Below, piece after piece: positions 1-64,000 of a stretch of DNA of 64,000 nt (position 1 is its first letter; every line of letters starts with the position of its first letter). The translations under genes and the position numbers were made by a program. Source of the DNA: Gemmatimonadota bacterium (GTDB lineage Bacteria > Gemmatimonadota > Gemmatimonadetes > Gemmatimonadales > Gemmatimonadaceae); contig JAQBQB010000018.1 in NCBI GenBank assembly GCA_028287235.1, positions 186,001 to 250,000 of the forward strand, written 5' to 3'. The notes below the pieces were generated by a model, which was given only the letters and a program-made list of their open reading frames with translations, was not told the DNA's origin and did no database searches.

Positions 1-134
1 CCGCGGTCGGTCGACCGGGGTACCACGAAGACTGGTTTCGACAGCCGGTGCTCGAGGCGTCGCTTCAGCTCTCCGACCGCAAGCGCGTCAAAGTCGGCGG
101 CGGTAATCGCTACGTCGTACTTGAAGGCGCTCAT
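1..134 (-). CDS. partial protein, possible TIR-like N-terminus
   Basis: Reading the minus strand from the ATG at 134 gives 44 open codons running off the window edge, beginning MSAFKYDVAITAADFDALAV and continuing with an amphipathic helix-like stretch and then a hydrophobic strand ending PVFVVPRS. A short 'YDVAI' strand, an acidic loop, a Leu/Arg-rich helix and a second 'VFVV' strand is the order seen at the start of TIR domains. The conserved downstream residues lie outside the window, so this is only a pattern match. No strong Shine-Dalgarno is visible. The opposite strand is also open here (from base 3 to 743), so the coding strand is not certain. Confidence 0.4.
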   Translation of the reverse strand, partial: MSAFKYDVAITAADFDALAVGELKRRLEHRLSKPVFVVPRSTDR

Positions 135-279
135 ATTCCGGGTCGGGATCGGGGTGAAACGGTCTCGGCGCCAATTAATGTAGCCAAGGGACCGGCCCGG
201 CGCCTCTCCCCGCCGGAAGTAGAAAGGCCCCTCCGGGGGGAGTTGTGGACATGGCGCACAGCCATCATTTTCTTGACGT

Positions 280-305
280 CGGCGGGACGCAGGGTGGTCC
301 CGCCG
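280..305. other. perfect 9-bp hairpin between divergent genes
   Basis: CGGCGGGAC (280-288) is followed by an 8-base loop and its exact reverse complement GTCCCGCCG (297-305). It lies between the minus-strand start at 134 and the plus-strand start at 357. No T-tract follows on either strand, so it is not a standard intrinsic terminator. It may be a leader structure for the downstream gene or an operator. The function is unknown. Confidence 0.4.
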
Positions 306-356
306 TTGAGCTTAGCGGGCTTCACCAGGCTTCAACGGGCTTCAGCGAGGGCGGGA

Positions 357-743
357 GTGGCGGAACTGGCATTTCGCGATGGGATCATGGACCGAATCCG
401 GCTGGTCGAGCCGCGATTCGACGAGCGCGCGTACCTGTTCGTGCTCGCCGCCCTCGAGTATTGCCAGCAACATCTCGACGAACGCCGCCACATCAATGGA
501 CGCGAGCTCGCCCTGGCATGCCGCGACCTCGCCCTCGACCGGTTCGGCGTCATGGCCCGCCTGGTCCTCGAGCACTGGGGCGTCCGCACCAGCGCCGACA
601 TCGGCCACGTGGTCTTCACCCTCGTCGATCTGGGTTTGCTCATGAGCCAGCCCACCGACACCCGCGACGAGTTCGCCGACGTCTTCGACTTCGACCAGGC
701 GTTCGAGCGCGAGTACCCGTGGTGTGGTGCGATGACCGTTTGA
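357..743 (+). CDS. Minf_1886-family protein
   Basis: This conserved protein of about 128 residues has unknown function. After the start it shows the family layout: a short helix (FRDGIMDRI), R-F-x-x-x-A-Y-x-F-V near residues 16-26, a central 'HINGRELALACRDLALDRFG' region, then VLEHWGV, a hydrophobic VVFTLVDLGLL strand, and a closing acidic stretch with Phe residues (EFADVFDFDQAFE). I chose the GTG at 357 over the ATG at 387 because family members carry the short helix that the ATG would delete, and because GAGG lies about 6 bases upstream. The frame is open far upstream (to base 3), but that part looks non-coding. Nothing ties it to a pathway. Confidence 0.75.
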   Translation: MAELAFRDGIMDRIRLVEPRFDERAYLFVLAALEYCQQHLDERRHINGRELALACRDLALDRFGVMARLVLEHWGVRTSADIGHVVFTLVDLGLLMSQPTDTRDEFADVFDFDQAFEREYPWCGAMTV

Positions 744-839
744 TGGTCTGTTGATGGTTTCGTTTGGTTCGTCGAGTTGCCTTGCAGGCGCGGCACCGAG
801 GTCGCGCTGGGGTGGGAGGGCTGTCAGGGAGGTGGATGC

Positions 840-1037
840 ATGGAGAAATCGACGGAGCTGCCGGACTGCCGGAAGTGTCAAACTGGAACGCTGCTGCCGT
901 TGAGCGACTATGGCCGCGACGGCGCGCCGATCACCTACAAGGCGTGGGCGTGCAGCAATCCCGATTGCGGTTTCAACATCCGCATCGACAACGGTGAGTT
1001 GAGCTACGGACGCACCGTCGGGACCTCGCAGAAGTAG
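840..1037 (+). CDS. small zinc-ribbon protein
   Basis: A 65-residue protein with two Cys pairs: CRKC at residues 10-13 and CSNPDC at about 38-43. Together they make a four-Cys zinc ribbon. The spacing and the aromatic/hydrophobic strand (ITYKAWAC) before the second pair fit a treble-clef or rubredoxin-like knuckle. The ATG at 840 is preceded by a strong Shine-Dalgarno (AGGGAGGTGG at 827-836), which decides the start. Nothing identifies a partner. Such ribbons often bind nucleic acid or mediate protein contacts, but that is inference here. It precedes the nnr-thiL-plsC run by 26 bases and may be co-transcribed with it. Confidence 0.75.
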   Translation: MEKSTELPDCRKCQTGTLLPLSDYGRDGAPITYKAWACSNPDCGFNIRIDNGELSYGRTVGTSQK

Positions 1038-1063
1038 TCACTGAGAACTCCCCCCCCGACAAC

Positions 1064-2644
1064 ATGCGCACTCTCGTCCGCGTCGTGTCCAGCTCGGAGT
1101 CGGCGGCGCGCGACGCGTCGGCGATCGCGGCGGGCATTCCGTCGCGCGTGTTGATGCAGCGCGCCGGCGCCGCCGCGGCCTCGGAGATCGCGCTCCGGTA
1201 TCGCGACCGCATCGGCGGCGAAGTGCTCATCCTCGCCGGTCCCGGCAACAACGGCGGCGACGCGTGGGTCGTGGCGCGGGCGTTGGAGACGGCCGGCGCG
1301 CACGTGCGTGTCATCGAACCGGTCCCGTCGAAAACGCCCGACGCACAGGCCGAGCGCGAGCTCGCGCTCCAACAGATCTCCGACCGGCGCGTGGAGTCGG
1401 CGCGCGCCGGCGATTCGCTCTACCGCGGCGAAGCGTTGATCATCGACGGCCTGCTCGGAACGGGCGCGACCGGTGCGCCGCGCGGCGAGCTCGGACGCGT
1501 GATCGAGCAGCTCGCCGCGCTCTCGACGCGCGACGCGGCCATCGTCGCCCTCGACGTGCCGAGCGGGCTCGATGCCACCACGGGAATCGCGGAAGGCGCC
1601 GTCACCGCGGCGGACCTCACGCTCACCTTCGGCACGGTGAAGCGCGGCCATCTCGTGAATCGCGAAGTGTGCGGCGCCATCGCGGTGCTCGACATCGGAC
1701 TCGGCTCGCACGCGTCGCTTGGTGACGGCGCGCCGAAGCTCGTCGACGAGCAATGGGTCGCGTCGCAAGTGCCGCTGATTCCGGCGAGCGCGCACAAGGG
1801 TGTGCGCAAGAAGTTGGCGATCGTGGGCGGCGCGCAGGGAATGGTCGGCGCCACGATCCTCGCGGCGCGCGCCGCGATACGCAGCGGCATTGGGATGGTG
1901 AAGCTCATCGTGGACGAGGACAGCTTGCGCGCCGTGCAGGAGAGCGAGCCGTACGCGCTCGCCGCGCGCTGGCCGCAGGACGACGCGGCCGCGGCGCGCG
2001 ACGTGGTCGAGTGGGCCGACGCCGTGGTCATTGGACCGGGCCTCGGCCGCACCGACGCGAGCCGCGAGCTGCTCGACCGAATCCTGCGGCGCTGGACCGG
2101 ACCAATCCTGCTCGACGCCGACGCGCTCACGCTCTTCGAGGGGCAAGCCGAGAAGCTCGGTCAACATTTGCGTGGCCGCGCGTCGCTGGTGACACCACAT
2201 CCGGTGGAATTCGCGCGCCTCGCGGGCAAGCCGGTCGACGACGTGCTCTCCGGCCGTTTCGACATTGGCCGCGAGCTCGCCGAAACGCTCGGCGCCTCGG
2301 TGCTGCTCAAGGGCGTTCCCACGATCGTCACGTCGCCGAACGGCAAGCGGCTCGTGAGCGCGAGCGGCAACCAGGCGCTGGCCACCGCGGGGAGCGGCGA
2401 CGTGTTGAGCGGAATCGCGGGCACCATGCTCGCCCAGATCGGCGATGCATTTTCGGCGGGAGCCGTAGCCGCGTGGGTGCACGGCCGCGCCGCCGAACGA
2501 ATTCCGGGCAGCAACGAGATGGGCGCCCGGGGCATCGCGCTCGAAGACATCGTCAACGAGCTGCGCGACGCGTGGACGTTCGACGAGCGCCCGCTGCGCT
2601 ACCCCGTGCTCCACGAGCTGCCGAACGTCGGCGCACGGCGATGA
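1064..2644 (+). CDS. nnr: bifunctional NAD(P)H-hydrate epimerase / ADP-dependent dehydratase
   Basis: This 526-residue fusion repairs hydrated NAD(P)H. The N-terminal YjeF_N epimerase half interconverts R- and S-NAD(P)HX; it shows the nucleotide loop GPGNNGGD near residues 59-66, the DGLLGTGATG segment and VALDVPSGLDATTG. The C-terminal ribokinase-like half (from about residue 240) dehydrates S-NAD(P)HX using ADP; it shows HKGVRKKLAIVGG, VIGPGLGR, LLDADAL, TPHPVEFARL and the phosphate loop ATAGSGDVLSGIAG. Length and domain order match bacterial Nnr. The stop overlaps the next start by 4 bases (ATGA at 2641-2644), so thiL is likely translationally coupled. Confidence 0.95.
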   Translation: MRTLVRVVSSSESAARDASAIAAGIPSRVLMQRAGAAAASEIALRYRDRIGGEVLILAGPGNNGGDAWVVARALETAGAHVRVIEPVPSKTPDAQAERELALQQISDRRVESARAGDSLYRGEALIIDGLLGTGATGAPRGELGRVIEQLAALSTRDAAIVALDVPSGLDATTGIAEGAVTAADLTLTFGTVKRGHLVNREVCGAIAVLDIGLGSHASLGDGAPKLVDEQWVASQVPLIPASAHKGVRKKLAIVGGAQGMVGATILAARAAIRSGIGMVKLIVDEDSLRAVQESEPYALAARWPQDDAAAARDVVEWADAVVIGPGLGRTDASRELLDRILRRWTGPILLDADALTLFEGQAEKLGQHLRGRASLVTPHPVEFARLAGKPVDDVLSGRFDIGRELAETLGASVLLKGVPTIVTSPNGKRLVSASGNQALATAGSGDVLSGIAGTMLAQIGDAFSAGAVAAWVHGRAAERIPGSNEMGARGIALEDIVNELRDAWTFDERPLRYPVLHELPNVGARR

Positions 2645-3573
2645 CCGGCGAGCTGTCGCTCGGGCCGGGCGCCGAGTTCGACATGATTCGCGAGCTCCTC
2701 GAGCGATGGGGGCCACGGGCCGTCGGCATCGGCGACGATGCGGCCGTGCTTCGCCTTCCGCGCGGTGACGCGCTCGTCGCGAGCGTCGACAGCGCCGTGG
2801 AGCATCAGCACTTCGAGCGCGAGTGGCTCACGCCGCGCGAGATCGGCTATCGCGCGGTGGCCGCCGCGCTCAGCGACCTCGCCGCCATGGCCGCGGGCCC
2901 GGTGGGCGTGCTCATCGCCATGACCATCCCGCGCGCGTGGATGATGAGCGTTCTCGAAATCGCCGACGGCATCGCCGATGCGGTCGACGTCGTCGGTACT
3001 CGCATCCTTGGCGGCAACCTCGCCGCCGGCGGTGAGCTCTCGATCACCACCACGGTGATGGGTGCTGCGTTCGCGCCGCTCACGCGCGATGGCGCGCGGC
3101 CGAACGACAGGGTGTACGTCACCGGCCGGCTCGGCGGCGTGCGCGCGGCGATCGAGCGGTTGTCCTCCGGCAAACCCGCGGGCGAGTTCCACGAGCGCTT
3201 CGCGCGGCCCGTACCGCGAATCGCCGAAGCGCGGTGGCTGGCCGACCGCGGCGCGTCCGCCGCGATCGATGTGTCCGACGGCTTACTTGCCGACGCTCGC
3301 CATCTGGCCACCGCGAGCGGCGTGCACATGGCGCTCGAATCGCGGCGCGTGCCCGCGGTCGCGGGCATCAGCGCGGCGTCGGCCATGCACAGCGGGGAAG
3401 AGTACGAGCTCCTCGCGACCGCTCCCCGAGCGATCGATACGACCGAGTTTGAACGGCGCTTCGGACTTCCCCTCACGGAGATCGGCCGCGTCACGAGCGG
3501 TGAGCGAGGGACCGTCGAGGTCGATGGCGAGCGCGTTGCCAACGCCGCGGGCTACGATCACTTTTCTCGCTGA
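2641..3573 (+). CDS. thiL: thiamine-monophosphate kinase
   Basis: A 310-residue kinase that phosphorylates thiamine monophosphate to the coenzyme thiamine diphosphate with ATP. It shows the PurM/ThiL-type N-terminal strand GIGDDAAVL (about 29-37), an acid-rich loop with SVDSAVEHQHF, ALSDLAAMAAGP, GGNLAAGGELSI, then the C-terminal DVSDGLLADARHL and SGEEYELLAT motifs that bind substrate and metal. Length fits the family. It starts inside the nnr stop (4-base overlap), and its TGA shares one base with the ATG of plsC (TGATG at 3571-3575). The three genes therefore form a tightly coupled unit, although their pathways differ. Confidence 0.94.
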   Translation: MTGELSLGPGAEFDMIRELLERWGPRAVGIGDDAAVLRLPRGDALVASVDSAVEHQHFEREWLTPREIGYRAVAAALSDLAAMAAGPVGVLIAMTIPRAWMMSVLEIADGIADAVDVVGTRILGGNLAAGGELSITTTVMGAAFAPLTRDGARPNDRVYVTGRLGGVRAAIERLSSGKPAGEFHERFARPVPRIAEARWLADRGASAAIDVSDGLLADARHLATASGVHMALESRRVPAVAGISAASAMHSGEEYELLATAPRAIDTTEFERRFGLPLTEIGRVTSGERGTVEVDGERVANAAGYDHFSR

Positions 3574-4322
3574 TGCGTACCCCAATCGTTTTTCTGGTGG
3601 CGTTGATCATGACGGCGATCCTCGGACCGATCGTGATCATTGCGCGCCTCCTTGGCGTACCGCAGCGCCCGAACTCGATCTATACCAAGTGCGTGCGGAC
3701 GTGGGCGCGCTCGATCATTGCCGCGGCGGGTGTTCGCGTGCGCATCCACGGCGCCGAACACCTGCAGAGCGCGCGCGGCGCGGTGTGCATCTCGAATCAT
3801 GTGAGTTGGTTCGACATCTTTCCGCTCGCCGCCGAGCTGCCCTGGTGCAGCTTCATCGCCAAGACGGAGCTGCGCCGCATTCCGCTGTTCGGCTTCGCCG
3901 CCGAGTCGGTGGGCATCGTGTTTCTCGACCGCGACAACCGGAAGCAGGCATTCAAGTCGTATGAAGGTGCCGCGAAGGAAGTGCAGCGCGGCCGGTCGAT
4001 CGTCGTGTACCCGGAGGGCACGCGCGGCGAAGACTACCATCTGCGTCCCTTCAAGAAAGGCCCGTTCGTGCTCGCCATCGCGTCGCAGGCGCCCATCGTT
4101 CCGACCGTCGTCTTCGGTGCGCGCGAAGTGATGCCCAAGGGCACGTTCTGGATTCGCTCGGGCACGGTCGACCTGCACTTTCTCGAGCCCATCCCCACCG
4201 CGGGGTTCGACTACGAGCATCGCGCCGAGCTCATGACCGCCGTGTGGGAGCGCATGGCCGGCGAGTTGAAAGGCCTCTACGGCGTCCACACCTCGGAGCA
4301 TCCGGTGGCGAACCAGGGCTAG
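3573..4322 (+). CDS. plsC: 1-acyl-glycerol-3-phosphate acyltransferase
   Basis: A 249-residue membrane acyltransferase of the PlsC family, which adds the second acyl chain to lysophosphatidate in phospholipid synthesis. Residues 5-28 form a hydrophobic N-terminal membrane segment. The catalytic H-x4-D motif is NHVSWFD with His76 and Asp81. The substrate-phosphate motif PEGTR lies at 147-151, and FLDRDNR at 117-123 corresponds to the middle family block. The start overlaps the thiL stop by one base. A related lipid A or ornithine-lipid acyltransferase cannot be excluded, but nothing in the sequence favours that. Confidence 0.88.
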   Translation: MRTPIVFLVALIMTAILGPIVIIARLLGVPQRPNSIYTKCVRTWARSIIAAAGVRVRIHGAEHLQSARGAVCISNHVSWFDIFPLAAELPWCSFIAKTELRRIPLFGFAAESVGIVFLDRDNRKQAFKSYEGAAKEVQRGRSIVVYPEGTRGEDYHLRPFKKGPFVLAIASQAPIVPTVVFGAREVMPKGTFWIRSGTVDLHFLEPIPTAGFDYEHRAELMTAVWERMAGELKGLYGVHTSEHPVANQG

Positions 4323-5657
<1,335 letters not shown>

Positions 5658-5672
5658 GTTTGGTATCTGAGT

Positions 5673-5993
5673 ATGGCAGCTGACCGGTCCGCGATTCTCA
5701 AGCGAGTCGGCACGATCGCCCTGATCGGCGTGGCGCTCTGGTTCGCGGTGCAGGGCGGGGAGTTCGGCACGCTGGATCTGTTTCGGCAGTACCGGCAAAA
5801 GGCGCGGGTGAGCAAGTCCGTGGATTCGCTCAAGCTCGTCGTGGATTCGCTGAAAAAATACGAAGACAAGCTGTTGCACGATCCTGCGACGCAGGAGCGA
5901 ATCGCGCGCGAGGTGTTCGGTATGGTGCGGGGCGACAAGGAAGTGCTGTACCGCTTTGCCGATCCGCGGGATACGACGGGAAAGACGCCGTAA
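5673..5993 (+). CDS. FtsB/DivIC-type septum formation initiator
   Basis: A 106-residue bitopic protein: short basic cytoplasmic N-terminus (MAADRSAILKRVG), one membrane helix at about residues 13-27 (TIALIGVALWFAV), then a heptad-like helix rich in Lys/Leu/Val (about 45-75), then the conserved C-terminal 'IAREVFGMVRGDKEVLYRF' region typical of FtsB/DivIC. These proteins form the periplasmic/extracytoplasmic coiled-coil scaffold with FtsL and FtsQ at the division site. The location directly after eno is the classic eno-ftsB gene order found in many bacteria. FtsB versus DivIC is only a naming difference. Confidence 0.88.
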   Translation: MAADRSAILKRVGTIALIGVALWFAVQGGEFGTLDLFRQYRQKARVSKSVDSLKLVVDSLKKYEDKLLHDPATQERIAREVFGMVRGDKEVLYRFADPRDTTGKTP

Positions 5994-6007
5994 ATGCGCG
6001 GTAGAAC

Positions 6008-6035
6008 TTGACTCCAAACGCCGCGCACTTACCTT
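6008..6035 (+). promoter_or_regulatory. candidate sigma-70 promoter of initiator tRNA
   Basis: TTGACT (6008-6013), a 16-base spacer and TACCTT (6030-6035) match the housekeeping -35/-10 consensus at 5/6 and 3/6 positions. The expected start is near 6042, just before the tRNA at 6047. It starts 14 bases after the stop of the division gene. The match is partly degenerate, so read-through from upstream could also serve the tRNA. Confidence 0.5.
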
Positions 6036-6046
6036 ACATGAACTGG

Positions 6047-6120
<74 letters not shown>

Positions 6121-6125
6121 TTGAA

Positions 6126-6160
6126 ATCGGTCGGCCCTTACGGGCCGGCCGATTTTTTTT
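6126..6160 (+). terminator. intrinsic terminator after initiator tRNA
   Basis: ATCGGTCGGCCC (6126-6137) pairs across a TTAC loop with GGGCCGGCCGAT (6142-6153), with one G-T wobble, and is followed by eight T residues (6153-6160). This is a textbook Rho-independent terminator 5 bases after the tRNA. Confidence 0.93.
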
Positions 6161-6244
6161 GCCTGCAAACGTTGGCCGCGCGCGGGAAGGGCATCACGCA
6201 CCGGCCAAGTGCTGCGACGGTATGGACCTAGCGGACGGCGAGGC

Positions 6245-6273
6245 TTCAAATTGCCGCCAGCGGACGCTATAAT
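6245..6273 (+). promoter_or_regulatory. sigma-70 promoter of elongator tRNA-Met
   Basis: TTCAAA (6245-6250), an exact 17-base spacer, and a perfect TATAAT (6268-6273). The start is expected near 6280, about 39 bases ahead of the tRNA at 6319. A perfect -10 in such GC-rich DNA is unlikely by chance, and placement fits a stable-RNA promoter. Confidence 0.8.
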
Positions 6274-6318
6274 TCGTGGCTCGGGACCGGCGGCCCAATC
6301 GGGGTGTCGATCTACGTC

Positions 6319-6392
6319 GGCAGGGTAGCTCAGCTGGTTAGAGCACGGCACTCATAATGCCGGGGTCGAGGGTTCGAGTCCCTCCCCTGCTA
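6319..6392 (+). tRNA. elongator tRNA-Met(CAT)
   Basis: Anticodon CAT at 6353-6355. The acceptor GGCAGGG pairs with CCCTGCT through a G1-U72 wobble, with discriminator A73. The arms are GCTC/GAGC, CGGCA/TGCCG and GAGGG-TTCGAGT-CCCTC. The first acceptor pair is paired and the anticodon stem lacks the triple G-C, so it is not the initiator. The D-arm/variable region (TTAGAGCAC, GGGGTC) looks like elongator Met. A lysidine-modified tRNA-Ile(CAT) has the same anticodon and cannot be fully excluded. CCA is not encoded. Confidence 0.9.
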
Positions 6393-6400
6393 TGCACAAC

Positions 6401-6433
6401 AGGCTCGTAAGCGCATTCGCCTACGGGCCTTTT
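6401..6433 (+). terminator. weak intrinsic terminator after second tRNA-Met
   Basis: AGGCTCGTA (6401-6409) can pair with TACGGGCCT (6422-6430) across a 12-base loop, with one G-T wobble. A short run of four T residues (6430-6433) follows. The T-tract is short, so this is a weaker call than the preceding terminator. Confidence 0.6.
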
Positions 6434-6435
6434 GC

Positions 6436-6523
6436 GTGCGATTACGCGAGACGAAAATGCCCATCGCCGAGATTGCGATGACGCGCGGCTTTGCCGATCA
6501 GCGCCGCCTCACTCGCGTATTCA
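6436..6523 (+). pseudogene. AraC-family regulator fragment (C-terminal HTH)
   Basis: In this frame the bases encode ETKMPIAEIAMTRGFADQ followed by RRLTRVFTA, an almost intact second helix-turn-helix of an AraC/XylS-type regulator (family pattern: LPIAEIALACGFADQSHLTRAF). There is no start codon with a plausible regulator body upstream; the tRNA terminator lies immediately before. The homology stops around 6520, where the convergent hydrolase gene ends. It is therefore a remnant of about 29 codons, not a functional gene. It may be the relic of a regulator that arrived together with the neighbouring foreign-looking hydrolase. Confidence 0.55.
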
Positions 6524-7357
6524 CGGCGTGCCGTCCGCTTTCAGAAACGCCAGCAGGTCGGCGTTGATCGTGTCGGCCTCAGTCGTGGGCATACCGTGCG
6601 GAAAGCCTTTGTAGGTTTTCAGAGTGCCATTCTTCAGCAGCTTTGCCGACAGCGGCGCCGAATCGGCATACGGCACGATCTGGTCGTCATCGCCATGCAT
6701 GACGAGGACCGGCACCGTGATCTTCTTCAGGTCTTCGGTGAAGTCCGTTTGGGAGAAGGCCACGATGCCGTCATAGTGTGCCTTGGCGCCTCCCATCATG
6801 CCCTGTCGCCACCAATTCCAGATCACACCTTGGGAGGGTTTCGCACCCGGTCGGTTGTAACCATAAAATGGCCCAGCCGGCAAATCGTAGTAGAACTGCG
6901 CTCGGTTGGCGGCGACCTGCGCCTGAAATCCGTCAAATACCTCCTTGGCCAGTCCGCCCGGATTCGACGGAGTCTTCACCATCACCGGCGGCACCGCTCC
7001 GATCATCACCGCTTTTGCAACCCGGCTCTGGCCGTGGCGCGCGATGTAGTGCACCACTTCGCCGCCGCCGGTCGAGTGCCCGACATGCACCGCGTCCTTC
7101 AGGTCGAGATGAGCGGTCAGCGCCGCCAGGTCGTCAGCGTAGTGATCCATGTCATGGCCGCTACTCACCTGCGTGGAGCGGCCGTGCCCGCGGCGGTCGT
7201 GCGCTATGACGCGATACCCGTGATTGAGGAAGAACATCATCTGCGCATCCCAGTCATCGGACGATAGCGGCCAGCCGTGGCTGAACACGATCGGCTGCCC
7301 CTTGCCCCAATCTTTGTAGTAGAGCTCAACGCCGTCTTTGGTGGTGATCGTGCTCAT
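6521..7357 (-). CDS. alpha/beta hydrolase, non-heme chloroperoxidase type
   Basis: A 278-residue soluble alpha/beta hydrolase. It shows the oxyanion segment [15 protein letters not shown] (25-39), the DRRGHGRS turn (54-61), the nucleophile elbow GHSTGG with Ser95, an acid in [11 protein letters not shown] and the His in KGFPHGMP. These features match the cofactor-free chloroperoxidase/esterase group; real substrates are unknown and bromide or chloride peroxidation is usually a side activity. AGGAG sits 8 bases before the ATG. Base composition is visibly less GC-rich than its neighbours (many AAA, AAT, TTC and TAC codons), and the protein resembles proteobacterial members. It adjoins a tRNA and an AraC remnant, suggesting horizontal acquisition. 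Confidence 0.88.
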
Positions 7358-7412
7358 GGTCGGATCTCCTCTGCCCCGATTACGGGACCTTGAAGTAGTC
7401 GCCCGCCGGAAG

Positions 7413-8393
7413 TCAGCGCCGAATCTGTCGCCCGAAAAACTCCACGATCAGCTCGCTCGCGCGAATCTCGGACATCGGCCCTCCAGCCCCAGGCTCGCCA
7501 GGCCACCCGTGCGATCCACCCTCGATCGAGTAAAGCACCACGTCCGCTCCCGAGCACGGATCGAAGCTGGTGCGCACGACGTGTTCCGCGACGCGCGTGA
7601 TGATGCCGTCGCCGCATGCGTTCTCCGCGATCCAGAACTGCACGGACGACGGAAGGTCGGCGGCCATGTCGGGCACGCGGCCGGGCACCGCCGTGGCGGC
7701 GTTCTCGTCGTACGCCACCTGATCGTCCGACGTGCCATGAAATGCCAGGACGGGAACACCGGAGCCTGGAAAGCACTCGTCGTCCACGAGACTCCCCGAC
7801 ACCACCGCGATGGCCGCGATCGTCGGCGCGAGCTGACACGCGACGTGATACGCCATTCGCCCGCCGTCGGAGAATCCAGCGATGTAGATTCGCGACCGGT
7901 CGACCGGAAGCGTCGATTCGATCCGGGCTATGACGGCCGAAATGAATGTGAGGTCGTCGATGCCTTCGCGTGACGCCGCGCCGCAGCACGTACCCGCGTT
8001 CCAGTCGGACGGATACAGCCCGAATCCGCCTTCGCTGCCGTTCGGGTAGGCGACAAGAAAGCCGCGCGCGTCGGCCAGCGAATCCATTTGCGACGTTCCA
8101 CGAATCGACTCGGCGTCGCCGCTGCTCCCGTGGAGAACGATGACGAGAGGGAACGAGGTGCTCGGCGGGGCGTCTATGTCGGACATGCTCCCCGCGGAAC
8201 CGGCCGGAACGTGAAGCAGAAAGCTTCGCTGCACGCCGTCCATGTTGATGTCGTGCGACGCGGTTCCCGGTCCCCAATCGCTGTTCGTTGCCGCGGAGCG
8301 GACGCCGTTGATCTGATCCGTGGCGCACCCCGCCGACAGAAGCGCCACGACGGCGAGCGCGATGGCGCTTTTCAGTGCAGCGTCGCCAGCCAT
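7413..8393 (-). CDS. lipoprotein esterase, PHB-depolymerase/LpqC type
   Basis: A secreted 326-residue ester hydrolase of the poly(3-hydroxybutyrate) depolymerase/feruloyl esterase-like group. Starting at ATG 8393, it has a lipoprotein signal peptide (hydrophobic 9-21, lipobox LSAGC with Cys23). The catalytic region shows [12 protein letters not shown] (oxyanion hole), AYPNGSEGG, the nucleophile elbow [10 protein letters not shown] with Ser175, an acid in [11 protein letters not shown] and the His in GGSHGWPG. The frame is open upstream to 8450, but the added residues would place charged residues ahead of the signal peptide, so I chose 8393. Probable role: anchored extracytoplasmic esterase; substrate unknown. 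Confidence 0.82.
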
Positions 8394-8453
8394 GCGCTCG
8401 GACCTCGGTGATAGAGACGTGCTACAAGGATGACTCCGGCGCGAGAGCAAACG

Positions 8454-9239
8454 TTAATGAGGATCTCGACCGCGCCCGCCCAGACCCCATGACAATCCGA
8501 CACCCAGCTGCGAAGGTCCCCCGCCGATGAATATCTTTTCCACGCCAAGCTCGATGCCGAGCCCGGAGTCAAGCCGCCAGGCCACCGCCGCGCCAAGCGA
8601 GGGCAGCGTACCCCCTTCGGCCCGATCGGCGCCGGCGATCTCGCCTGTTCCGACGCCCGGGAGAATGGCGACGTCCAAATAAGAGTGTCGGCCCGTTGCG
8701 ACTCCGAGTCCAATTGGTACGGCCAGCGCGATCGAGCTGGCGTGCGACGTCTCCTGTCCCGAGTTGCGAGCCCCACCGACGCTCGCGCGCACGCCGACCG
8801 TCGCGTTGACTGTCCCGCGAGCCAATGGCGCAAACGTTTGGCGCCAGAGGGTGGACTCGACGTCGAGGCCGGCGATCATCCAATTCGAGCACCCGCCGCA
8901 CTGCAGCGAGAGATACGCTCCGGTGAGCGCGACCTCCGTACTCCAGAATGGCAACTCCCGTGCGAGCGTCAGCCCGAAGTTGTTATGGGCCGCGTCGTCG
9001 ATGTCGTACTTCCAGCGCCCGTACCGGAGCAGAACTTCGGTCTTTGGGCGGTCGGCGACGTCGGAGTCGGCAACGCGCGGCGGCAGCGCGCCGAACGGCG
9101 ACAGCATCAGTGCGTCCCAGGCACCAAGCTGGCTGGCCGATTGCGCCGCGCCGGTTGAGGGGAGCCCAAACAGTAGCGCCGCCACGAGGACGACTCGCGG
9201 ACGACTGCGCACGTTTTCGCCGCGGGAGAGGAAGCTCAC
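8454..9239 (-). CDS. outer-membrane beta-barrel-like protein
   Basis: A 261-residue exported protein of unknown function. It has a signal peptide ending near PSTGAAQ, then alternating hydrophobic/polar strands with Gly and aromatic residues and a strand-like C-terminus (QLGVGLSWGLGG), as in small outer-membrane barrels; a CGGC pair lies in one loop. I use the GTG at 9239, which overlaps the stop of the preceding hydrolase by 4 bases (GTGA) and implies coupling. A second in-frame GTG at 9212 would give a shorter signal peptide and is also possible. The function may be linked to the upstream membrane-anchored hydrolase. Confidence 0.65.
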   Translation of the reverse strand: MSFLSRGENVRSRPRVVLVAALLFGLPSTGAAQSASQLGAWDALMLSPFGALPPRVADSDVADRPKTEVLLRYGRWKYDIDDAAHNNFGLTLARELPFWSTEVALTGAYLSLQCGGCSNWMIAGLDVESTLWRQTFAPLARGTVNATVGVRASVGGARNSGQETSHASSIALAVPIGLGVATGRHSYLDVAILPGVGTGEIAGADRAEGGTLPSLGAAVAWRLDSGLGIELGVEKIFIGGGPSQLGVGLSWGLGGRGRDPH

Positions 9240-10048
9240 CGATTGGAGACGCGCGCCGTGTCGGTCAAGAAACGAACTGCTCGAGAGATCACGGGGCCGG
9301 CGACGAGCATCGTCGACAATGAATGCGCCGCCATGGGAATGACGTAGCGGCGCAGCCGCGGTCCGCCGGCCGCGACGAGCGCAGAGTCGTGGATCTGAAA
9401 GCGATCCTTTGCACCGCGGACGAGCGCGACGCGAACCGACGGATCGATCAGTCGCGCGGCGTCGATCGTGGAAAAGCTCCATGGGCCAGACGCTTCCTCG
9501 TTCATCCAGTCTGCGGGCGTGATGTAGAGATGTCCGCTGCCGCGCGTATTGAGCGCGAGAACGCCCGCAAGGTGCGGCGGCGGGCGGTGCCACGCGACCC
9601 AGAACGCGAGCTCCGCGCCGAACGAGTGTCCACCGACGACGAGCGGAAGATCGTCGGCATGGAGCTCGTGCCGCGCTCGCGCGATGAGCGTGGAGATCGC
9701 GACGCCGAACGCGCTGTCGCGCTGCGGCTCGTCCGATGGGAGCGTGGCGAGAAACCGCCGGAGGTCGACGCCGATCACGGCATTGCCGTCTCCGGCGAGC
9801 CGCCACGCGAGATCCTGGTGCGGCTCCCAGAACGACACGTCGTTGCCGAAGAGCACGACGACGGCGCGCGGCGGGCCCGGTCGTGCGCCATAGTAGAACA
9901 TCCACGGTTTGCGCAACGAGCTATCGACGGGCACATACGTCGACGGGTGACCCGCCGACGGACGGCGCGCGTACCACACGACCGCTCCGGCGACGATCAG
10001 AAGCACGGCCAGCGACGTCGCGAGCCTGCGAGCGAATTTCTTCGTCAA
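9236..10048 (-). CDS. membrane-anchored alpha/beta hydrolase, VirJ-like
   Basis: A 270-residue protein with an N-terminal membrane helix (about 12-27) preceded by basic residues, so the catalytic domain is likely periplasmic. It keeps the alpha/beta hydrolase core: VVVLFGNDVSFWEPHQDLA, VIGVDLRRFLATL, and the nucleophile elbow GGHSFGAELAF with Ser142; PMAAHSLS near the C-terminus offers the His. The order and wording of the first two blocks resemble the VirJ/AcvB group, some of which cleave aminoacylated phosphatidylglycerol; that assignment is tentative. It is coupled to the barrel-like protein downstream. Confidence 0.65.
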   Translation of the reverse strand: MTKKFARRLATSLAVLLIVAGAVVWYARRPSAGHPSTYVPVDSSLRKPWMFYYGARPGPPRAVVVLFGNDVSFWEPHQDLAWRLAGDGNAVIGVDLRRFLATLPSDEPQRDSAFGVAISTLIARARHELHADDLPLVVGGHSFGAELAFWVAWHRPPPHLAGVLALNTRGSGHLYITPADWMNEEASGPWSFSTIDAARLIDPSVRVALVRGAKDRFQIHDSALVAAGGPRLRRYVIPMAAHSLSTMLVAGPVISRAVRFLTDTARVSNR

Positions 10049-10137
10049 CGGATGTTCGGCGGGAAGGGTGGGGGGATTGTCTTCAGTCTAGCACCGGGAA
10101 TCCGCCGCGCCAAATGACTGCCGCGTCCGACGAACCT

Positions 10138-12642
10138 CTACGAAGGTTTCGACGGCGGGGTTGCTTCGTCGGTCCACATCCAGTCGCGCTCCTCGGCACG
10201 GTCCTCGAAATGGTCTCGCGTGTAGCGCACCGCGTCGGCGATCCGACGGGTGAGCTCCGCCACGAGCTCGGTCGCATGTGCGGCGGGCAGGGAGGAGTGC
10301 TGCACGGCGAGGATCGCGAGATGATACCGGCTCATCTCGTTGAGCACGACCATGTCGAACGGCGTCGTCGTGGTTCCTTGCTCGTTGAATCCGCGGACGT
10401 GAAAGCGCGCGGGGTGTGGACGGCGGTGCACGATCTGATGAACGGCGTACTGATAGCCGTGGAATGCAAACACCACGGGCTTGTCGCGCGTGAACAGCTC
10501 CGTGAACCGGGCGTCGTCCATGCCGTGTGGGTGCACCGACGGCGCGAAGAGCGACATCAGGTCCATGACGTTGACTAACCGCACGCGGATCTCCGGCGCG
10601 AGACGTCTGAGCCACCATGCGGCGGCCACCGTCTCGAGTGTCGGAGTGTCGCCCGCGCAGGCGAGCACCAAGTCGGGCTCGGCGCCGACGGAGTTGCTCG
10701 CCCAGTCCCACGCCGACGCCCCGCGCTTCGCCTGCTCGGAGGCTTCGTCGACGGACAGCCACTGGAGCTGCGGCTGCTTGTCGATGACGATGAGATTCAC
10801 ATAATTGTGCGATCGTAGACAGTGGTCGGCGACCGACAACAGCGAATTGCCGTCGGGCGGAAGATAGATGCGCGACACCGAGCCGCGCTTCGACAGCATG
10901 ACGTCGATCAAGCCGGGCCCTTGATGGCTGAACCCGTTGTGATCGTTTCGCCAACACGTCGACGTGAGCAGGATGTTGAGCGACGAGATCGGCGCGCGCC
11001 ACCGCAGCCGGCCCGCCTCCTCGAGCCACTTGGCATGCTGCACGATCATCGACGCGCAGACCATCGCGAACGACTCGTACGTGACGAACATCCCGTGCCG
11101 GCCGGTGAGCAGATACCCCTCGAGCCAACCCTCGCACAGGTGTTCGCTCAGCACCTCCATGACGCGGCCATCCGCGCTCACGTGGTCGTCGATCGCGATG
11201 CGACGCGCGGTGAGGCAGCGGTTCTCTACCTCGAACACCGCCGAGAGGCGACTCGAGTTTGTTTCGTCGGGACAGAAGAGTCGAAAGTTGTTCGCGCCGC
11301 GATTCTCGGTGAAGACGTCGCGGAGCATCTCGCCGAGTTGCCGAGTGGACTCGCGCTCCACCACGGCGGGACGGGGCACGTCGACGGCGTAGTTCCGAAA
11401 GTCGGGGACGCGAAGCGGCACCATCAGCCGTCCGCCATTGGCGTGCGGGTTCGCCCCCATGCGGCGCTCCCCCGTTGGCGCGAGGCGAGCGAGGTCCTGC
11501 ACGAATGCGCCGCGCTCATCGAAGAGCGAAGCCGGTTCGTAGCCGCGCATCCACTCCTCGAGCAGCGAGAGCTCCGCGGCGTCGCATTTCGCGTGCGGCA
11601 ACGGCACCTGGTGTGCGCGAAACGTGCCTTCGACCGGCAGCCCGCCGACTACCTTCGGCCCGGTCCAGCCCTTCGGTGTGCGCAGGACGATCGCCGGCCA
11701 GCACGGCCGGTCTCCGTTGGCGTCGTGTCCCGGACGTCCGCGCGCCTCGCGCTGAATGGCCTGAATGCGATCGAAGCATGTGTCGAGCACCGCCGCCAAC
11801 CGCTGGTGCAGCGCTACTGGCTCGTCTCCGGCAACGACGTGCACGTCGTAGCCGTGTCCTTCGAGCAGCGCGCGAACGTCGTCCTCGGAATTGCGAGCGA
11901 GCACCGTAGGGCCGCTGATCTTGTAGCCGTTCAGATGCAGAATGGGCAGTACCGCGCCGTCGCGCGCCGGATTGAGAAAGCTCGTGCTCTTCCACGAGCC
12001 CTCGAGCGGTCCCGTTTCTGCCTCTCCGTCGCCGACCACCGCGGCCACGACGAGATCTGGATTGTCGAAGGCCGCGCCGAACGCGTGCGTCAACACGTAT
12101 CCCAGCTCGCCCCCCTCGTGAATGGAGCCCGGCGTGGGCACGCTCACGTGGCTCGGGATACCGCCGGGCGTTGAGAATTGTCGAAAGAGGCGGCGAAGAC
12201 CGGCGGCGTCGCGCGCTACGTCAGGATAAATCTCGGAGTACGTTCCTTCGAGATACACGTTTGCCACGACCGCCGGCCCGCCATGTCCGGGACCGGCGAG
12301 AAAGATGACGTTTGCGTCGCGCTCGACGATGATGCGATTGAGGTGCGCGTACAGCAGGCTCTGGCCTGGAGACGTTCCCCAGTGGCCGAGGAGGCGCGGC
12401 TTGATGTGCTCGGGACGCAGCGGCTCGCGGAGCAGCGCGTTTTCCTGGAGGAAGATCTGCCCCACGGTCAGGTAGTTCGCCGCCGTCCAATATCGATCGA
12501 GCAAGCGGAGCTGTTCGGCGGAGAGCGGCCCCGAAGTGTCGGGGGCGGCCACGGCTGCCGCGGCCGGCGCGGTCGTCGCGTGCTCGGCGGCTGCAACCAC
12601 ACTCGAGACTGTCGGATCGAAGACGAATCGTGGAACGTTCAT
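10138..12642 (-). CDS. xfp: phosphoketolase
   Basis: An 834-residue thiamine-diphosphate enzyme splitting xylulose-5-phosphate (and often fructose-6-phosphate) with phosphate into acetyl-phosphate plus glyceraldehyde-3-P or erythrose-4-P. Motifs include GHWGTSPGQ (86-94), GPGHGGPA (117-124), the ThDP/Mg loop GDGEAETG (204-211), [14 protein letters not shown], and [15 protein letters not shown]-like [12 protein letters not shown] with SHQGPG. Start ATG 12642 was chosen; the upstream in-frame extension lacks homology. An Ala-rich tail of about 35 residues precedes the catalytic core, longer than usual. It is divergent from ackA, which consumes its product. Confidence 0.95.
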
Positions 12643-12734
12643 GTCGGCTGTCCCCGTGGCGGGAGGGCCCGGCTCTGCACTCGCCGTCTGACCTACCGAG
12701 CAACTGCCCAACTGACCCGCACCGGCGCAACCGC

Positions 12735-13976
12735 ATGCACATTCTTGTCCTCAACGTCGGCTCGTCGTCCGTCAAGTTTCAGCTCATCGATACCGACGGC
12801 GAGGCGGTCGCCGAAGGGCGTGACAAGCGGCTGGCACGCGGGCAGGTCGATCGAATCGGCGGCGAGGCCACCGTCACGCTGGAGGCCACGGGCCGGCCGC
12901 CGACCACGACGACGGCGCGCATTGCCAACCACGCCGCGGCGGCGGAGTACATCATCCGCTGGCTCACCAGCACCGACTCGGGCGTACCGATCACGACCGT
13001 GGGCGAGATCGAGGCGGTGGGTCATCGCGTCGTGCACGGCGGTGAGAAATTCTCGCAGTCGATCCGCATTGATGACGACGTTTGGCGCGGGCTCGAGGCG
13101 CTGATCGATCTCGCGCCGTTGCACAACCCTCACAACCTGAGCGGCATCACCGCCGCGCGCACGGCGCTTGGGCCCGGTGTCCCGCAGGTCGCGGTCTTCG
13201 ACACGGCGTTTCACCACACCATGCCGGAGACGGCGTTCGTGTATGCGGTTCCGTATCAACTCTATCGTCGGTACGGCGTGCGACGATACGGCTTCCACGG
13301 CACCTCGCATCGGTACATCGCGTATCGCTACCGGCAGCTCACGGGCGCGTCGCGGGAGGCGACCAAGATCATCACTCTCCACCTGGGCAACGGCGCGTCG
13401 GCGTGCGCGATCGACGGCGGCCGGTCGGTCGATACGTCGATGGGGTTCACGCCGCTCGAGGGATTGGTGATGGGAACGCGCTCCGGCGATCTCGATCCGG
13501 CAATCGTCGACTTCGTCGCGGCGAAAGAAGGCCTGACCTTCGCGGAGGTCGATTCAATGCTCAACAAACAATCCGGCCTGCTCGGAATTTCTGGACTGAC
13601 CGACGACATGCGAGAGCTGCTGGCCGAGGAAGCAGAGAACGGCGACCGCCGGGCGCGGTTGGCAATCGACGTCTTTTGCTACCGGGTCAAGAAGTACATC
13701 GGCGCGTACTTGGCGGCGATGAACGGGGCCGACGCAGTGGTCTTCGCCGGGGGAATCGGCGAGCGATCGCCGGCGGTGCGCGCACGGATCTGCGCCGGGC
13801 TCGACTGGCTGGGGATCGCGGTGGACGACGCACGCAACGCCGCGCTCACCGGCGCCGAGGGGCGGATCGACGCGCCCGCGTCGCGCATCGCGCTGTGGGT
13901 CATCCCCACGGATGAGGAGCTCTTGATCGCGCGCGACACCTGGCGCGTCGTGACCGGCAACCCGCTGCCGATTTAG
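12735..13976 (+). CDS. ackA: acetate kinase
   Basis: A 413-residue ASKHA-fold kinase making ATP and acetate from acetyl-phosphate. It starts with the canonical [17 protein letters not shown], then [65 protein letters not shown] and [11 protein letters not shown]. The ATG at 12735 is fixed by this N-terminus, although the frame opens earlier. It is transcribed away from xfp across a 92-base intergenic region that should carry both promoters; I could not see clear -35/-10 pairs there. Together they form a phosphoketolase-acetate kinase route yielding ATP from sugar phosphates. Confidence 0.96.
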
Positions 13977-14131
13977 AGAAGTCTCATTGGGGCCAATGGC
14001 GCACGGCGCGGCGTGCTGGTCAGCGCGAAGCTCGCGCTCATCCTGGCGACACATCGAAAGACCCGCCACTGTTCGTCTGCGGCCTGGCAAATGCAGACGT
14101 CCCGCGCCCCGAGTGTGCCGAGCGCGTGACC

Positions 14132-15133
14132 ATGAGATTGTCGTGGATTGGAGAAATCGTCGCGGTTGCGGCGCTGGTGGCCGCGCCGGTCGTGGCCGCC
14201 GCCGCCGTTGCCGGCGCGCAGGATGCCGGGTCGCCGCGCGCGCTCGGTCGCGGCGACTACACGGCGCTCATCCGCGCCGAGCAAGAGCCGTCGTACGCGT
14301 CGATTCCCTGGCTGCTGTTCGGTCTCCCGCGCGAGATGCACACCGGCGGCAACCTGCGTGTGCTCTACGAGGCGACAGTCGCGCCTCCCTTCTTCGTCTC
14401 GCTTGGCCATGCACCGCTGGCCGTCGCGGTCACGCCCAAGATCGTCATCCGGCAATACGCCGGCGGATTCTACCCTGTACCGCCGCCAAGCTACATGCCG
14501 CGCGTCACGATGTACTACTGGGGTCGGCCGTACGCGCGGCGGACACGGGCCGACTCGATCGTCTACGCTTTTCTCCGGCTGAGTCACCACTCGAATGGCC
14601 AGGACACCAACTATTTCGCGTCGACCAACCCGCCGCGCGTGAACTATGCGAGCGGAAAGTTCTCGACCAACTTTCTGGAGCTCGGCGCGGTACAGCCCAT
14701 GGTCCACGGCGGTCCCATCGTCGGCGCCCAAGAGCTCTCGATCGAATGGCATCCGCCGGCCTGGACGCGTGTCGAGATCCGGCCGATCTACGCGTCGTTG
14801 CGCGTCCATCTCACGTCACATGTCGAGCTGTTGCGTCCGCGCCTTGGTCCGCTCGAGGGCGCCGTGCTCTCGCTCGGCTATCTCGGCGGGCCCACGACGC
14901 CGAATCGCCGCAGCGTCGCGAGCCGCGGCATCCTGTCGTACACGATCTACAGCGGCGTCGGCCAGCTCGGCGACTTCGCGCTCTTCGCCAACTACTACAC
15001 CGGCGAGGACTACTACAACATCCGATTCGACCGAAACATCTCGACGTTCAAGATCGGCGCGCTCGCCGGCGTCCGCCGCTTGCCGGCCGGAGACGGAACA
15101 GTGCAGGCGTTGCCGGCGATGCGCGACGAGTAG
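14132..15133 (+). CDS. OMPLA-like outer-membrane protein
   Basis: A 333-residue exported protein with an Ala/Val-rich signal peptide ending near AGAQDAG. In the middle lies FLRLSHHSNGQDTNYF, containing the H-x-S-N-G pattern that carries the catalytic His-Ser pair of outer-membrane phospholipase A (OMPLA His142/Ser144). Surrounding sequence is rich in alternating strands with aromatic residues (TMYYWGRPYA, LSIEWHPPAW), consistent with a barrel. The function as phospholipase A is inferred from this motif alone. GTG at 14126, two codons earlier, is an alternative start. It may instead be a lipid A or other barrel protein. Confidence 0.55.
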   Translation: MRLSWIGEIVAVAALVAAPVVAAAAVAGAQDAGSPRALGRGDYTALIRAEQEPSYASIPWLLFGLPREMHTGGNLRVLYEATVAPPFFVSLGHAPLAVAVTPKIVIRQYAGGFYPVPPPSYMPRVTMYYWGRPYARRTRADSIVYAFLRLSHHSNGQDTNYFASTNPPRVNYASGKFSTNFLELGAVQPMVHGGPIVGAQELSIEWHPPAWTRVEIRPIYASLRVHLTSHVELLRPRLGPLEGAVLSLGYLGGPTTPNRRSVASRGILSYTIYSGVGQLGDFALFANYYTGEDYYNIRFDRNISTFKIGALAGVRRLPAGDGTVQALPAMRDE

Positions 15134-15178
15134 CAGGGCGCGACAAATGCGACGCGCCCCAGCTCGGAGGTCCCGACT

Positions 15179-15589
15179 ATGTCTGTCAAACTGTACAGGC
15201 CCGGCGTCGCGCAGGCGCGCGAGTTGATCGCCAAGGGCCGCTCGAGAAAGGACGAGCGCGACGACTGGAGCGAGCATCAGCCGTCGGCCGCGCGCGAGAA
15301 CGAGTTCATCCAACGCTTTGGGTGGGCCGGGTTCGGGCGTTGGCATCTGGGAATCGACGACGCCGCAGCGGAGGAGACCAAGCGCCGCTACAAATTTCCC
15401 TACGGCGACCTCGCCCGTGTCCACCGGTGCGCGCTGATCAGCGCCGAGAGTCGTGCCGGGCAATACAAATACCTCGACATCGAAGCCGCGGCGCAGCGGC
15501 TGTTGCAGATGATGGATCGCGGGAGCGACCGGCCGATGGCGGCACCGGCGCGTCGAACGCCGCGCACGACGAAGACACGCAGCCGTTAG
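15179..15589 (+). CDS. conserved hypothetical protein
   Basis: A 136-residue soluble protein. It contains the strings DERDDWSEHQPSA, FGWAGFGRWHLGI and RRYKFPYGDLARVHRCALIS followed by AESRAGQYKY, which I recognise as a widespread uncharacterised bacterial family (mostly actinobacteria and rhizobia) with the same blocks in the same order. No cofactor motif is evident. The C-terminal 20 residues are basic and low-complexity (TPRTTKTRSR). A good Shine-Dalgarno (GGAGGT) lies about 8 bases before the ATG. Function unknown; it stands alone between an outer-membrane protein and a convergent carboxypeptidase. Confidence 0.75.
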   Translation: MSVKLYRPGVAQARELIAKGRSRKDERDDWSEHQPSAARENEFIQRFGWAGFGRWHLGIDDAAAEETKRRYKFPYGDLARVHRCALISAESRAGQYKYLDIEAAAQRLLQMMDRGSDRPMAAPARRTPRTTKTRSR

Positions 15590-15718
15590 GCCGCCGACGT
15601 TCGCGCTGCGATCGACAACGGCTCGCTCGACGCGGCGCGGCCGGGGATCTGCCGTTCCGTGCTCATAGCCATTCTCACGTTACAGTAGATCTCTCGCGCT
15701 GGTCGGGATGAGACAACC

Positions 15719-17254
15719 TTACCGCAGCCCCGCCAGCGCGACGCCAATCGCATCGGCCACGCGATCCACCGACGCTTGCGGCGCCGTCCAGTTGTTGCAC
15801 AGAATGCTGAACTCCAACAACCGTCCGTCGGCCGTGCGCACGTAGCCGGAAAGGGAGCGCGCGTTCGACAGCGTCCCGGTCTTGGCGTGAAGATTCCCCT
15901 CGGCAGGCGTGCCCTTGAAGCGCGTGCGAATCGTGCCGTCCACGCCGGCGATCGGCAGCGACTGGAAGAACAAATCGAAGTTCGGCGAGCGCCGCATCAC
16001 GTCGAGAATGCTCACGATCGCTTCGGGCGACAGGTAGTCATTGCGCGACAATCCGCTTCCGTCGCGAATGACGTACCCGTCGGCCGGGATGTTCCACGCG
16101 GCGAACTGGCGCTCCACCACGCGGCGGCCGCTGTCGGCCGTGCCCACGCCGGCGCGCTCCAGCCCCAACGTGCGCAACAGGACCTCGGCGATCTGATTCT
16201 GCGACGGCTTCATGAGCGCCGGCAGAATCTCGCGGAGCGGCACCGAGACGATCGTGAAGAGCGAGTCGGTCCGCTGCGCCGCTTCCGCGCTCGCGAACGA
16301 ACGGCCGTCCACCGCGATGCCTCGATCGTGCAGCGCCTCGGTCAACGCGGCGACGTACGCCGCGTCGGGGTCGTGCTGCGACACGGTGAGCGTGACGCTG
16401 TCGCCCACGGCGATCTGGCCGCGCACGATCACCGCGGACGTCGACGTGTCGTTGTGCGCGGACACGCGCGTGCCGGTACCACCGGCGCCGCGCCCGCCGC
16501 CTCGGCCGCCGCGTCCAGCGCCGGCTGCGCTGTCGCGCGCCACGGTTACCACGTTCACACGCAACGCCGGAAACGTGCGCGCGGGACGTGTCTCCGCGGT
16601 GGCGACGGCGCCCGGTTGCGCGCCCGCTCGCACGATCACGTTCGTGAGACCTTCGTTGAACAACAGCTCGTCGGCGCCGGCGAAGGAGTTGGCGTCGAGT
16701 TGGTCCCACGGCCAACCGAAGCCGGCCACGGCGCCGGGAAAGGCATCGCCCGCCGCGACGACGCTGCCGGTGATGTGCCGCACGCCGCGCTGCCAGAGCG
16801 AATCGGCGATGCCCCGCAGCGGAATCATCGCGTCGCCCAGCATGTGGTTGCTCGCCGTGGGATCGCCGCGGCCGATCACGGCGAGATCGCCGTTGAGCGT
16901 TCCGTCAGCGACGGCGCCGCGCGCGGCAAGGACGGTGCGAAAGCGAAACTCCGGGCCGAGCTGCTCCAGCGACACCGAGCTCGTGACGATCTTCTCGTTC
17001 GACGCCGGCATGAACAGCTTCGGCGCATTGTGTGAGTACAGCGTGTCGTGCGCCAGCGGATCGACGATGAGCACACCCCAGTTCGCGTTTCGGAACTCGG
17101 CGGTGTTGACCATCGAATCGATCATGCCCGTCAACGCCGCATTGGCGCCGCGCGTCGCCTGGGCGGGACTCGGACCTGCGGTGGAGCGTGTCGCGGCGCA
17201 GCCGCCGAGGAGCAACGGAAGAAGTGGTAGTATGGCGCGCGCGCGCGATGTCAT
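15719..17254 (-). CDS. dacB: D-alanyl-D-alanine carboxypeptidase / PBP4 (S13), lipoprotein
   Basis: A 511-residue class C penicillin-binding protein acting on peptidoglycan cross-links in the periplasm. Signal peptide with lipobox LLGGC (Cys19). All three catalytic motifs are present: S85-N-E-K88 (SxxK), S351-Q-N353 (SxN) and K458-T-G460 (KTG). The large insert domain typical of S13 enzymes lies between the first two motifs. Odd feature: residues 244-262 form an Arg/Gly-rich low-complexity run (GRGGRGGGRGAGG) inside the insert. Start at 17254 fits the signal peptide, with GAGAGA upstream. It may be the main endopeptidase/carboxypeptidase of this locus. Confidence 0.93.
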   Translation of the reverse strand: MTSRARAILPLLPLLLGGCAATRSTAGPSPAQATRGANAALTGMIDSMVNTAEFRNANWGVLIVDPLAHDTLYSHNAPKLFMPASNEKIVTSSVSLEQLGPEFRFRTVLAARGAVADGTLNGDLAVIGRGDPTASNHMLGDAMIPLRGIADSLWQRGVRHITGSVVAAGDAFPGAVAGFGWPWDQLDANSFAGADELLFNEGLTNVIVRAGAQPGAVATAETRPARTFPALRVNVVTVARDSAAGAGRGGRGGGRGAGGTGTRVSAHNDTSTSAVIVRGQIAVGDSVTLTVSQHDPDAAYVAALTEALHDRGIAVDGRSFASAEAAQRTDSLFTIVSVPLREILPALMKPSQNQIAEVLLRTLGLERAGVGTADSGRRVVERQFAAWNIPADGYVIRDGSGLSRNDYLSPEAIVSILDVMRRSPNFDLFFQSLPIAGVDGTIRTRFKGTPAEGNLHAKTGTLSNARSLSGYVRTADGRLLEFSILCNNWTAPQASVDRVADAIGVALAGLR

Positions 17255-17334
17255 CGGGATCTCTCGGAGAGTGATAGCGTTGCGAACGCCACAAACGTAC
17301 GCCGCCGCTCCGCGTTAGGTCAGGGCGCGTTAGA

Positions 17335-18318
17335 TCAGGGCGCGGTACGATTGGTGAGCAGAGAGGCGGCCGAGCGGAGCGCGCCCGTCTTGGAGACGAC
17401 GCCATAGCCGTCTGGGGTCGACAGGGAATAGAGGTACGCGCGATCGTACCGGTGATTGGTGTCGTAGTCGTCGAGCACCGCCGCCAAGTCGGCGCGCTGC
17501 AACGTTTCCGTCGGCAGCCGCGAGCCGAACTCCGTCATCCACACGGGCAGCCCTTTGGCTACGGCTTTCGCAGCGATGCCTTTGGAGCGGAACTGCAGGA
17601 TGGTCGGCTGTCCATACCCGTGCACGGCGACCGCGGTGAGAAGCTTGGGGTCGCACGTCTCGAGCATTCCACGAATGAAGTCCGCCGGATCGAACCCGGT
17701 GCCGCCGGAGACGACGTGCGCCGTGGGATCGGCGCGGAGAATCGCCGTGGCGACGGCCGAGAGCAGCGCGCCGTACGACCGTCCACGCTGGTACTGCGTG
17801 ACCGTCGAGACTTTGGCTTGGAACCACCCGTTGTTGAAGACGTCCTCGCTATCCTCTTCGTTCAGGATCTGCCACGTCGTGCCGGGATATTGCCGCGCGC
17901 GCGCCGCCATGAACGCGGGCATTGCGGTCATTCCCTGCTGCAGCGTCATCCCTGTCGGCGGCGAATGCACGACGATCAACTGGTCGAGCTTGGCCGCGGC
18001 GGCCGCGCGATAGTCGGCGTCGAACATCTGCGGAGCGGTGATGCCGCCCTTCGGCACCGGTGTCGAGCGATCGGCCGCGAACTCGCGCGTGTCGAGGTAA
18101 TTCCGCCAATAGAGCGTCCAGCGAATGCGCCGGATGCCGAGCGATTTCATGGTGGCGAGGTCGGTGAGGCTCGCGGGGTTGGCGCTCACTCCAATGATGC
18201 GGCGCGGCGGCGGTGCCTGGCGGTAGAGGATCGCACTTCCGGCGCAGACCACCACGAGCGCCGTGAGCAGGGCCGCGCGGCGTGCACCCTTCACGCGACT
18301 GGGAGCAAGTGTGCGCAT
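17335..18318 (-). CDS. membrane-anchored GH-A-like glycoside hydrolase
   Basis: A 327-residue protein with a basic N-terminus and one hydrophobic segment (about 16-31), either an anchor or an uncleaved signal. The remainder reads as a (beta/alpha)8 barrel: IRRIRWTLYWRNYL, then ILNEEDSED with Asn153-Glu154 at the expected acid/base position, and LPVWMTEFGSR with Glu263 as candidate nucleophile. The spacing (about 109 residues) fits clan GH-A (families such as GH39 or GH5). No substrate can be named. GGAGGG just before the ATG supports the start. It lies 10 bases downstream of a lipoprotein gene in the same direction. Confidence 0.65.
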   Translation of the reverse strand: MRTLAPSRVKGARRAALLTALVVVCAGSAILYRQAPPPRRIIGVSANPASLTDLATMKSLGIRRIRWTLYWRNYLDTREFAADRSTPVPKGGITAPQMFDADYRAAAAAKLDQLIVVHSPPTGMTLQQGMTAMPAFMAARARQYPGTTWQILNEEDSEDVFNNGWFQAKVSTVTQYQRGRSYGALLSAVATAILRADPTAHVVSGGTGFDPADFIRGMLETCDPKLLTAVAVHGYGQPTILQFRSKGIAAKAVAKGLPVWMTEFGSRLPTETLQRADLAAVLDDYDTNHRYDRAYLYSLSTPDGYGVVSKTGALRSAASLLTNRTAP

Positions 18319-18328
18319 GCGCCCTCCG

Positions 18329-18841
18329 TCACCGCGCGGGCACGATGATGCCGTACGAGTTCGGGCCGGTCGCCAGCGGGCCGGATATCCACACCCGCGC
18401 GCCGATCATCCTGCGTAGCGCGTCGGGCGGATTGCCTAGCGTCGTTCGGCCCGTGGACGTCTCCAGCACGACGTGGTCGCCGTCGAGACGAAGCACGCCG
18501 TCGACGACGGGCGACGCACCGACGCGCACGGCGGTGAAGGTGCTCACACGAAAGCCGTCGTCGGCGCGCGTGCCCCGCACCAGCACTTCGACACCGCCCA
18601 GCCGAGTGAGTGCCGCCGAATCTGCCTCGGTGGTGATCCGCAGCCGGGTGGGGCGCGTAGCGGCCGCGCCTTGCAGCACGAGCTGCTGATCGAACCCGGT
18701 GCCGACGATCGACACCACGCCTTGCGCGCTGTCCGGACCCACGGCGGTGGCCGTCGGCTTGCCACGGTGATGGCAGGCGACGCTCAGGACGAGCGCCAGC
18801 AGTCCGGCCCCGCGGATGCTTCCGGGCATGTGACCGCTCAT
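18329..18841 (-). CDS. small lipoprotein of unknown function
   Basis: A 170-residue predicted lipoprotein with signal peptide LLALVLSVAC (lipid Cys23), then an all-beta-looking domain with repeated strand patterns (LRITTEADS, VEVLVRGTRADDGFRVSTFTAV, VLRLDGDHVVLETSTGR). I do not recognise the family; an OB-like or DUF5666-like fold is conceivable. The ATG at 18841 overlaps the stop of the upstream metalloprotease gene by 4 bases (ATGA), so the two are translationally coupled and probably functionally related in the periplasm or at the outer membrane. Confidence 0.7.
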   Translation of the reverse strand: MSGHMPGSIRGAGLLALVLSVACHHRGKPTATAVGPDSAQGVVSIVGTGFDQQLVLQGAAATRPTRLRITTEADSAALTRLGGVEVLVRGTRADDGFRVSTFTAVRVGASPVVDGVLRLDGDHVVLETSTGRTTLGNPPDALRRMIGARVWISGPLATGPNSYGIIVPAR

Positions 18842-20802
18842 TGCGTTCTCACGAGAATGAAGTCGATGTTCGCCGGCGTCGGCTGGCCCGTCGAGGTCGC
18901 GGCGAGTGCGGCCACCGTGCTCGCGGTTACCCGGAAGCGCACGTATGCCGCGCCGCCGCCGATGATGTCGAGCGACAGCGGCGTTCCAGCGACGAGCGGA
19001 TTCGTGTTGAGCGGAAAGCGGCTCCCCGTGGTGATCGCCGGCAGGATGCTTCGGAAATTCCAGCTCAGATTCTGATACCGCGCCGGCACGTTGAGGCTGA
19101 GGTCGTCCACGAACTGCGCGACGGCCCAGTCCCGCGTGTTGGTGATGATGTTGCCGAACACCGCGTTGAAGTTTGCTTGCCCCGACGTGGTGCTGTTCAC
19201 GAGCGCGAACCAGGTGTCTCGCTCGTTGCCGCCGCGCTGGTCGGCCGAGTAGCGGAGCAGCTCCCAGATCGCTCCACGTGTCGGGAGGTTGTCGTTCTGC
19301 GCGTACGGCGAGTTCGACGCCGTGGCCGCGAGATAGCTCTTCAAGCGACCCAGGTTCTGCAGCTGGTACGTATTGATCGCGGCGACCTGCGCCGCGTTCG
19401 CCGCGACGATCGAGAGATCGAGGTTGCTCCTCGGCACGTTGCCCGATTCGCGGTAGTAGAGCAGCTCTTCCGCGATGTGGCTCAAACCCTCGTTGAGCCA
19501 CACCTCTTCCGAGTTGACGAGCGCGTTGTTGACGTAGATCCGGCGTCCCGCGTTGATCAAATGTTGGAACTCGTGCACCAGCGTTCCGAGGACCGTGTTG
19601 GACAGGGCCGACTTGCTCGTGTAGTTCCCGTTGAGCGTCGAGTCCGGATCCGGCACCGGGAGATAGAACATCTCGCCCTCGTTGCTGGCGATGCACGTCG
19701 TGATCGGAAACAGGTCCCGCCCCGCGAACAGCCCGGCGATGAAACCGCCACCGGCCGGACTCGGGATGTTGTTCACGCCCGTGGTAAAGAAAACGCCAAC
19801 GCGCCCGTTCCCATCGATGTCCGATGGGGCGCCGAAGTTGAGCGTGTCGAGTCCGTAGCCGACGTTCTCGAATGAGGTCCCGAACGCCGCGAGCTCGGCG
19901 TCGGTGTAACCGCCGGTCGGGGCGAGCGTGTCGATGAAGACGATCACGTGCTGCGTGACGCTCACCACTCGCGCGCCGTGCACGATCTTCGGGGCGCTGC
20001 ACGTGCTGCCGTTGATGTTGCTGTTCAACTGCACGATCGATCCCACCGTGGGATTGGTGGGGACCCCAGTGAGCTGGGTGGAGGCCCGCAATGACGAGGC
20101 CCGCTTCTGCGTCCGCGCGCTGCCGTTCAGGAAGGCGAGGTCACGCCGCTCCCGCTCGCGGAAGGCGATCTCGAGCTGTGGATTGGGGCCGGGCAGCGCC
20201 TGCAACCGAATGCCGTTCGACGGCACGAGGTTGACGGCTGCCGTCACGGCCACCGTGTTCGTGGATGTGAGTTGAATCGACGTCGTCTGCGCGGCGACGT
20301 TCGAGTTGTTGAATGGAATCAGGACATACTCGGAGGCGGCGGTCAAACCGCCGAGGCAGAGCGACACCGTCTGTGCGGCCGTGAGCGTGCGGATCTCGCC
20401 AAGGGCCATCTGTACGGTCGTGCTGCTCGAGCATTGCGCCACCGTCACGGCGGTCACGGTGATCGACGCCTGTCCCTGCTTCCCGTTGCTCGTGGCGATG
20501 ATCTGCGCCTGCCCCGCGCCCACGCCGGTCACTACACCCGCCGCCGAGACTGTCGCGACGCTTGCGTTACCGGTCGTCCATTGAACTGTTCCAACGGCGA
20601 TCGACGCGCCGTTTTGGTCGAGGCCAGAGGCCGACGCGGTGGCAGTCTGGCCCACCTGAATCGACGAGGGCGACACCGTCACGGTGATCGTCGTGAGCAC
20701 CGGTGGAGGGGGCGGGGTCGTTCCGCCGCCCCCGCACGAGGCCGCACCGATCAGAACGAGAAAACAGGCAACAGCCACCCACACATGACGGCGAACGCGC
20801 AT
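18838..20802 (-). CDS. M30-like zinc metalloprotease lipoprotein with BIG2 domain
   Basis: A 654-residue exported protease. Lipoprotein signal with Cys23 followed by a Gly/Thr/Pro linker, then a BIG2-type Ig-like domain (about 35-120: VSPSSIQVGQTATASASGLD, VTGVGAGQAQIIATS). The catalytic domain carries His410-Glu-x-x-His414 (VHEFQHLINAG) and a second acidic helix VWLNEGLSH with Glu438, the zinc-ligand layout of peptidase family M30 (hyicolysin-like). An acid-rich IDGNGRVGV loop may bind calcium. I chose ATG 20802 because of the lipobox and the GAGG upstream; the open frame to 20874 has no homology. It is coupled to the lipoprotein downstream. Confidence 0.85.
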   Translation of the reverse strand: MRVRRHVWVAVACFLVLIGAASCGGGGTTPPPPPVLTTITVTVSPSSIQVGQTATASASGLDQNGASIAVGTVQWTTGNASVATVSAAGVVTGVGAGQAQIIATSNGKQGQASITVTAVTVAQCSSSTTVQMALGEIRTLTAAQTVSLCLGGLTAASEYVLIPFNNSNVAAQTTSIQLTSTNTVAVTAAVNLVPSNGIRLQALPGPNPQLEIAFRERERRDLAFLNGSARTQKRASSLRASTQLTGVPTNPTVGSIVQLNSNINGSTCSAPKIVHGARVVSVTQHVIVFIDTLAPTGGYTDAELAAFGTSFENVGYGLDTLNFGAPSDIDGNGRVGVFFTTGVNNIPSPAGGGFIAGLFAGRDLFPITTCIASNEGEMFYLPVPDPDSTLNGNYTSKSALSNTVLGTLVHEFQHLINAGRRIYVNNALVNSEEVWLNEGLSHIAEELLYYRESGNVPRSNLDLSIVAANAAQVAAINTYQLQNLGRLKSYLAATASNSPYAQNDNLPTRGAIWELLRYSADQRGGNERDTWFALVNSTTSGQANFNAVFGNIITNTRDWAVAQFVDDLSLNVPARYQNLSWNFRSILPAITTGSRFPLNTNPLVAGTPLSLDIIGGGAAYVRFRVTASTVAALAATSTGQPTPANIDFILVRTQ

Positions 20803-20912
20803 CGGCAACCTCGTTGATCGTCGGCGATCGGGCGCGTTGCGCGCACCGCGAAGGGAATATGAGCAACGTATCACAGATGCGATACTGTCGTTCCCTCGGG
20901 CCGGCAGGGCCG

Positions 20913-21090
20913 TCAGTCGGCGCGCAGCGCCTCAACCGGATCGAGCCGAGCCGCTCGGCGCGCCGGCGTGTAGGTCGCCATCAACGTGACGACGAGCATC
21001 AGCGCGCCCACGGTGACGATCGCGTGCCGTGAGCGAGTAGTACTTGGCCTTCCCGTTCGAGTCCGACAGTCCCCACTCGAAGGACAACGA
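20913..21090 (-). pseudogene. relic of a PadR-permease operon (deletion fusion)
   Basis: Two remnants lie head to tail on the minus strand. From 21090 one frame reads SLSFEWGLSDSNGKAKYYSL, the wing region of a PadR regulator (the intact copy at 31155-31499 has [17 protein letters not shown]). At about 21025 it passes, in another frame, into AIVTVGALMLVVTLMATY then TPARRAARLDPVEALRAD and a stop at 20913, the last segment of a MacB/ADOP permease. The intact operon has the same order, so an internal deletion probably removed most of the permease and the end of PadR. No start codon remains. Confidence 0.7.
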
Positions 21091-21114
21091 ACGGGGCGCC
21101 GGTGGGCGCCCCGT
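21091..21114 (-). terminator. hairpin terminator after OmpR-type regulator
   Basis: ACGGGGCGCC (21091-21100), a four-base loop and the exact complement GGCGCCCCGT (21105-21114) form a 10-bp stem just downstream of the regulator stop at 21119. On the minus strand it is followed by TCGTTGTCC, a weak T-rich stretch, so termination may need help from Rho. It sits exactly at the edge of the PadR remnant. Confidence 0.65.
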
Positions 21115-21118
21115 GTGC

Positions 21119-21871
21119 TCACCGCCGCGTGCCCCGCCGCGCGCGGCGCGGCGACGGGGCAGCGGGATGCAGGTCGAGCACGTATCCCACGTTCGTGATC
21201 GTGCGGATCGAGCAGCCGCCGCCGAGCTTCGCCAGCTTGGCGCGCACGTAGGACACGTAGACCACGGCGATGTTCGTCGGCTGTTCGTCGACCTCGACCT
21301 GCGCCCAGATCGACCGTTGGAGCTCGGCGCGCGACACCGGTTTTCCCGGCTGCAGCAGCAGCCGCTCCAGCAGCTTGAGCTCGATCGGGCTCAGCGACAC
21401 CACATTCCCCGCGTGCGAGAGTCGGCGCGACTCCCGATCGAGCCGCAGCGTGCCGAACTCGCGCGACGTCGGCGTGGCGCGAACGCTGCCGTTCGCCAAC
21501 AGCCGAAGGCGGAGCGTGACTTCGGCGGCCGAAGCGTCGCTCATCGCGAAGTCGCTCGCCCCCGCGTTCGCGGCCGCCGCGACGTCGTCGAGCGAGGCCG
21601 CGAGAAAGAGGATCGGCACCTCCGGCAGCGCGGTGAACGCCGCGCGCACCGCGCGCAACGCGCGCGGCATGCGTCCGTCGACGACCACGACGTCGGCGGT
21701 CGTTTGGAACGCGGGCTCAGCGAACGCTTCCGGTCGGGTCGGCTCGAGTCGAACGACGGGTCGCCTGCCAGCCGCGACCGCGGCCAGCGCCGTTGGCGTG
21801 TCGTTGCTCGCGACGAGAAGCACACGCAGGGGCAGGGCCGATGACTGGTCGGCAGGGGAGAAGGTTCGCAT
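21119..21871 (-). CDS. OmpR-type regulator with degenerate receiver
   Basis: A 250-residue two-domain regulator. Residues about 15-120 look like a response-regulator receiver (LRVLLVASNDT, then VVVVDGRMPRAL with a candidate phospho-Asp, ILFLAAS, AGASDFAMSD), but the N-terminal acidic pair normally found after the first strand is missing. Residues about 145-235 form an OmpR/PhoB winged helix: FGTLRLDRESRRL, LSPIELKLLERLLLQPGKPV, SRAELQRSIW, NIAVVYVSYVRAKL and IRTITNVGYVL. The start at 21871 follows the receiver strand; the upstream open frame is non-homologous. It probably controls envelope or nearby genes; no kinase is adjacent. Confidence 0.82.
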   Translation of the reverse strand: MRTFSPADQSSALPLRVLLVASNDTPTALAAVAAGRRPVVRLEPTRPEAFAEPAFQTTADVVVVDGRMPRALRAVRAAFTALPEVPILFLAASLDDVAAAANAGASDFAMSDASAAEVTLRLRLLANGSVRATPTSREFGTLRLDRESRRLSHAGNVVSLSPIELKLLERLLLQPGKPVSRAELQRSIWAQVEVDEQPTNIAVVYVSYVRAKLAKLGGGCSIRTITNVGYVLDLHPAAPSPRRARRGTRR

Positions 21872-21948
21872 CCAGATCACGGCTCGAGTTCTGATGCTGG
21901 AGTCTGGCACTGGGGCCGCGATCCGGCAAGGCGCAGCCGGCCCCGCGC

Positions 21949-22794
21949 TCATCCCGCGCGGCGCGACCCCGCGACCTGCGGCGTGGCTGCCAGCAGGAAG
22001 GCGGCGAATCCATCGAGCAATTGGGCGAGACCGTCGTCGCGCAGCTCGGCCGGACGATAGCCGGCGTAGCGCCGCAGCGTGTTCCGAAGCGCGGTCGCCG
22101 ACGGATACTCGAGGGACATCGCGATGCGCTCGACAACACCGCCTTGCGTCTCCAGCAGATGCGCCACGATGCTGAGGCGCGACCACGCGATCAGCACCGA
22201 GGGCGTGGGAAAACCGGCCCGCCGGCAGAGGTTCACGAGCGTCTTGCGATGCACGCCCAGCGCCGCGGCGACGCGCGGCACCGAGGTCGCGAGATGCGGA
22301 AAGTACAAACAGTATTCGATGAGTGGTCGCAGCTCCGCCGGAATGAGCGGCTGCAGCCGCTCGAGTGCCTGCGCCGCGCCGCAGCTCTGCGCCGCATGCT
22401 CCAGCGTGTGCCGCAGCACGAGTCCGGAATCGGTGGTGTCGCGGAAGACCAGCTCGTGGATTCCCGCGGCGGCGAGATCGATGATGTCGCGCGAATCCTC
22501 ATGGCCCGCGCGACAGTAGCCCACGATCGCGACCTCCGGCCGCCGCCGCCGCGTCTCGCGCACCACCGGTGCGGTGGGAATGCCCTCTTGGTCACGCGGC
22601 TCGACGACCACCATGCGGAGCCGACGGCCGGCGGTGGCGAGCATGCGGGTGAGCTGCGCGGTCGTTTGACACCAGCGAACGACGGTCGAGGGGGGAAGTC
22701 CGTCGCGAATCCGGGCGAATTGAGAGCGATCGGTCACGCATACGATGACCTCACGGTCATCGCCCGGCGGCGGAGTCACGCGGTGTAACGGCAT
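21949..22794 (-). CDS. pseudo-receiver / AraC-type HTH regulator
   Basis: A 281-residue regulator. The N-terminal half has receiver-like alternation: VIVCVTDRSQFARI, MVVVEPRDQEG, VAIVGYCRAG, and LAAAGIHELVFRDTTDSGLV, but the phospho-Asp position is not conserved (VVVEPRD). The C-terminal half is an AraC-type DNA-binding domain: VPRVAAALGVHRKTLVNLCRRAG in place of the usual first HTH, and SRLSIVAHLLE with VVERIAMSLEYPSATALRNT followed by LRRYAGYRPAEL for the second. Phosphorylation is therefore unlikely; partner or ligand control is inferred. It is tandem with the OmpR-type gene (77 bases) and divergent from the small lipoprotein. Confidence 0.8.
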   Translation of the reverse strand: MPLHRVTPPPGDDREVIVCVTDRSQFARIRDGLPPSTVVRWCQTTAQLTRMLATAGRRLRMVVVEPRDQEGIPTAPVVRETRRRRPEVAIVGYCRAGHEDSRDIIDLAAAGIHELVFRDTTDSGLVLRHTLEHAAQSCGAAQALERLQPLIPAELRPLIEYCLYFPHLATSVPRVAAALGVHRKTLVNLCRRAGFPTPSVLIAWSRLSIVAHLLETQGGVVERIAMSLEYPSATALRNTLRRYAGYRPAELRDDGLAQLLDGFAAFLLAATPQVAGSRRAG

Positions 22795-22863
22795 TTCTCG
22801 CTTGGTGACGGCACGTCATCGTGGTCACTGATACCTAGGGTGCTCCTCGTATCTGGAGCAACC

Positions 22864-23034
22864 ATGCGTCGTGTTTCTCTCGTTCTCGCGCTCGGTACCG
22901 TCCTCGCCGCCGCTGCCTGCATGTCCGCCACGTCACCCGACGCGGGACGTCGCCTCGTTACACGGGCCGATACCTTTACCGACTGGTGCTCGGGCTGGAT
23001 CGATCAGCAGGGCGTCTGCCACGACGGCCATTAG
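22864..23034 (+). CDS. tiny Cys-containing lipoprotein peptide
   Basis: A 56-residue product. The hydrophobic core LVLALGTVLAAAAC is a lipoprotein signal peptide with lipid Cys18, so the mature peptide has only about 39 residues. It ends in DTFTDWCSGWIDQQGVCHDGH, which has two more Cys nine residues apart that could form a disulfide. A Shine-Dalgarno (TGGAG) lies 6 bases before the ATG at 22864; the GTG/ATG-rich extension upstream is unlikely. It is divergent from the pseudo-receiver AraC-type regulator and convergent with the TPR gene. I do not recognise a family. It could be a secreted signal or precursor peptide, but that is speculation. Confidence 0.6.
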   Translation: MRRVSLVLALGTVLAAAACMSATSPDAGRRLVTRADTFTDWCSGWIDQQGVCHDGH

Positions 23035-23040
23035 CGCGCC

Positions 23041-24243
23041 CTACGCCGCGGCGCACAAGTCTGCCGGAGCGTCGAGAACCTCGATGTCGCTGATGACACG
23101 TGTTGCCGCGGTGCCGAACTGAACGCGCGGTATGCTCGTCGCGTCGCGTTGCACCGGCACCGGCGGGTGGTCCGCCCGTTGCACGAGCTGGTCAAATCCG
23201 TTCGCGACGGCGATCTCGCGTCCGCGCGCGCGATATTCGTCGGCGACCGATGTCGCTCCCACGGCGTCGTACGCCCGCGACAGGTCCAAGAACGCCTGCG
23301 CCGTGGGAAAGGCCCAGGCGCTTCCCGCGAGACGTTCGATCCGTTCCGCGGCCGCCGTCACTACCCTCCGGTCGCCGAGCGCGGCGGCCGCGGTCGCCGC
23401 ACCACCCAGCACACCGAGCAGCACACGTGGCATCGTCGTGCGCGAGACGACGGCGGCGAATCCGCGGAGGGCCGCGGCGTGACGTCCGGTCTCGTACAGA
23501 ATCTGCGCGATGTTGGCGAGAATCTGCGCTTCGCGCTCGGGAATGCCCTCGCAGAATCCGAATGCGCGCCACCCTTCCACCATCGCCGTGTCGAAGTCGC
23601 CGTCGCGCCCAGCGGCGACCATCAACCCCTGATGCGCGTTGAACGACTGTTCGACGCACCCCGTATCGTCGGCAACGAGCGCCGCGGCGAGGCACCATCT
23701 CCGGTTCTCCGGATTGTTGCCGCTCGACTGTGCGAGTGTCGCGTACCCGAGCCAGGCGCGGGCCGTGAGCTCGGGCTCGGCGTTCGACTCGCCGAGCGAC
23801 TCCACCTGCGCGTACAGGGCGTGCGCCGTCTCCGGTGCGCCGAGCTTGCGGGCTAGGCGTGCGCGATGCGACACCACGCGGCCTACGTCGAGCGCGCGCT
23901 CCGGCGCCACGAGGCGCCCGAGCAGCGAGAGCCAACTGTTGGCGAGGTGCAGCGCGCCGGCCTCTTCGAGCTCGTTCGCGACGCGAAGTCCGGCGCTGAT
24001 CACCGTCAGCTCGTCGTCCGACGCCAGATACTCGGCGAGCTCCGGGCCGATGCGCCGGCGCTCGTCGGGGCCCGCCTCGACGTACCGCTGCAACAACACG
24101 GACGTCGCCAGCCAGCGGCCGTCGTCCGCGCCGAACGCACGCTGTACGCCGCGCCGCGCGACGTCCCGACGGTACGCTTCCAGTGGCGGATACGACGCCA
24201 ACATGTTTAGGATCCGTTGATTCAGAGCTTCTAATATGTCCAC
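23041..24243 (-). CDS. helical-repeat (TPR-like) protein
   Basis: A 400-residue soluble protein without signal peptide, built from consecutive Ala/Leu-rich helix pairs. Visible TPR-style pairs are LANSWLSLLGRLVAPERALD, TARAWLGYATLAQSSG, QILANIAQILYETGRHAAAL and FLDLSRAYDAVGATSVADEY. Such scaffolds bind peptides or other proteins; the same organisation occurs in sensors of quorum peptides and in regulator partner proteins, but no HTH is present. I chose the GTG at 24243 (MDILEALNQRIL); ATG 24205 is an alternative. It is divergent from the stand-alone receiver-like protein with only 18 bases between starts, implying shared control. Function unknown. Confidence 0.65.
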   Translation of the reverse strand: MDILEALNQRILNMLASYPPLEAYRRDVARRGVQRAFGADDGRWLATSVLLQRYVEAGPDERRRIGPELAEYLASDDELTVISAGLRVANELEEAGALHLANSWLSLLGRLVAPERALDVGRVVSHRARLARKLGAPETAHALYAQVESLGESNAEPELTARAWLGYATLAQSSGNNPENRRWCLAAALVADDTGCVEQSFNAHQGLMVAAGRDGDFDTAMVEGWRAFGFCEGIPEREAQILANIAQILYETGRHAAALRGFAAVVSRTTMPRVLLGVLGGAATAAAALGDRRVVTAAAERIERLAGSAWAFPTAQAFLDLSRAYDAVGATSVADEYRARGREIAVANGFDQLVQRADHPPVPVQRDATSIPRVQFGTAATRVISDIEVLDAPADLCAAA

Positions 24244-24261
24244 GCCCAGAGCATCCGGCAA

Positions 24262-24687
24262 GTGACGCGACCACGCACCGTCGTCGCCATCGTCGCGGCG
24301 CATTCGGAGCGCCGGCGGCTCGTCCGCCTGGCGCGCCTGCTCCAGTTCAATTTGCGCTGTTTCACCGCCGCGCGCGATGCCGCGCCGTTCATCGCTGCGC
24401 ATCCCGTGTTCGCGCTCATCGTGTCGCCCCTCGACGCGGCGGGGTGTCCGGTGGGACCCATGCTCGCCGGCCTTCGACACGAAGCGCCGGCCGTCGGTGT
24501 GGTGATCATCGTCGAGCGCGACCCGTCGGCGCCCGCGGTTCTGGCGGCTCTCCGTCACGCCGACCGCGTCGTGTTTGGCGATGACCTCCGCGCCACGACG
24601 CTCTGGTCGGCGGTCTACGCGGCGCGCGCCGCACGCCGGCGGGTGGCGCGCGATTCGTATACATCGGCGCCCACCAATCGCGTTTGA
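24262..24687 (+). CDS. stand-alone receiver-like protein
   Basis: A 141-residue protein that reads as a single receiver-type alpha/beta domain: VVAIVAAHSERRRLVRLARLL, FALIVSPLDAAG in the strand where a phospho-Asp would be expected, VGVVIIVERDPSAPAV and LRHADRVVFGDDLRATTLWS. It resembles the N-terminal half of the AraC-type regulator at 21949-22794 in block order and length, but lacks the canonical acidic pair, so it is a degenerate or non-phosphorylated receiver. The start is GTG 24262. It is divergent from the TPR-like gene. Codon third positions are GC-rich, supporting that it is a true gene. Confidence 0.6.
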   Translation: MTRPRTVVAIVAAHSERRRLVRLARLLQFNLRCFTAARDAAPFIAAHPVFALIVSPLDAAGCPVGPMLAGLRHEAPAVGVVIIVERDPSAPAVLAALRHADRVVFGDDLRATTLWSAVYAARAARRRVARDSYTSAPTNRV

Positions 24688-24833
24688 ATACACTGGCCTG
24701 GCGCGCTTCGGGTCCGCTAGTTTACTTCGCGCCGTGGCCGGCAGTCGCTCGAGGTACGAACGCATCTCCGCCCGCACGTCCCCAGTCCACCGCTCCGAGT
24801 CGACCCTCTTCTCCTCGCCAATCAGGGTTCCGC

Positions 24834-26024
24834 ATGCGTCTCGTTTTCCGGGCAATGTGCGCCGTCGCGCTTGCCGGTTGTTCCGACGTCAAAGCTCCCG
24901 TCGAAACCAAGTTTCTTCCCTTCACGGCCGGCAACCCGATCGATAGGCACCCCGAACAGTTCGACCCGCGCGCGACGGTCGATCCTCGGCCGATCTCCGA
25001 GCGGCTCGATGGACTATTCGACGCACGGCTGAGACGAGTGAACATTCCCGCCGACGGCTTTTCGCAAGCGTCGGATGCGGTGCATCCCGACATGGCCTGT
25101 CCGCCAGACGCGTGGATGGGCGCGCGGTGCTGGTTGATGTACACGCCATATAAGAATTCTGATCCGTCGCTCGAGAACCCCGCCGTGTTGTTCGCGGCGA
25201 GCGACACCACGTGGGTGACGCCCATTGGCGTGAAGAACCCGATCGTGGCGTATCCCGGAAGCACCGGCTACAACTCCGACCCCGATCACGCGTTCGACCC
25301 CGTGACGCACCGTATGGTCGAGGTCTATCGTGTCGTCGCCGACACGTTCAACAAGATCATGATCATGTCCACGGCGAACGCCCAGCAGTGGACGGCGCCG
25401 GCGCTCGCCTTCCAGGAGAAGAATCACGACGCCGTGTCGCCCGCGCTCATCATCGAGCCGGACCGCATCGCGAAGCTCTGGTACGTGCGCGCCGGCGCAT
25501 CGGGATGCACGTCGACCACGAGCAGCGTGCAGCTGCGCTTCGCCAGCCCCGACGTGAGCTCCGGCTACGACCATAGCGTCTGGTCGTCGGCGATGCCCGT
25601 GAACCTGGCCATCCCCGGCTACGTGGTGTGGCACCTCGACGTGATCGAGATCTCTCCCGACTTCGGCTATCTCTCGATGATCGCCGCCTACCCGCGCGGA
25701 TCGAACTGCGCGGCGAGCGACCTGTGGCTCGCCTCGAGCGTCGACGGCGTGAACTGGCGGACGTATCCCATGCCGATTCTCTGGCGCTCGATGCTCGCGG
25801 CAAAGCAGCGCACGCTCTCGACCTGGTACCGCGGCACGCTGCGCTACAACGTCGAAACGGACTCGCTCGACCTGTGGCCGTCGGCGCTGTCGAAGACGTC
25901 GTGGAACGTCTACCACGCGCGCGTGAAGCTCACCGACATCCTCGGATTGCTCGAGGCGGTGAAGCCCGGCGAATTCAAGCCGTCGTTCACCGCCGGAGCT
26001 CCCGTGCCGCTCCGAATGCCGTAG
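24834..26024 (+). CDS. large lipoprotein of unknown function
   Basis: A 396-residue predicted lipoprotein (RAMCAVALAGC, lipid Cys16). The mature part is aromatic-rich and mostly beta: MVEVYRVVADTFNKIMIMST, LWYVRAGASGC, VVWHLDVIEISPDFGYLSMI, DLWLASSVDGVNWRTYP. The 'W-x-x-Y' and 'SxDGxNW' words resemble the Asp-box strands of sialidase/BNR propellers, though clear repeated Asp boxes are few. A glycan-related beta-propeller is therefore possible but unproven. The start at 24834 is set by the lipobox. Its neighbours are the receiver-like protein and a cupredoxin lipoprotein. I do not recognise a named family. Confidence 0.65.
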   Translation: MRLVFRAMCAVALAGCSDVKAPVETKFLPFTAGNPIDRHPEQFDPRATVDPRPISERLDGLFDARLRRVNIPADGFSQASDAVHPDMACPPDAWMGARCWLMYTPYKNSDPSLENPAVLFAASDTTWVTPIGVKNPIVAYPGSTGYNSDPDHAFDPVTHRMVEVYRVVADTFNKIMIMSTANAQQWTAPALAFQEKNHDAVSPALIIEPDRIAKLWYVRAGASGCTSTTSSVQLRFASPDVSSGYDHSVWSSAMPVNLAIPGYVVWHLDVIEISPDFGYLSMIAAYPRGSNCAASDLWLASSVDGVNWRTYPMPILWRSMLAAKQRTLSTWYRGTLRYNVETDSLDLWPSALSKTSWNVYHARVKLTDILGLLEAVKPGEFKPSFTAGAPVPLRMP

Positions 26025-26083
26025 CAGGTCAGGAACCAACGCGGGGTCCCGATGATTGATCGGGAAACGGTTCTGGAGACCTT

Positions 26084-26512
26084 ATGCAGAGATTGAAAAT
26101 CGCGGCGCTGTGCGCGCTGGTGATGGCTATTGCTGGGTGTGGCGGAGCCGGCTCGGCTTCGAGCAGCGGCGGGCCGACCACGCCCACCGGTACGCAACCG
26201 GGCGGCGGAACTCCCACGTCCGGAAGTCCGAACACCGTCACGATCGCCGATCTGTCGTTCGCGCCCGGCACGGTCAACGTCGCCGTCGGCACGACCGTGA
26301 CCTGGCAATGGGCCGCGTGCAGCGACACCGGCTACGGCGGCTATGGCGGCTGCGTGAGCCACAACGTCACCTTCGACGACGGCAGCAACATCGCCTCGGC
26401 CACCCAGGCGAACGGCGCGTTCAGCCGCACCTTCGCGTCGGCCGGCACGTTCAAGTACCATTGCACGATCCACGGCGCAGCCGCCATGTCGGGCGCGGTC
26501 GTGGTGAAATAG
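26084..26512 (+). CDS. cupredoxin-domain lipoprotein
   Basis: A 142-residue exported copper protein. Lipoprotein signal (lipid Cys19), then a Gly/Ser/Thr/Pro linker (20-50), then a cupredoxin fold: VTIADLSFAPGTVNVAVGTT and a Cu site with His93 (CVSHNV), Cys127 (KYHCTIH), His130 and Met135 (AAAM), matching the type 1 or plastocyanin/azurin-like ligand order. These proteins shuttle electrons in the periplasm. It stands alone on the plus strand, 59 bases after the previous lipoprotein gene and before a strong terminator-like hairpin. Confidence 0.9.
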   Translation: MQRLKIAALCALVMAIAGCGGAGSASSSGGPTTPTGTQPGGGTPTSGSPNTVTIADLSFAPGTVNVAVGTTVTWQWAACSDTGYGGYGGCVSHNVTFDDGSNIASATQANGAFSRTFASAGTFKYHCTIHGAAAMSGAVVVK

Positions 26513-26549
26513 TCCGGCCGCAGCTCGGCGGCTCGTCCCGTCCCACGAT

Positions 26550-26596
26550 CGCCGCAGGCCCGCGCAACCATCCGCGCGGGCCTGCGGCGTTGTTGC
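26550..26596 (+). terminator. strong GC hairpin after cupredoxin gene
   Basis: A perfect 16-bp inverted repeat, CGCCGCAGGCCCGCGC (26550-26565) and its exact complement (26574-26589), with an 8-base loop, followed by TTGTTGCG. It lies about 38 bases after the cupredoxin stop. The T-rich tail is short and interrupted, so read as a likely terminator. Confidence 0.7.
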
Positions 26597-26741
26597 GTCG
26601 TAAGGAAGTTATGAACGGACGGCCTTCGGGGCGGACTCGTCGCGGCGGTTGGCATGTCCGTGCGTTACTTTTCCCGGACAACAGTAGGTGGAGCCTCCGC
26701 GCGCTCCGGCCGAGCTCCCACCCTCGAGCTGTGACACTGCG

Positions 26742-28487
26742 ATGCTGCTGCGCACGACTCTTACGATGCTTCTGTTCGCGCTCGCCACGGCCGGCGCACA
26801 ACAGAAGTTCACGACGCAGATGATGATCGTCCCCGCGTTCCGCGCGCCCGACCGCGGAATGGGCGGCAAGGCGGCCGACATCGTGCGCGGTCGCGTCGCC
26901 TCGGCGTTCCCGCGAGGGGAACTTCGCGTCGTATCGGGGGGCGACCTCGACGATTGGCTGCGCCTGTCCGGGTTCGAAGAGAATCCCGTGCTGAGCGAGG
27001 TCGAGCTCCGCGAGATGGCGAAGAAGTTCCGCGCCGACGAGCGGATCACCGGCACCGTGACGCGCTCGGGCGGCAAGGTGCGAATCGACGCGGCGCTCAC
27101 GCTCATCCGCGACCTGCGTCTCTCCCAACCGCTGGCCGGCGAGGGACCAACGCTGAACGAAGCCGCCGACGTCGTGGCCCGCGACGCCATCGCCGCGCGC
27201 AAACAGCTCGTGCCGTTGCGCCAGTGTGAGAACTCCCTTCGCGAAGGTAGATCCGCGGAAGCCACGGCCGCCGCCGCCGCAGGGATCGCGGTGTATGCAC
27301 GCGCCGTCCCGGCGCGCAACTGCCTTCTGAGCGCGCTGATCAAGCTCAACGCCAAGCCCGACACGCTCATCGCGGTCGCGCAGGCCGTGCTCGGCGTCGC
27401 GCCGGCGAACCCGACGGCGCTCGCCACGCTCGCCGAAGCGTACGACGCGCAGGGCAAGCCGTCGGACGCCGCGCCGGTGTGGGTGCGCTTCCTCGCCACC
27501 GATACGACGAGCGAGGAGCTGGTGGAGCGGGTCGTGAACGCGCTCGCGCGCGAGGGGAACGGCAAGCTCGCGCAGCCGCTGATCGACCGCGGCTCCGAGC
27601 TGCATCCCGAGAACCTGCCGCTGCTCAAACTGCGATGGCTCGTGCATCTCGCGACCTCCGACTGGAACGGCGCGGTCGACGCCGGCGAGAAGCTGCTCGA
27701 GCACGACGTCGCGACGCAGGCCGATCCGGAATTTCGCTCGCGGTTGGCGAACGCCTATCGCTCGGACAGCCAGCCGGCGCGCGCGCTCGCGGTGGCGGCG
27801 GCCGGCGTCGCCAAGTTTCCGAAGGACGCGCCGCTCTACATTACCTATCTCCAATTGCTTCGGCTCGAGAGCGACGTCGCGCTGCCGCGCGGACTGGCGC
27901 AGTTTCCCGAGAACCCCGAGCTGCACGTGCTCGCGGCGCAGTCGATGAAGAGCTCCGGCAACGCGGCGGGCGCGCTCGCCGAAACGAAACGCGCGCTCGC
28001 CGCGAATCCACGTCTGCCGCACGGCTATCTCCAACTGGCGCAGCTCGAGCTCGACGTGGGGCAGATCGACAGCGCCTACGCGTCGATGGAGCAAGCGTCC
28101 AAGTTCGGCGAGAGCTCCACGACGGTTGCGCAGTTCGCGCTGGCGCGCGGCAACGCGCTCTACAAGGCCGCGACAGGCACGCAGAAACGCGACGACTATT
28201 TGCGCGCCATGAAATTCCTCGGGCTCGCCACGCGCGTGGGACCCACCGCCGAGTCCAAGTTCCTCCTCGGCGCGTCCGCGCTCTCCGTGAGCCAATCCGC
28301 CTCGACCGAAGCACCGGCGACGAAGAGCTGCGAGCTGTCGAAGCTCGCCGATTCATCGCTCACCGAAGCCGAGATCAATCTCGTGAGCGGTGGCTCGGTG
28401 GCGCCGGACGCGGCCAAGCAGTACCTCGATTACGCCGCGAAACTCCGACCGTACGTGGCGGATCAGGTGAAGAGCTACTGCCAGTAA
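26742..28487 (+). CDS. exported TPR protein
   Basis: A 581-residue periplasmic protein. Signal peptide TMLLFALATAGAQQ, then a region with a short alpha/beta domain (about 20-145: VPAFRAPDRGMGGKAADIV, VSGGDLDDWLRLSG, IRIDAALTLIRDLRLSQPLA) and many TPR-like helix pairs (about 150-530, e.g. LATLAEAYDAQGKPSDAAPV and LLKLRWLVHLATSDW). The early part resembles the FlgO/CsgG-type nucleic/lipoprotein domain used for outer-membrane assembly. The C-terminus ends in DYAAKLRPYVADQVKSYC. It is convergent with the ADOP permease gene across only 16 bases. Specific role unknown. Confidence 0.65.
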   Translation: MLLRTTLTMLLFALATAGAQQKFTTQMMIVPAFRAPDRGMGGKAADIVRGRVASAFPRGELRVVSGGDLDDWLRLSGFEENPVLSEVELREMAKKFRADERITGTVTRSGGKVRIDAALTLIRDLRLSQPLAGEGPTLNEAADVVARDAIAARKQLVPLRQCENSLREGRSAEATAAAAAGIAVYARAVPARNCLLSALIKLNAKPDTLIAVAQAVLGVAPANPTALATLAEAYDAQGKPSDAAPVWVRFLATDTTSEELVERVVNALAREGNGKLAQPLIDRGSELHPENLPLLKLRWLVHLATSDWNGAVDAGEKLLEHDVATQADPEFRSRLANAYRSDSQPARALAVAAAGVAKFPKDAPLYITYLQLLRLESDVALPRGLAQFPENPELHVLAAQSMKSSGNAAGALAETKRALAANPRLPHGYLQLAQLELDVGQIDSAYASMEQASKFGESSTTVAQFALARGNALYKAATGTQKRDDYLRAMKFLGLATRVGPTAESKFLLGASALSVSQSASTEAPATKSCELSKLADSSLTEAEINLVSGGSVAPDAAKQYLDYAAKLRPYVADQVKSYCQ

Positions 28488-28503
28488 CGCACCAAAAAAA
28501 GAC

Positions 28504-31155
28504 TCAATCCCCCCGCAACGCCGTCGTCGGATCGACACGCGTGGCTCGGCGCGCCGGCAGATAGCTCGCCATGAGCGCAACGAGCCCCAACGCGACCGGC
28601 ACGGCGACGAAGGTAATCGGATCGGTCGCTGTCACGCCGTAGAGCAAGCCGCTCATCGCGCGCGCCGCGCCCGCGGCGGCGACGAGCCCTACGACGATAC
28701 CGGCGCCCGCCAGGGTGAGCCCATCGCGCAGGACCATGCGCAGCGCATCGCCGGGCGACGCACCGAGTGCCATGCGCACGCCGATCTCTCGCGTGCGCTG
28801 CGCCACGGCGTACGACATCACGCCGTAGATGCCGACGACTCCAAGCAGCAGCGCGATGGCCGCGAAGATCGTGAGCAGCAGCATCGTGAACTGCTGGCGC
28901 GCTGCAGAGCGGTCGACCACCGTGCGCATCAGCTCGACGTTGCTCACGGGCGTGCCCGGATCGATCTGCGCCACGGCGGCGCGCACCGCGGTCGCGAGCG
29001 CGAGCGGATCGATCGTGCTCCGCACGACGAGTGATATCTCATTCGTCGGAGCCTGCGCGAACGGACGATACACCGTCTCCTCCGCCTTGCCGGTGAGACT
29101 GTCGAGCTTCGCGTCCTTCACCACGCCCACGATCGTCATCCAGTCGCTCGGCCACGGATACCCGATGCGCTGTCCGATCGCCGATGCATTCGGCCAGAAA
29201 TGTCGGGCGAACGATTCGCTCACCACCACCACCTGCGGCGCGTTCGGCACGTCGGTATCGGCGAACCCGCGGCCACTGAGGAGCGAAATTCCCATCGTGC
29301 CGAGGTAGCGGGGCGTCGCGATCTGATAGTGATCGGCCATGGGAAGGTTGGCGCGAATGTCCTCGAACTGTCCGCCGATGCGGACCGCCAGTCCGCCACG
29401 GCCTGGCGTCATCGGCAGGAAGTTGACGGCCGCGGCCGACTCGACGCCCGGCAGCGCGCTCACGCGATGCAACAGTCCGTCGACGAAGGGCTGAAGCGTC
29501 GCCGGATCGGCGAACCGTTTGGCCGGCGGGTTGACGCGCGCGGTCACGATCGACGCGGTCCGAAAGCCGGGGTCCACGTCGTGCAGCGCCCACATGCTGC
29601 GCACGAGGAGGAACGCGGCCGTGACGAGCAGCACCGCGGCCGCGATCTCACCGCACACGAGCAGGCTCGCCAAACGGCGGTGCGATCCGCCCGCCGTTCT
29701 CGATCCGTCGCGGAGCACCTGCTGCACGTTCTCGCCGCTCGCACGCAACGCCGGCAGCAGTCCGAACGCCACGCCGGTGAGCACGACGAGCACGGTGGTG
29801 AACGCGAGCACGCGCCGGTCGATCGCGATGCTCGCCATCCGCGGAATGTCGGCCGGAAGGATCGACACGACCGCCCGCATGCCCAGCCATGCGAGCGCGA
29901 CGCCGCAGATGCCGCCGAGCGCCGCGAGCACCACGCTCTCAGTCATGAGCTGGCGCAACAGGCGCCCGCGCCCGCCGCCCAGCGCCATGCGCACGGCAAT
30001 TTCCTTTCGGCGCGCGGTGGCCCGCACGAGCAGCAGGTTCGCGACGTTGGCGCACGCGATCAGCAGCACGACGCCGACTACGCCGAGGAGCAGGAGCAAC
30101 ATCGTCTGCGCGGTGCCGACGAGCTGTTGCTGGAGCGGAGCGACCTTGGACTGTTGGTCCACGTACGCCGGACCTGGAGTCCAGATTGGGTTCTCATGCC
30201 GAATCTGTTCCATGACGACGCGAAGTTCTTGCTGTGCCGCGGCGGCGGTCACGCCCGCTCGCAGGCGCCCGACGATCTGGTAGCCGCCGTATCCCCAGAA
30301 CATCCCGCTGCGCGACGCCGGCAACGTATACGGCAGCCAGAGCTGTGTGTCGCGCGACGGAAAGGCGAAGTCGGCCGGCATGACGCCAACGACGGTGAAT
30401 GGCGCGCCCTCGATCAGAATATTCCGTCCGACCACGCGACGGTCCCCGCCGAAGCGGCGGATCCACAGGCCGTTGCTGAGCACCACGACGTTGGTGTGCC
30501 CCGCGACGTTCTCGTCGCCGGCAAACGTGCGGCCCATCGCCGCACCGACTCCCAGCGTGGAAAACAGATTCGCCGACACCGCGGTGACGTCGAGCCGCTC
30601 CGGCTCGCCGTCGCCGCTCAGGCCCACGCTCGTGGCTCGATATGTGGCAACGTCGGTGAACGAGCGACTGAGCTCGCGAATCCGCGTCGCCTCGGCGAGT
30701 ACAGCACCGGCGCCGGCGACGGCGGCAAGTTGCTCGGGGTTGGGGTAGGGGAGGGCACGCAACAGCACGGCGTCGACGATCGAGAACACCGCCGTGTTGG
30801 CGCCCACGCCAAGGCCTAGCGTCGCGACGGCCACGAGCGTGAAGCCCGGGGCGCGCCGCAGGCTTCGAAGGGCGCATTTGAGATCTTGTATCAGATCGTC
30901 CACGAAATCTCTCCGCTGTTGGATGCGTACGAGCTCCTGGTCGTGTGCGCGAAGGGCGGTTTGCACCGAGTCGTAGTCGCCGAAGCGTTCGTAGGCGGCG
31001 CGGCGCGCGGCGTCGGGCGGGAGACCGCGCGCGGCATAGTCGCGGGCCCGCATCTCCAGGTGGAATCGCAGCTCGTCGTCGACGTCGCGATCGACGTCGG
31101 GGCCGAAGAACCGGAGGTAGCGGCGCCAGCCGGGAACGCGGGTCATGCTGGACAT
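28504..31155 (-). CDS. ADOP/MacB-type ABC transporter permease
   Basis: An 883-residue integral membrane protein of the ADOP group (acidobacterial-type duplicated FtsX permeases). After an N-terminal segment ([20 protein letters not shown]) comes membrane helix 1, a large periplasmic MacB core domain, three TM helices, a second periplasmic domain and three C-terminal TM helices, ending in [20 protein letters not shown]. It is likely a mechanotransmission or export component whose ATPase is elsewhere. The ATG overlaps the PadR stop by one base (TGATG). The stop is 16 bases from the convergent TPR gene. Confidence 0.9.
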
Positions 31156-31499
31156 CAGGCGAGCGCCGGCGCCGCGCGAAGCACGCGGGTAACGGCGCCG
31201 GCATAGCGGATCCACTGCGCGGCTTCGCTTCGCAGATGCGCGCGTCCCGTGGCGCTGATCGTGTAAAAGCGCGCGCGGCGGTTGTTCTCGGACAGTCCCC
31301 ACTCCGAGCGCACCCACCCGCGGTCTTCGAGCCGGCGCAGCGCGGGATAGAGCGAGCCCTCCTCGATGCGGAGCACGTCGTCGGTCGCCGCCTCGACCCA
31401 GCGCGCGATGCCGTAGCCGTGCGCCGGTCCAGCGAGCAGCGCCTTCAGCACGAGGATCCCCAACGTGCCCTGCAACAGTTCGCCCGAATCGGGGCGCAT
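31155..31499 (-). CDS. PadR-family transcriptional regulator
   Basis: A 114-residue winged-helix repressor. PadR signatures are visible: [49 protein letters not shown] and [17 protein letters not shown] followed by SATGRAHL. No C-terminal dimerisation domain is present, typical of the small subgroup linked with ADOP permeases. It is co-transcribed with the permease gene, with start and stop overlapping, and probably represses this operon. The promoter at 31530-31558 lies in front. A deletion relic of a similar operon is at 20913-21090. Confidence 0.93.
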
Positions 31500-31529
31500 G
31501 GCCTCTCCCTTGGCAAGACTATGGGGAGC

Positions 31530-31558
31530 AGTGTAGGAGCGATTCGCCGGAGCGGCAA
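31530..31558 (-). promoter_or_regulatory. candidate sigma-70 promoter of padR operon
   Basis: On the minus strand TTGCCG (31558-31553), a 17-base spacer and TACACT (31535-31530) match the housekeeping hexamers at 4/6 positions each with optimal spacing. The expected start near 31523 leaves a short leader to the ATG at 31499, which has AGGGAG upstream. PadR proteins commonly repress their own promoter, so this is a likely operator site. Confidence 0.55.
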
Positions 31559-31602
31559 GAGGAAATTCGCGCGATCGTCACGATACGGCACACCACAACG
31601 CG

Positions 31603-31644
31603 ACGCGGGCGCCCGGATCAACGTGATGATCCGGGCGCCCGCGT
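31603..31644 (-). terminator. terminator-like 18-bp hairpin ending the glycan locus
   Basis: ACGCGGGCGCCCGGATCA (31603-31620), a 6-base loop and its exact reverse complement (31627-31644) form an 18-bp perfect stem 23 bases after the last glycan gene. No long T-tract follows on either strand, so this may be a Rho-assisted or structure-only terminator separating the glycan operon from the padR operon. Confidence 0.7.
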
Positions 31645-31667
31645 TCGAGTCGCAACCGCTCTGAGCC

Positions 31668-33272
31668 CTACGGCATGCTGCGCACAGCCCACTTGTCCCG
31701 CGACGACAACTGCGCGTCGGCGCTGAGCACCGGTGAAAGAATTTGCCGTCTCCGCATGCGGTGCAGCGGCAGTGCAGCGATGCCGGGCTCGCCGCGCGAG
31801 TGCGCGGTGATCCAGTTCGTGAGCGCCGGCGTCAGGATTCTGGCAACGTGCTCCGTTCCCGTGGGCGCCGCCGGTTCGCCGGTGCGATACCACAGGGTGA
31901 GCAGCAGCGCGTCCACTCCCGGCACCTCGTTCGCCACGATGTCGCGGCGCGACGGAACGATTGGACAGTCCAGCTTCCAGAGACGGCGCTCGCTGCCGAG
32001 CTCGATGTCGCGTGCCGGTCCAAGCTCCTCGGGCCCCAAGGTGACGTACGCGCAGTGCAGCGCCGGTGCCGAGCGCTCGAGCACCGCGACGACCTCGTCG
32101 AACGTATCGGCGTCGGCGATCGCGCGCGCCACCTCTCGCGCCGCGATGCCGCGCTGCAAGACGCCGCGCGCATCACGGGTCATCGCCACGATGGAATCGC
32201 TGAGCTCCAGGAACTCGTGATACCCGAGCCAGCGCACGATCGCGACGAGAATCGCCACGAACAGGGCGACGCACCCGGCGGTCATTGCCACCGTGAGCTC
32301 CGGCGGCGCGAACGCCGTGCACAGCCCGAAGAGCGCAACCCCCGCCGACTCCAGGTAGATGAGTCCGACCGCGCGCGTCGGCGTGAGGCCCAGCGCGCGC
32401 AGCTGGTGATGGATGTGCCGATCGTCCGCGCGCGAGAGCGGCACGCCGCGCAGCCACCGGCGAAGAATCGCGATGCCGGTGTCGAGCAGCGGGTACGACA
32501 GCGCGAACAGCGGGATCAACGCCGAGACCGATCCGTCGGGACGCGTGGCGCCTTTGACGGTCAGCACCGCGAGCAGGAACCCGACGACCAAGCTCCCGGA
32601 GTCTCCGAGAAAAATGCGCGCCGGCGGGTAGTTGAAGCGGAGAAACGCGAGCAGCGAGCCCGCGAGCAGCAGCGCGTACCAAGGCACCGTCGAGTCGCCG
32701 AGCAGGATCGCCGAACAGGTCGTCGCGGCAAGCGCGATGAGCGCGACCCCGCCGGCCAGCCCATCGAGTCCGTCGATGAGGTTAAACGCGTTCGATACGC
32801 CGACGATCCACAGGATCGACACCGGCAGCGCGAGCCAGCCCAGGTGCAGCTCGGTGCCCGGAACGAGACTCACGACGTCGATGCGAAAACCATAATAGCA
32901 GACGACCGTGGCCGCGGCGGTCTGGCCCACGAGCTTCACCGCGGGGGGAATGTCCTTGAGGTCGTCGAACAACCCGATGACGAACAGGATGCCGCCCGCC
33001 ACGACGAGCGCGACGGCCCGATGGTCGAACTCCAGCACGGCCCGCGCCGCGCGCGGCGCCACGTCGGAGACCGCGGCCGCCGCCACCACACCGGCGATGA
33101 AGCCGGCGAACACGGCGACGCCACCCAGCCGCGGCACCGGCGCCCCGTGCACGTGATGGCCCGCGCCGGGATGATCCAGCACACCCCAGGCCCACGCGGC
33201 CCGGACGAGCAGCGGCATGACCAGCATCGCGACGACGTACGCCGTTACGATTCCCACGAGTACTGCGACCAT
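31668..33272 (-). CDS. WecA/MraY-like undecaprenyl-phosphate glycosyl-1-P transferase with C-terminal extension
   Basis: A 534-residue polytopic enzyme that starts a lipid-linked glycan by moving a sugar-1-phosphate (often GlcNAc) from its UDP form to undecaprenyl phosphate. Core motifs: LGGVAVF (49-55), DD at 103-104 (LFDDLKD), NAFNLIDGLDGLAGG (161-175), the FLGDSGS block (221-227) and HIHH (286-289), matching the WecA/TagO family. About 11 membrane helices. From about residue 355 an unusual soluble domain of about 180 residues follows (GAF-like alternation: HCAYVTLGPEELG, RLWKLDCPIV, ALLLTLWYRTGEP), absent from ordinary WecA. Last gene of the locus. Confidence 0.9.
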   Translation of the reverse strand: MVAVLVGIVTAYVVAMLVMPLLVRAAWAWGVLDHPGAGHHVHGAPVPRLGGVAVFAGFIAGVVAAAAVSDVAPRAARAVLEFDHRAVALVVAGGILFVIGLFDDLKDIPPAVKLVGQTAAATVVCYYGFRIDVVSLVPGTELHLGWLALPVSILWIVGVSNAFNLIDGLDGLAGGVALIALAATTCSAILLGDSTVPWYALLLAGSLLAFLRFNYPPARIFLGDSGSLVVGFLLAVLTVKGATRPDGSVSALIPLFALSYPLLDTGIAILRRWLRGVPLSRADDRHIHHQLRALGLTPTRAVGLIYLESAGVALFGLCTAFAPPELTVAMTAGCVALFVAILVAIVRWLGYHEFLELSDSIVAMTRDARGVLQRGIAAREVARAIADADTFDEVVAVLERSAPALHCAYVTLGPEELGPARDIELGSERRLWKLDCPIVPSRRDIVANEVPGVDALLLTLWYRTGEPAAPTGTEHVARILTPALTNWITAHSRGEPGIAALPLHRMRRRQILSPVLSADAQLSSRDKWAVRSMP

Positions 33273-33385
33273 CGAACCCCCGAATCTCCGGGCGGATCGA
33301 GCTGCGCCGCTCGATGAAAGGACGTACGAACCCGACGGCGGGCGCGGAACGGTACTGCGAAGACGAACTACGAACTAGGAAACGC

Positions 33386-35863
33386 TCACACCCGGGTGCG
33401 GGGCGTGTGGTGGTAGTTGTAGTAGTACTGGTTGTAATACGGAGTGTACTTGGCGACTTCCGCGTCGGGGTCGTTCAGCACCGTGCCGAGCACGCGCGCG
33501 CCGACGGTGTGCAGCTGTTGTATCGCTTCCTGCACCGCCGAGCGCTCGGTGTGTCCCGCACGAACGACGATCACCGTGCCGTCGGTGATACGTCCCACGA
33601 TCGCCGCGTCGGACGCCGCGAGCAGCGGCGGCGTGTCGGCGATGATCAGGTCGAAGCGTTGCGACAGGTCGTCCAGCAGCTGGCGCATGCGGTTGCTGCC
33701 GAGCAGCTCCGCGGGATTGGGCGGGGACGTGCCGGCCGGCAGCAGCGTGAGGTTCGCGACGCTCGTCGCGACCAGCGCGTCGTCGACCACCACGGTTCCG
33801 ATCAGTACGTTCGTCAGACCCGGCGAGCGTGGCCGCCGAAAGAGCATGTGCATCGACGGGCCGCGCAGATCGCAGTCGATCAGCAACACGCGCTGCCCCT
33901 GCTGCGCGCACGCCGCCGCGAGATTCGCCGCCGTGGTGCTCTTGCCCTCTTTCGGAATAGCGCTGCTCACCGTGACGCGATGCAGCGAATGCACGGCTGC
34001 CGAGAAGAGCAGGTTGGTGCGCAACGTCCGGTAGGCTTCCGCGCCCGGCGACTGCGAGTCCGCCACCGTCACCACCGATCGAATCGGCGTGGTGAGTGGG
34101 ACGCCCTTCGGCGCGCCCTTCTTGGCATTTCGTTTCACTGCCGACGGCCGGTCCGCCTCGCGTGTGCCGGTGCCGACGAGGCGCTGCCACGCGCTGTCGC
34201 TCGCCAACGCGCGGAACTGCGGCACGAGCGCGAGATTCGGCAGCGGGCTGACGCTCGTGAGCTCTTCGCGCCGGCGGACGACGTCTTTCCGGTTCTCTAA
34301 TGCGTACGCCATGCTCGCGGCCAGCAGCAGCCCGAGCACGCCGGCCAGCGCGAACTGCGGCACCTTGCCGGTGTCGATCGGAGCGCCCGGCGTCGCGCGG
34401 TCGATGATGTCGACCTGTCCCGTCTCCGCCGCTTCCTCGATCGCCGCGGTTTGAAACGCGTCGTGCAGGCGGTCGGCCTGGCGCCGGTAGGTCTCCACTC
34501 CGGCGCGGAGCGCGGACTCCTGTGCGCCCACCGAGGGCAGCGACGCCAGCCCGTCCGACAGTTGGCGCTGCAGGTCGTCGAGCGCGCCGATGCGGGCGGT
34601 GAGCGCGCCCAGTTGCGGCCGCGCGGTCTTGAGGAGCAGCGAACGACGCGACGCGATGAGCGTGTCGAGCCGGCGCACTTCCGGACTGCCCATCGCGAGC
34701 GCGGCCGGTCCAATCGTGGCGCTGTCGCGCGCCGCCTGGAAACGCTCGAGCTCCGCGTATTGCGACGCGACGAGCGGATTGCCGGCGATGGTCGGCGCCG
34801 CCAGGAGCACGCTGAGGCGCTCGCGGAACGTGGCCGAGTGCGCAGGGTCCTCCAGGCTGTCGAGCATCGCCAGATACGTGCGCTGGTCCGACTCGAGCGC
34901 CTGCTTTCGCGTCGCGATGTCGGCCAACGTCGCCTGACGGGTCTTCACCTCGTCCTCGGCGTTGAACACGTGCGACCGCGCGACATACTGGTTGTACTGG
35001 AGCTGTGCCTCCGAGACAGCGGCCTCGGTTTTGTCGAGCTGCTGCTGGATGAACTCGCGGCGGCGCACCGACTCCTGCTTCTCGTTGCGGGCGTTCAGGG
35101 CCTTGAAGGCGTCGACGGCCGCGTTCGTGATGCGCTGCGCGGCGAGACGATCGTGCGCCACGTAGCTGACGTCGACGATCGTCGTGCGCTCGCGCGGCTG
35201 GCCGCGTAGGCTGGCGAGCACCTCGTCAGCCGCCTGATCGCCCGACACCACCGTGAGGTCGGCCGACTCGACGTCGGGTGCATGCGTGACCGTGAAGACG
35301 ACCCCTCCGATGTGCAGCGGCTCGCCGTAGCGCGCCTGCACGCGAGCCCGGCCGGACGCGGCGACGACCGTGCCGCCCGCGAACGCCAGATGAATCGGGC
35401 CGTTCGGCGCATCGGGGGCCACCTGCGCCTCGGCGATCGTCGACGGCGAGAGCTCGCGCGATGCCACCCGCAGGCGCAGCCCTTCCTTGGCCACGACCTC
35501 GTCGGCCACGGCGCGGCTGTGCAGCACCTGGATCTGCGAGAGAATCGCGTCCGTTCCCGGGATCGGCCGATTCGCCGCCGAGAGGCCGCCGGCGAGCGAG
35601 CCCGCCTTGTCGCGCAGTTGCAACACGGCACGCGCGCGGTAGCTCGGCTGCGTCGCACGGACGCGGTAGGCCACCGCGCCCACCGACGCCGAGACGATGA
35701 CGAGCATCAGGAACCAGTTGCGGCGCACCAGGCCGCCGAACCGGATCGCGAGATCGAGCAGCCCGTCGCGCCGCTGATTCATCGACTGGTCGTTCACGGC
35801 CACCGGATCGGGCTCGATGGGCTCGTTCGGCCAGCGCGAGAAGGGAATGAGGTCTTGTGACAT
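33386..35863 (-). CDS. wzc: Wzc-type polysaccharide co-polymerase / tyrosine autokinase
   Basis: An 825-residue BY-kinase that controls chain length and export through phosphorylation. N-terminal Wzz-type domain with TM near 51-68, a long periplasmic coiled-coil region (SVRRREFIQQQLDKTEAAVS), a second TM near 505-520, then the kinase: Walker A SAIPKEGKSTTAAN (634-647), Walker A' LLIDCDLRGP (660-669) and Walker B LIIADTPP. The C-terminal tail is a tyrosine cluster with Tyr806, 809, 810, 813-815 and 817 for autophosphorylation. Wza lies immediately upstream (9 bases), so the two are co-expressed. Confidence 0.95.
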   Translation of the reverse strand: MSQDLIPFSRWPNEPIEPDPVAVNDQSMNQRRDGLLDLAIRFGGLVRRNWFLMLVIVSASVGAVAYRVRATQPSYRARAVLQLRDKAGSLAGGLSAANRPIPGTDAILSQIQVLHSRAVADEVVAKEGLRLRVASRELSPSTIAEAQVAPDAPNGPIHLAFAGGTVVAASGRARVQARYGEPLHIGGVVFTVTHAPDVESADLTVVSGDQAADEVLASLRGQPRERTTIVDVSYVAHDRLAAQRITNAAVDAFKALNARNEKQESVRRREFIQQQLDKTEAAVSEAQLQYNQYVARSHVFNAEDEVKTRQATLADIATRKQALESDQRTYLAMLDSLEDPAHSATFRERLSVLLAAPTIAGNPLVASQYAELERFQAARDSATIGPAALAMGSPEVRRLDTLIASRRSLLLKTARPQLGALTARIGALDDLQRQLSDGLASLPSVGAQESALRAGVETYRRQADRLHDAFQTAAIEEAAETGQVDIIDRATPGAPIDTGKVPQFALAGVLGLLLAASMAYALENRKDVVRRREELTSVSPLPNLALVPQFRALASDSAWQRLVGTGTREADRPSAVKRNAKKGAPKGVPLTTPIRSVVTVADSQSPGAEAYRTLRTNLLFSAAVHSLHRVTVSSAIPKEGKSTTAANLAAACAQQGQRVLLIDCDLRGPSMHMLFRRPRSPGLTNVLIGTVVVDDALVATSVANLTLLPAGTSPPNPAELLGSNRMRQLLDDLSQRFDLIIADTPPLLAASDAAIVGRITDGTVIVVRAGHTERSAVQEAIQQLHTVGARVLGTVLNDPDAEVAKYTPYYNQYYYNYHHTPRTRV

Positions 35864-35872
35864 CGACGAGTC

Positions 35873-36544
35873 CTAGTTCCGCCGCGACAGGGTCACGACC
35901 AGGTTGACGATGCCGGTCAGGGCTCCCAGCACCATGATCGTGGGAATGATGACGTCCCGCATGACGTGTCGCTGCTGGGGGACATACACCTGATCGCCCG
36001 AGCGAACGAGCGCGGCACCCTGGCGCCCGGAGTCCACCGTGAGATCGACGACCGTTCGTTCGTACGCGCGCACCAGCAGGAGCTGCCCGCGCTCCGCGTC
36101 CTCGACGACTCCGCCCGACAGGAGCACCGCTTGATCCAGGGTCGTGCCCGGCGGCGCGATGTAATTGCCCGCGCTCCGTACGGCGCCGCCGACGAACACG
36201 TGCATCATCGGTGAGATGACGAATGCCGGCTCGGCCAAGTACCGCGCGAAGAACGTCCGGAGGCGCTGTTCGAGCTGCGGCATCGGCACGCCGGCCGCGG
36301 TGATCTCGCGCAGCAAGGGGTGCGTGATCGAGCCGTTGGGCGCGATCACGAAGTCTCCGCTGAGATCCGGGCGCCCCTGCACCGAGACCCGAAGGAAGTC
36401 GCCGGGTGCGAGCACCACCGATTCGGGCTCCGGCGCTCTCGACTGTGCGAAAGCGCGCGTTGGTCCCAGGGTGGTGGCGAGCAGAATGGCGGCTACAGCA
36501 CGCGTCAAGGCGTGGCGCAGCGCACAGGAATACCGGAAGCGCAT
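35873..36544 (-). CDS. wza: Wza-type polysaccharide export lipoprotein/SLBB protein
   Basis: A 223-residue outer-membrane export protein. It has a signal peptide (LTRAVAAILLATTLGPTRAFA), then the polysaccharide-export domain: APGDFLRVSVQGRPDLSGDF, APNGSITHPLLREI and VGGAVRSAGNYIAPPGTTL typical of the Poly_export and SLBB modules; a C-terminal helix (IPTIMVLGALTGIVNLVVTL) is hydrophobic enough to span a membrane. I chose ATG 36544; an upstream GTG (36601) extends a basic N-terminus without homology. It has no lipobox Cys, unlike E. coli Wza. The preceding gap of about 190 bases probably carries the promoter of wza-wzc-wecA. Confidence 0.9.
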   Translation of the reverse strand: MRFRYSCALRHALTRAVAAILLATTLGPTRAFAQSRAPEPESVVLAPGDFLRVSVQGRPDLSGDFVIAPNGSITHPLLREITAAGVPMPQLEQRLRTFFARYLAEPAFVISPMMHVFVGGAVRSAGNYIAPPGTTLDQAVLLSGGVVEDAERGQLLLVRAYERTVVDLTVDSGRQGAALVRSGDQVYVPQQRHVMRDVIIPTIMVLGALTGIVNLVVTLSRRN

Positions 36545-36737
36545 CAGGAGAACTGAGGAGGGCTGCCGGCAGCGTCGCCGAGGCGGGAACTGATTTTTCA
36601 CGTGGTGCGGGACTCCAATGTAGTATGTAAACGGTTATGCGCCAGCTTGGGTTTATGAGCACTTCGAAAAGGCGTCGCGGCAGACTGTGCCACGACCCCA
36701 GAAACGCGCTCGCCGCGCAGGCCGGATAAGCAGATGT

Positions 36738-37961
36738 TCAGAGGATGGCGGTTACTTGACTCCCCCATTTGGCGGTCGAGATCTCCCGGCTATACCGCGT
36801 TTCGGCGGCTCTACGGGCATTGTGGCCCATGGACGCCGTCAAGTCCGGCCGCCGCCGGAACATCTGAAGCGCCTCGACGAGCGCGTCGGGGCTCTCGGGA
36901 GGCGTCACGACCCCACAGTCCGCTTCCCGCACCAGAGCCGCGACGTCGCTCCGTTCGGAGCCCACGAATACCACCGGCCGGCCGCTCGCCAAAATGCCAT
37001 ATGTCTTGCTCGACACGACCATGCCGATCGCTTCCGGCGCTTCCGTGACGAGCGAGACGCTCGCTGCCGCGAGCGAGAGCTCGAGGGCTTCGCGCGGGAC
37101 GTAGTCGAGAAAGCGCACGTTCACGAGGTTGTCGCGCTCCGCGGCTTGCCGAACTTGCCGCAGCCGGCTTCCGCCGCCCACGAACAGAAACACGATGTCC
37201 TCGTCGCGGAGCCGCGACATCGCCCCGATGATCGCGTCGAGCGTGTGTGCCCGGCCCGCATTGCCAGAGTGCAGCACCACGAACTTGCCGTCGAGCGCGT
37301 GCTCGCGCAGAAAAGGGTTCGTCGCGCGCGACCGCGGTTGAATCGCCACCGCGTCGGCCCAGTTGTGGATCACCGTCGTTCGCGCTGCATCGGCGCCGGC
37401 GGCGATGACGGCCTCGCGCATGCGCGGGCCCAGCACGATGACGAGGTCGCAGGCGGCGTTGAGGCGCCGCGCGATTCCATCCGCGACGCGATACACCAGG
37501 CCATCTCCGCGGAGCGCACCGAGCCGCTCGGCGATCTGCGGGTAGAGATCCTGGACCCAGTACACCACGCGCGCGTGTCGCCATTTGCCGATGGCCACCG
37601 CGACGGCCACGATAAACGGCGGATCCGTCATCGCCCCGATGACGTCCGGCCTCGGCAGGCGGGCCAGCCGCCAGAAGCTGGCGAGGAAGTACGTCAGATA
37701 ATCCGCGACTCGCCCGAACGTCGTGCTCCGCCCGAATGCCGTTCCGGCGACGCGATGAATCTCGACGCCGTTTCGCGTCTCGCGCGCGGGACGCTTCACG
37801 GCGCCGCCGTCGTAGACGGCGCGACCCGCGACGACGGTCACGCGCCACCCAGCCGCCGCGAGGTCCTCGGCGAGGTCGGTCAGCATCTGCGCCGTCGCCG
37901 TCACGTCGGGCCAGTAGAATCGGTTGAGCAGGACGATCGACCGCCCGTGTGTTTCGGACAC
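36738..37961 (-). CDS. GT4 glycosyltransferase (WcaI/WbuB-like)
   Basis: A 407-residue cytosolic/peripheral GT-B enzyme. It shows an N-terminal LLNRFYWPDVTATAQMLTDLAEDLAAAG typical of WcaI-like GT4 members, VVYWVQDLYPQI, a central VLHSGNAGRAHTLD and C-terminal MVVSSKTYGILASGRPVVF with EADCGVV (the E-x7-E nucleotide region). The donor is unknown; family members use GDP-L-fucose or N-acetyl-fucosamine among others, and fcl is in the locus. It starts with GTG 37961, one base after the polymerase gene stop. Downstream lies a gap of 193 bases before wza, so this is the last member of the GT section. Confidence 0.85.
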   Translation of the reverse strand: MSETHGRSIVLLNRFYWPDVTATAQMLTDLAEDLAAAGWRVTVVAGRAVYDGGAVKRPARETRNGVEIHRVAGTAFGRSTTFGRVADYLTYFLASFWRLARLPRPDVIGAMTDPPFIVAVAVAIGKWRHARVVYWVQDLYPQIAERLGALRGDGLVYRVADGIARRLNAACDLVIVLGPRMREAVIAAGADAARTTVIHNWADAVAIQPRSRATNPFLREHALDGKFVVLHSGNAGRAHTLDAIIGAMSRLRDEDIVFLFVGGGSRLRQVRQAAERDNLVNVRFLDYVPREALELSLAAASVSLVTEAPEAIGMVVSSKTYGILASGRPVVFVGSERSDVAALVREADCGVVTPPESPDALVEALQMFRRRPDLTASMGHNARRAAETRYSREISTAKWGSQVTAIL

Positions 37962-37962
37962 G

Positions 37963-39480
37963 TCAGCTTTCCGGAACGGGTCGGCTCGACGCGGCCGGCG
38001 CGGCCGGCGCGGCTTCCGCCGGAGTCGGCCGGGCGAGGCCGACAGCGCGGGGCGGGGCGACGATCGGTTGGGCGCGCACGAGCCAGCCACTCTCTCGCCC
38101 CACGAAGAACAGCGTCGTCATGATGAGGTAACCCCACATCACGTCGTTGAGCAGAAACTCGAACGCATTGCCGCGCCAAAGCGACATTAACAGCGCGTTG
38201 TACACGAGCCCCGAGCCGATGAGATAGCCGCCGAACCAACGCTCGCCGAGGCGCGCGGCGAGCGACGCGATCAGTCCGTACAGGAAGCACGCGATGACGA
38301 TTCCGATCGCGCCGCCGGAGAGATACGCATCCACGATGAACTGTGGCTTCGCCGAAACGGTCGAGCTCTCGCGGAGGATGACCCCGTTGTCGTACACGCG
38401 CTGCATCGCCACGGTCTCGAGACTCGGCTTGCCCGGCCAGAGCATGCGAGGCACGAGGCCGGTGAGCGCCTGGCGCAGAATGGTCGTGCCGTAGTACGGA
38501 TGCTCGGCCGGCGTATGCCGAAGGTACTGCGTGAACAACTCGATCTCGGACGCACGCGTCGTCAGAAATTCCCAGGTCGACGCGACGAAGTCCACGTCGC
38601 CCGCTCGGAGATCGGAGTAGGCCATGCGCGCCGCCGTCACGCGGTCGGTGCCGCCGTACCAGCTGAGCTGCCGAAAGAGGTTGTTGTAGGCCGGCAGCAC
38701 GACGAGCAGTGCCGCGAGCACGACCGGCGTGACCAGCATGACCGTCCGGCGGTACATCGGATACGCGAACACCGCGAGGAGCAGGAGGACCACGATCACC
38801 TCTTCCTTCCATCCGCTGAGCAGCGCGTTCGCGAGGTTGGTGCAATACACCGCCGCGTTGATGCCCATCAACATCGGTTGCTTGGAGCGCAGCGCGGCGA
38901 CGAGCGACAGCACCGATGCCACGAGCCCGAACGTCTCGAAGCGCACGGCGAGTTGCGGCGCGTGTCCCCAGAGCCGCAGGCCGATCGTCGATGCGATGCA
39001 GATGCTCGCCACCACGGTGAGCAGCGTCGCGACGTTCGCGCTGGGCCGGAGGCGCCAGGCCACGGTGGATTTCGGATCCATGCCCGCGAGCAGCCCGGCG
39101 GCGAGCGCCGCATGCGCGAGCACGTAGAACCGCTGCGCTTCGGCGAGCAACTGCAAGTGCTCCTCGTCGACCAAACCGCCGGCGCGCTGGGTAAGGTAGT
39201 AATAGCCGTCAGCCTCGAAGAAGGCGAAGATCGAGGTCAGCGCCGCATAGGTGACGAAGATGAGCTGGGTGAGGACGATCGGGCGCAGCACCTGCTCGAG
39301 AACGCTCCGACCGTCGGCCAACTGCTTGATCTTTCCCGATAGCGTGAGCCAGATGATCGCGATCGATCCCAGCCATGCGAGGGCGAACGACAGCACCGGC
39401 GTGCTCGCGGCGGCCGCCGCCAGCGCGTACGGAATGAACAGCAACACGTAGAGGCTTCCTCCACCTCGGCGCGGCGTCAT
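37963..39480 (-). CDS. O-antigen polymerase-like membrane protein (Wzy)
   Basis: A 505-residue protein with about 11-12 hydrophobic segments. The long loop after about residue 275 carries VPRMLWPGKPSLETVAMQRV (343-362), the R-x-x-W-P-x-K-P signature of the Wzy-like oligosaccharide repeat polymerase family; ELFTQYLRHTPAEHPYYGTTIL precedes it. It is expected to link lipid-bound repeat units in the periplasm. The C-terminus is Ala/Pro rich. The start at 39480 overlaps the stop of the upstream GT by 4 bases (ATGA). Presence in the same operon as an ABC export pair is unusual. Confidence 0.8.
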   Translation of the reverse strand: MTPRRGGGSLYVLLFIPYALAAAAASTPVLSFALAWLGSIAIIWLTLSGKIKQLADGRSVLEQVLRPIVLTQLIFVTYAALTSIFAFFEADGYYYLTQRAGGLVDEEHLQLLAEAQRFYVLAHAALAAGLLAGMDPKSTVAWRLRPSANVATLLTVVASICIASTIGLRLWGHAPQLAVRFETFGLVASVLSLVAALRSKQPMLMGINAAVYCTNLANALLSGWKEEVIVVLLLLAVFAYPMYRRTVMLVTPVVLAALLVVLPAYNNLFRQLSWYGGTDRVTAARMAYSDLRAGDVDFVASTWEFLTTRASEIELFTQYLRHTPAEHPYYGTTILRQALTGLVPRMLWPGKPSLETVAMQRVYDNGVILRESSTVSAKPQFIVDAYLSGGAIGIVIACFLYGLIASLAARLGERWFGGYLIGSGLVYNALLMSLWRGNAFEFLLNDVMWGYLIMTTLFFVGRESGWLVRAQPIVAPPRAVGLARPTPAEAAPAAPAASSRPVPES

Positions 39481-40658
39481 GTCGTCACCCGATCCACCGT
39501 TCCCTCGATTCGCGATGCCGTGGCGTCGATCGACCACTCGCGGATGAGCGCTTCGCCGCGCGCGCCGAGCGTGGCGCGCGCGTCCGGTGTGCAGGCACGG
39601 TCGAGCGCCGCGCGAAGGGCGGCGGCGTCGCCCGACGGAAACACGAAGCCCGTCTCGCCCTCGCGCACGAGGTCCGCCGCGCAGCCCACGCGATCGCTCG
39701 CCACTACCGCGCGCCCACTGGCCATCGCCTCGTTGACCGCAAGGCCCCACGTTTCGCTCTGCGACGGAAGGACGAAGACGTCGCCGAGCCGGTAGGCGAC
39801 CGGCATTCGCCTCTGATTCTGAAAGCCCGCGAAATGCACGTTCGGCCGATCCGCAGCCGCTGCACGAAGGCTCTGTTCGAGCGGCCCGCTGCCGACGAAG
39901 ATGAGATGCTCGCGTTGCGCGGGGTTGCCGCGCATGAACGCGTCGAGCAACAGCTCGGGAGACTTGGTCGCGTCGAGCTTTCCGGCGAAGAGGATCGTCG
40001 TCGCGTCGGGCGGGATGGCGAGCGCCGTGCGCCATTCGGCGGCGTCGCGCGCCAGCGTGCCGTGCGGATCATGAAACCGGTCGTTGTCGACCGAGGGCGG
40101 GGCCCACTCGAGTCGTTCGCCGCGCACCCCATGTGCCTCGAAGTACCGGCGGTTTTGCACTCCGGCATACAGCGCGACGTCCACCTGGCGGTAGACATGG
40201 CGCAGCCAGGTGCGCCGAAGCCAGCGCCGCGGACCGCGCGATTCGCCGAGGAGCGTGGAGTCGCCGCGAAACAACACCGGCACGCGGCCGTGAAAGGCGC
40301 GCATCGCGGCGAGGTGGCTGTGAAACGCCCAGCCGTGAACCATGATGGCGTCGGGCGCCCACTGCTCCACGGTCGGCACGAGCCGGCTGCTCGCGATACC
40401 GCCGCGGTGATGTGTGCCCGGATCGCGGCTTTCGTTCGGCACGAAGGTGTGCTCGTAACCGTCGAGCAGCGGAACGTCCCACGCGACTTCGCGCGCAAAC
40501 CCGCGGTCGGTCTCCAGTGCACCGTTCCAGCCGTAGAACACGTGGAGGTCGAGGTTGCTCCGCGCCGCGAGCCGCTTGAACAGCGGCGCATAGTATTGAA
40601 TCGGATGGCTCGTCACGATCGCCAGCCGCGTACGCTTGCCAGTCCTGCGGGAGATCAT
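39477..40658 (-). CDS. GT4 glycosyltransferase
   Basis: A 393-residue GT-B enzyme. The N-terminus reads LAIVTSHPIQYYAPLFKRLA, followed by MVHGWAFHSHLAAM; the C-terminal donor domain has ILFAGKLDATKSPELLLDAF, LIFVGSGPLEQSLRAAA, VFVLPSQSETWGLAVNEAMA (with E-x7-E) and GCAADLVREGETGFVFPSGD. Likely transfers a sugar to the lipid-linked chain using a nucleotide sugar; substrate cannot be read from sequence. Both ends overlap neighbours by 4 bases (ATGA at 39477-39480 and 40655-40658), so translation is coupled. Confidence 0.88.
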   Translation of the reverse strand: MISRRTGKRTRLAIVTSHPIQYYAPLFKRLAARSNLDLHVFYGWNGALETDRGFAREVAWDVPLLDGYEHTFVPNESRDPGTHHRGGIASSRLVPTVEQWAPDAIMVHGWAFHSHLAAMRAFHGRVPVLFRGDSTLLGESRGPRRWLRRTWLRHVYRQVDVALYAGVQNRRYFEAHGVRGERLEWAPPSVDNDRFHDPHGTLARDAAEWRTALAIPPDATTILFAGKLDATKSPELLLDAFMRGNPAQREHLIFVGSGPLEQSLRAAAADRPNVHFAGFQNQRRMPVAYRLGDVFVLPSQSETWGLAVNEAMASGRAVVASDRVGCAADLVREGETGFVFPSGDAAALRAALDRACTPDARATLGARGEALIREWSIDATASRIEGTVDRVTT

Positions 40659-41995
40659 GTGATCGTCGGCTGCAAGGGCGACGCACGAACGACGGATGTC
40701 TTCGCCACGACGCGGTCGAACACCTCCACCTGCCGGCGAGTCATGGTTCGCGCGGTATAGCGCTCGAACGCACTCCACTGCGTGGCCGGTGTGAACGGAA
40801 GCGCGCCGAGGATTCGCGACCACGTCTCGAGCACTCCGGCGCGCAGCGTCTGGTCGCCCGGCGCGGTCGCGCCGCCGAATGTGACCACGTCGCCGGCCGC
40901 GGTTTCCCGCAGCGCGGAGACCACGCTGCTGCCTTCGGCGAAGATCGCGAGGATCGGCCGCCGCGCGAGAATGTACGGGTAGAGCTTGGACGCAGTGTAG
41001 CCGGGGCTCGTCGAGCCGGGAATCACCAGCATGTCCGCCTCGCGCAGAAGCTCGAGCGCGGTGAAGTAGGGGACCCGTGCCGGATACTCGCGAACGCAGT
41101 TCTCGACGCCATACTGCGCGGCGAGCGGTTCGATCGTCTTCGCCGCGTCGTCGGCGCGGCCGTAGCTGGTTCCCACGAAATGAAGCCGTACCTGCGAGAA
41201 CAACGCGGGCTGCGAGACCAGGCCATCGGCGAGCGCGCCGAAGATCGCGTGCGCGGCCACGGCCATGTCGTGGCCGCCGCGTCCGACGTAGACCACGTTC
41301 ACTATTCCATCTTCGCGCCGAAAGACGCAGTTCTCGGGCTTCAGCTCGTCGAGCAGCTCGAAGTCGCGCGTGGCGCCGCCGAAGGGAATCACGCTGCACG
41401 GAGTTTCGCGCATGCGCGGATACCGCTCGCGCAGCGTGGCGCAGTAGTCATCCGATACGCTGATGACGGCGTCGACACTCCGCATCGCGATGGGCTCGAG
41501 GTATTTGTCGAGCCGATGAGAAAACCAATACTTCCGCGGACGCTGCTCCTTCGGCAGGCGCTCGTAGTAGTCCGTGTGCCACGGGTCCTGCAGGTCGATC
41601 ACGAACGGCACGCCGAAGCGCCGCTTCCAGTAGGCGCCGAGGATGGTCACGGGAAACATCGTCGTGGAGAAGTAGACGAGGTCCATGTCACCCCGTGCGA
41701 GCAGCCGGTTGCCTGCGTGGCAGTACTGCCACAACGAGCGGAGCGCCACGCTGCCGAGACCGAGCTTCCGCGTCCATCGCGGATCGAGCGCCGCTACGTG
41801 CTGGACATTGGTGGCCGGCGGAATGGTGCGGAGCAGCGCGTCGTCCCGCGCCATCTCGACGTAGCGCGGATCCACGGCGAGGACCGTCGCCTCCCATCCC
41901 ATCTCCGCCAGGTACGGAAGGCTCTGCCGAACGCGATGCATGTCCGCCGCGTTCACCGGTGGAAAATGCGGCGAGACGATCAGGACGCGCGGCAT
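40655..41995 (-). CDS. GT4-like glycosyltransferase
   Basis: A 446-residue GT-B protein. It starts VLIVSPHFPPVNAADMHRVR with a classic Glyco_transf_4 layout, then PFVIDLQDPWHTDYYERLP, KYLEPIAMRSVDAVISVSDDY, and the C-terminal half with VNVVYVGRGGHDMAVAA and ADMLVIPGSTSPGYTASKLY. The E-x7-E acidic pair normally near the donor is less clear than in its neighbours (EPLAAQYGVENCV), so donor use is less certain. It overlaps the next gene by 16 bases and the previous by 4. Confidence 0.8.
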   Translation of the reverse strand: MPRVLIVSPHFPPVNAADMHRVRQSLPYLAEMGWEATVLAVDPRYVEMARDDALLRTIPPATNVQHVAALDPRWTRKLGLGSVALRSLWQYCHAGNRLLARGDMDLVYFSTTMFPVTILGAYWKRRFGVPFVIDLQDPWHTDYYERLPKEQRPRKYWFSHRLDKYLEPIAMRSVDAVISVSDDYCATLRERYPRMRETPCSVIPFGGATRDFELLDELKPENCVFRREDGIVNVVYVGRGGHDMAVAAHAIFGALADGLVSQPALFSQVRLHFVGTSYGRADDAAKTIEPLAAQYGVENCVREYPARVPYFTALELLREADMLVIPGSTSPGYTASKLYPYILARRPILAIFAEGSSVVSALRETAAGDVVTFGGATAPGDQTLRAGVLETWSRILGALPFTPATQWSAFERYTARTMTRRQVEVFDRVVAKTSVVRASPLQPTIT

Positions 41996-43035
41996 TGCTC
42001 GCTGCCAAGGAGCTGTCGATAAAGCCGCTCGTATTCGTCTGCAATCGCCGCGGGACTGAACCGTTCTTCTCCCACGCGCCGGCACTCGCGGCGCGAGAGC
42101 TCGCCGAGCCGGTTCACGGCCTCGGCCATCTGCTCGGCAGTGTCGCAGAGAAAGCCGGTGCGTCCGTGGGCAATCCCCTCGGGCACTCCGCCGCGGCGGA
42201 AGGCGATCACCGGCGTTCCGCAGAGCAGCGACTCCGGTAGCACGACGGGGAAGGGCTCTTCCCATTCGATGGGGAGGAGCATCGCAGCGGCATTCGCGAG
42301 CAATTGGTTCTTCCGCGCGTCGTCGACCGGGCCGAGGAACACGATCTGCTCGCCGTCGATCTCCGGCCGAATCTCGCGCTCGAAGTATTCGCGCTCCTCG
42401 GGGAGGTCCGAGACATTGCCGGCGATGTGGAGCGTCCGGCCCAACTGGCGCGCAACGGCGATCGCCGTGTGCGCGCCCTTGCACCGCTCGAGCCGCCCGA
42501 GGAACGCCAGCGGTGCCGCCTGCGGATCGACGTCGTAGTTCGGAACGTATCGCTCCGCCGGCGCGCAGTTGTAGACCACGCTCCAGGCGCCGCCACCCGG
42601 TGCGCCCGTGTCCTTGATTGCCGCGCTGACGGCCGTGAAGTGGAGTTGTCTGGCACCGAGTCGGCTGGCCAACCGCATGTTGGCCGGATTCACTCGGCGC
42701 ATGTACGTCTGCACTTTGACCACGTCGCGGCGAAAGACGCTCGTGAGATAGGCGAGGCGCCCAAAATTGTGGATGACGTCGAACCGCGAGGCGTCGCGGA
42801 CGAGGCGCGCGGTGAGAAGGCTCGTGTTGCGGACACCGCTCCAGCGCGACCACTCGCCCTCGCGGCCGAATGGCCGAACGGGTGCCGCGGTCCGCGAGCC
42901 CGGCGCCGCCCACAGCTCGAGAGCGTGCCCGCGCGCCGTGAGCTCGTTGGCGAGGTCCGCCACGACACGCTCGATACCTCCGTAGTGCAGCGGCGGCACG
43001 GCGATGAACGGATCCATGATCAACAGGATGTTCAT
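41980..43035 (-). CDS. GT4 glycosyltransferase
   Basis: A 351-residue GT-B enzyme with MNILLIMDPFIAVPPLHYGG followed by IERVVADLANEL, a family start that matches GT4 enzymes of sugar-nucleotide glycosylation. The donor half shows AFLGRLERCKGAHTAIAV, LHIAGNVSDLPEER, AAAMLLPIEWEEPFPVVLPE and CGTPVIAFRRGGVPEGI with GFLCDTAEQMAEAV. Sugar and acceptor unknown. The stop of the carbamoyltransferase gene is 5 bases upstream. Confidence 0.87.
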   Translation of the reverse strand: MNILLIMDPFIAVPPLHYGGIERVVADLANELTARGHALELWAAPGSRTAAPVRPFGREGEWSRWSGVRNTSLLTARLVRDASRFDVIHNFGRLAYLTSVFRRDVVKVQTYMRRVNPANMRLASRLGARQLHFTAVSAAIKDTGAPGGGAWSVVYNCAPAERYVPNYDVDPQAAPLAFLGRLERCKGAHTAIAVARQLGRTLHIAGNVSDLPEEREYFEREIRPEIDGEQIVFLGPVDDARKNQLLANAAAMLLPIEWEEPFPVVLPESLLCGTPVIAFRRGGVPEGIAHGRTGFLCDTAEQMAEAVNRLGELSRRECRRVGEERFSPAAIADEYERLYRQLLGSEQCRAS

Positions 43036-43039
43036 TCGC

Positions 43040-44806
43040 TCACGCCCCGTTGCGCCGCTGAATGATCGAGTTGCCGATCACGATGGCGTCCATCTTCGTG
43101 CGCAGGAAGCAGTGCATGGCCTGCTCCGGCGTGTCGACGATTGGCTCGTTCTCGTTGAAGCTGGTGTTGAGCAGCACCGGCGTTCCCGTCTGTCGCTCGA
43201 ACTCCTTGATCAGCGCGTGATAGCGTGGATTCGTGCGTTGGCTCACCGTCTGCACCCGGCCGCTTCCGTCGACGTGCGTGATTGCCGGCAGCAGCGCGCG
43301 CTTCTCCGGACGCACCGCGAACACTTGCTGCATGAATGGATCGGGCGAGGCGTCGACGAAATAGTCGCCGAGCGACTCTTCGAGCACCGACGGCGCGAAC
43401 GGCCTGAACTTCTCGCGGAACTTGATCTTCACGTTGATCAAGTCGCGCATGTCCGCGCGCCGAGCGTCGGCGATGATGCTGCGGTTGCCCAGCGCGCGCG
43501 CCCCCCACTCCATGCGGCCCTGGAACCAGCCCACGACCTTTCCGTCTGCGACCAGCGCGGCAGTCGCCTGGTTGAGGGCGTCTTCGTCGAGCAACGACTT
43601 GACGCAGTACGCACCGATGTCGCCGTCCTGCGCAGCCAGCAGCGCCGCGGCATCAACGTCGGTGTACTCGGTGCCCCAGTAGGCGTGCTCCATCACGAAC
43701 GACCGCGGCTGATCGAGTCGCTGATGCCAGACGTAGTACGCGGCGCCGAGCGCGGTTCCGTTGTCACCGGCCGCCGGTTGGATGTACAGCTCGCGAAAGG
43801 GCGTGTGCGCCCGGATCTTCCCGTTCGCCACGCTGTTCATCGCGCAGCCGCCGGCGAGGCAGAGCCGCGAATTATGCGTCCGCTCCCAGAGTCCGTTCAA
43901 CACGTGGAACATGCATTCTTCGTAGACGGCTTGAAGGGAGTGCGCGATGTCCTCGTGGCGGGCAGCGAGCGGCTCGTCCGCCGTGCGCGCCGGGCCGAGC
44001 AGCTCGTCGAGCGCCGCGCTGTACACACGGCCGAGCGTTGGCGAGCCGTCCTCCCATTCCATCTCGATGCCTTCGGACGCATGGCGGAAGTACTGCAGTT
44101 GCAGCCGAAAGCGTCCGCCGCGCTCGAGCTCCACGAGTTGACGGATGTGGGAGACGAACGTCGGCCGGCCGTACGGCGCGAGGCCCATCACCTTGAACTC
44201 GTCGCCGTACGCGTGAAACCCGAGATGCTGCGTGACGGCCGTGTAGAGAAGCCCGAGCGAGTGCGGGAAGGTCACGCGATCCAGCACGTCGATGTGGTTG
44301 CCCCTGCCGACTGCGAACGACGTGCTGACGAAATCTCCGAAGCCGTCGATCGCGCAGACGGCGGCGTCGTCGAACGGCGAAACGAAGAAGGCGCTGGCGA
44401 GGTGCGCCGGGTGGTGCTCCACGAAGTGCAACCGCGGTAGGCCGTGCAGCGGCAGCGCGAGCGCCTCGGCGAGCGGACCGCGCAGGTCGCGCACCTTGCG
44501 CGCGTTCCGCAGCCGGTCGAGCACGAGCGCGGCGCTCGGCCGGTTGGCCACCGCGAACAACGCCTTGCGCGCCAGGTTCGCGTGCGGGTCGCGGCTCACG
44601 GCGACATGGGCCACATCGGAGCCTTTGATGCCGCCGATCTCGAGACACTTGCGAATGGCGTTCGTCGGAAAGCCCGCGCAATGCTTCACGCGGCGGAATC
44701 GCTCCTCCTCGAGCGCCGCGACGAGCTGTCCGTCGCGCAACAGCACGGCGGCAACGTCGCCATGATAGGCGTTGATGCCGAGCACGTACGTCGGCGTGCT
44801 GGTCAC
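43040..44806 (-). CDS. O-carbamoyltransferase (NodU/CmcH family)
   Basis: A 588-residue enzyme that transfers a carbamoyl group from carbamoyl phosphate to a hydroxyl of a sugar or small molecule via a carbamoyl-adenylate. ASKHA-type N-terminal half: LGINAYHGDVAAVLLRDG and EEERFRRVKH; the metal/phosphate loop VEHHPAHLASAF (129-140; His131, His132, His135) and CAIDGFGDFVS; C-terminal YrdC-like half with NGTALGAAYYVW, VVGWFQGRMEWGARALGNRS and PVLLNTSFNENEPI. It sits inside the glycosyltransferase run, so a carbamoylated sugar in the glycan is the likely product, as in Nod factors and some antibiotics. Confidence 0.93.
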   Translation of the reverse strand: MTSTPTYVLGINAYHGDVAAVLLRDGQLVAALEEERFRRVKHCAGFPTNAIRKCLEIGGIKGSDVAHVAVSRDPHANLARKALFAVANRPSAALVLDRLRNARKVRDLRGPLAEALALPLHGLPRLHFVEHHPAHLASAFFVSPFDDAAVCAIDGFGDFVSTSFAVGRGNHIDVLDRVTFPHSLGLLYTAVTQHLGFHAYGDEFKVMGLAPYGRPTFVSHIRQLVELERGGRFRLQLQYFRHASEGIEMEWEDGSPTLGRVYSAALDELLGPARTADEPLAARHEDIAHSLQAVYEECMFHVLNGLWERTHNSRLCLAGGCAMNSVANGKIRAHTPFRELYIQPAAGDNGTALGAAYYVWHQRLDQPRSFVMEHAYWGTEYTDVDAAALLAAQDGDIGAYCVKSLLDEDALNQATAALVADGKVVGWFQGRMEWGARALGNRSIIADARRADMRDLINVKIKFREKFRPFAPSVLEESLGDYFVDASPDPFMQQVFAVRPEKRALLPAITHVDGSGRVQTVSQRTNPRYHALIKEFERQTGTPVLLNTSFNENEPIVDTPEQAMHCFLRTKMDAIVIGNSIIQRRNGA

Positions 44807-45579
44807 GACGTACCACGACGGAAAGCGTTCCGCATCAGGAGGAGCGACACGAGCGTTTCGGCGTACGCGCGCTGGGCGGTGTAGAACCAGCCGGCGGGTC
44901 CGTCGAGAATCAGTCCTTTGTAAAACAGGCAGTAGAGCGGAGTGACGACGGGTAGGACGAACGCGCGGCGCCGCAGTCGATCGGCGAGGTCGAACTCTTC
45001 TGCGCGGCCCGTGCGAAGTTTCTCCGCTTCATTTGCGGCGTACGTGCGCTGCGCGGCGAGCCACGTGCGGAAGGGTTTGCGGTCGTCGTGATCGATCGTC
45101 GACGTGAGCGAGCCGATCGCGCCGTCGATCTGCAGCCGATGGGCGTGTCCGACACTCACGTAGCTCGCGCCGTTTCGCCGGTGCAGTACCACGCGCGGCG
45201 GGTACAGCGTACCGCGCAACGGGCGTCCATGACTGCAATAGCGGAAGCGCGCCGCGAACCCGCTCGCCTCGGTCTCGTCCGGCACCGCCTCGAGCTCGGC
45301 GGCGAGGTCGGCGCTGCAGATGTAGTCCGCATCGAGCGACAGCACCCACGGCGTTTTCACGTGCGCGAGCCCCGCGTTGCACTGATCGGCGAACGACGTG
45401 AAGGCCCGTTGCACCACCATGATGCGCGGATCGCCGCGAAGAATTTCCATCGTGCGGTCTTCGCTGAAGCTGTCGACCACGACGATGCGCGCCGCCCACG
45501 CCAGGCGTTCCAGCGATCGCGCGATGTTCGGTTCCTCGTCGCGCGTGATGATGAGCGGGGTGATGGAGTCGAGTCGCAT
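44803..45579 (-). CDS. GT2 glycosyltransferase, WaaE/KdtX-like
   Basis: A 258-residue inverting GT-A enzyme. It shows the family start LDSITPLIITRDEEPNIARSL, the DXD-containing segment LSLDADYICSADL (WVLSLDADYI), FAARFRYCSHGRPLRGTLYPP and the DHDDRKPFRTWLA region typical of WaaE-like beta-1,4-glucosyltransferases. The C-terminus is hydrophobic (LPVVTPLYCLFYKGLI), as in this family. It overlaps the carbamoyltransferase start by 4 bases (ATGA). The added sugar is unknown; WaaE-like members often use UDP-glucose. Confidence 0.85.
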   Translation of the reverse strand: MRLDSITPLIITRDEEPNIARSLERLAWAARIVVVDSFSEDRTMEILRGDPRIMVVQRAFTSFADQCNAGLAHVKTPWVLSLDADYICSADLAAELEAVPDETEASGFAARFRYCSHGRPLRGTLYPPRVVLHRRNGASYVSVGHAHRLQIDGAIGSLTSTIDHDDRKPFRTWLAAQRTYAANEAEKLRTGRAEEFDLADRLRRRAFVLPVVTPLYCLFYKGLILDGPAGWFYTAQRAYAETLVSLLLMRNAFRRGTS

Positions 45580-45583
45580 TGCC

Positions 45584-46738
45584 CTAGGGAAGCATGACCG
45601 AGGAAGGCGGCGAGCCACCGTCGAGCACCCAGCGATAGACTTCGGCCATCTGGCGCGCGACGCTGGGCCAGGCGAACCGCGCCTGAACTTCGGCACGCCC
45701 GCGTTCGCCCATCGCCTGGCGCTGCTCGTCGGACAGCGCCAATGCCTCGCGCAACGCGTCGGCAAGCGCCGCGGGCTCGGGCTCGACGCACCAGCCGCAT
45801 TGCCACTCGCTCAGCGCCGCCCACGGAGTCGCGGTCGTCGTCACGACGGGCACCGCCCGCGCCAGCGACTCGGCGACGGCGATACCAAAGTTCTCACTGT
45901 GCGAGGGAAGCACGAAGAGACTCGCCCTCTGCCACAGCTCCGCGGCGGCGTCAGGGCCTACTTCGCCGACGAAGGAGAACGCGCCGCCAACGCCGGCCGC
46001 GGCCGCTGCGCCGGCGACTCGAGCGGCGTGTCCATCCTCATCAGGACCCGCGACGATGACGCGCCACCCCGACGGCCGAAGCGCCGCCCATGCCGCGACG
46101 AGATCGAGCAGTCCTTTCTTGGGATGGATTCGCGAGAGAAAGAGCACGATCCGTTCGGCGGTGTCGATCTTCGTCTCGCGCGGACGCGTCGCGGGCAGAT
46201 CGACGCCGTTCGGCACCACCGCGATCGGCACACCAAGTCCGAGCGCGCGCAGGCTGGCGGCTTCCAGGTCCGACGTTGCGTGCAGCAGGGAAGCGCCCCG
46301 CAGATCGTTTCGCTGAAATACCGGCCACGCGATCCGCTTTTTCCATGCGCGATGGCGCAGCGACCACGGCTCCAGCATCCCGCGCGGAGACACCACGAGC
46401 GGCAGGGAGAGATCGCGTGCGGCGCGCGCCGACGCGTGGTTCGTCTGAAGCCAGACGCCATTGTCGTGCACCAGCTCTGCCTTGTGTGCTTCGGCCTGTT
46501 CCATCAACGCGGCACGAAACGGGGCCGAGTGCACGGCGCGGAGTGCGCGGCCGCCGAATGCGCCGTACGATACTACTCGCACGGTCGGCGCGGCTGCCGC
46601 GGACGCGGGCGCCCCGCAGGTGACCACGTTCGCGCGGTGTCCCTCGGCGTTCAGTGCGCGACCGAGCGCGGCGACCGAGCGAGACGGTCCGCCGTCGCGT
46701 GAGTCGAGCGAGCCGACGGTCAGCAGGACCGACGTCAT
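45584..46738 (-). CDS. GT4 glycosyltransferase
   Basis: A 384-residue GT-B enzyme. N-terminal half: SLDSRDGGPSRSVAALGRAL, VHDNGVWLQTNH, VVSPRGMLEPWSLRHRAWKK and LHATSDLEAASL; donor half: IVLFLSRIHPKKGLLDLVAA, WRVIVAGPDEDGH, LFVLPSHSENFGIAVAESLA with the E-x7-E pair and VTTTATPWAAL. The 'RGMLEPW' and 'HPKKG' words are typical of GT4 members in exopolysaccharide clusters. Start and upstream stop overlap by 4 bases. Substrate unknown. Confidence 0.88.
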   Translation of the reverse strand: MTSVLLTVGSLDSRDGGPSRSVAALGRALNAEGHRANVVTCGAPASAAAAPTVRVVSYGAFGGRALRAVHSAPFRAALMEQAEAHKAELVHDNGVWLQTNHASARAARDLSLPLVVSPRGMLEPWSLRHRAWKKRIAWPVFQRNDLRGASLLHATSDLEAASLRALGLGVPIAVVPNGVDLPATRPRETKIDTAERIVLFLSRIHPKKGLLDLVAAWAALRPSGWRVIVAGPDEDGHAARVAGAAAAAGVGGAFSFVGEVGPDAAAELWQRASLFVLPSHSENFGIAVAESLARAVPVVTTTATPWAALSEWQCGWCVEPEPAALADALREALALSDEQRQAMGERGRAEVQARFAWPSVARQMAEVYRWVLDGGSPPSSVMLP

Positions 46739-48135
46739 GCGAGCTGTGTCTCGCGCGCGCCAAGTACGGCGCGGTAGGTGGCGAGCATGTCGTCGGTCAC
46801 GTCGGACACCGTGCGTACCGGTGTGATGTTGGCGCGCAGCGCGCGCAACCTGTCCGGCCGTTCCGCGCCCTCCGCGAGAACCGACGCGAGTGCGCTCGCG
46901 TTGCCCGGCTCGACGAGCACGCCGGTTCGCCCGTCGGCGACCAGCTCGGCGATTCCGCCTCGACGACTGCCGATCACGGGTGTGTGCACGGCGAAGGCTT
47001 CGTAGATCACCTGCGGTCCCGACTCCAGCCAGAGCGAGGGAACGACCAACGCATCCCACCGGCTCAACACCGACGGCAGCTCAGCGTCCGTCACCTGGTC
47101 GAGAATCCGGACGCGAGCATCATCGCTGGCGAGTCGCTCGATCGCTTCGACGAGCGGCGCGTCTTCGGACCGTCGCGTCAGACTTGTGAACGTCGCGCTG
47201 CAGAACTCGAAATCGAACGCGAGGTCGGCGGGCAATTGGCGCAGCGCATCCACCAGTACGCTGATGCCCTTCTCGTTGCTGATCCGGCCGAGATAGCCGA
47301 AGCGCGCTCGGCCGAATCGTGGGCCAGTGGTCGCGTCGCCCGCCAAACGATGCCCGTGGCGAGACTTGACGAGCTTGTCGTGCGGTACACCGTTCGCCGC
47401 TGCCACCTCCCCGACCCAATCGCACACCGCCACGACGCGGGCGGCATGTTCGGTGGCGCGGCTCCATGAACGCTTCTGCTCGACGATCGTGAGCGGAATC
47501 GCCGCCGCCGACCGCGCGCGCCGCATGAGCGGAATGGATTCGAACGGCGCCAGTGCCGCGGACACGGCGCGACAAACCGGCACCGGAACGCGCGCGGCGA
47601 TCGCGGCGACACTCGCCGACACGCCTTTCGCCTCGATGCTGCAGCTGGTGCACCGCGCCTGGCGGATCACTCCGTCGCACACCTCCCGGCCGCGGTGAAC
47701 CAGGTCGCCGCGGGCGCAGGTCGTCGTGCTGGAGTGAAAGGTGAGCACGGTCGGGATTCCCTCGACGTCAAGCATCTCGATGACGTGAGATTCCAATCCG
47801 AGCCGCAGGGGGTGAACGTGCACCAGGTCGGGCGCTGCGACGCGGACGACCTCGCGAAATGCAGAGAGCAGGCCGCGCCGAAGGGGCGCATTTGACGAGA
47901 GCCGCTCCATCCGGAAGCTGCGGCGATTGACCTGCACGACATGCACCGGAGTGGACGACGTGTCGCGCCGCCCCACGCCGATGGGGGGCGCGCTCGCGTC
48001 GTCGACCTCCTCGACGTAGGCGATGGCACACTCGTGGCCGCGCCGTTCCAGCTCGCCCACGAGACCGGCGACGTAGACTTCAGTGCCGCCCGTCTGCTGC
48101 GGAGGATAGCCGATCGTCACCATGAGAATTTTCAT
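46735..48135 (-). CDS. GT4 glycosyltransferase
   Basis: A 466-residue GT-B enzyme, longer than usual because of a Cys-rich insert (TTTCARGDLVHRGREVCDG, then RCTSCS) seen in several EPS GT4 proteins, which may bind a metal. N-terminal MKILMVTIGYPPQQTGGTEV with VAGLVGELERRGHE; donor half with FGYLGRISNEKGISVLVDAL, WDALVVPSLWLESGPQVIYE and GRTGVLVEPGNASAL. It overlaps both neighbours by 4 bases. With the following GT2 (48132) it makes the first of two GT4-GT2 modules. Confidence 0.87.
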   Translation of the reverse strand: MKILMVTIGYPPQQTGGTEVYVAGLVGELERRGHECAIAYVEEVDDASAPPIGVGRRDTSSTPVHVVQVNRRSFRMERLSSNAPLRRGLLSAFREVVRVAAPDLVHVHPLRLGLESHVIEMLDVEGIPTVLTFHSSTTTCARGDLVHRGREVCDGVIRQARCTSCSIEAKGVSASVAAIAARVPVPVCRAVSAALAPFESIPLMRRARSAAAIPLTIVEQKRSWSRATEHAARVVAVCDWVGEVAAANGVPHDKLVKSRHGHRLAGDATTGPRFGRARFGYLGRISNEKGISVLVDALRQLPADLAFDFEFCSATFTSLTRRSEDAPLVEAIERLASDDARVRILDQVTDAELPSVLSRWDALVVPSLWLESGPQVIYEAFAVHTPVIGSRRGGIAELVADGRTGVLVEPGNASALASVLAEGAERPDRLRALRANITPVRTVSDVTDDMLATYRAVLGARETQLA

Positions 48136-49061
48136 GGCGTGGTCGGAAAGGTCGCGAGTCGCCGCCCGCGCATGATGGCCGCGGCCGCGACGGCGGCGCC
48201 AAGCACGAACTCGGCGAACGCGCCCGCGAGATACCACGGCCGCACGAGCAGGGGACGGCGCAACACGCTCCGGCGGAACCGGACGCCCAATGTGGGCAGC
48301 CCGCGAATACCGAAGTTCATGAGGTAGAAGTAGAGCCAGGTGAACCAGAGCCGTCGGTCGGCGATGATGTACCGCGCCTCGCGCGTCGGCCGCCGTCCGC
48401 CCGATGGCTCCTTCAAGTGCATGAGCGCAGCCGAGGGATCGTGCACCGCCTTCACGCCGAGCCGCCGTAAACGGCAGGCAAAATCGGTGTCGTCGAGCAG
48501 CGTCCAGCGAAAATTCTCGTCGAAGCCGCCCATTCGGCGCGCAACCGACCGGCGCACCGACCCGTTGCACGACGGAAACTGATGGCTGGCGATTCGCTTC
48601 GTATACGAGTGCGGAACGTGCAGCCATCCGGTGGTCGGGTGGTCGCACTCGGGCGGCAGCACGTCCGTGGGTGAATCGCTCGGTTCGAGATAGTATCCCG
48701 CGACCGCGGCGATCTCGGGGTCGGCATAGTTGGCCCAATGCGCGCCCACCAAATCCGGCTTCATCTCGACGTCGTCGTCCAGAAAGAGCAGCACTTCGCC
48801 GCGCGCTTCGCCGATGGCGTGATTCCGTGCCCGCTGCGCGTTCGGAATCTCCTGGCGCACGAGCCGAATGATTCCCTGCGCCGAGAGCGCGCCGAGCATT
48901 TGCTGCGTCGTCGGGTCCGGTTGGTCGGACTGGTCGACGACGATGATCTCGCGCGGCGCCGGCGATTGCGCCGCGAGGCAATCCAACGTTCGCCTCAGCG
49001 CCGGGCCGCGATTGTACGTCGGTACGATTACCGACACGTCGACGCTGACGTCAGGCGTCAC
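48132..49061 (-). CDS. GT2 glycosyltransferase
   Basis: A 309-residue GT-A enzyme: VSVIVPTYNRGPALRRTLD, EIIVVDQSDQPDPTT, QRARNHAIGEARGEVLLFLDDDVEM (DXD-type metal site), then CNGSVRRSVARRMGGFDENF with LLDDTDFACRLRRLGV. A C-terminal stretch (WFTWLYFYLMNFG, FAEFVLGAAVAAAAIM) is hydrophobic. It begins with GTG 49061 overlapping the upstream stop (GTGA). It closely resembles the GT2 at 51624 in block order, suggesting an old duplication of a GT4-GT2 pair. Confidence 0.87.
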   Translation of the reverse strand: MTPDVSVDVSVIVPTYNRGPALRRTLDCLAAQSPAPREIIVVDQSDQPDPTTQQMLGALSAQGIIRLVRQEIPNAQRARNHAIGEARGEVLLFLDDDVEMKPDLVGAHWANYADPEIAAVAGYYLEPSDSPTDVLPPECDHPTTGWLHVPHSYTKRIASHQFPSCNGSVRRSVARRMGGFDENFRWTLLDDTDFACRLRRLGVKAVHDPSAALMHLKEPSGGRRPTREARYIIADRRLWFTWLYFYLMNFGIRGLPTLGVRFRRSVLRRPLLVRPWYLAGAFAEFVLGAAVAAAAIMRGRRLATFPTTP

Positions 49062-50365
49062 GGCTGGGCTCCACTCGCGCTGTACGACGCAGTCCGACGC
49101 ACGCGCAGCGTCGCATCGACGGCGTCGATCAACACCGCCTGCTCGCGCTCCCAATTCCAACGGCTGCGCGCCGCGTCGAGCGCGGCCGCACGGTCGGCGG
49201 CGAGCGCGTCGGGATCTCGGCGCCACCGCTCGAGCATTTCAGCAAGTCGCGCTGGTTCCCCCGGAGGATAGAGCCGCACGGCGTCCGGCGTGACGTCGGC
49301 GATGGCGCGCTGGCCCGGCACGTCGGTCGCGGCCACGGCGAGACCGGCGAGCATGTAGAGAAACAGCTTGTTGCTCGCCGCGATGCAATTGTTCGCCGTG
49401 TGCCCCTGTTCGAGCGCGAGGCCGACGTCATGCTCCATCGTGCGCGACAGCAGCTCACCGGGTGAGACCTGCGGGTGGAACGTCACGTGCTCGGCGACGC
49501 CGTTCGCCGCGGCGATCGACGAGAGCGTTGCGAGAGTGTCCGATGAAATGGTCCCTCGCACGTGCAGCTGCACAGGTCCGCCGAGCAGACCGATGGCCAC
49601 CATGGCATCGACGAGGCCGCGCTCCACTCCCACGCTTTGTGAACACCAGTAGAGCGACAAGGTGTCGCCGCGCCGATCCCGAACCTCGCGGTCGACCGTC
49701 AGCCGATCCTGCCATGGAAAGACATTGTGGACGACCGTGGGCGCGTTCATCGCGCGCCGTCTTGCGAAGGCGCTCGCGATTCCCGGCGACGACGCCGTGA
49801 TGTGCGCGCAGTCGTTCGCGTACCGCGACTCGATGAAGTCGATGCGCGCGGCGCGGCCACGGCCCCAAGCGGTATCGTCGTGCTCTCCCGTGTGCAGATC
49901 CTCCACGTCATACGCGAACAGCGCATCGTGACGCCGTGCGGCCGCCGCGGCGGCGGCGAGTCCGGCTGGATAGTGGCCGATGTAGAGATCGGCATGCTCG
50001 CTCGATGCGCGACGCGCGAGCTCGGGATACAGTTGGCCGTCGGCACGCTCGGCGACATTGCCGAGCTGCCAGGCCCAGGCGGGCGCGGCGGCGAACGCGC
50101 GCTGTCGCGCCGTCGAGCGCCAATACGTTCTGCGCTCGCCCGAGCGATGGCGTGACCAACCCACAACGTCCCAGCGCCAGCGTCGCTGGTCGGCGACGAG
50201 CTGGTCGTTCGGTCGCACATGCTCCACGTCGCCCTGGCTGGACACGACGCGAACACGATAACCCGCGGCGGCAAGCGCATCGGCTTCCTTGACGACGCGC
50301 GGCATCGACGAGATGTATCCCGGCGCCACGATGCAGATCGTGCGCGCGTTCGCGTGGCTGCTCAC
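49058..50365 (-). CDS. GT4-like glycosyltransferase
   Basis: A 435-residue GT-B protein beginning TICIVAPGYISSMPRVVKEA, a start shared by a group of exopolysaccharide transferases. Blocks include ADLYIGHYPAGLAAAAAAAR, FAYDVEDLHTGEHDDTAWGR, VGVERGLVDAMVAIGLL and the C-terminal GLALEQGHTANNCIAASNKL with FLYMLAGLAVAATDVPGQ. The E-x7-E donor site is not as clear as in neighbours. The start is GTG 50365 overlapping the upstream stop by 4 bases. Substrate unknown. Confidence 0.8.
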   Translation of the reverse strand: MSSHANARTICIVAPGYISSMPRVVKEADALAAAGYRVRVVSSQGDVEHVRPNDQLVADQRRWRWDVVGWSRHRSGERRTYWRSTARQRAFAAAPAWAWQLGNVAERADGQLYPELARRASSEHADLYIGHYPAGLAAAAAAARRHDALFAYDVEDLHTGEHDDTAWGRGRAARIDFIESRYANDCAHITASSPGIASAFARRRAMNAPTVVHNVFPWQDRLTVDREVRDRRGDTLSLYWCSQSVGVERGLVDAMVAIGLLGGPVQLHVRGTISSDTLATLSSIAAANGVAEHVTFHPQVSPGELLSRTMEHDVGLALEQGHTANNCIAASNKLFLYMLAGLAVAATDVPGQRAIADVTPDAVRLYPPGEPARLAEMLERWRRDPDALAADRAAALDAARSRWNWEREQAVLIDAVDATLRVRRTASYSASGAQP

Positions 50366-51627
50366 AGCGCCAGCCCGAGCTGCTCGTTGAGGTTCGCGCG
50401 CAGCCGATCGCGAAAATGTCTCCAGGTCCAATTCGTGGCCGATGCGCGCGCAAGCCGGCGCATGGCCAGCAGCTCGTCGGGATGACTGATGCACCACTCG
50501 AGCCGGCCGGCGAGGGCGTCGGCGTCGGCGGGCGCCACGACGAAACCGTTGCGTCCTTCCTCGATCAGGTCGGCGGCGCCCGCGTTTGTCGTAGTGATGA
50601 CCGGAACACCGTAGGCCAACGCTTCGCTGACCACCATGCCGAACCCGTCGCACAGCGACGGGAAGACGAGCACAGTCGCGCCGGCGTATGCGCGTTCCAG
50701 CTCGGCCGGCCCCACGCGGCCATGAAAGACGACTGACGAATCGGCCGTCGGCAGTCCGCGGCGGGGGAGATAGTTGGTCCCGAACACGTGCAACGTTGCG
50801 CCATGTCCGGGCCGCAGGCGCTTCCATGCATCGAACAGATAGTGCGTTCCCTTGGTCGCCGAGACGGCTCCCACGCAGACGACCGTCACGGAGCGCGGCG
50901 GTACAGTCGGCAGCTCCGATTCGTCGATCGCCGAAGCGCAGCCGAGCGCCGCGACCTTGATGCGTTCGGCGGGGATTCCGGCGGCCACGAGTGTCGAGGC
51001 GGTGAACGTCGAGCTGGCGTGCACGGCGGTGGCCAGCCGCGCTTCGGCATCGCGGCGCGCGTCGCGGATCGGTGAGAGCTCGAGAATGCGCTTGGTGCTC
51101 GGCACGCGGAGCTCGGGAAACCGCTCGTATTCCACGTCGACCCATTTCTCGCGCGCCGAGTGATGCGGGCTGAGAAATCCGACGACGCTCGGAATGCCGG
51201 CTTCGCGCGACGCTGTGATCGAGGCAAGCGCACCGTGCTCCACGCCGAAGAAGACGTCGAAGTTGCCGCTGCGGACGAGGCGCGCGCTGCGCGCGTCGAG
51301 CCGCCGTTCGCTGCGCTCCCAGATCCAGTCTTGCACCAGCGGGCCGAACCCGAGCTGAATGGACGCGAGCCGCGGAAGCTCCCATACCCAATCGGCCACC
51401 ACCATGTTGCCCGGAACGCTGGTCACGCGGCGCCGCGCGAGCTTGCCGGTGAGCCGGGGGCTGAGCGCCGACAACGCGCTGCTCACGAGGTTCGCGCGGC
51501 GGCTGCCCGCTTTGTCGACACCGCCCGTGCGATACTCGCCGAGCGCGCCCGACTCGAAGAACGCCAACGCGATGTTTTGCAGATGGGCGTTATGCGGACT
51601 AGCCGAGAGCAGGACGCGCGTCGTCAT
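50362..51627 (-). CDS. GT4 glycosyltransferase
   Basis: A 421-residue GT-B enzyme. The N-terminal half shows RVLLSASPHNAHLQNIALAF, DVFFGVEHGALASIT and VGFLSPHHSAREKWVD; the donor half VVCVGAVSATKGTHYLFDAW, LHVFGTNYLPRRGLP, VLVFPSLCDGFGMVVSEALA (E-x7-E) and EEGRNGFVVAPADADAL. With the GT2 that follows (51624) it forms a second GT4-GT2 module. Both junctions are 4-base overlaps. Substrate unknown. Confidence 0.87.
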   Translation of the reverse strand: MTTRVLLSASPHNAHLQNIALAFFESGALGEYRTGGVDKAGSRRANLVSSALSALSPRLTGKLARRRVTSVPGNMVVADWVWELPRLASIQLGFGPLVQDWIWERSERRLDARSARLVRSGNFDVFFGVEHGALASITASREAGIPSVVGFLSPHHSAREKWVDVEYERFPELRVPSTKRILELSPIRDARRDAEARLATAVHASSTFTASTLVAAGIPAERIKVAALGCASAIDESELPTVPPRSVTVVCVGAVSATKGTHYLFDAWKRLRPGHGATLHVFGTNYLPRRGLPTADSSVVFHGRVGPAELERAYAGATVLVFPSLCDGFGMVVSEALAYGVPVITTTNAGAADLIEEGRNGFVVAPADADALAGRLEWCISHPDELLAMRRLARASATNWTWRHFRDRLRANLNEQLGLAL

Positions 51628-52562
51628 GAGGCGTCCACGTCGCTCGCGCGGAGGAGCGGAAGCACGCTCGCCTTTCGTCCGAGGACGAGGCCTTTCGCGA
51701 CTCCTCGGGCGAACCACCATGCGCCGGGCACGATCGCGCCCGTCGCCAACCGCCGGCGCGTGAGCACGTCGCGCCGGAAGTGTCGCGCGAGCGTCGGCCA
51801 GAAGTGCCGCGGCATGGGACGCTGGCGCGAATGCTGGTAGACGATGTTGGCAGTCGCATTCATCATTCGGCGGTCCACCGCCGCGGTCGATTTGCACCCG
51901 CCAGACGGTTGCTGCAGATGAACGAGTGCTGCACACGGCTCGTATCTGATGCGCGCTCCCGTCTGAATGAGCCGATGGGAGAACTCCGCGTCTTCGCCGG
52001 TCGCGACGTCGAAAAAGCGCTCGTCGAACCCGCCCACGGCGAGGATCGACTCGCGGCGGAAGGACATGTTGCATCCCACGGCCCAACGCGCGTCGAACGC
52101 AACGTCCAGATCGAAGCGCATCGCTCCGCGGCGCTCGAGCGCGCTCCAGAACTCGGCGGGCACGCGATCCATCGGCACCAGAGCGGCGCCCGGGCTCACC
52201 GCCGGACCCGTCACGCCGCCGATCGTCGGGTCGGCGTATGCCGCCGCGTGCGCGGCGAGAAAGCCGTCGGTCGGTATCACGTCGTCGTCGACGAACACGA
52301 CGACTTCACCCGCGGCCAAGCGTACGCCGTGATTCCGCGCGCGCGGGAGACTGCGGTAATCGACGCGCACCAGGCGGATCCGCGACGCCGCGCTCGCAAG
52401 GTACCGCTCGGTCTCCGCGGAGTGCGACGCCGTCTGATCGATCACGATCACTTCGAAGCGATCGTACGTCTCGCGCGACACGAAGTGCTCGATCGTCGCA
52501 CAGAGGCTCTCCTCGCGGTTGAGGGTGGGGATCACCACCGACAGCTCAATCGACATCGACAC
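51624..52562 (-). CDS. GT2 glycosyltransferase
   Basis: A 312-residue GT-A enzyme: LSVVIPTLNREESLCATIE, EVIVIDQTASHSAETER, RARNHGVRLAAGEVVVFVDDDVIPTD (DXD-type site), then CNMSFRRESILAVGGFDERF and the acidic ATGEDAEFSHRL. The arrangement matches the GT2 at 48132. It overlaps the previous gene (CgeB-like) by 17 bases and the next by 4. ATG 52562 or 52556 (MSMS repeat) are both possible starts. Substrate unknown. Confidence 0.87.
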   Translation of the reverse strand: MSMSIELSVVIPTLNREESLCATIEHFVSRETYDRFEVIVIDQTASHSAETERYLASAASRIRLVRVDYRSLPRARNHGVRLAAGEVVVFVDDDVIPTDGFLAAHAAAYADPTIGGVTGPAVSPGAALVPMDRVPAEFWSALERRGAMRFDLDVAFDARWAVGCNMSFRRESILAVGGFDERFFDVATGEDAEFSHRLIQTGARIRYEPCAALVHLQQPSGGCKSTAAVDRRMMNATANIVYQHSRQRPMPRHFWPTLARHFRRDVLTRRRLATGAIVPGAWWFARGVAKGLVLGRKASVLPLLRASDVDAS

Positions 52563-53685
52563 TGGTGCCGCTTCTGGGAAGCAGTGACGGCGCGCCGGCC
52601 GCGAGGCCCGTCTCCGCGAACAGGCGCGCGAAGCGATGGACGTACGTATGCTCGCCGAGTGTTCGGTCGTAGCCTGCGCGCGCGATGGCGGCGCGTTCGT
52701 CGTCGTGCTGCAGATAATACGTGGCGCGCTCCACGACGTCGTTCAGGGTGGTGAAGCGAACGATCTCTCTGTCCGGAGTGAAGTACGCTTCGAGGTCGTC
52801 CGCGCCGCCCGTCAGCGTGAATCCACCACAGCCCGGCACCTCGAAGTTGCGGCCCTTGATCTGATCGCCGGGGGCGGCCGCGGAAACGACAGGCGACACC
52901 GTCTCGGCGCGCGCCTGCAGGGCGCCGCGCGAGTAGCGCGCGGCGCGTGCGAGCTGTTCGCCGCCGGGGATCGCGCGCACCACGCTCCGCATGCGGTTCA
53001 CCATGGAGCGCCGCGCCGTCGGCGTTGCAGACGCGTTCGACAGATTGAGATTGATTCGCGAGGCGTTGAACACGTCGATCATCTCATCCTGGCCCAAGCG
53101 GCCGAGCGGCCATCCTTCGCCCCAGCATCGAACCTCGAGACCCGCGGTGCGAAGCGCGTCGATGATCGCCGGCCTGTTGCCGTGCGGCTGGCCGACGAAC
53201 GTGACGTCGTAGCGCAGGGCCACGTCACGCCGCTCGTACAGGAAGTGGTTGCACGCCCACTGGCTTTTGAGAACGTTCTCGATACCCGCGGCCCGATATC
53301 GCGGAAGGGCGCTGTTCGCGGTCGTGATCGTCCAGTGAAAGCAGGGCGCCCAATGCCGCGAAAAGCTCTCGAACCGCCAGTGGTCGTCGCAGAACCAGTT
53401 CGCCGTGACGATGCCGGCGTCGGATATGCTGCGCACCACCGCGCGGTCGAGCTCCTCGCCCGTGAGCACGAAGAACGCGAGATCCGGCTTCTCGGCCATC
53501 GCCGCGTCGGCGAGGCGCTGATTCATTGTCGCGCGTCCATGGCGGCGAAGCAGCGTTCCGAAGTCGAAGTAGAGAATGTCGTGTCCGCTGTTCAGCAGCG
53601 AGTGATGGAAATTCCAGTGCTCGAAGCTGAACCCGCGCGCGGGATCGCCGTAGTCGTACTTCTGCGCGACGTAGAGAATTCGCAT
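52546..53685 (-). CDS. CgeB-like glycosyltransferase
   Basis: A 379-residue GT-B protein of the CgeB/DUF3880 type: MRILYVAQKYDYGDPARGFS, LAFFVLTGEELDRA, VTANWFCDDHWRFESFSRHW, RYDVTFVGQPHGNRPA and IDVFNASRINLNLSNASATP, then QIKGRNFEVPGCGGFTLTGG and GADDLEAYFTPDREIVRF in the donor half. Such proteins are known from spore maturation and from various surface-glycan clusters. It lies 8 bases after the methyltransferase gene stop. Sugar unknown. Confidence 0.82.
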   Translation of the reverse strand: MRILYVAQKYDYGDPARGFSFEHWNFHHSLLNSGHDILYFDFGTLLRRHGRATMNQRLADAAMAEKPDLAFFVLTGEELDRAVVRSISDAGIVTANWFCDDHWRFESFSRHWAPCFHWTITTANSALPRYRAAGIENVLKSQWACNHFLYERRDVALRYDVTFVGQPHGNRPAIIDALRTAGLEVRCWGEGWPLGRLGQDEMIDVFNASRINLNLSNASATPTARRSMVNRMRSVVRAIPGGEQLARAARYSRGALQARAETVSPVVSAAAPGDQIKGRNFEVPGCGGFTLTGGADDLEAYFTPDREIVRFTTLNDVVERATYYLQHDDERAAIARAGYDRTLGEHTYVHRFARLFAETGLAAGAPSLLPRSGTSVDVD

Positions 53686-53693
53686 GTGCCGCG

Positions 53694-54380
53694 TCAGACG
53701 CCGATGTAGGTCATGCCGGGCAGTCCGATCGGCTGGCGAATGATCTGCGCGGACGCGGTCGTCGACAACAGCTTCTCCACCGCGAGATGCGGCCCGTGAT
53801 TGTACGGCGATCCCGGCTGCCAGAACGTGTCGTGGACCAGCGCGCACCCGGTCGTGATCAGTTGAACCAGCCGCAGCTCCGTCTCGACCGTGTTCTGCCG
53901 GTGATCGCCATCGATGTAGAGCAACACGGGACCGGCTGGATTGTCGGTGAGGATGCTTCGCGCCACGATGTAGCCGTCGCCGAGGTGCTGGATCACCGGC
54001 AGGCCGCGCACGAACGAGCCGAGCGAGTCGTCCGCATACTCGGGATGATCCGGATTGTGCAGGTCGATCGTGTGGATCGTCGCCTTCACCTCCAGGCGGC
54101 GCGACAGCTCGTACCAGATCCGCGCGGACTTGCCGACGTGCGTTCCGATGTCGACGACGGTCGCCGGCCGATGAAATCCAAAGGCCGCGGTCATGAGCAT
54201 GAGCTCATCGAGCGAGTAGGGAATCGTGCCGACGATCTTCACGAGCTCGAGCACGATTTCCGACGCAGCCCATTTGTCCACCTCGAGCCGTTGCCCCGGC
54301 ACGCCGTGGTGCCGCACCGCGATGTCGGCCGGGACGGAGGGAGTCTGTTTCCTGCGACGCAAACGACTGAAGATGCTCAC
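53694..54380 (-). CDS. class I methyltransferase (CmcI/Methyltransf_24-like)
   Basis: A 228-residue Rossmann-fold protein: ATVVDIGTHVGKSARIWYEL (SAM loop), ATIHTIDLHNPDHPEY, GPVLLYIDGDHRQNTVETEL and GCALVHDTFWQPGSPYN. This is the layout of cephalosporin-hydroxylase/CmcI-like and Methyltransf_24 enzymes, which O-methylate sugars and natural products with SAM; the GDH and DTF positions correspond to metal and catalytic sites. Start GTG 54380 overlaps the GT4 stop (GTGA). A glycan O-methylation role is inferred from location. Confidence 0.78.
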   Translation of the reverse strand: MSIFSRLRRRKQTPSVPADIAVRHHGVPGQRLEVDKWAASEIVLELVKIVGTIPYSLDELMLMTAAFGFHRPATVVDIGTHVGKSARIWYELSRRLEVKATIHTIDLHNPDHPEYADDSLGSFVRGLPVIQHLGDGYIVARSILTDNPAGPVLLYIDGDHRQNTVETELRLVQLITTGCALVHDTFWQPGSPYNHGPHLAVEKLLSTTASAQIIRQPIGLPGMTYIGV

Positions 54381-55561
54381 GCGGCTCCGCTGCTCCGGGC
54401 TCCGACGGCCTCTTCGTACAGCTCCTCGTATTCCACCGCGATCGTCTCCCACGTAAAGCGGCTCCGCCAGGCCGCGCGGCCGTCGTCCGCCATGCGCCGC
54501 CGTGCAGTCTCGTCGCGCCAGAGCGACTCGATCGAGCGGGCAAAGTCGGCGGGTTCGGCGCGCACCGCGCCGTCGGGTGTGCGGCGGGACGGCACCAAGA
54601 TGCCGCTGTTGCCCCATCCGGCAATCTCGGCGGCGTTGCCCGCCGCCGTGGTGATGAACGGAGTCCGGCTGGCCATCGCTTCGAATAGCACGAGCGGTGA
54701 GCACTCGACCGCGGAACCCAATACGAAGAGGTCGGCCGCATGATAGGCGGCGACGATCTCGGCGCGCGAGAGGTCGAGAACGAGCACGCGCTTGCGCCCC
54801 AGGCTGAACACCTGCGCCACCGAGGCGCTGCGGCGACAGGCTGCCGCGCACCCGCCGCTCGAGAGCGCGTTGCCCGCGATGACGAGCGTGGCCGGCCCGA
54901 TCCGGGCACGCACGAACGCGTCGATGACGAGCGCGTGCCCTTTGAGCCCGGTGTGGGTGCCGACGGACAGCAGGAGCGGCGACTCCTTGGCGATGCCGTA
55001 CCGCTCGCGAAAGAGCGCGCCACCGCCTCCGCCGAATTCGTCGGCGCCGCACCCGTTCGGAATGATGCGCCGGTTGGTGAGCCCGTGCTTCCGGGCAAAG
55101 CCCGCGTCCTGATACTCGTCCGAATGAAAGATGAGACGATCGTATTTGCTCAACGTCTGCGGCAACGCGCGGAAGTACGGCGCGTGCGACGGATCGTGCA
55201 GCGCCGAGAAGCCGCACGGGGCGAATATCTTTGCGTAGGGCAGACGGTCGAGCAGAGGAAAGACGAGATCGGCCGACCACTGTTGGGCGGCATAGTTCAT
55301 CATCACGTCGCCATCGTATGAAAGCAGGAAATCCTGATAGCCGGACACGTCTCCGCGAAAACCGCTCGTCTGGCTCCCCTGGACGTCGAACTCCACGATC
55401 CGAACGCCGTTCGACACCTGGCGCGTTCTCTCCGTGAGCCGCGACGTCGCGACGGTTACGTCGTGACCCCGCGCGGCGAGTCGCTCGGAGATCTGTCGCA
55501 CGACTTCCTGCGCGCCGCCGACACTGGGCGGATAGAACAGCGCGGTATGGAGAATTCGCAT
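54377..55561 (-). CDS. GT4 glycosyltransferase
   Basis: A 394-residue GT-B enzyme with the classic start MRILHTALFYPPSVGGAQEV and VRQISERLAARGHDVTVAT. The donor half shows LLLSVGTHTGLKGHALVIDA, LVIAGNALSSGG and ADLFVLGSAVECSPLVLFEA with the E-x7-E pair, then GNAAEIAGWGNSGILVP. The hexose is unknown. The gap to the upstream methyltransferase is 9 bases, without overlap. Confidence 0.88.
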   Translation of the reverse strand: MRILHTALFYPPSVGGAQEVVRQISERLAARGHDVTVATSRLTERTRQVSNGVRIVEFDVQGSQTSGFRGDVSGYQDFLLSYDGDVMMNYAAQQWSADLVFPLLDRLPYAKIFAPCGFSALHDPSHAPYFRALPQTLSKYDRLIFHSDEYQDAGFARKHGLTNRRIIPNGCGADEFGGGGGALFRERYGIAKESPLLLSVGTHTGLKGHALVIDAFVRARIGPATLVIAGNALSSGGCAAACRRSASVAQVFSLGRKRVLVLDLSRAEIVAAYHAADLFVLGSAVECSPLVLFEAMASRTPFITTAAGNAAEIAGWGNSGILVPSRRTPDGAVRAEPADFARSIESLWRDETARRRMADDGRAAWRSRFTWETIAVEYEELYEEAVGARSSGAA

Positions 55562-55570
55562 TGCGCTGCG

Positions 55571-56305
55571 CTACGAGGCTCGGGTGGCGACCACGCCGGC
55601 ATACGGCGTGTACGACGGATGGCCGTATGGCAGCGCACGCAACGCACGGCTCAGCGTCCGCACCGTGCGCACCGCGGCGCGCTGCAGGCGGTTCCGCGGC
55701 TGTTCGTCGACCCAGAAGGCGAACCTGCCGAAATACCCGGACCAGTCGATCGTGAAGCCAAGCTCGGCGAGCACCGCGTTCCATGCCGCAGGGTTCATCG
55801 CCGCGACATTGTGCCGGCGGAGATTCTCCTCGTCGAGCGCGCGATGCAGCCAGTATTGCACGCCGCCTCGGAAGTTCGGCACCGTCACGATGAGCCGGCC
55901 TCCGGGTCCGACGAGCGCGGCGTGACGCCGCAGCGCAAGCTCCCACTCCGCGAAGTGCTCGATGAACCCGAACGAGCAGACGAGGTCGAACCGGCGTCTG
56001 AAATCGAATGTCATGAAGTCGGCTTGGTGAAACTCGCCCACCCGATGCCCCTGCGACGACAACCAGCGGGGGAGGTCGCTCGACGTGCGCGGCGTGAGAT
56101 CGATGCCGGACAGCTCGTAGCCTAGACCGCCGATCACCGAGAGGTAGCGCCCAGGAAAACAGCCGACCTCGAGACAGTCGCCTCGGCCCGCGCACACCTG
56201 CCGCTCGATGAGCTCGCGTAGCGGATCGGCGGGCGCCGCAACCGAGAATCCCATCGTCTCGTACGCGGTATCCCAGTAGCTCTGGTGGGCCAGACTCCCG
56301 ATCAT
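55571..56305 (-). CDS. SAM-dependent methyltransferase
   Basis: A 244-residue class I methyltransferase: [20 protein letters not shown] (SAM loop ExGCxPG), [58 protein letters not shown] and [13 protein letters not shown]. This is the general Methyltransf_11/25 pattern, here between a GT and the ABC transporter. It may cap or decorate sugars of the glycan; in ABC-type O-antigens, non-reducing-end methylation acts as a chain terminator recognised by Wzt. That link is inference. Its ATG at 56305 overlaps the wzt stop by 4 bases. Confidence 0.85.
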
Positions 56306-57594
56306 CGGCGCTCCGTGTCCCAGCGCAGCAGCGGCCGCACGACGCCCGGCATGTCACCCGCGTAATCTCCGCGCGCGGATTCGCCGGAGAGGGTGTCGAC
56401 CACCTGCACCGTCGCGGCGTCCGGCTCGAAGAAATGCACGGTGTCCGGATTGTGCGTCACCACCGCCGGCCAGATCGAGAACGTTCCTTCGGCCAGCAGA
56501 TTTCCGGGAATGCGCAGCGTGCTGCGATAGTGGCCCACGGTACGCGGCGTATGCCGCCAGGCGATGTCCGTATCCTGAGCCACGAACGCCACGGTGCCGT
56601 CGTCGGCCACGATGTGCAATTTTGGAATCATCGCCATGCCAGGACGTAGCACTTCGTACTCGATGACGATGTCAACGGGACGCCGCACATCGATGGGCCC
56701 GGTGACGGTCGCGTTGTCGACCTTGACGCCCACGAACGTGAGCCGCGCCCATTCGTTGCCGGGCGCGGTGCGCGCGTCGTCCCATGTTCGCGCTGCCGAC
56801 AACGTGGACTCGCCGCTGGTGTATCGCGCGATCACCGCGTGCGGCGCACCGTCCATCACCACGCGGCCACCGTCGAGCAGCACTGCGCGCGTACACAGCC
56901 GGCGAATTGCGTCCATGTTGTGGCTGACGAAGAGCACCGTGCGCCCCTCGCGCGTCAGGTCGCCGAGCTTGCCGAGGCATTTTTTCTGAAACGCCATATC
57001 GCCCACGGCAAGCACCTCGTCGACGACGAGAACTTCGGGCTCCAGGTGTGCGGCAACGGCGAACGCCAACCGCACTTGCATGCCTGACGAATAGCGCTTC
57101 ACCGGCGTGTCGATAAATCGATCCACGCCGGAAAACTCCACGATCTGATCGAACTTTCGCTCGACCTCCACCTTCGTCATCCCGAGAATCGTTCCGTTCA
57201 GGTAGACGTTCTCTCGTCCCGTGAGCTCGGGATGAAAGCCGGTTCCAACCTCGAGGAGGCTCGCCACTCGGCCCCGCACCGTGGCGCAGCCGGACGTCGG
57301 CTCGGTGATGCGAGACAGAATCTTGAGAAGCGTACTCTTGCCGGCGCCGTTCCTGCCGATGATGCCGACGATCTCCCCCTCGGCCACCGCGAACGACACC
57401 GCGCGCAACGCCCAAACGATGTCGTCCGCTTCGCTCGCGCTGTCGACGCGAGTGAGGTCGCGGAGCCGCCGGAGATTCCGAAGCGGCGCGCTCATCGCAT
57501 CGACGACGGTGGCGGCCAGCGTGTCCTTGCGGCGCTCGCGCACGTCGATGCGGTACTGTTTGCTCAGCCGATCGATCGCGATGGCTTCGGTCAC
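56302..57594 (-). CDS. wzt: polysaccharide ABC transporter ATPase with C-terminal sugar-binding domain
   Basis: A 430-residue ABC ATPase. Walker [10 protein letters not shown] (80-88), signature [11 protein letters not shown] (168-178), Walker B VLVVDE (188-193) and switch-His FVSHNMD. It belongs to the Wzt/TagH group by its N-terminal extension ([15 protein letters not shown]) and [20 protein letters not shown]. Residues about 265-430 form an extra beta domain ([40 protein letters not shown]), which in E. coli O9a-type Wzt recognises the modified chain end. GTG 57594 overlaps the wzm stop. Confidence 0.94.
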
Positions 57595-58469
57595 GCGATG
57601 TCCGCGAAATGACGTTCCATGCGGCGGAAGTAGAGCGCGCCGGTCACGGCGAGTACGATGGAGCTCGCTGCTCCTACTCCGATGAGATCCCAGGGCATGG
57701 GCGTCGTGCCGAGGATCGACGCCCGGAACCCTTCGATGACGCCCGCCATCGGATACAACCCATAAATGAGCCGAATCGCCCGCGCGTTGCTCCCGAACTT
57801 CTCGGCAATCAGCGATACCGGCCACACGACGGGCGCGGCGTACATGAGCAGTTGTGCCAGGAACTGCACACCGTGCTTCACGTCGCGATAGCGAACCGCG
57901 AGCGCCGACAACCACGTGCCGATCCCGAACGCCGCGAGGCACATCAGGACGACCAGCACGGGGAACATCGCGATCGCCGCGGTTGGCTTGATCCGGTACG
58001 CCGCGAGCAGCCCGGCCAGCACCACGGTGGCGACCGCGAAATCCACGAGCGCAGCCAGCACCGGCGTGAGTGGGATGATGAGCCGCGGGAAATACACTTT
58101 GCTCAACATCGGCGCGTTGCTGATCAAGCTCGTCGTCGCCCCCGTCATGGCGGTGGAGAAATACGTCCACGGCACGAGGGCGGTGAACGAGAACACGGCG
58201 TACGGCACGCCGTCGCTCGGAATGCGGGCCAGGCTCCCGAATACGACGGTGAACACCAGCATCCCGAACAGCGGACGGAGAATCGCCCATCCGAATCCGA
58301 TGACGGTCTGCGCATAAAGCGATTTCACGTCGCGCCGCACGAGGAACCAAAGCAGATCCCGATATGCGAGCAGCTCGCGCCAATCGAGCGCTCGCCATCC
58401 CGAGCTCCGTTCCAGCCGCGTGACCGGGCGCGCGGCGGCGGGGATGATGACGTCGGGGATCGCGCTCAT
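57591..58469 (-). CDS. wzm: polysaccharide ABC transporter permease
   Basis: A 292-residue ABC-2 type permease. Cytosolic N-terminus with [20 protein letters not shown] (the ABC-2 amphipathic helix), then about six TM helices ([114 protein letters not shown]). With Wzt it should flip or export a lipid-linked glycan. ATG 58469 overlaps the upstream GT stop by 4 bases. Its presence in the run with a Wzy polymerase is the notable point. Confidence 0.93.
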
Positions 58470-59593
58470 TGCGCCGACACCGCGTGCATGGAGCGCGCGC
58501 CGGAGGGCAGGGCCACGAGCTCGGAGAGGGCCTGGCGCCAGCGCGACTGAAACGCCGACACGCTAAAGTGCGCGAGGTCTGCCTGCGTCGGCCGCTCGGC
58601 CTGGGTCGCCACGCGCACGATTGCGTCACGCAACCCGCGCGCATCGTCCGGATTCGTCGCCACCCCGCACGCTGTACCACGAATCGTCTCGCCGCTTGCG
58701 TCGAGCGTGCTCGCAACCACCGGAACGCCACACGCCATCGCTTCGAGATATGCAATCCCGAATCCCTCGCCTCTTCCCGGCATCACGAACACGTCGGCGA
58801 GTCGCAGGTGGTCCGTTTTCTCCGCTTCCGGCACATAGCCGATGAAGCGAACGCGGTCGGCGACGCCCAGCTCACGTGCAAGGGTCTCGAGACGCGGCCG
58901 GTCGTCACCGTCACCGGCCACGACGTAGGCGACGGATGGAATCGCGTTCGCAACGGCCGGCAAGACGCGCAACACCTCGTCGACACCCTTGTAACGCTCG
59001 GCCGCTGAATAACGTGCCAACGTCATGAGCACGAGTTTGCCTTCGAGCGCGTATCGCGACAGGAGGTCGCCGCGCTTGGGTCCGGGCGCAAAGAGGGTGG
59101 CATCGACACAATTCGGGATGACACTCGTCTCCTCGGTGCGCATCGCGCTCCAGCCGGAAAAACGAGCGCGGGTGAGGTCACTCACCGCGACCACGCGTTC
59201 AGCGCGCCGCGCGAAGAACCGCGCGCTACGGTTGTGCGGGGGCTGCCACGCTTCGATCCCGTGCGTCACGAGCAGCCACGGCGCGCCGGAGCGCCACGCG
59301 GCGTACGCCGCGAGCGCACTCAAATGGACGTGCCCACAGACAACCGCGTCGAACCGGTGGTCGCGCAGTGCGGCCATGGTTTCACGAACGAAGGCGATCT
59401 TTCCACCGGCGGCGACAGAGCGGAAGTCCACCTTCGCTGGTATCGCGCCGATCGGTTCGGCGATCGTGCGCGGAATGGCGATCACGGAGTCGCACGCCGG
59501 ATCGGCGCTCAACGCGGTGAGCAGATCGCGATTGAACTTCGCGATGCCTCCGCGCCCGCCAAATGCGTCGGTGACCAGCACCAGCACGTTCAT
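58466..59593 (-). CDS. GT4 glycosyltransferase
   Basis: A 375-residue GT-B enzyme: [20 protein letters not shown] at the start, [37 protein letters not shown], then [36 protein letters not shown] and [20 protein letters not shown] (E-x7-E) with CGVPVVAS. The TRP/GIEAW wording matches mannosyl or related transferases of EPS clusters, but the sugar is unknown. Overlaps: 4 bases with asnB and 4 with wzm. Confidence 0.88.
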
Positions 59594-61371
59594 GCGGCGC
59601 CTGCGTACAGCATGCGTGCCCACCCGCGCAGTCCACGATCGTGCACGCCGCCACGCGACCGCGCCGCCCACTCGCGGGCAGGCACCGCGAAGCCGGTCTT
59701 CGGCCGACCGAGCACGTTGGCCGGAAGCGATCGCGTCACCGCTCGCGCAAGCGACTGCTTGTTGGCCATGCCCGCACAGGCGAACGGCGCCGCCGCTTGC
59801 CAGAGCGTCCAGTCGACGAGCGGAACGCGAACTTCCACCGAGTGGCTCATGCCTGCCCAGTCGACGTCGCGCAGCAGCCGGTCGCGCATGTACCACGTGC
59901 TCTCGAGCGCCGAGATCTTCGCGTGATCGCTCGTGAGGCCGGCAATGGACGCGGAGAGCCGGCCCACGGTATCGAGCTCCGCGAGGCCGTCGCGCACCAA
60001 CTCCGCGTCGAGAACGCTCGGCAACTCCCACGGCATGAACAACGCGCGCCGGAGCAAGAAGCTGCTCGCGTGGTCGCCGCCGTACTCTACCAGCCCCGCG
60101 TACTTCGGCGACGCGGCACGCGGCAGTATCGGCGCGATCACGTTGCGCATTGCTCGCCCCACGGCCGGCCGATGCGGCACATGTCCGACAGCCGCGATGA
60201 GTCTCGGGATGTCGCGAAAGCTTGGATAGCCGCCAAACAACTCGTCGCCGCCCAACCCCGACAAGGCCACCTTGAAGCCGCACGCCGCGGCGGCCTTCGC
60301 GACGAAGTAGCTGTTGATGCCGTCGGTGGACGGAGAGTCCATACGATCGATCAACGTCTCGACGTCCGCCTCGAACGTCTCGCGCGTGATCCAGACCGTG
60401 CGGTGCTCGGCGCCGTAGTGTGCGGCCACGGCTTCGGCCGTCGCAGTCTCGTCCTGCGCCGTTCCGCGGTACTCGTCGAACCCGAGCGTGATCGTGCGCG
60501 GTATCGCCCCCGTTTCCGCCGCCAACCCGAGGATCGTGGCCGAGTCGAGTCCAGCGGAGAGAAAGACCGCCACGTCCACGTCGGCGACGAGATGGTGCTT
60601 CACACTGTCGACGAGCGCGTCACGCAGCGCGCCGGCTGCATCGCGCTCGCTCGGCCGGTTCGCCTCGGCGACCGACAGCAGTTCACGTACGCTGGCGAAT
60701 GTTCGCGTGGACTTCCGTCCGTCGCGCGTGACGCGCATGACGGTGCCGGCCTCGAGAGAGCGAATGCCCCGATGGAGCGTGTACGGCTCAGGGACGTGGC
60801 CCCACAAAAAGAATCCGACGTGTCCTGCCGGCTCGGGTGACGTGTCGACCGCGCCCCCTGCACGCAACGCCTTCACCTCCGAAGCCGCGCGAACGCAGCT
60901 GCCGTCATCGGCATAGTAGAGCGGCTTGATGCCGAACGGGTCGCGGGCGAGCACGAGCTCGCCTTTGACGCTGTCCCACAGCGCGAAGGCGAACATGCCG
61001 CGGAGCTCCGCGAACATCGCGTCGCCACGGTCGGCATAGAGATGGAGCAGGACTTCGGTGTCCGAGTCGGACGAGAATCGGTATCCACGTTGTTCCAGCG
61101 ACGTGCGCAGCGCTCGATAGTTGTAGATCTCGCCGTTGAACGAGATGATCGCCGCGTCATTCGCGGCGCGCATCGGTTGCGCCCCGCGATCGCTGAGGTC
61201 GATGATCGCCAAACGCCGGTGGCCGAGCGCGACGCGCTCGTCCGCGCTCACCCACGTGCCGGCGCCGTCAGGGCCGCGCGGCGCCATGCGATCGCACGTG
61301 CGTTGGAGCTCACGCCGATCGACGAGATTGCCGCGAGCACCATAGGCCAGAACCGCCGCGATTCCGCACAT
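59590..61371 (-). CDS. asnB: asparagine synthase (glutamine-hydrolysing) family protein
   Basis: A 593-residue two-domain enzyme. N-terminal Ntn glutaminase with catalytic Cys2 (MCGIAAVLAYGARG), HRRLAIIDLSDRGAQPM, SFNGEIYNYRALR; C-terminal ATP-pyrophosphatase with FLSAGLDSATILGLAAETG (PP-loop) and LSGLGGDELFGGYPSFRDI. Within glycan loci such proteins can amidate uronic acids or other sugar carboxylates as well as make asparagine. That the substrate is a sugar here is inference from context. It lies 12 bases after the membrane protein gene and overlaps the GT start downstream. Confidence 0.9.
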   Translation of the reverse strand: MCGIAAVLAYGARGNLVDRRELQRTCDRMAPRGPDGAGTWVSADERVALGHRRLAIIDLSDRGAQPMRAANDAAIISFNGEIYNYRALRTSLEQRGYRFSSDSDTEVLLHLYADRGDAMFAELRGMFAFALWDSVKGELVLARDPFGIKPLYYADDGSCVRAASEVKALRAGGAVDTSPEPAGHVGFFLWGHVPEPYTLHRGIRSLEAGTVMRVTRDGRKSTRTFASVRELLSVAEANRPSERDAAGALRDALVDSVKHHLVADVDVAVFLSAGLDSATILGLAAETGAIPRTITLGFDEYRGTAQDETATAEAVAAHYGAEHRTVWITRETFEADVETLIDRMDSPSTDGINSYFVAKAAAACGFKVALSGLGGDELFGGYPSFRDIPRLIAAVGHVPHRPAVGRAMRNVIAPILPRAASPKYAGLVEYGGDHASSFLLRRALFMPWELPSVLDAELVRDGLAELDTVGRLSASIAGLTSDHAKISALESTWYMRDRLLRDVDWAGMSHSVEVRVPLVDWTLWQAAAPFACAGMANKQSLARAVTRSLPANVLGRPKTGFAVPAREWAARSRGGVHDRGLRGWARMLYAGAA

Positions 61372-61383
61372 CGTCGTCGACCG

Positions 61384-62766
61384 CTAGCCGGCTGTAGTGT
61401 GCGCGGACACGTCAGCGCCACCGCGCGTTGCGACGCGCACGCGTGACCCGATCCGCCGCAGCGCTCGCACCGATTCCGCGCTGATGAGGAGAAAGGCGAG
61501 AGGAAGAAACGGCAGATAGAAGATGATCGCGTTGATGTGCAGGTGATTGATCATGTGATTCCGCATCGGCACCGCCCACGACACGCTCGCGGTCAAGCCG
61601 ACGAGCGCGGCCGCGGCGAACGCCTCGCGCGCGTCCAACAGTCGGCCCGGTGCGGCACGACGGGCACGCAGCACTCGCCAGATCAGCGCGAGCGCCACGC
61701 CGATCACGAATCCGATCGGCACACCGACGTGCGCGCCTGGAATCGTGAACGCGGGCTGAAGCAGGTAGCCGCCCGTGGCCACCGCGGCCAGGCAGCCGCG
61801 CTCGCACCACGGCGCACGCGACACGACTTCGCGAAGCAATCGAGTGCCCGGCGGTGCATAGCCGAATCCGAGGCTCGACACGCCAAAGCTCCGGTACACG
61901 ACGCGGTCGCCGAGCACCGCCACCGCGCGGTCCCAACCGCCGAGATACTCGGCGAGCTTGTGCAGATGCAGTGCGATCGCCGCGACGACGGCGAGCCCGC
62001 CGACGGCAATGAGTAGAACCACATGACGAGCGACGACACGGAGCGACGCGCGCTGCGTCTCGAAATACACGAGCGGCACCGCGGCGCCGAGCGCAACGTT
62101 GGTGATGTACTCGTAGCTCGAGAGCGCGCGAAGCAAAACGAGTCCAAAGACTCCGGCGCACACGATCGGAATCCGCCAGCGATCGGACAGGCGCGGGTAG
62201 GCGAGCCAGACGAACAATACCGGCAGATAGCAGGTCCAGATTTCCCAGTACAGACTCCGCGAGAACAGCACCAGCCAGTTTGACGCGGCGAGCAATACGA
62301 CGCTCGATACTGCCGCGGCGAGTCCGAGCTCAGCGCGCGCCGCCGTCACGAGCGCCGCGAGCACGAGCGCCAGGGCCAGGGCGGTGAAGAGATGCAGCCG
62401 CGCGATCGACAGGCCGGTTCGCTCGACGTCCGTGCCAGCCAGCCACGCCGCAATCGTCCCCTGTAACCCGAAGTGCGACAAGTATGCTTCTCGTCCCGCC
62501 GCGTCGGCCCGAGCCGACGGCGGTCGCGAATACAGACGCTGCGTGTTGTGCGCCGCCGATGCCACCAGGAAGCCGCCGAAGAATGCATCGCGTCCCTCGG
62601 CGTGCGTCACGATACGCTCAACGACGAGAGCATCCGAGTCTTCTTGAAAGCTCGCGAATTGCCCAGGGCCGCCGACGCCGAAGATGTTCGTCGCGAAGCT
62701 CGCGAACAACGCGATTGTCGTTGCCGCGAAAAAGACCGCCTGCCGACCGCGCCTGCCAACGTTCAC
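61384..62766 (-). CDS. multi-pass membrane protein, GT-C-like
   Basis: A 460-residue protein with about 10-11 hydrophobic segments. After the first helix ([19 protein letters not shown]) lies an acidic pair in the first extracytoplasmic loop (FQEDSDALV, Glu42/Asp43/Asp45), which resembles the catalytic DE/ED motif of GT-C transferases. Large loops carry [11 protein letters not shown] and [17 protein letters not shown]. It could be a glycosyl, acyl or phospho-transferase acting on lipid-linked sugar, or a polymerase/flippase-like protein. I do not recognise a named family. Start GTG 62766, overlapping the fcl stop by 4 bases. Confidence 0.6.
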
Positions 62767-63749
62767 GAGTGCGCGACGACCCGCGCGTCGGTGGGATTCT
62801 GACAGGAGGCCTCGTTCGGCCGCACGCTCATCAAGAACGCCGCATACGCCCGTTCGATTCCGCTCTGCAGCGGCGTCCGCGGCCGCCACCCCAGCGCTTG
62901 CAGCCGCGCGATGTCGAGCAGCTTTCGCGGCGGTCCGTCCGGCTTGCTCGTGTCGTACACGACGTCGCCCTCGTAGCCCACGACGCCCTTCACTAACTCC
63001 GCGAGCTCGCCGATGCGGATGTCCTCACCGCAGCCGATGTTCACGATGTGCATCGGATCGTCGTAGCGCTCCATGAGGAACACGCACGCTTCCGCCATGT
63101 CGTCCACATACAGGAACTCGCGGCGCGCGTTCCCGGTCCCCCAAATCGGCACGCTCGGCGCGCCCTGGACTCTTGCCTCGTGGAACTTCCGGATCAACGC
63201 CGGGAGCACGTGGCTGTTCAGCAAGTCGAAGTTGTCGCCCGGTCCGTAGAGGTTGGTCGGCATCACCGAGATGAAGTTCGATCCATACTGCCGGTGATAC
63301 GCCTGGCACATCTCGATGCCGGCAATCTTCGCGACCGCGTACGGCTGGTTGGTCGGCTCGAGGTAGCCGGAGAGGAGCGCGTCTTCGGTGATCGGCTGCA
63401 CGGCCTGGCGCGGATAGATGCACGAGCTGCCGAGGAACATCAGCTTCTCGACGCCGTACCGATGCGCGGCTTCGATCACGTTGCACTGGATGGCCAGATT
63501 GCTGCGGATGAATTCCGCGGGCAGCGTGTTGTTCGCGTGGATGCCGCCAACCTTGGCGGCGGCGAGGAACACATAGCGCGGGCGCGTCTCTTCAAAGAAC
63601 TCGAACACGCGCCGCTGGTCCTCGAGGTCCAGCTCGGCGCGCGGCCGGAGCAGCAGCGCCGAATAGCCGGCATCGACGAGCCGGCGAACGAGCGCCGAGC
63701 CGACGAGGCCGCGATGTCCGGCGACGTAGATCTTGTCGGTGAGCCGCAT
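62763..63749 (-). CDS. fcl: GDP-L-fucose synthase
   Basis: A 328-residue short-chain dehydrogenase/reductase converting GDP-4-keto-6-deoxymannose to GDP-L-fucose (epimerase-reductase, NADPH). Rossmann loop [15 protein letters not shown] (8-21), GSSCIYP with Ser108/109, and the catalytic pair Y137-x3-K141 ([11 protein letters not shown]), then [29 protein letters not shown] and [16 protein letters not shown] chose ATG 63749, because GAGGG sits about 8 bases upstream; ATG 63752 directly precedes it. No gmd is in the window, so the precursor must come from elsewhere. It implies fucose in the glycan. Confidence 0.93.
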
Positions 63750-63796
63750 CATCTCCCTCGGTTGTTCTGCTGGGACCGGCGTGGGGCGGACGGCCG

Positions 63797-64000
63797 TCAG
63801 GCTGACCGCACACGAAAGCCGGCCTGCGCGAGCTTGACGAGCGCATTCACGCGCTCGCGCTCCCGTGTCGCGAAGAGCGCGTCCGGCGTCGGGACTCGCT
63901 CGATTTGTACGATTCCGTGTTCGTTCATCCGTGCGCGGAGCTGGGCGATCACGTCGGGCGGAACGCGCGCCGGCAGCTCGCCGCACTGGACCACGTAGAG
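63797..64000 (-). CDS. partial gene of unknown function (glycan locus)
   Basis: The C-terminal 67 codons of a gene that begins outside the window; its stop is at 63797-63799. The sequence ([20 protein letters not shown], then [39 protein letters not shown] with small changes) has no recognisable domain. It lies 47 bases upstream of fcl in the same direction and therefore is probably part of the same gene run. No start or motif allows a function to be named. Confidence 0.65.

Follow-up and report, generated by a model that had tools for sequence, protein, structure and literature searches.

Layout of the locus

The window, as the whole stretch of DNA analysed is called here, comprises 64,000 nucleotides of a Gemmatimonadota genome (contig C11, positions 186001-250000; the genome has 5.73 Mb in 31 contigs). 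On its minus strand, two coding fragments abut one another in the space between an OmpR-like regulator gene and a gene for a Big_2-domain protein (Table 1). The first reads (S)FEWGLSDSNGKAKYYSLTA (21081-21025) and resembles the wing of PadR-family regulators, and the second reads AIVTVGALMLVVTLMATYTPARRAARLDPVEALRAD-stop (21023-20913) and resembles the C-terminus of ADOP permeases. They share a strand and follow operon order in different frames, which confirmed the original prediction of a PadR wing running out of frame into a permease C-terminus. Together they form a scar of about 170 bases; the junction position is approximate, and the annotated parts therefore overlap by two bases. The leading F of the PadR piece, absent from the intact copies used for comparison, is perhaps not part of the homologous stretch. 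Third codon positions have a G+C content of 0.89 in each piece and of 0.85 in the intact permease.

Table 1. Coordinates of the scar, its surroundings, the comparison operon and further remnants (window positions, or contig and position)
Feature	Location	Strand	Description
PadR winged-helix remnant	21022..21081	-	19 codons (21081-21025) plus one codon
ADOP permease C-terminal remnant	20913..21023	-	36 codons (21023-20916) plus stop (20915-20913)
Upstream neighbour, OmpR-like regulator	21119..21871	-	Trans_reg_C domain
Downstream neighbour, Big_2-domain protein, putative peptidase-like	18838..20802	-	HEFQH seen by eye
Strong hairpin without T-run	21091..21114	-	Between upstream regulator stop and scar
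Intact ADOP permease, comparison copy	28504..31155	-	TIGR03434
Intact PadR regulator, comparison copy	31155..31499	-	TIGR03433, PF03551
ADOP tail scar (L163)	C15:146533-146758		About 200 bases kept, frameshift, ~93-nt deletion
ADOP remnant (L165)	C3:20865-21152		ADOP profile 391-450 fused in frame to tail; 96-residue open frame
ADOP remnant (L164)	C27:102655-103155		Weak prefix-2-like start plus last 77 residues; 167-residue open frame

The upstream regulator gene belongs to an adjacent pair, OmpR-like and AraC-like, at 21119-22794. A hairpin starts four bases past its stop, and the PadR wing starts 10 bases past the hairpin. The original prediction had placed a hairpin terminator at the edge of the scar; the hairpin is real and stable (-27 kcal/mol, z -2.86, over a region of 51 nt), but it carries no T-run, and a terminator scan found no terminator-like site. 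With only four bases between it and the regulator stop, the hairpin is probably the 3' end of the upstream regulator transcript rather than that of the lost operon. On the other side, the start of the downstream gene (20802) lies about 110 bases beyond the permease stop, and the interval contains an imperfect inverted repeat, CGTATCACAGATGCGATACTG (20867-20887), which is the window's only TATC-N0-10-GATA site. Its reading as an operator was dropped: mononucleotide shuffles average 1.6 such sites, and the stretches of five relatives have no such site just upstream of the gene.

Homology of the two pieces and the missing sequence

For comparison with intact copies, position-weight profiles were made from loci around the genome's PadR matches, of which 40 of 41 were used (the one left out is C2:4842). 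These loci gave 39 PadR-like and 37 permease-like frames; exclusion of three PadR-like frames with short domains and two permease-like frames without the tail pattern left 36 wings and 35 tails, the window's intact operon included. When all six frames of the window were scanned (127,756 positions), the PadR wing of the scar scored 45.6 (intact operon 57.9, third place 5.8) and the permease tail 54.2 (intact 74.6), the next-best tail scores being 15.9 within the intact permease and then -1.0 elsewhere. Each piece thus ranks second in the window, after the intact operon at 28504-31499 only, and both stand about 10 standard deviations over the six-frame background.

Curated family models agree for both pieces, weakly in the case of the wing. 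The tail matched positions 769-803 of the 803 of TIGR03434 (E=6.3e-9), and its 34.5 bits fall below the cut-off of 622.3 bits, the piece having 36 residues and the full protein about 800; with a profile of 20 tails (A1) it gave E=8.0e-12 and so derives from an ADOP C-terminal tail. The wing matched TIGR03433 (padR_acidobact) weakly, at positions 58-79 of 101 (E=0.0022, 18.1 bits with a cut-off of 101.8), its winged-helix domain being incomplete; with a profile of 20 wings (A2) it gave E=5.1e-6 and so derives from the PadR family. Neither of these short pieces matched Pfam.

Across the genome, 43 PadR-wing matches were obtained at E<=1 among the best 150 of 184 candidates. Of these, 41 coincide with the genome's 41 full PF03551 matches and the remaining two are the scar and one weak match (E=0.08, in a 304-aa frame), so that among these 43 the scar is the sole wing match at a truncated PadR. 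The tail profile gave 67 matches at E<=1e-5 among the best 150 of 437 candidates. Of these, 62 lie in frames of at least 800 residues and one in a frame of 429; the other four are in short frames, of 154, 267, 167 and 96 residues, the 267-residue frame being that of the scar. Since the only truncated wing thus stands beside one of the four short-frame tails, sharing its strand and keeping operon order, a chance juxtaposition of wing and tail is very unlikely.

What separates the scar from an operon is the distance between its parts. From wing end to tail start, 29 of the 32 loci having both parts span 2620-2752 nt (median 2654), the other three lying outside the filter of same strand and 1.5-3.5 kb; one further PadR-like frame was excluded from this comparison and from that of identities below. 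Operons of two family-level relatives have spacings of 2681 and 2697 nt, and in the scar the distance is 1 nt. The scar accordingly holds two ordered parts of one unit from which the middle is gone, the pattern by which a deletion pseudogene is recognised. The original prediction had described it as exactly what removal of the middle of an intact operon would leave, which holds for the abutting of the two pieces but not for the front of padR: about 64 of 114 codons (as counted in the window's intact copy), and whatever preceded them, are also missing. In all, about 94% of a window-sized operon is absent, 168 of some 2,997 nt being kept.

Parent, age and origin of the scar

The original prediction took the scar for a duplicate of the operon at 28504-31499, and nucleotide identity did not bear this out. 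That operon ranks 6th of 35 by the tail, 15th of 35 by the wing and 10th of 32 by both jointly; the top joint identity, 69%, belongs to a different operon of the genome, and two family-level operons reach 67-72% identity per piece. On these identities the scar is best described as a leftover of one of the family's members, with no identifiable parent, and for this reason the junction is not placeable to a single base.

Some measure of age was sought in the extent of decay. In a leave-one-out comparison with the genome's intact copies, the tail of the scar scores above 14 of 35 and its wing above 7 of 36, which puts the tail score within the normal intact range and the wing in its lower part; the wing residues F, S (for N) and G (for R) are unseen at those positions in the intact set. 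Neutral decay was then simulated in 3000 trials for each level, with tail and wing parents drawn independently and the wing taken minus its first residue. The share of trials that reached both scores together was 71% with no decay, 16.5% at 0.05 substitutions per site and 1.7% at 0.1, and at 0.15 it rounds to 0.000; the assumption is a parent like the genome's intact copies, and the result is a loose, model-dependent bound that yields no date. Under this model, little decay and a loss that is young relative to paralogue divergence would be compatible with the scores. To call the scar direct evidence of recent loss, as had been done, was too strong, no full copy having been found and synteny being poor.

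Relatives were compared at the level of both the scar and its neighbours. The original prediction had proposed looking in related strains for a full-length copy at this locus; none of the relatives examined has a full operon there, nor the same 180 bases lacking one. In a DNA search of the scar against 58 relatives (at most the best 12 candidates per genome, neighbouring matches being judged by eye), none among the matches listed, apart from the window itself, spans both pieces at one place; in one relative (G025), the two pieces align with a single intact operon at a spacing of 2697 nt. For the upstream regulator gene, a search of 178 other genomes of the family gave nothing at E<=1e-30, and as DNA 21100-21900 matches nothing beyond the window better than 66% over 226 nt. 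The downstream gene has 15 protein relatives, all from Gemmatimonadota, Gemmatimonadetes or Gemmatimonadaceae, with 60% identical ones in genomes G005 and G003. About 40 kb around the gene in each of these two was compared by tblastn (E<=1e-15) with window frames of at least 130 residues in its first 45 kb. The matches comprise only the downstream gene and ADOP/PadR paralogues, and in G005 also a stretch just past the gene end; neither genome has an operon beside the downstream gene or shares upstream neighbours with the window, and their same-orientation ADOP permeases lie 4-6 kb upstream of it and have different tails. With no full-length operon at the locus in relatives and with poor synteny, the event cannot be polarised.

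Taken together, the scar is very probably what remains of a single PadR-ADOP operon that is no longer functional. One source operon is the simplest origin for pieces in operon order on one strand, and more than one event is needed, since padR has lost its front as well. One would be an internal deletion, about 2.65 kb long, bringing padR at about codon 84 against the permease at about codon 848 (codon numbers follow the two intact genes of the window); the other, either a deletion or a replacement by DNA carrying the neighbouring regulator gene, would have taken everything before the wing. The product would yield no working protein of either family and would decay as other bacterial pseudogenes do. 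By analogy with another scar of the same genome, described below, the mechanism may plausibly have been deletion between short direct repeats.

The strongest alternative, itself unlikely, is that the scar is imported debris, its pieces having been joined beforehand or captured during repair or during insertion of the regulator gene, so that no full operon ever stood here. It would account for an upstream regulator gene that finds no counterpart at E<=1e-30 in the 178 family genomes and whose 3' end adjoins the PadR scrap, and for the two closest relatives having the downstream gene without an operon beside it; but the operon order, the common strand and the kept permease stop are what is expected of a deletion in place, and Pfam shows no mobile-element gene among the three neighbouring genes scanned.

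Far less probable is co-option of the remnant, in which the permease tail would now belong to a small membrane peptide that is translated, or to a regulatory leader. A minus-strand frame of 69 codons (21122-20913) does have a GTG start that overlaps the upstream regulator stop, and it ends in the permease tail. Against its use, the joined piece has no match among those listed in the 58 relatives, Rfam gave nothing at E<=1, no promoter-like site was found, and the frame crosses the hairpin. In the most specific and quite improbable version, the last membrane helix and cytoplasmic tail of the permease would be reused as the C-terminal half of a predicted 69-residue single-pass membrane peptide, translationally coupled to the regulator; were this true, a dying operon would have supplied a new small protein with its membrane anchor. 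Much the same low standing is given to a chimera, the join being the assembler's work: a genome in 31 contigs, with an estimated contamination of 3.63% and many paralogous operons, offers the opportunity, but the paralogues look too diverged to have common assembly words at the joins, with 73-82% identity over 50-83 nt among the matches listed elsewhere in the genome. Mere chance resemblance can be practically dismissed, for although the PadR piece has just 19 codons, Pfam was null for both pieces and the TIGR03433 match is only E=0.0022, the intact operon alone outscores them in the six-frame scan, none of the 127,756 positions outside that operon scores as high, and TIGR03434 is matched by the tail at E=6.3e-9.

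Other remnants and comparison with known systems

The other three short-frame tail matches of the genome are remnants too (Table 1), and a PadR part was detected in none of them. Over 175 nt, the scar on C15 shares 81% identity with a living paralogue (L087) whose operon lies at C20:127500-132800. In that paralogue, both ends of the stretch deleted from C15 carry CTCGGCGCG, making this a deletion between short direct repeats. The C3 remnant has lost roughly 320 internal residues without a change of frame, and the start of the C27 remnant scores 24.7 bits with a cut-off of 35. A weak fifth tail, of 16 residues, lies at C28:5866. In a congener (G003), two of 125 tail matches among the best 150 of 485 candidates are in frames of at most 215 residues, and five more are in frames of 424-635 residues. 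Truncated N-termini were looked for with a model of 16 of the 17 prefixes, the search covering those other than type 2, and none of 34 prefix matches at E<=1e-4 (among the best 150 of 377 candidates) is in a short frame. Preferential retention of tails was considered and rejected, as 0 of 34 and 4 of 67 is too small a difference and the two models differ in sensitivity.

The scar illustrates what is left over when copies are lost from a very large paralogous family, namely pieces no longer than a few hundred bases; this one genome has 41 PadR matches and, among the best 150 of 437 candidates, 62 ADOP tail matches in frames of at least 800 residues. Such pieces are probably missed by gene callers. 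A single scar changes nothing, and as a countable class scars could aid an estimate of the loss rate of the family. Literature searches with the ADOP name, or with Gemmatimonadota, PadR and permease, returned an IJSEM species description and a pig study alone, and the search made for direct repeats with pseudogenes returned no match.

Among known systems, the scar is like the PadR-ADOP operons (TIGR03433 plus TIGR03434) in order, strand, profile positions and permease stop, and differs from them in having no full domain and in frames that disagree across the join. It is like the remnants on C15, C27 and C3 in that an upstream piece is joined to, or lies shortly before, the permease C-terminal tail; these differ in their undetected PadR part, in the in-frame join of C3 and in the close resemblance of C15 to a living paralogue. 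That bacterial pseudogenes are lost through deletion is well known, and in Kuo and Ochman (2010, PMC2916853) the Salmonella pseudogenes were identified between conserved neighbours, 346 of 378 having a single inactivating mutation. The scar resembles these pseudogenes in its truncation by deletion without a transposon, and differs in being nearly gone and in having lost synteny. It looks like the ordinary remnant of a dead gene, left by the ordinary birth and death of members of a large gene family.
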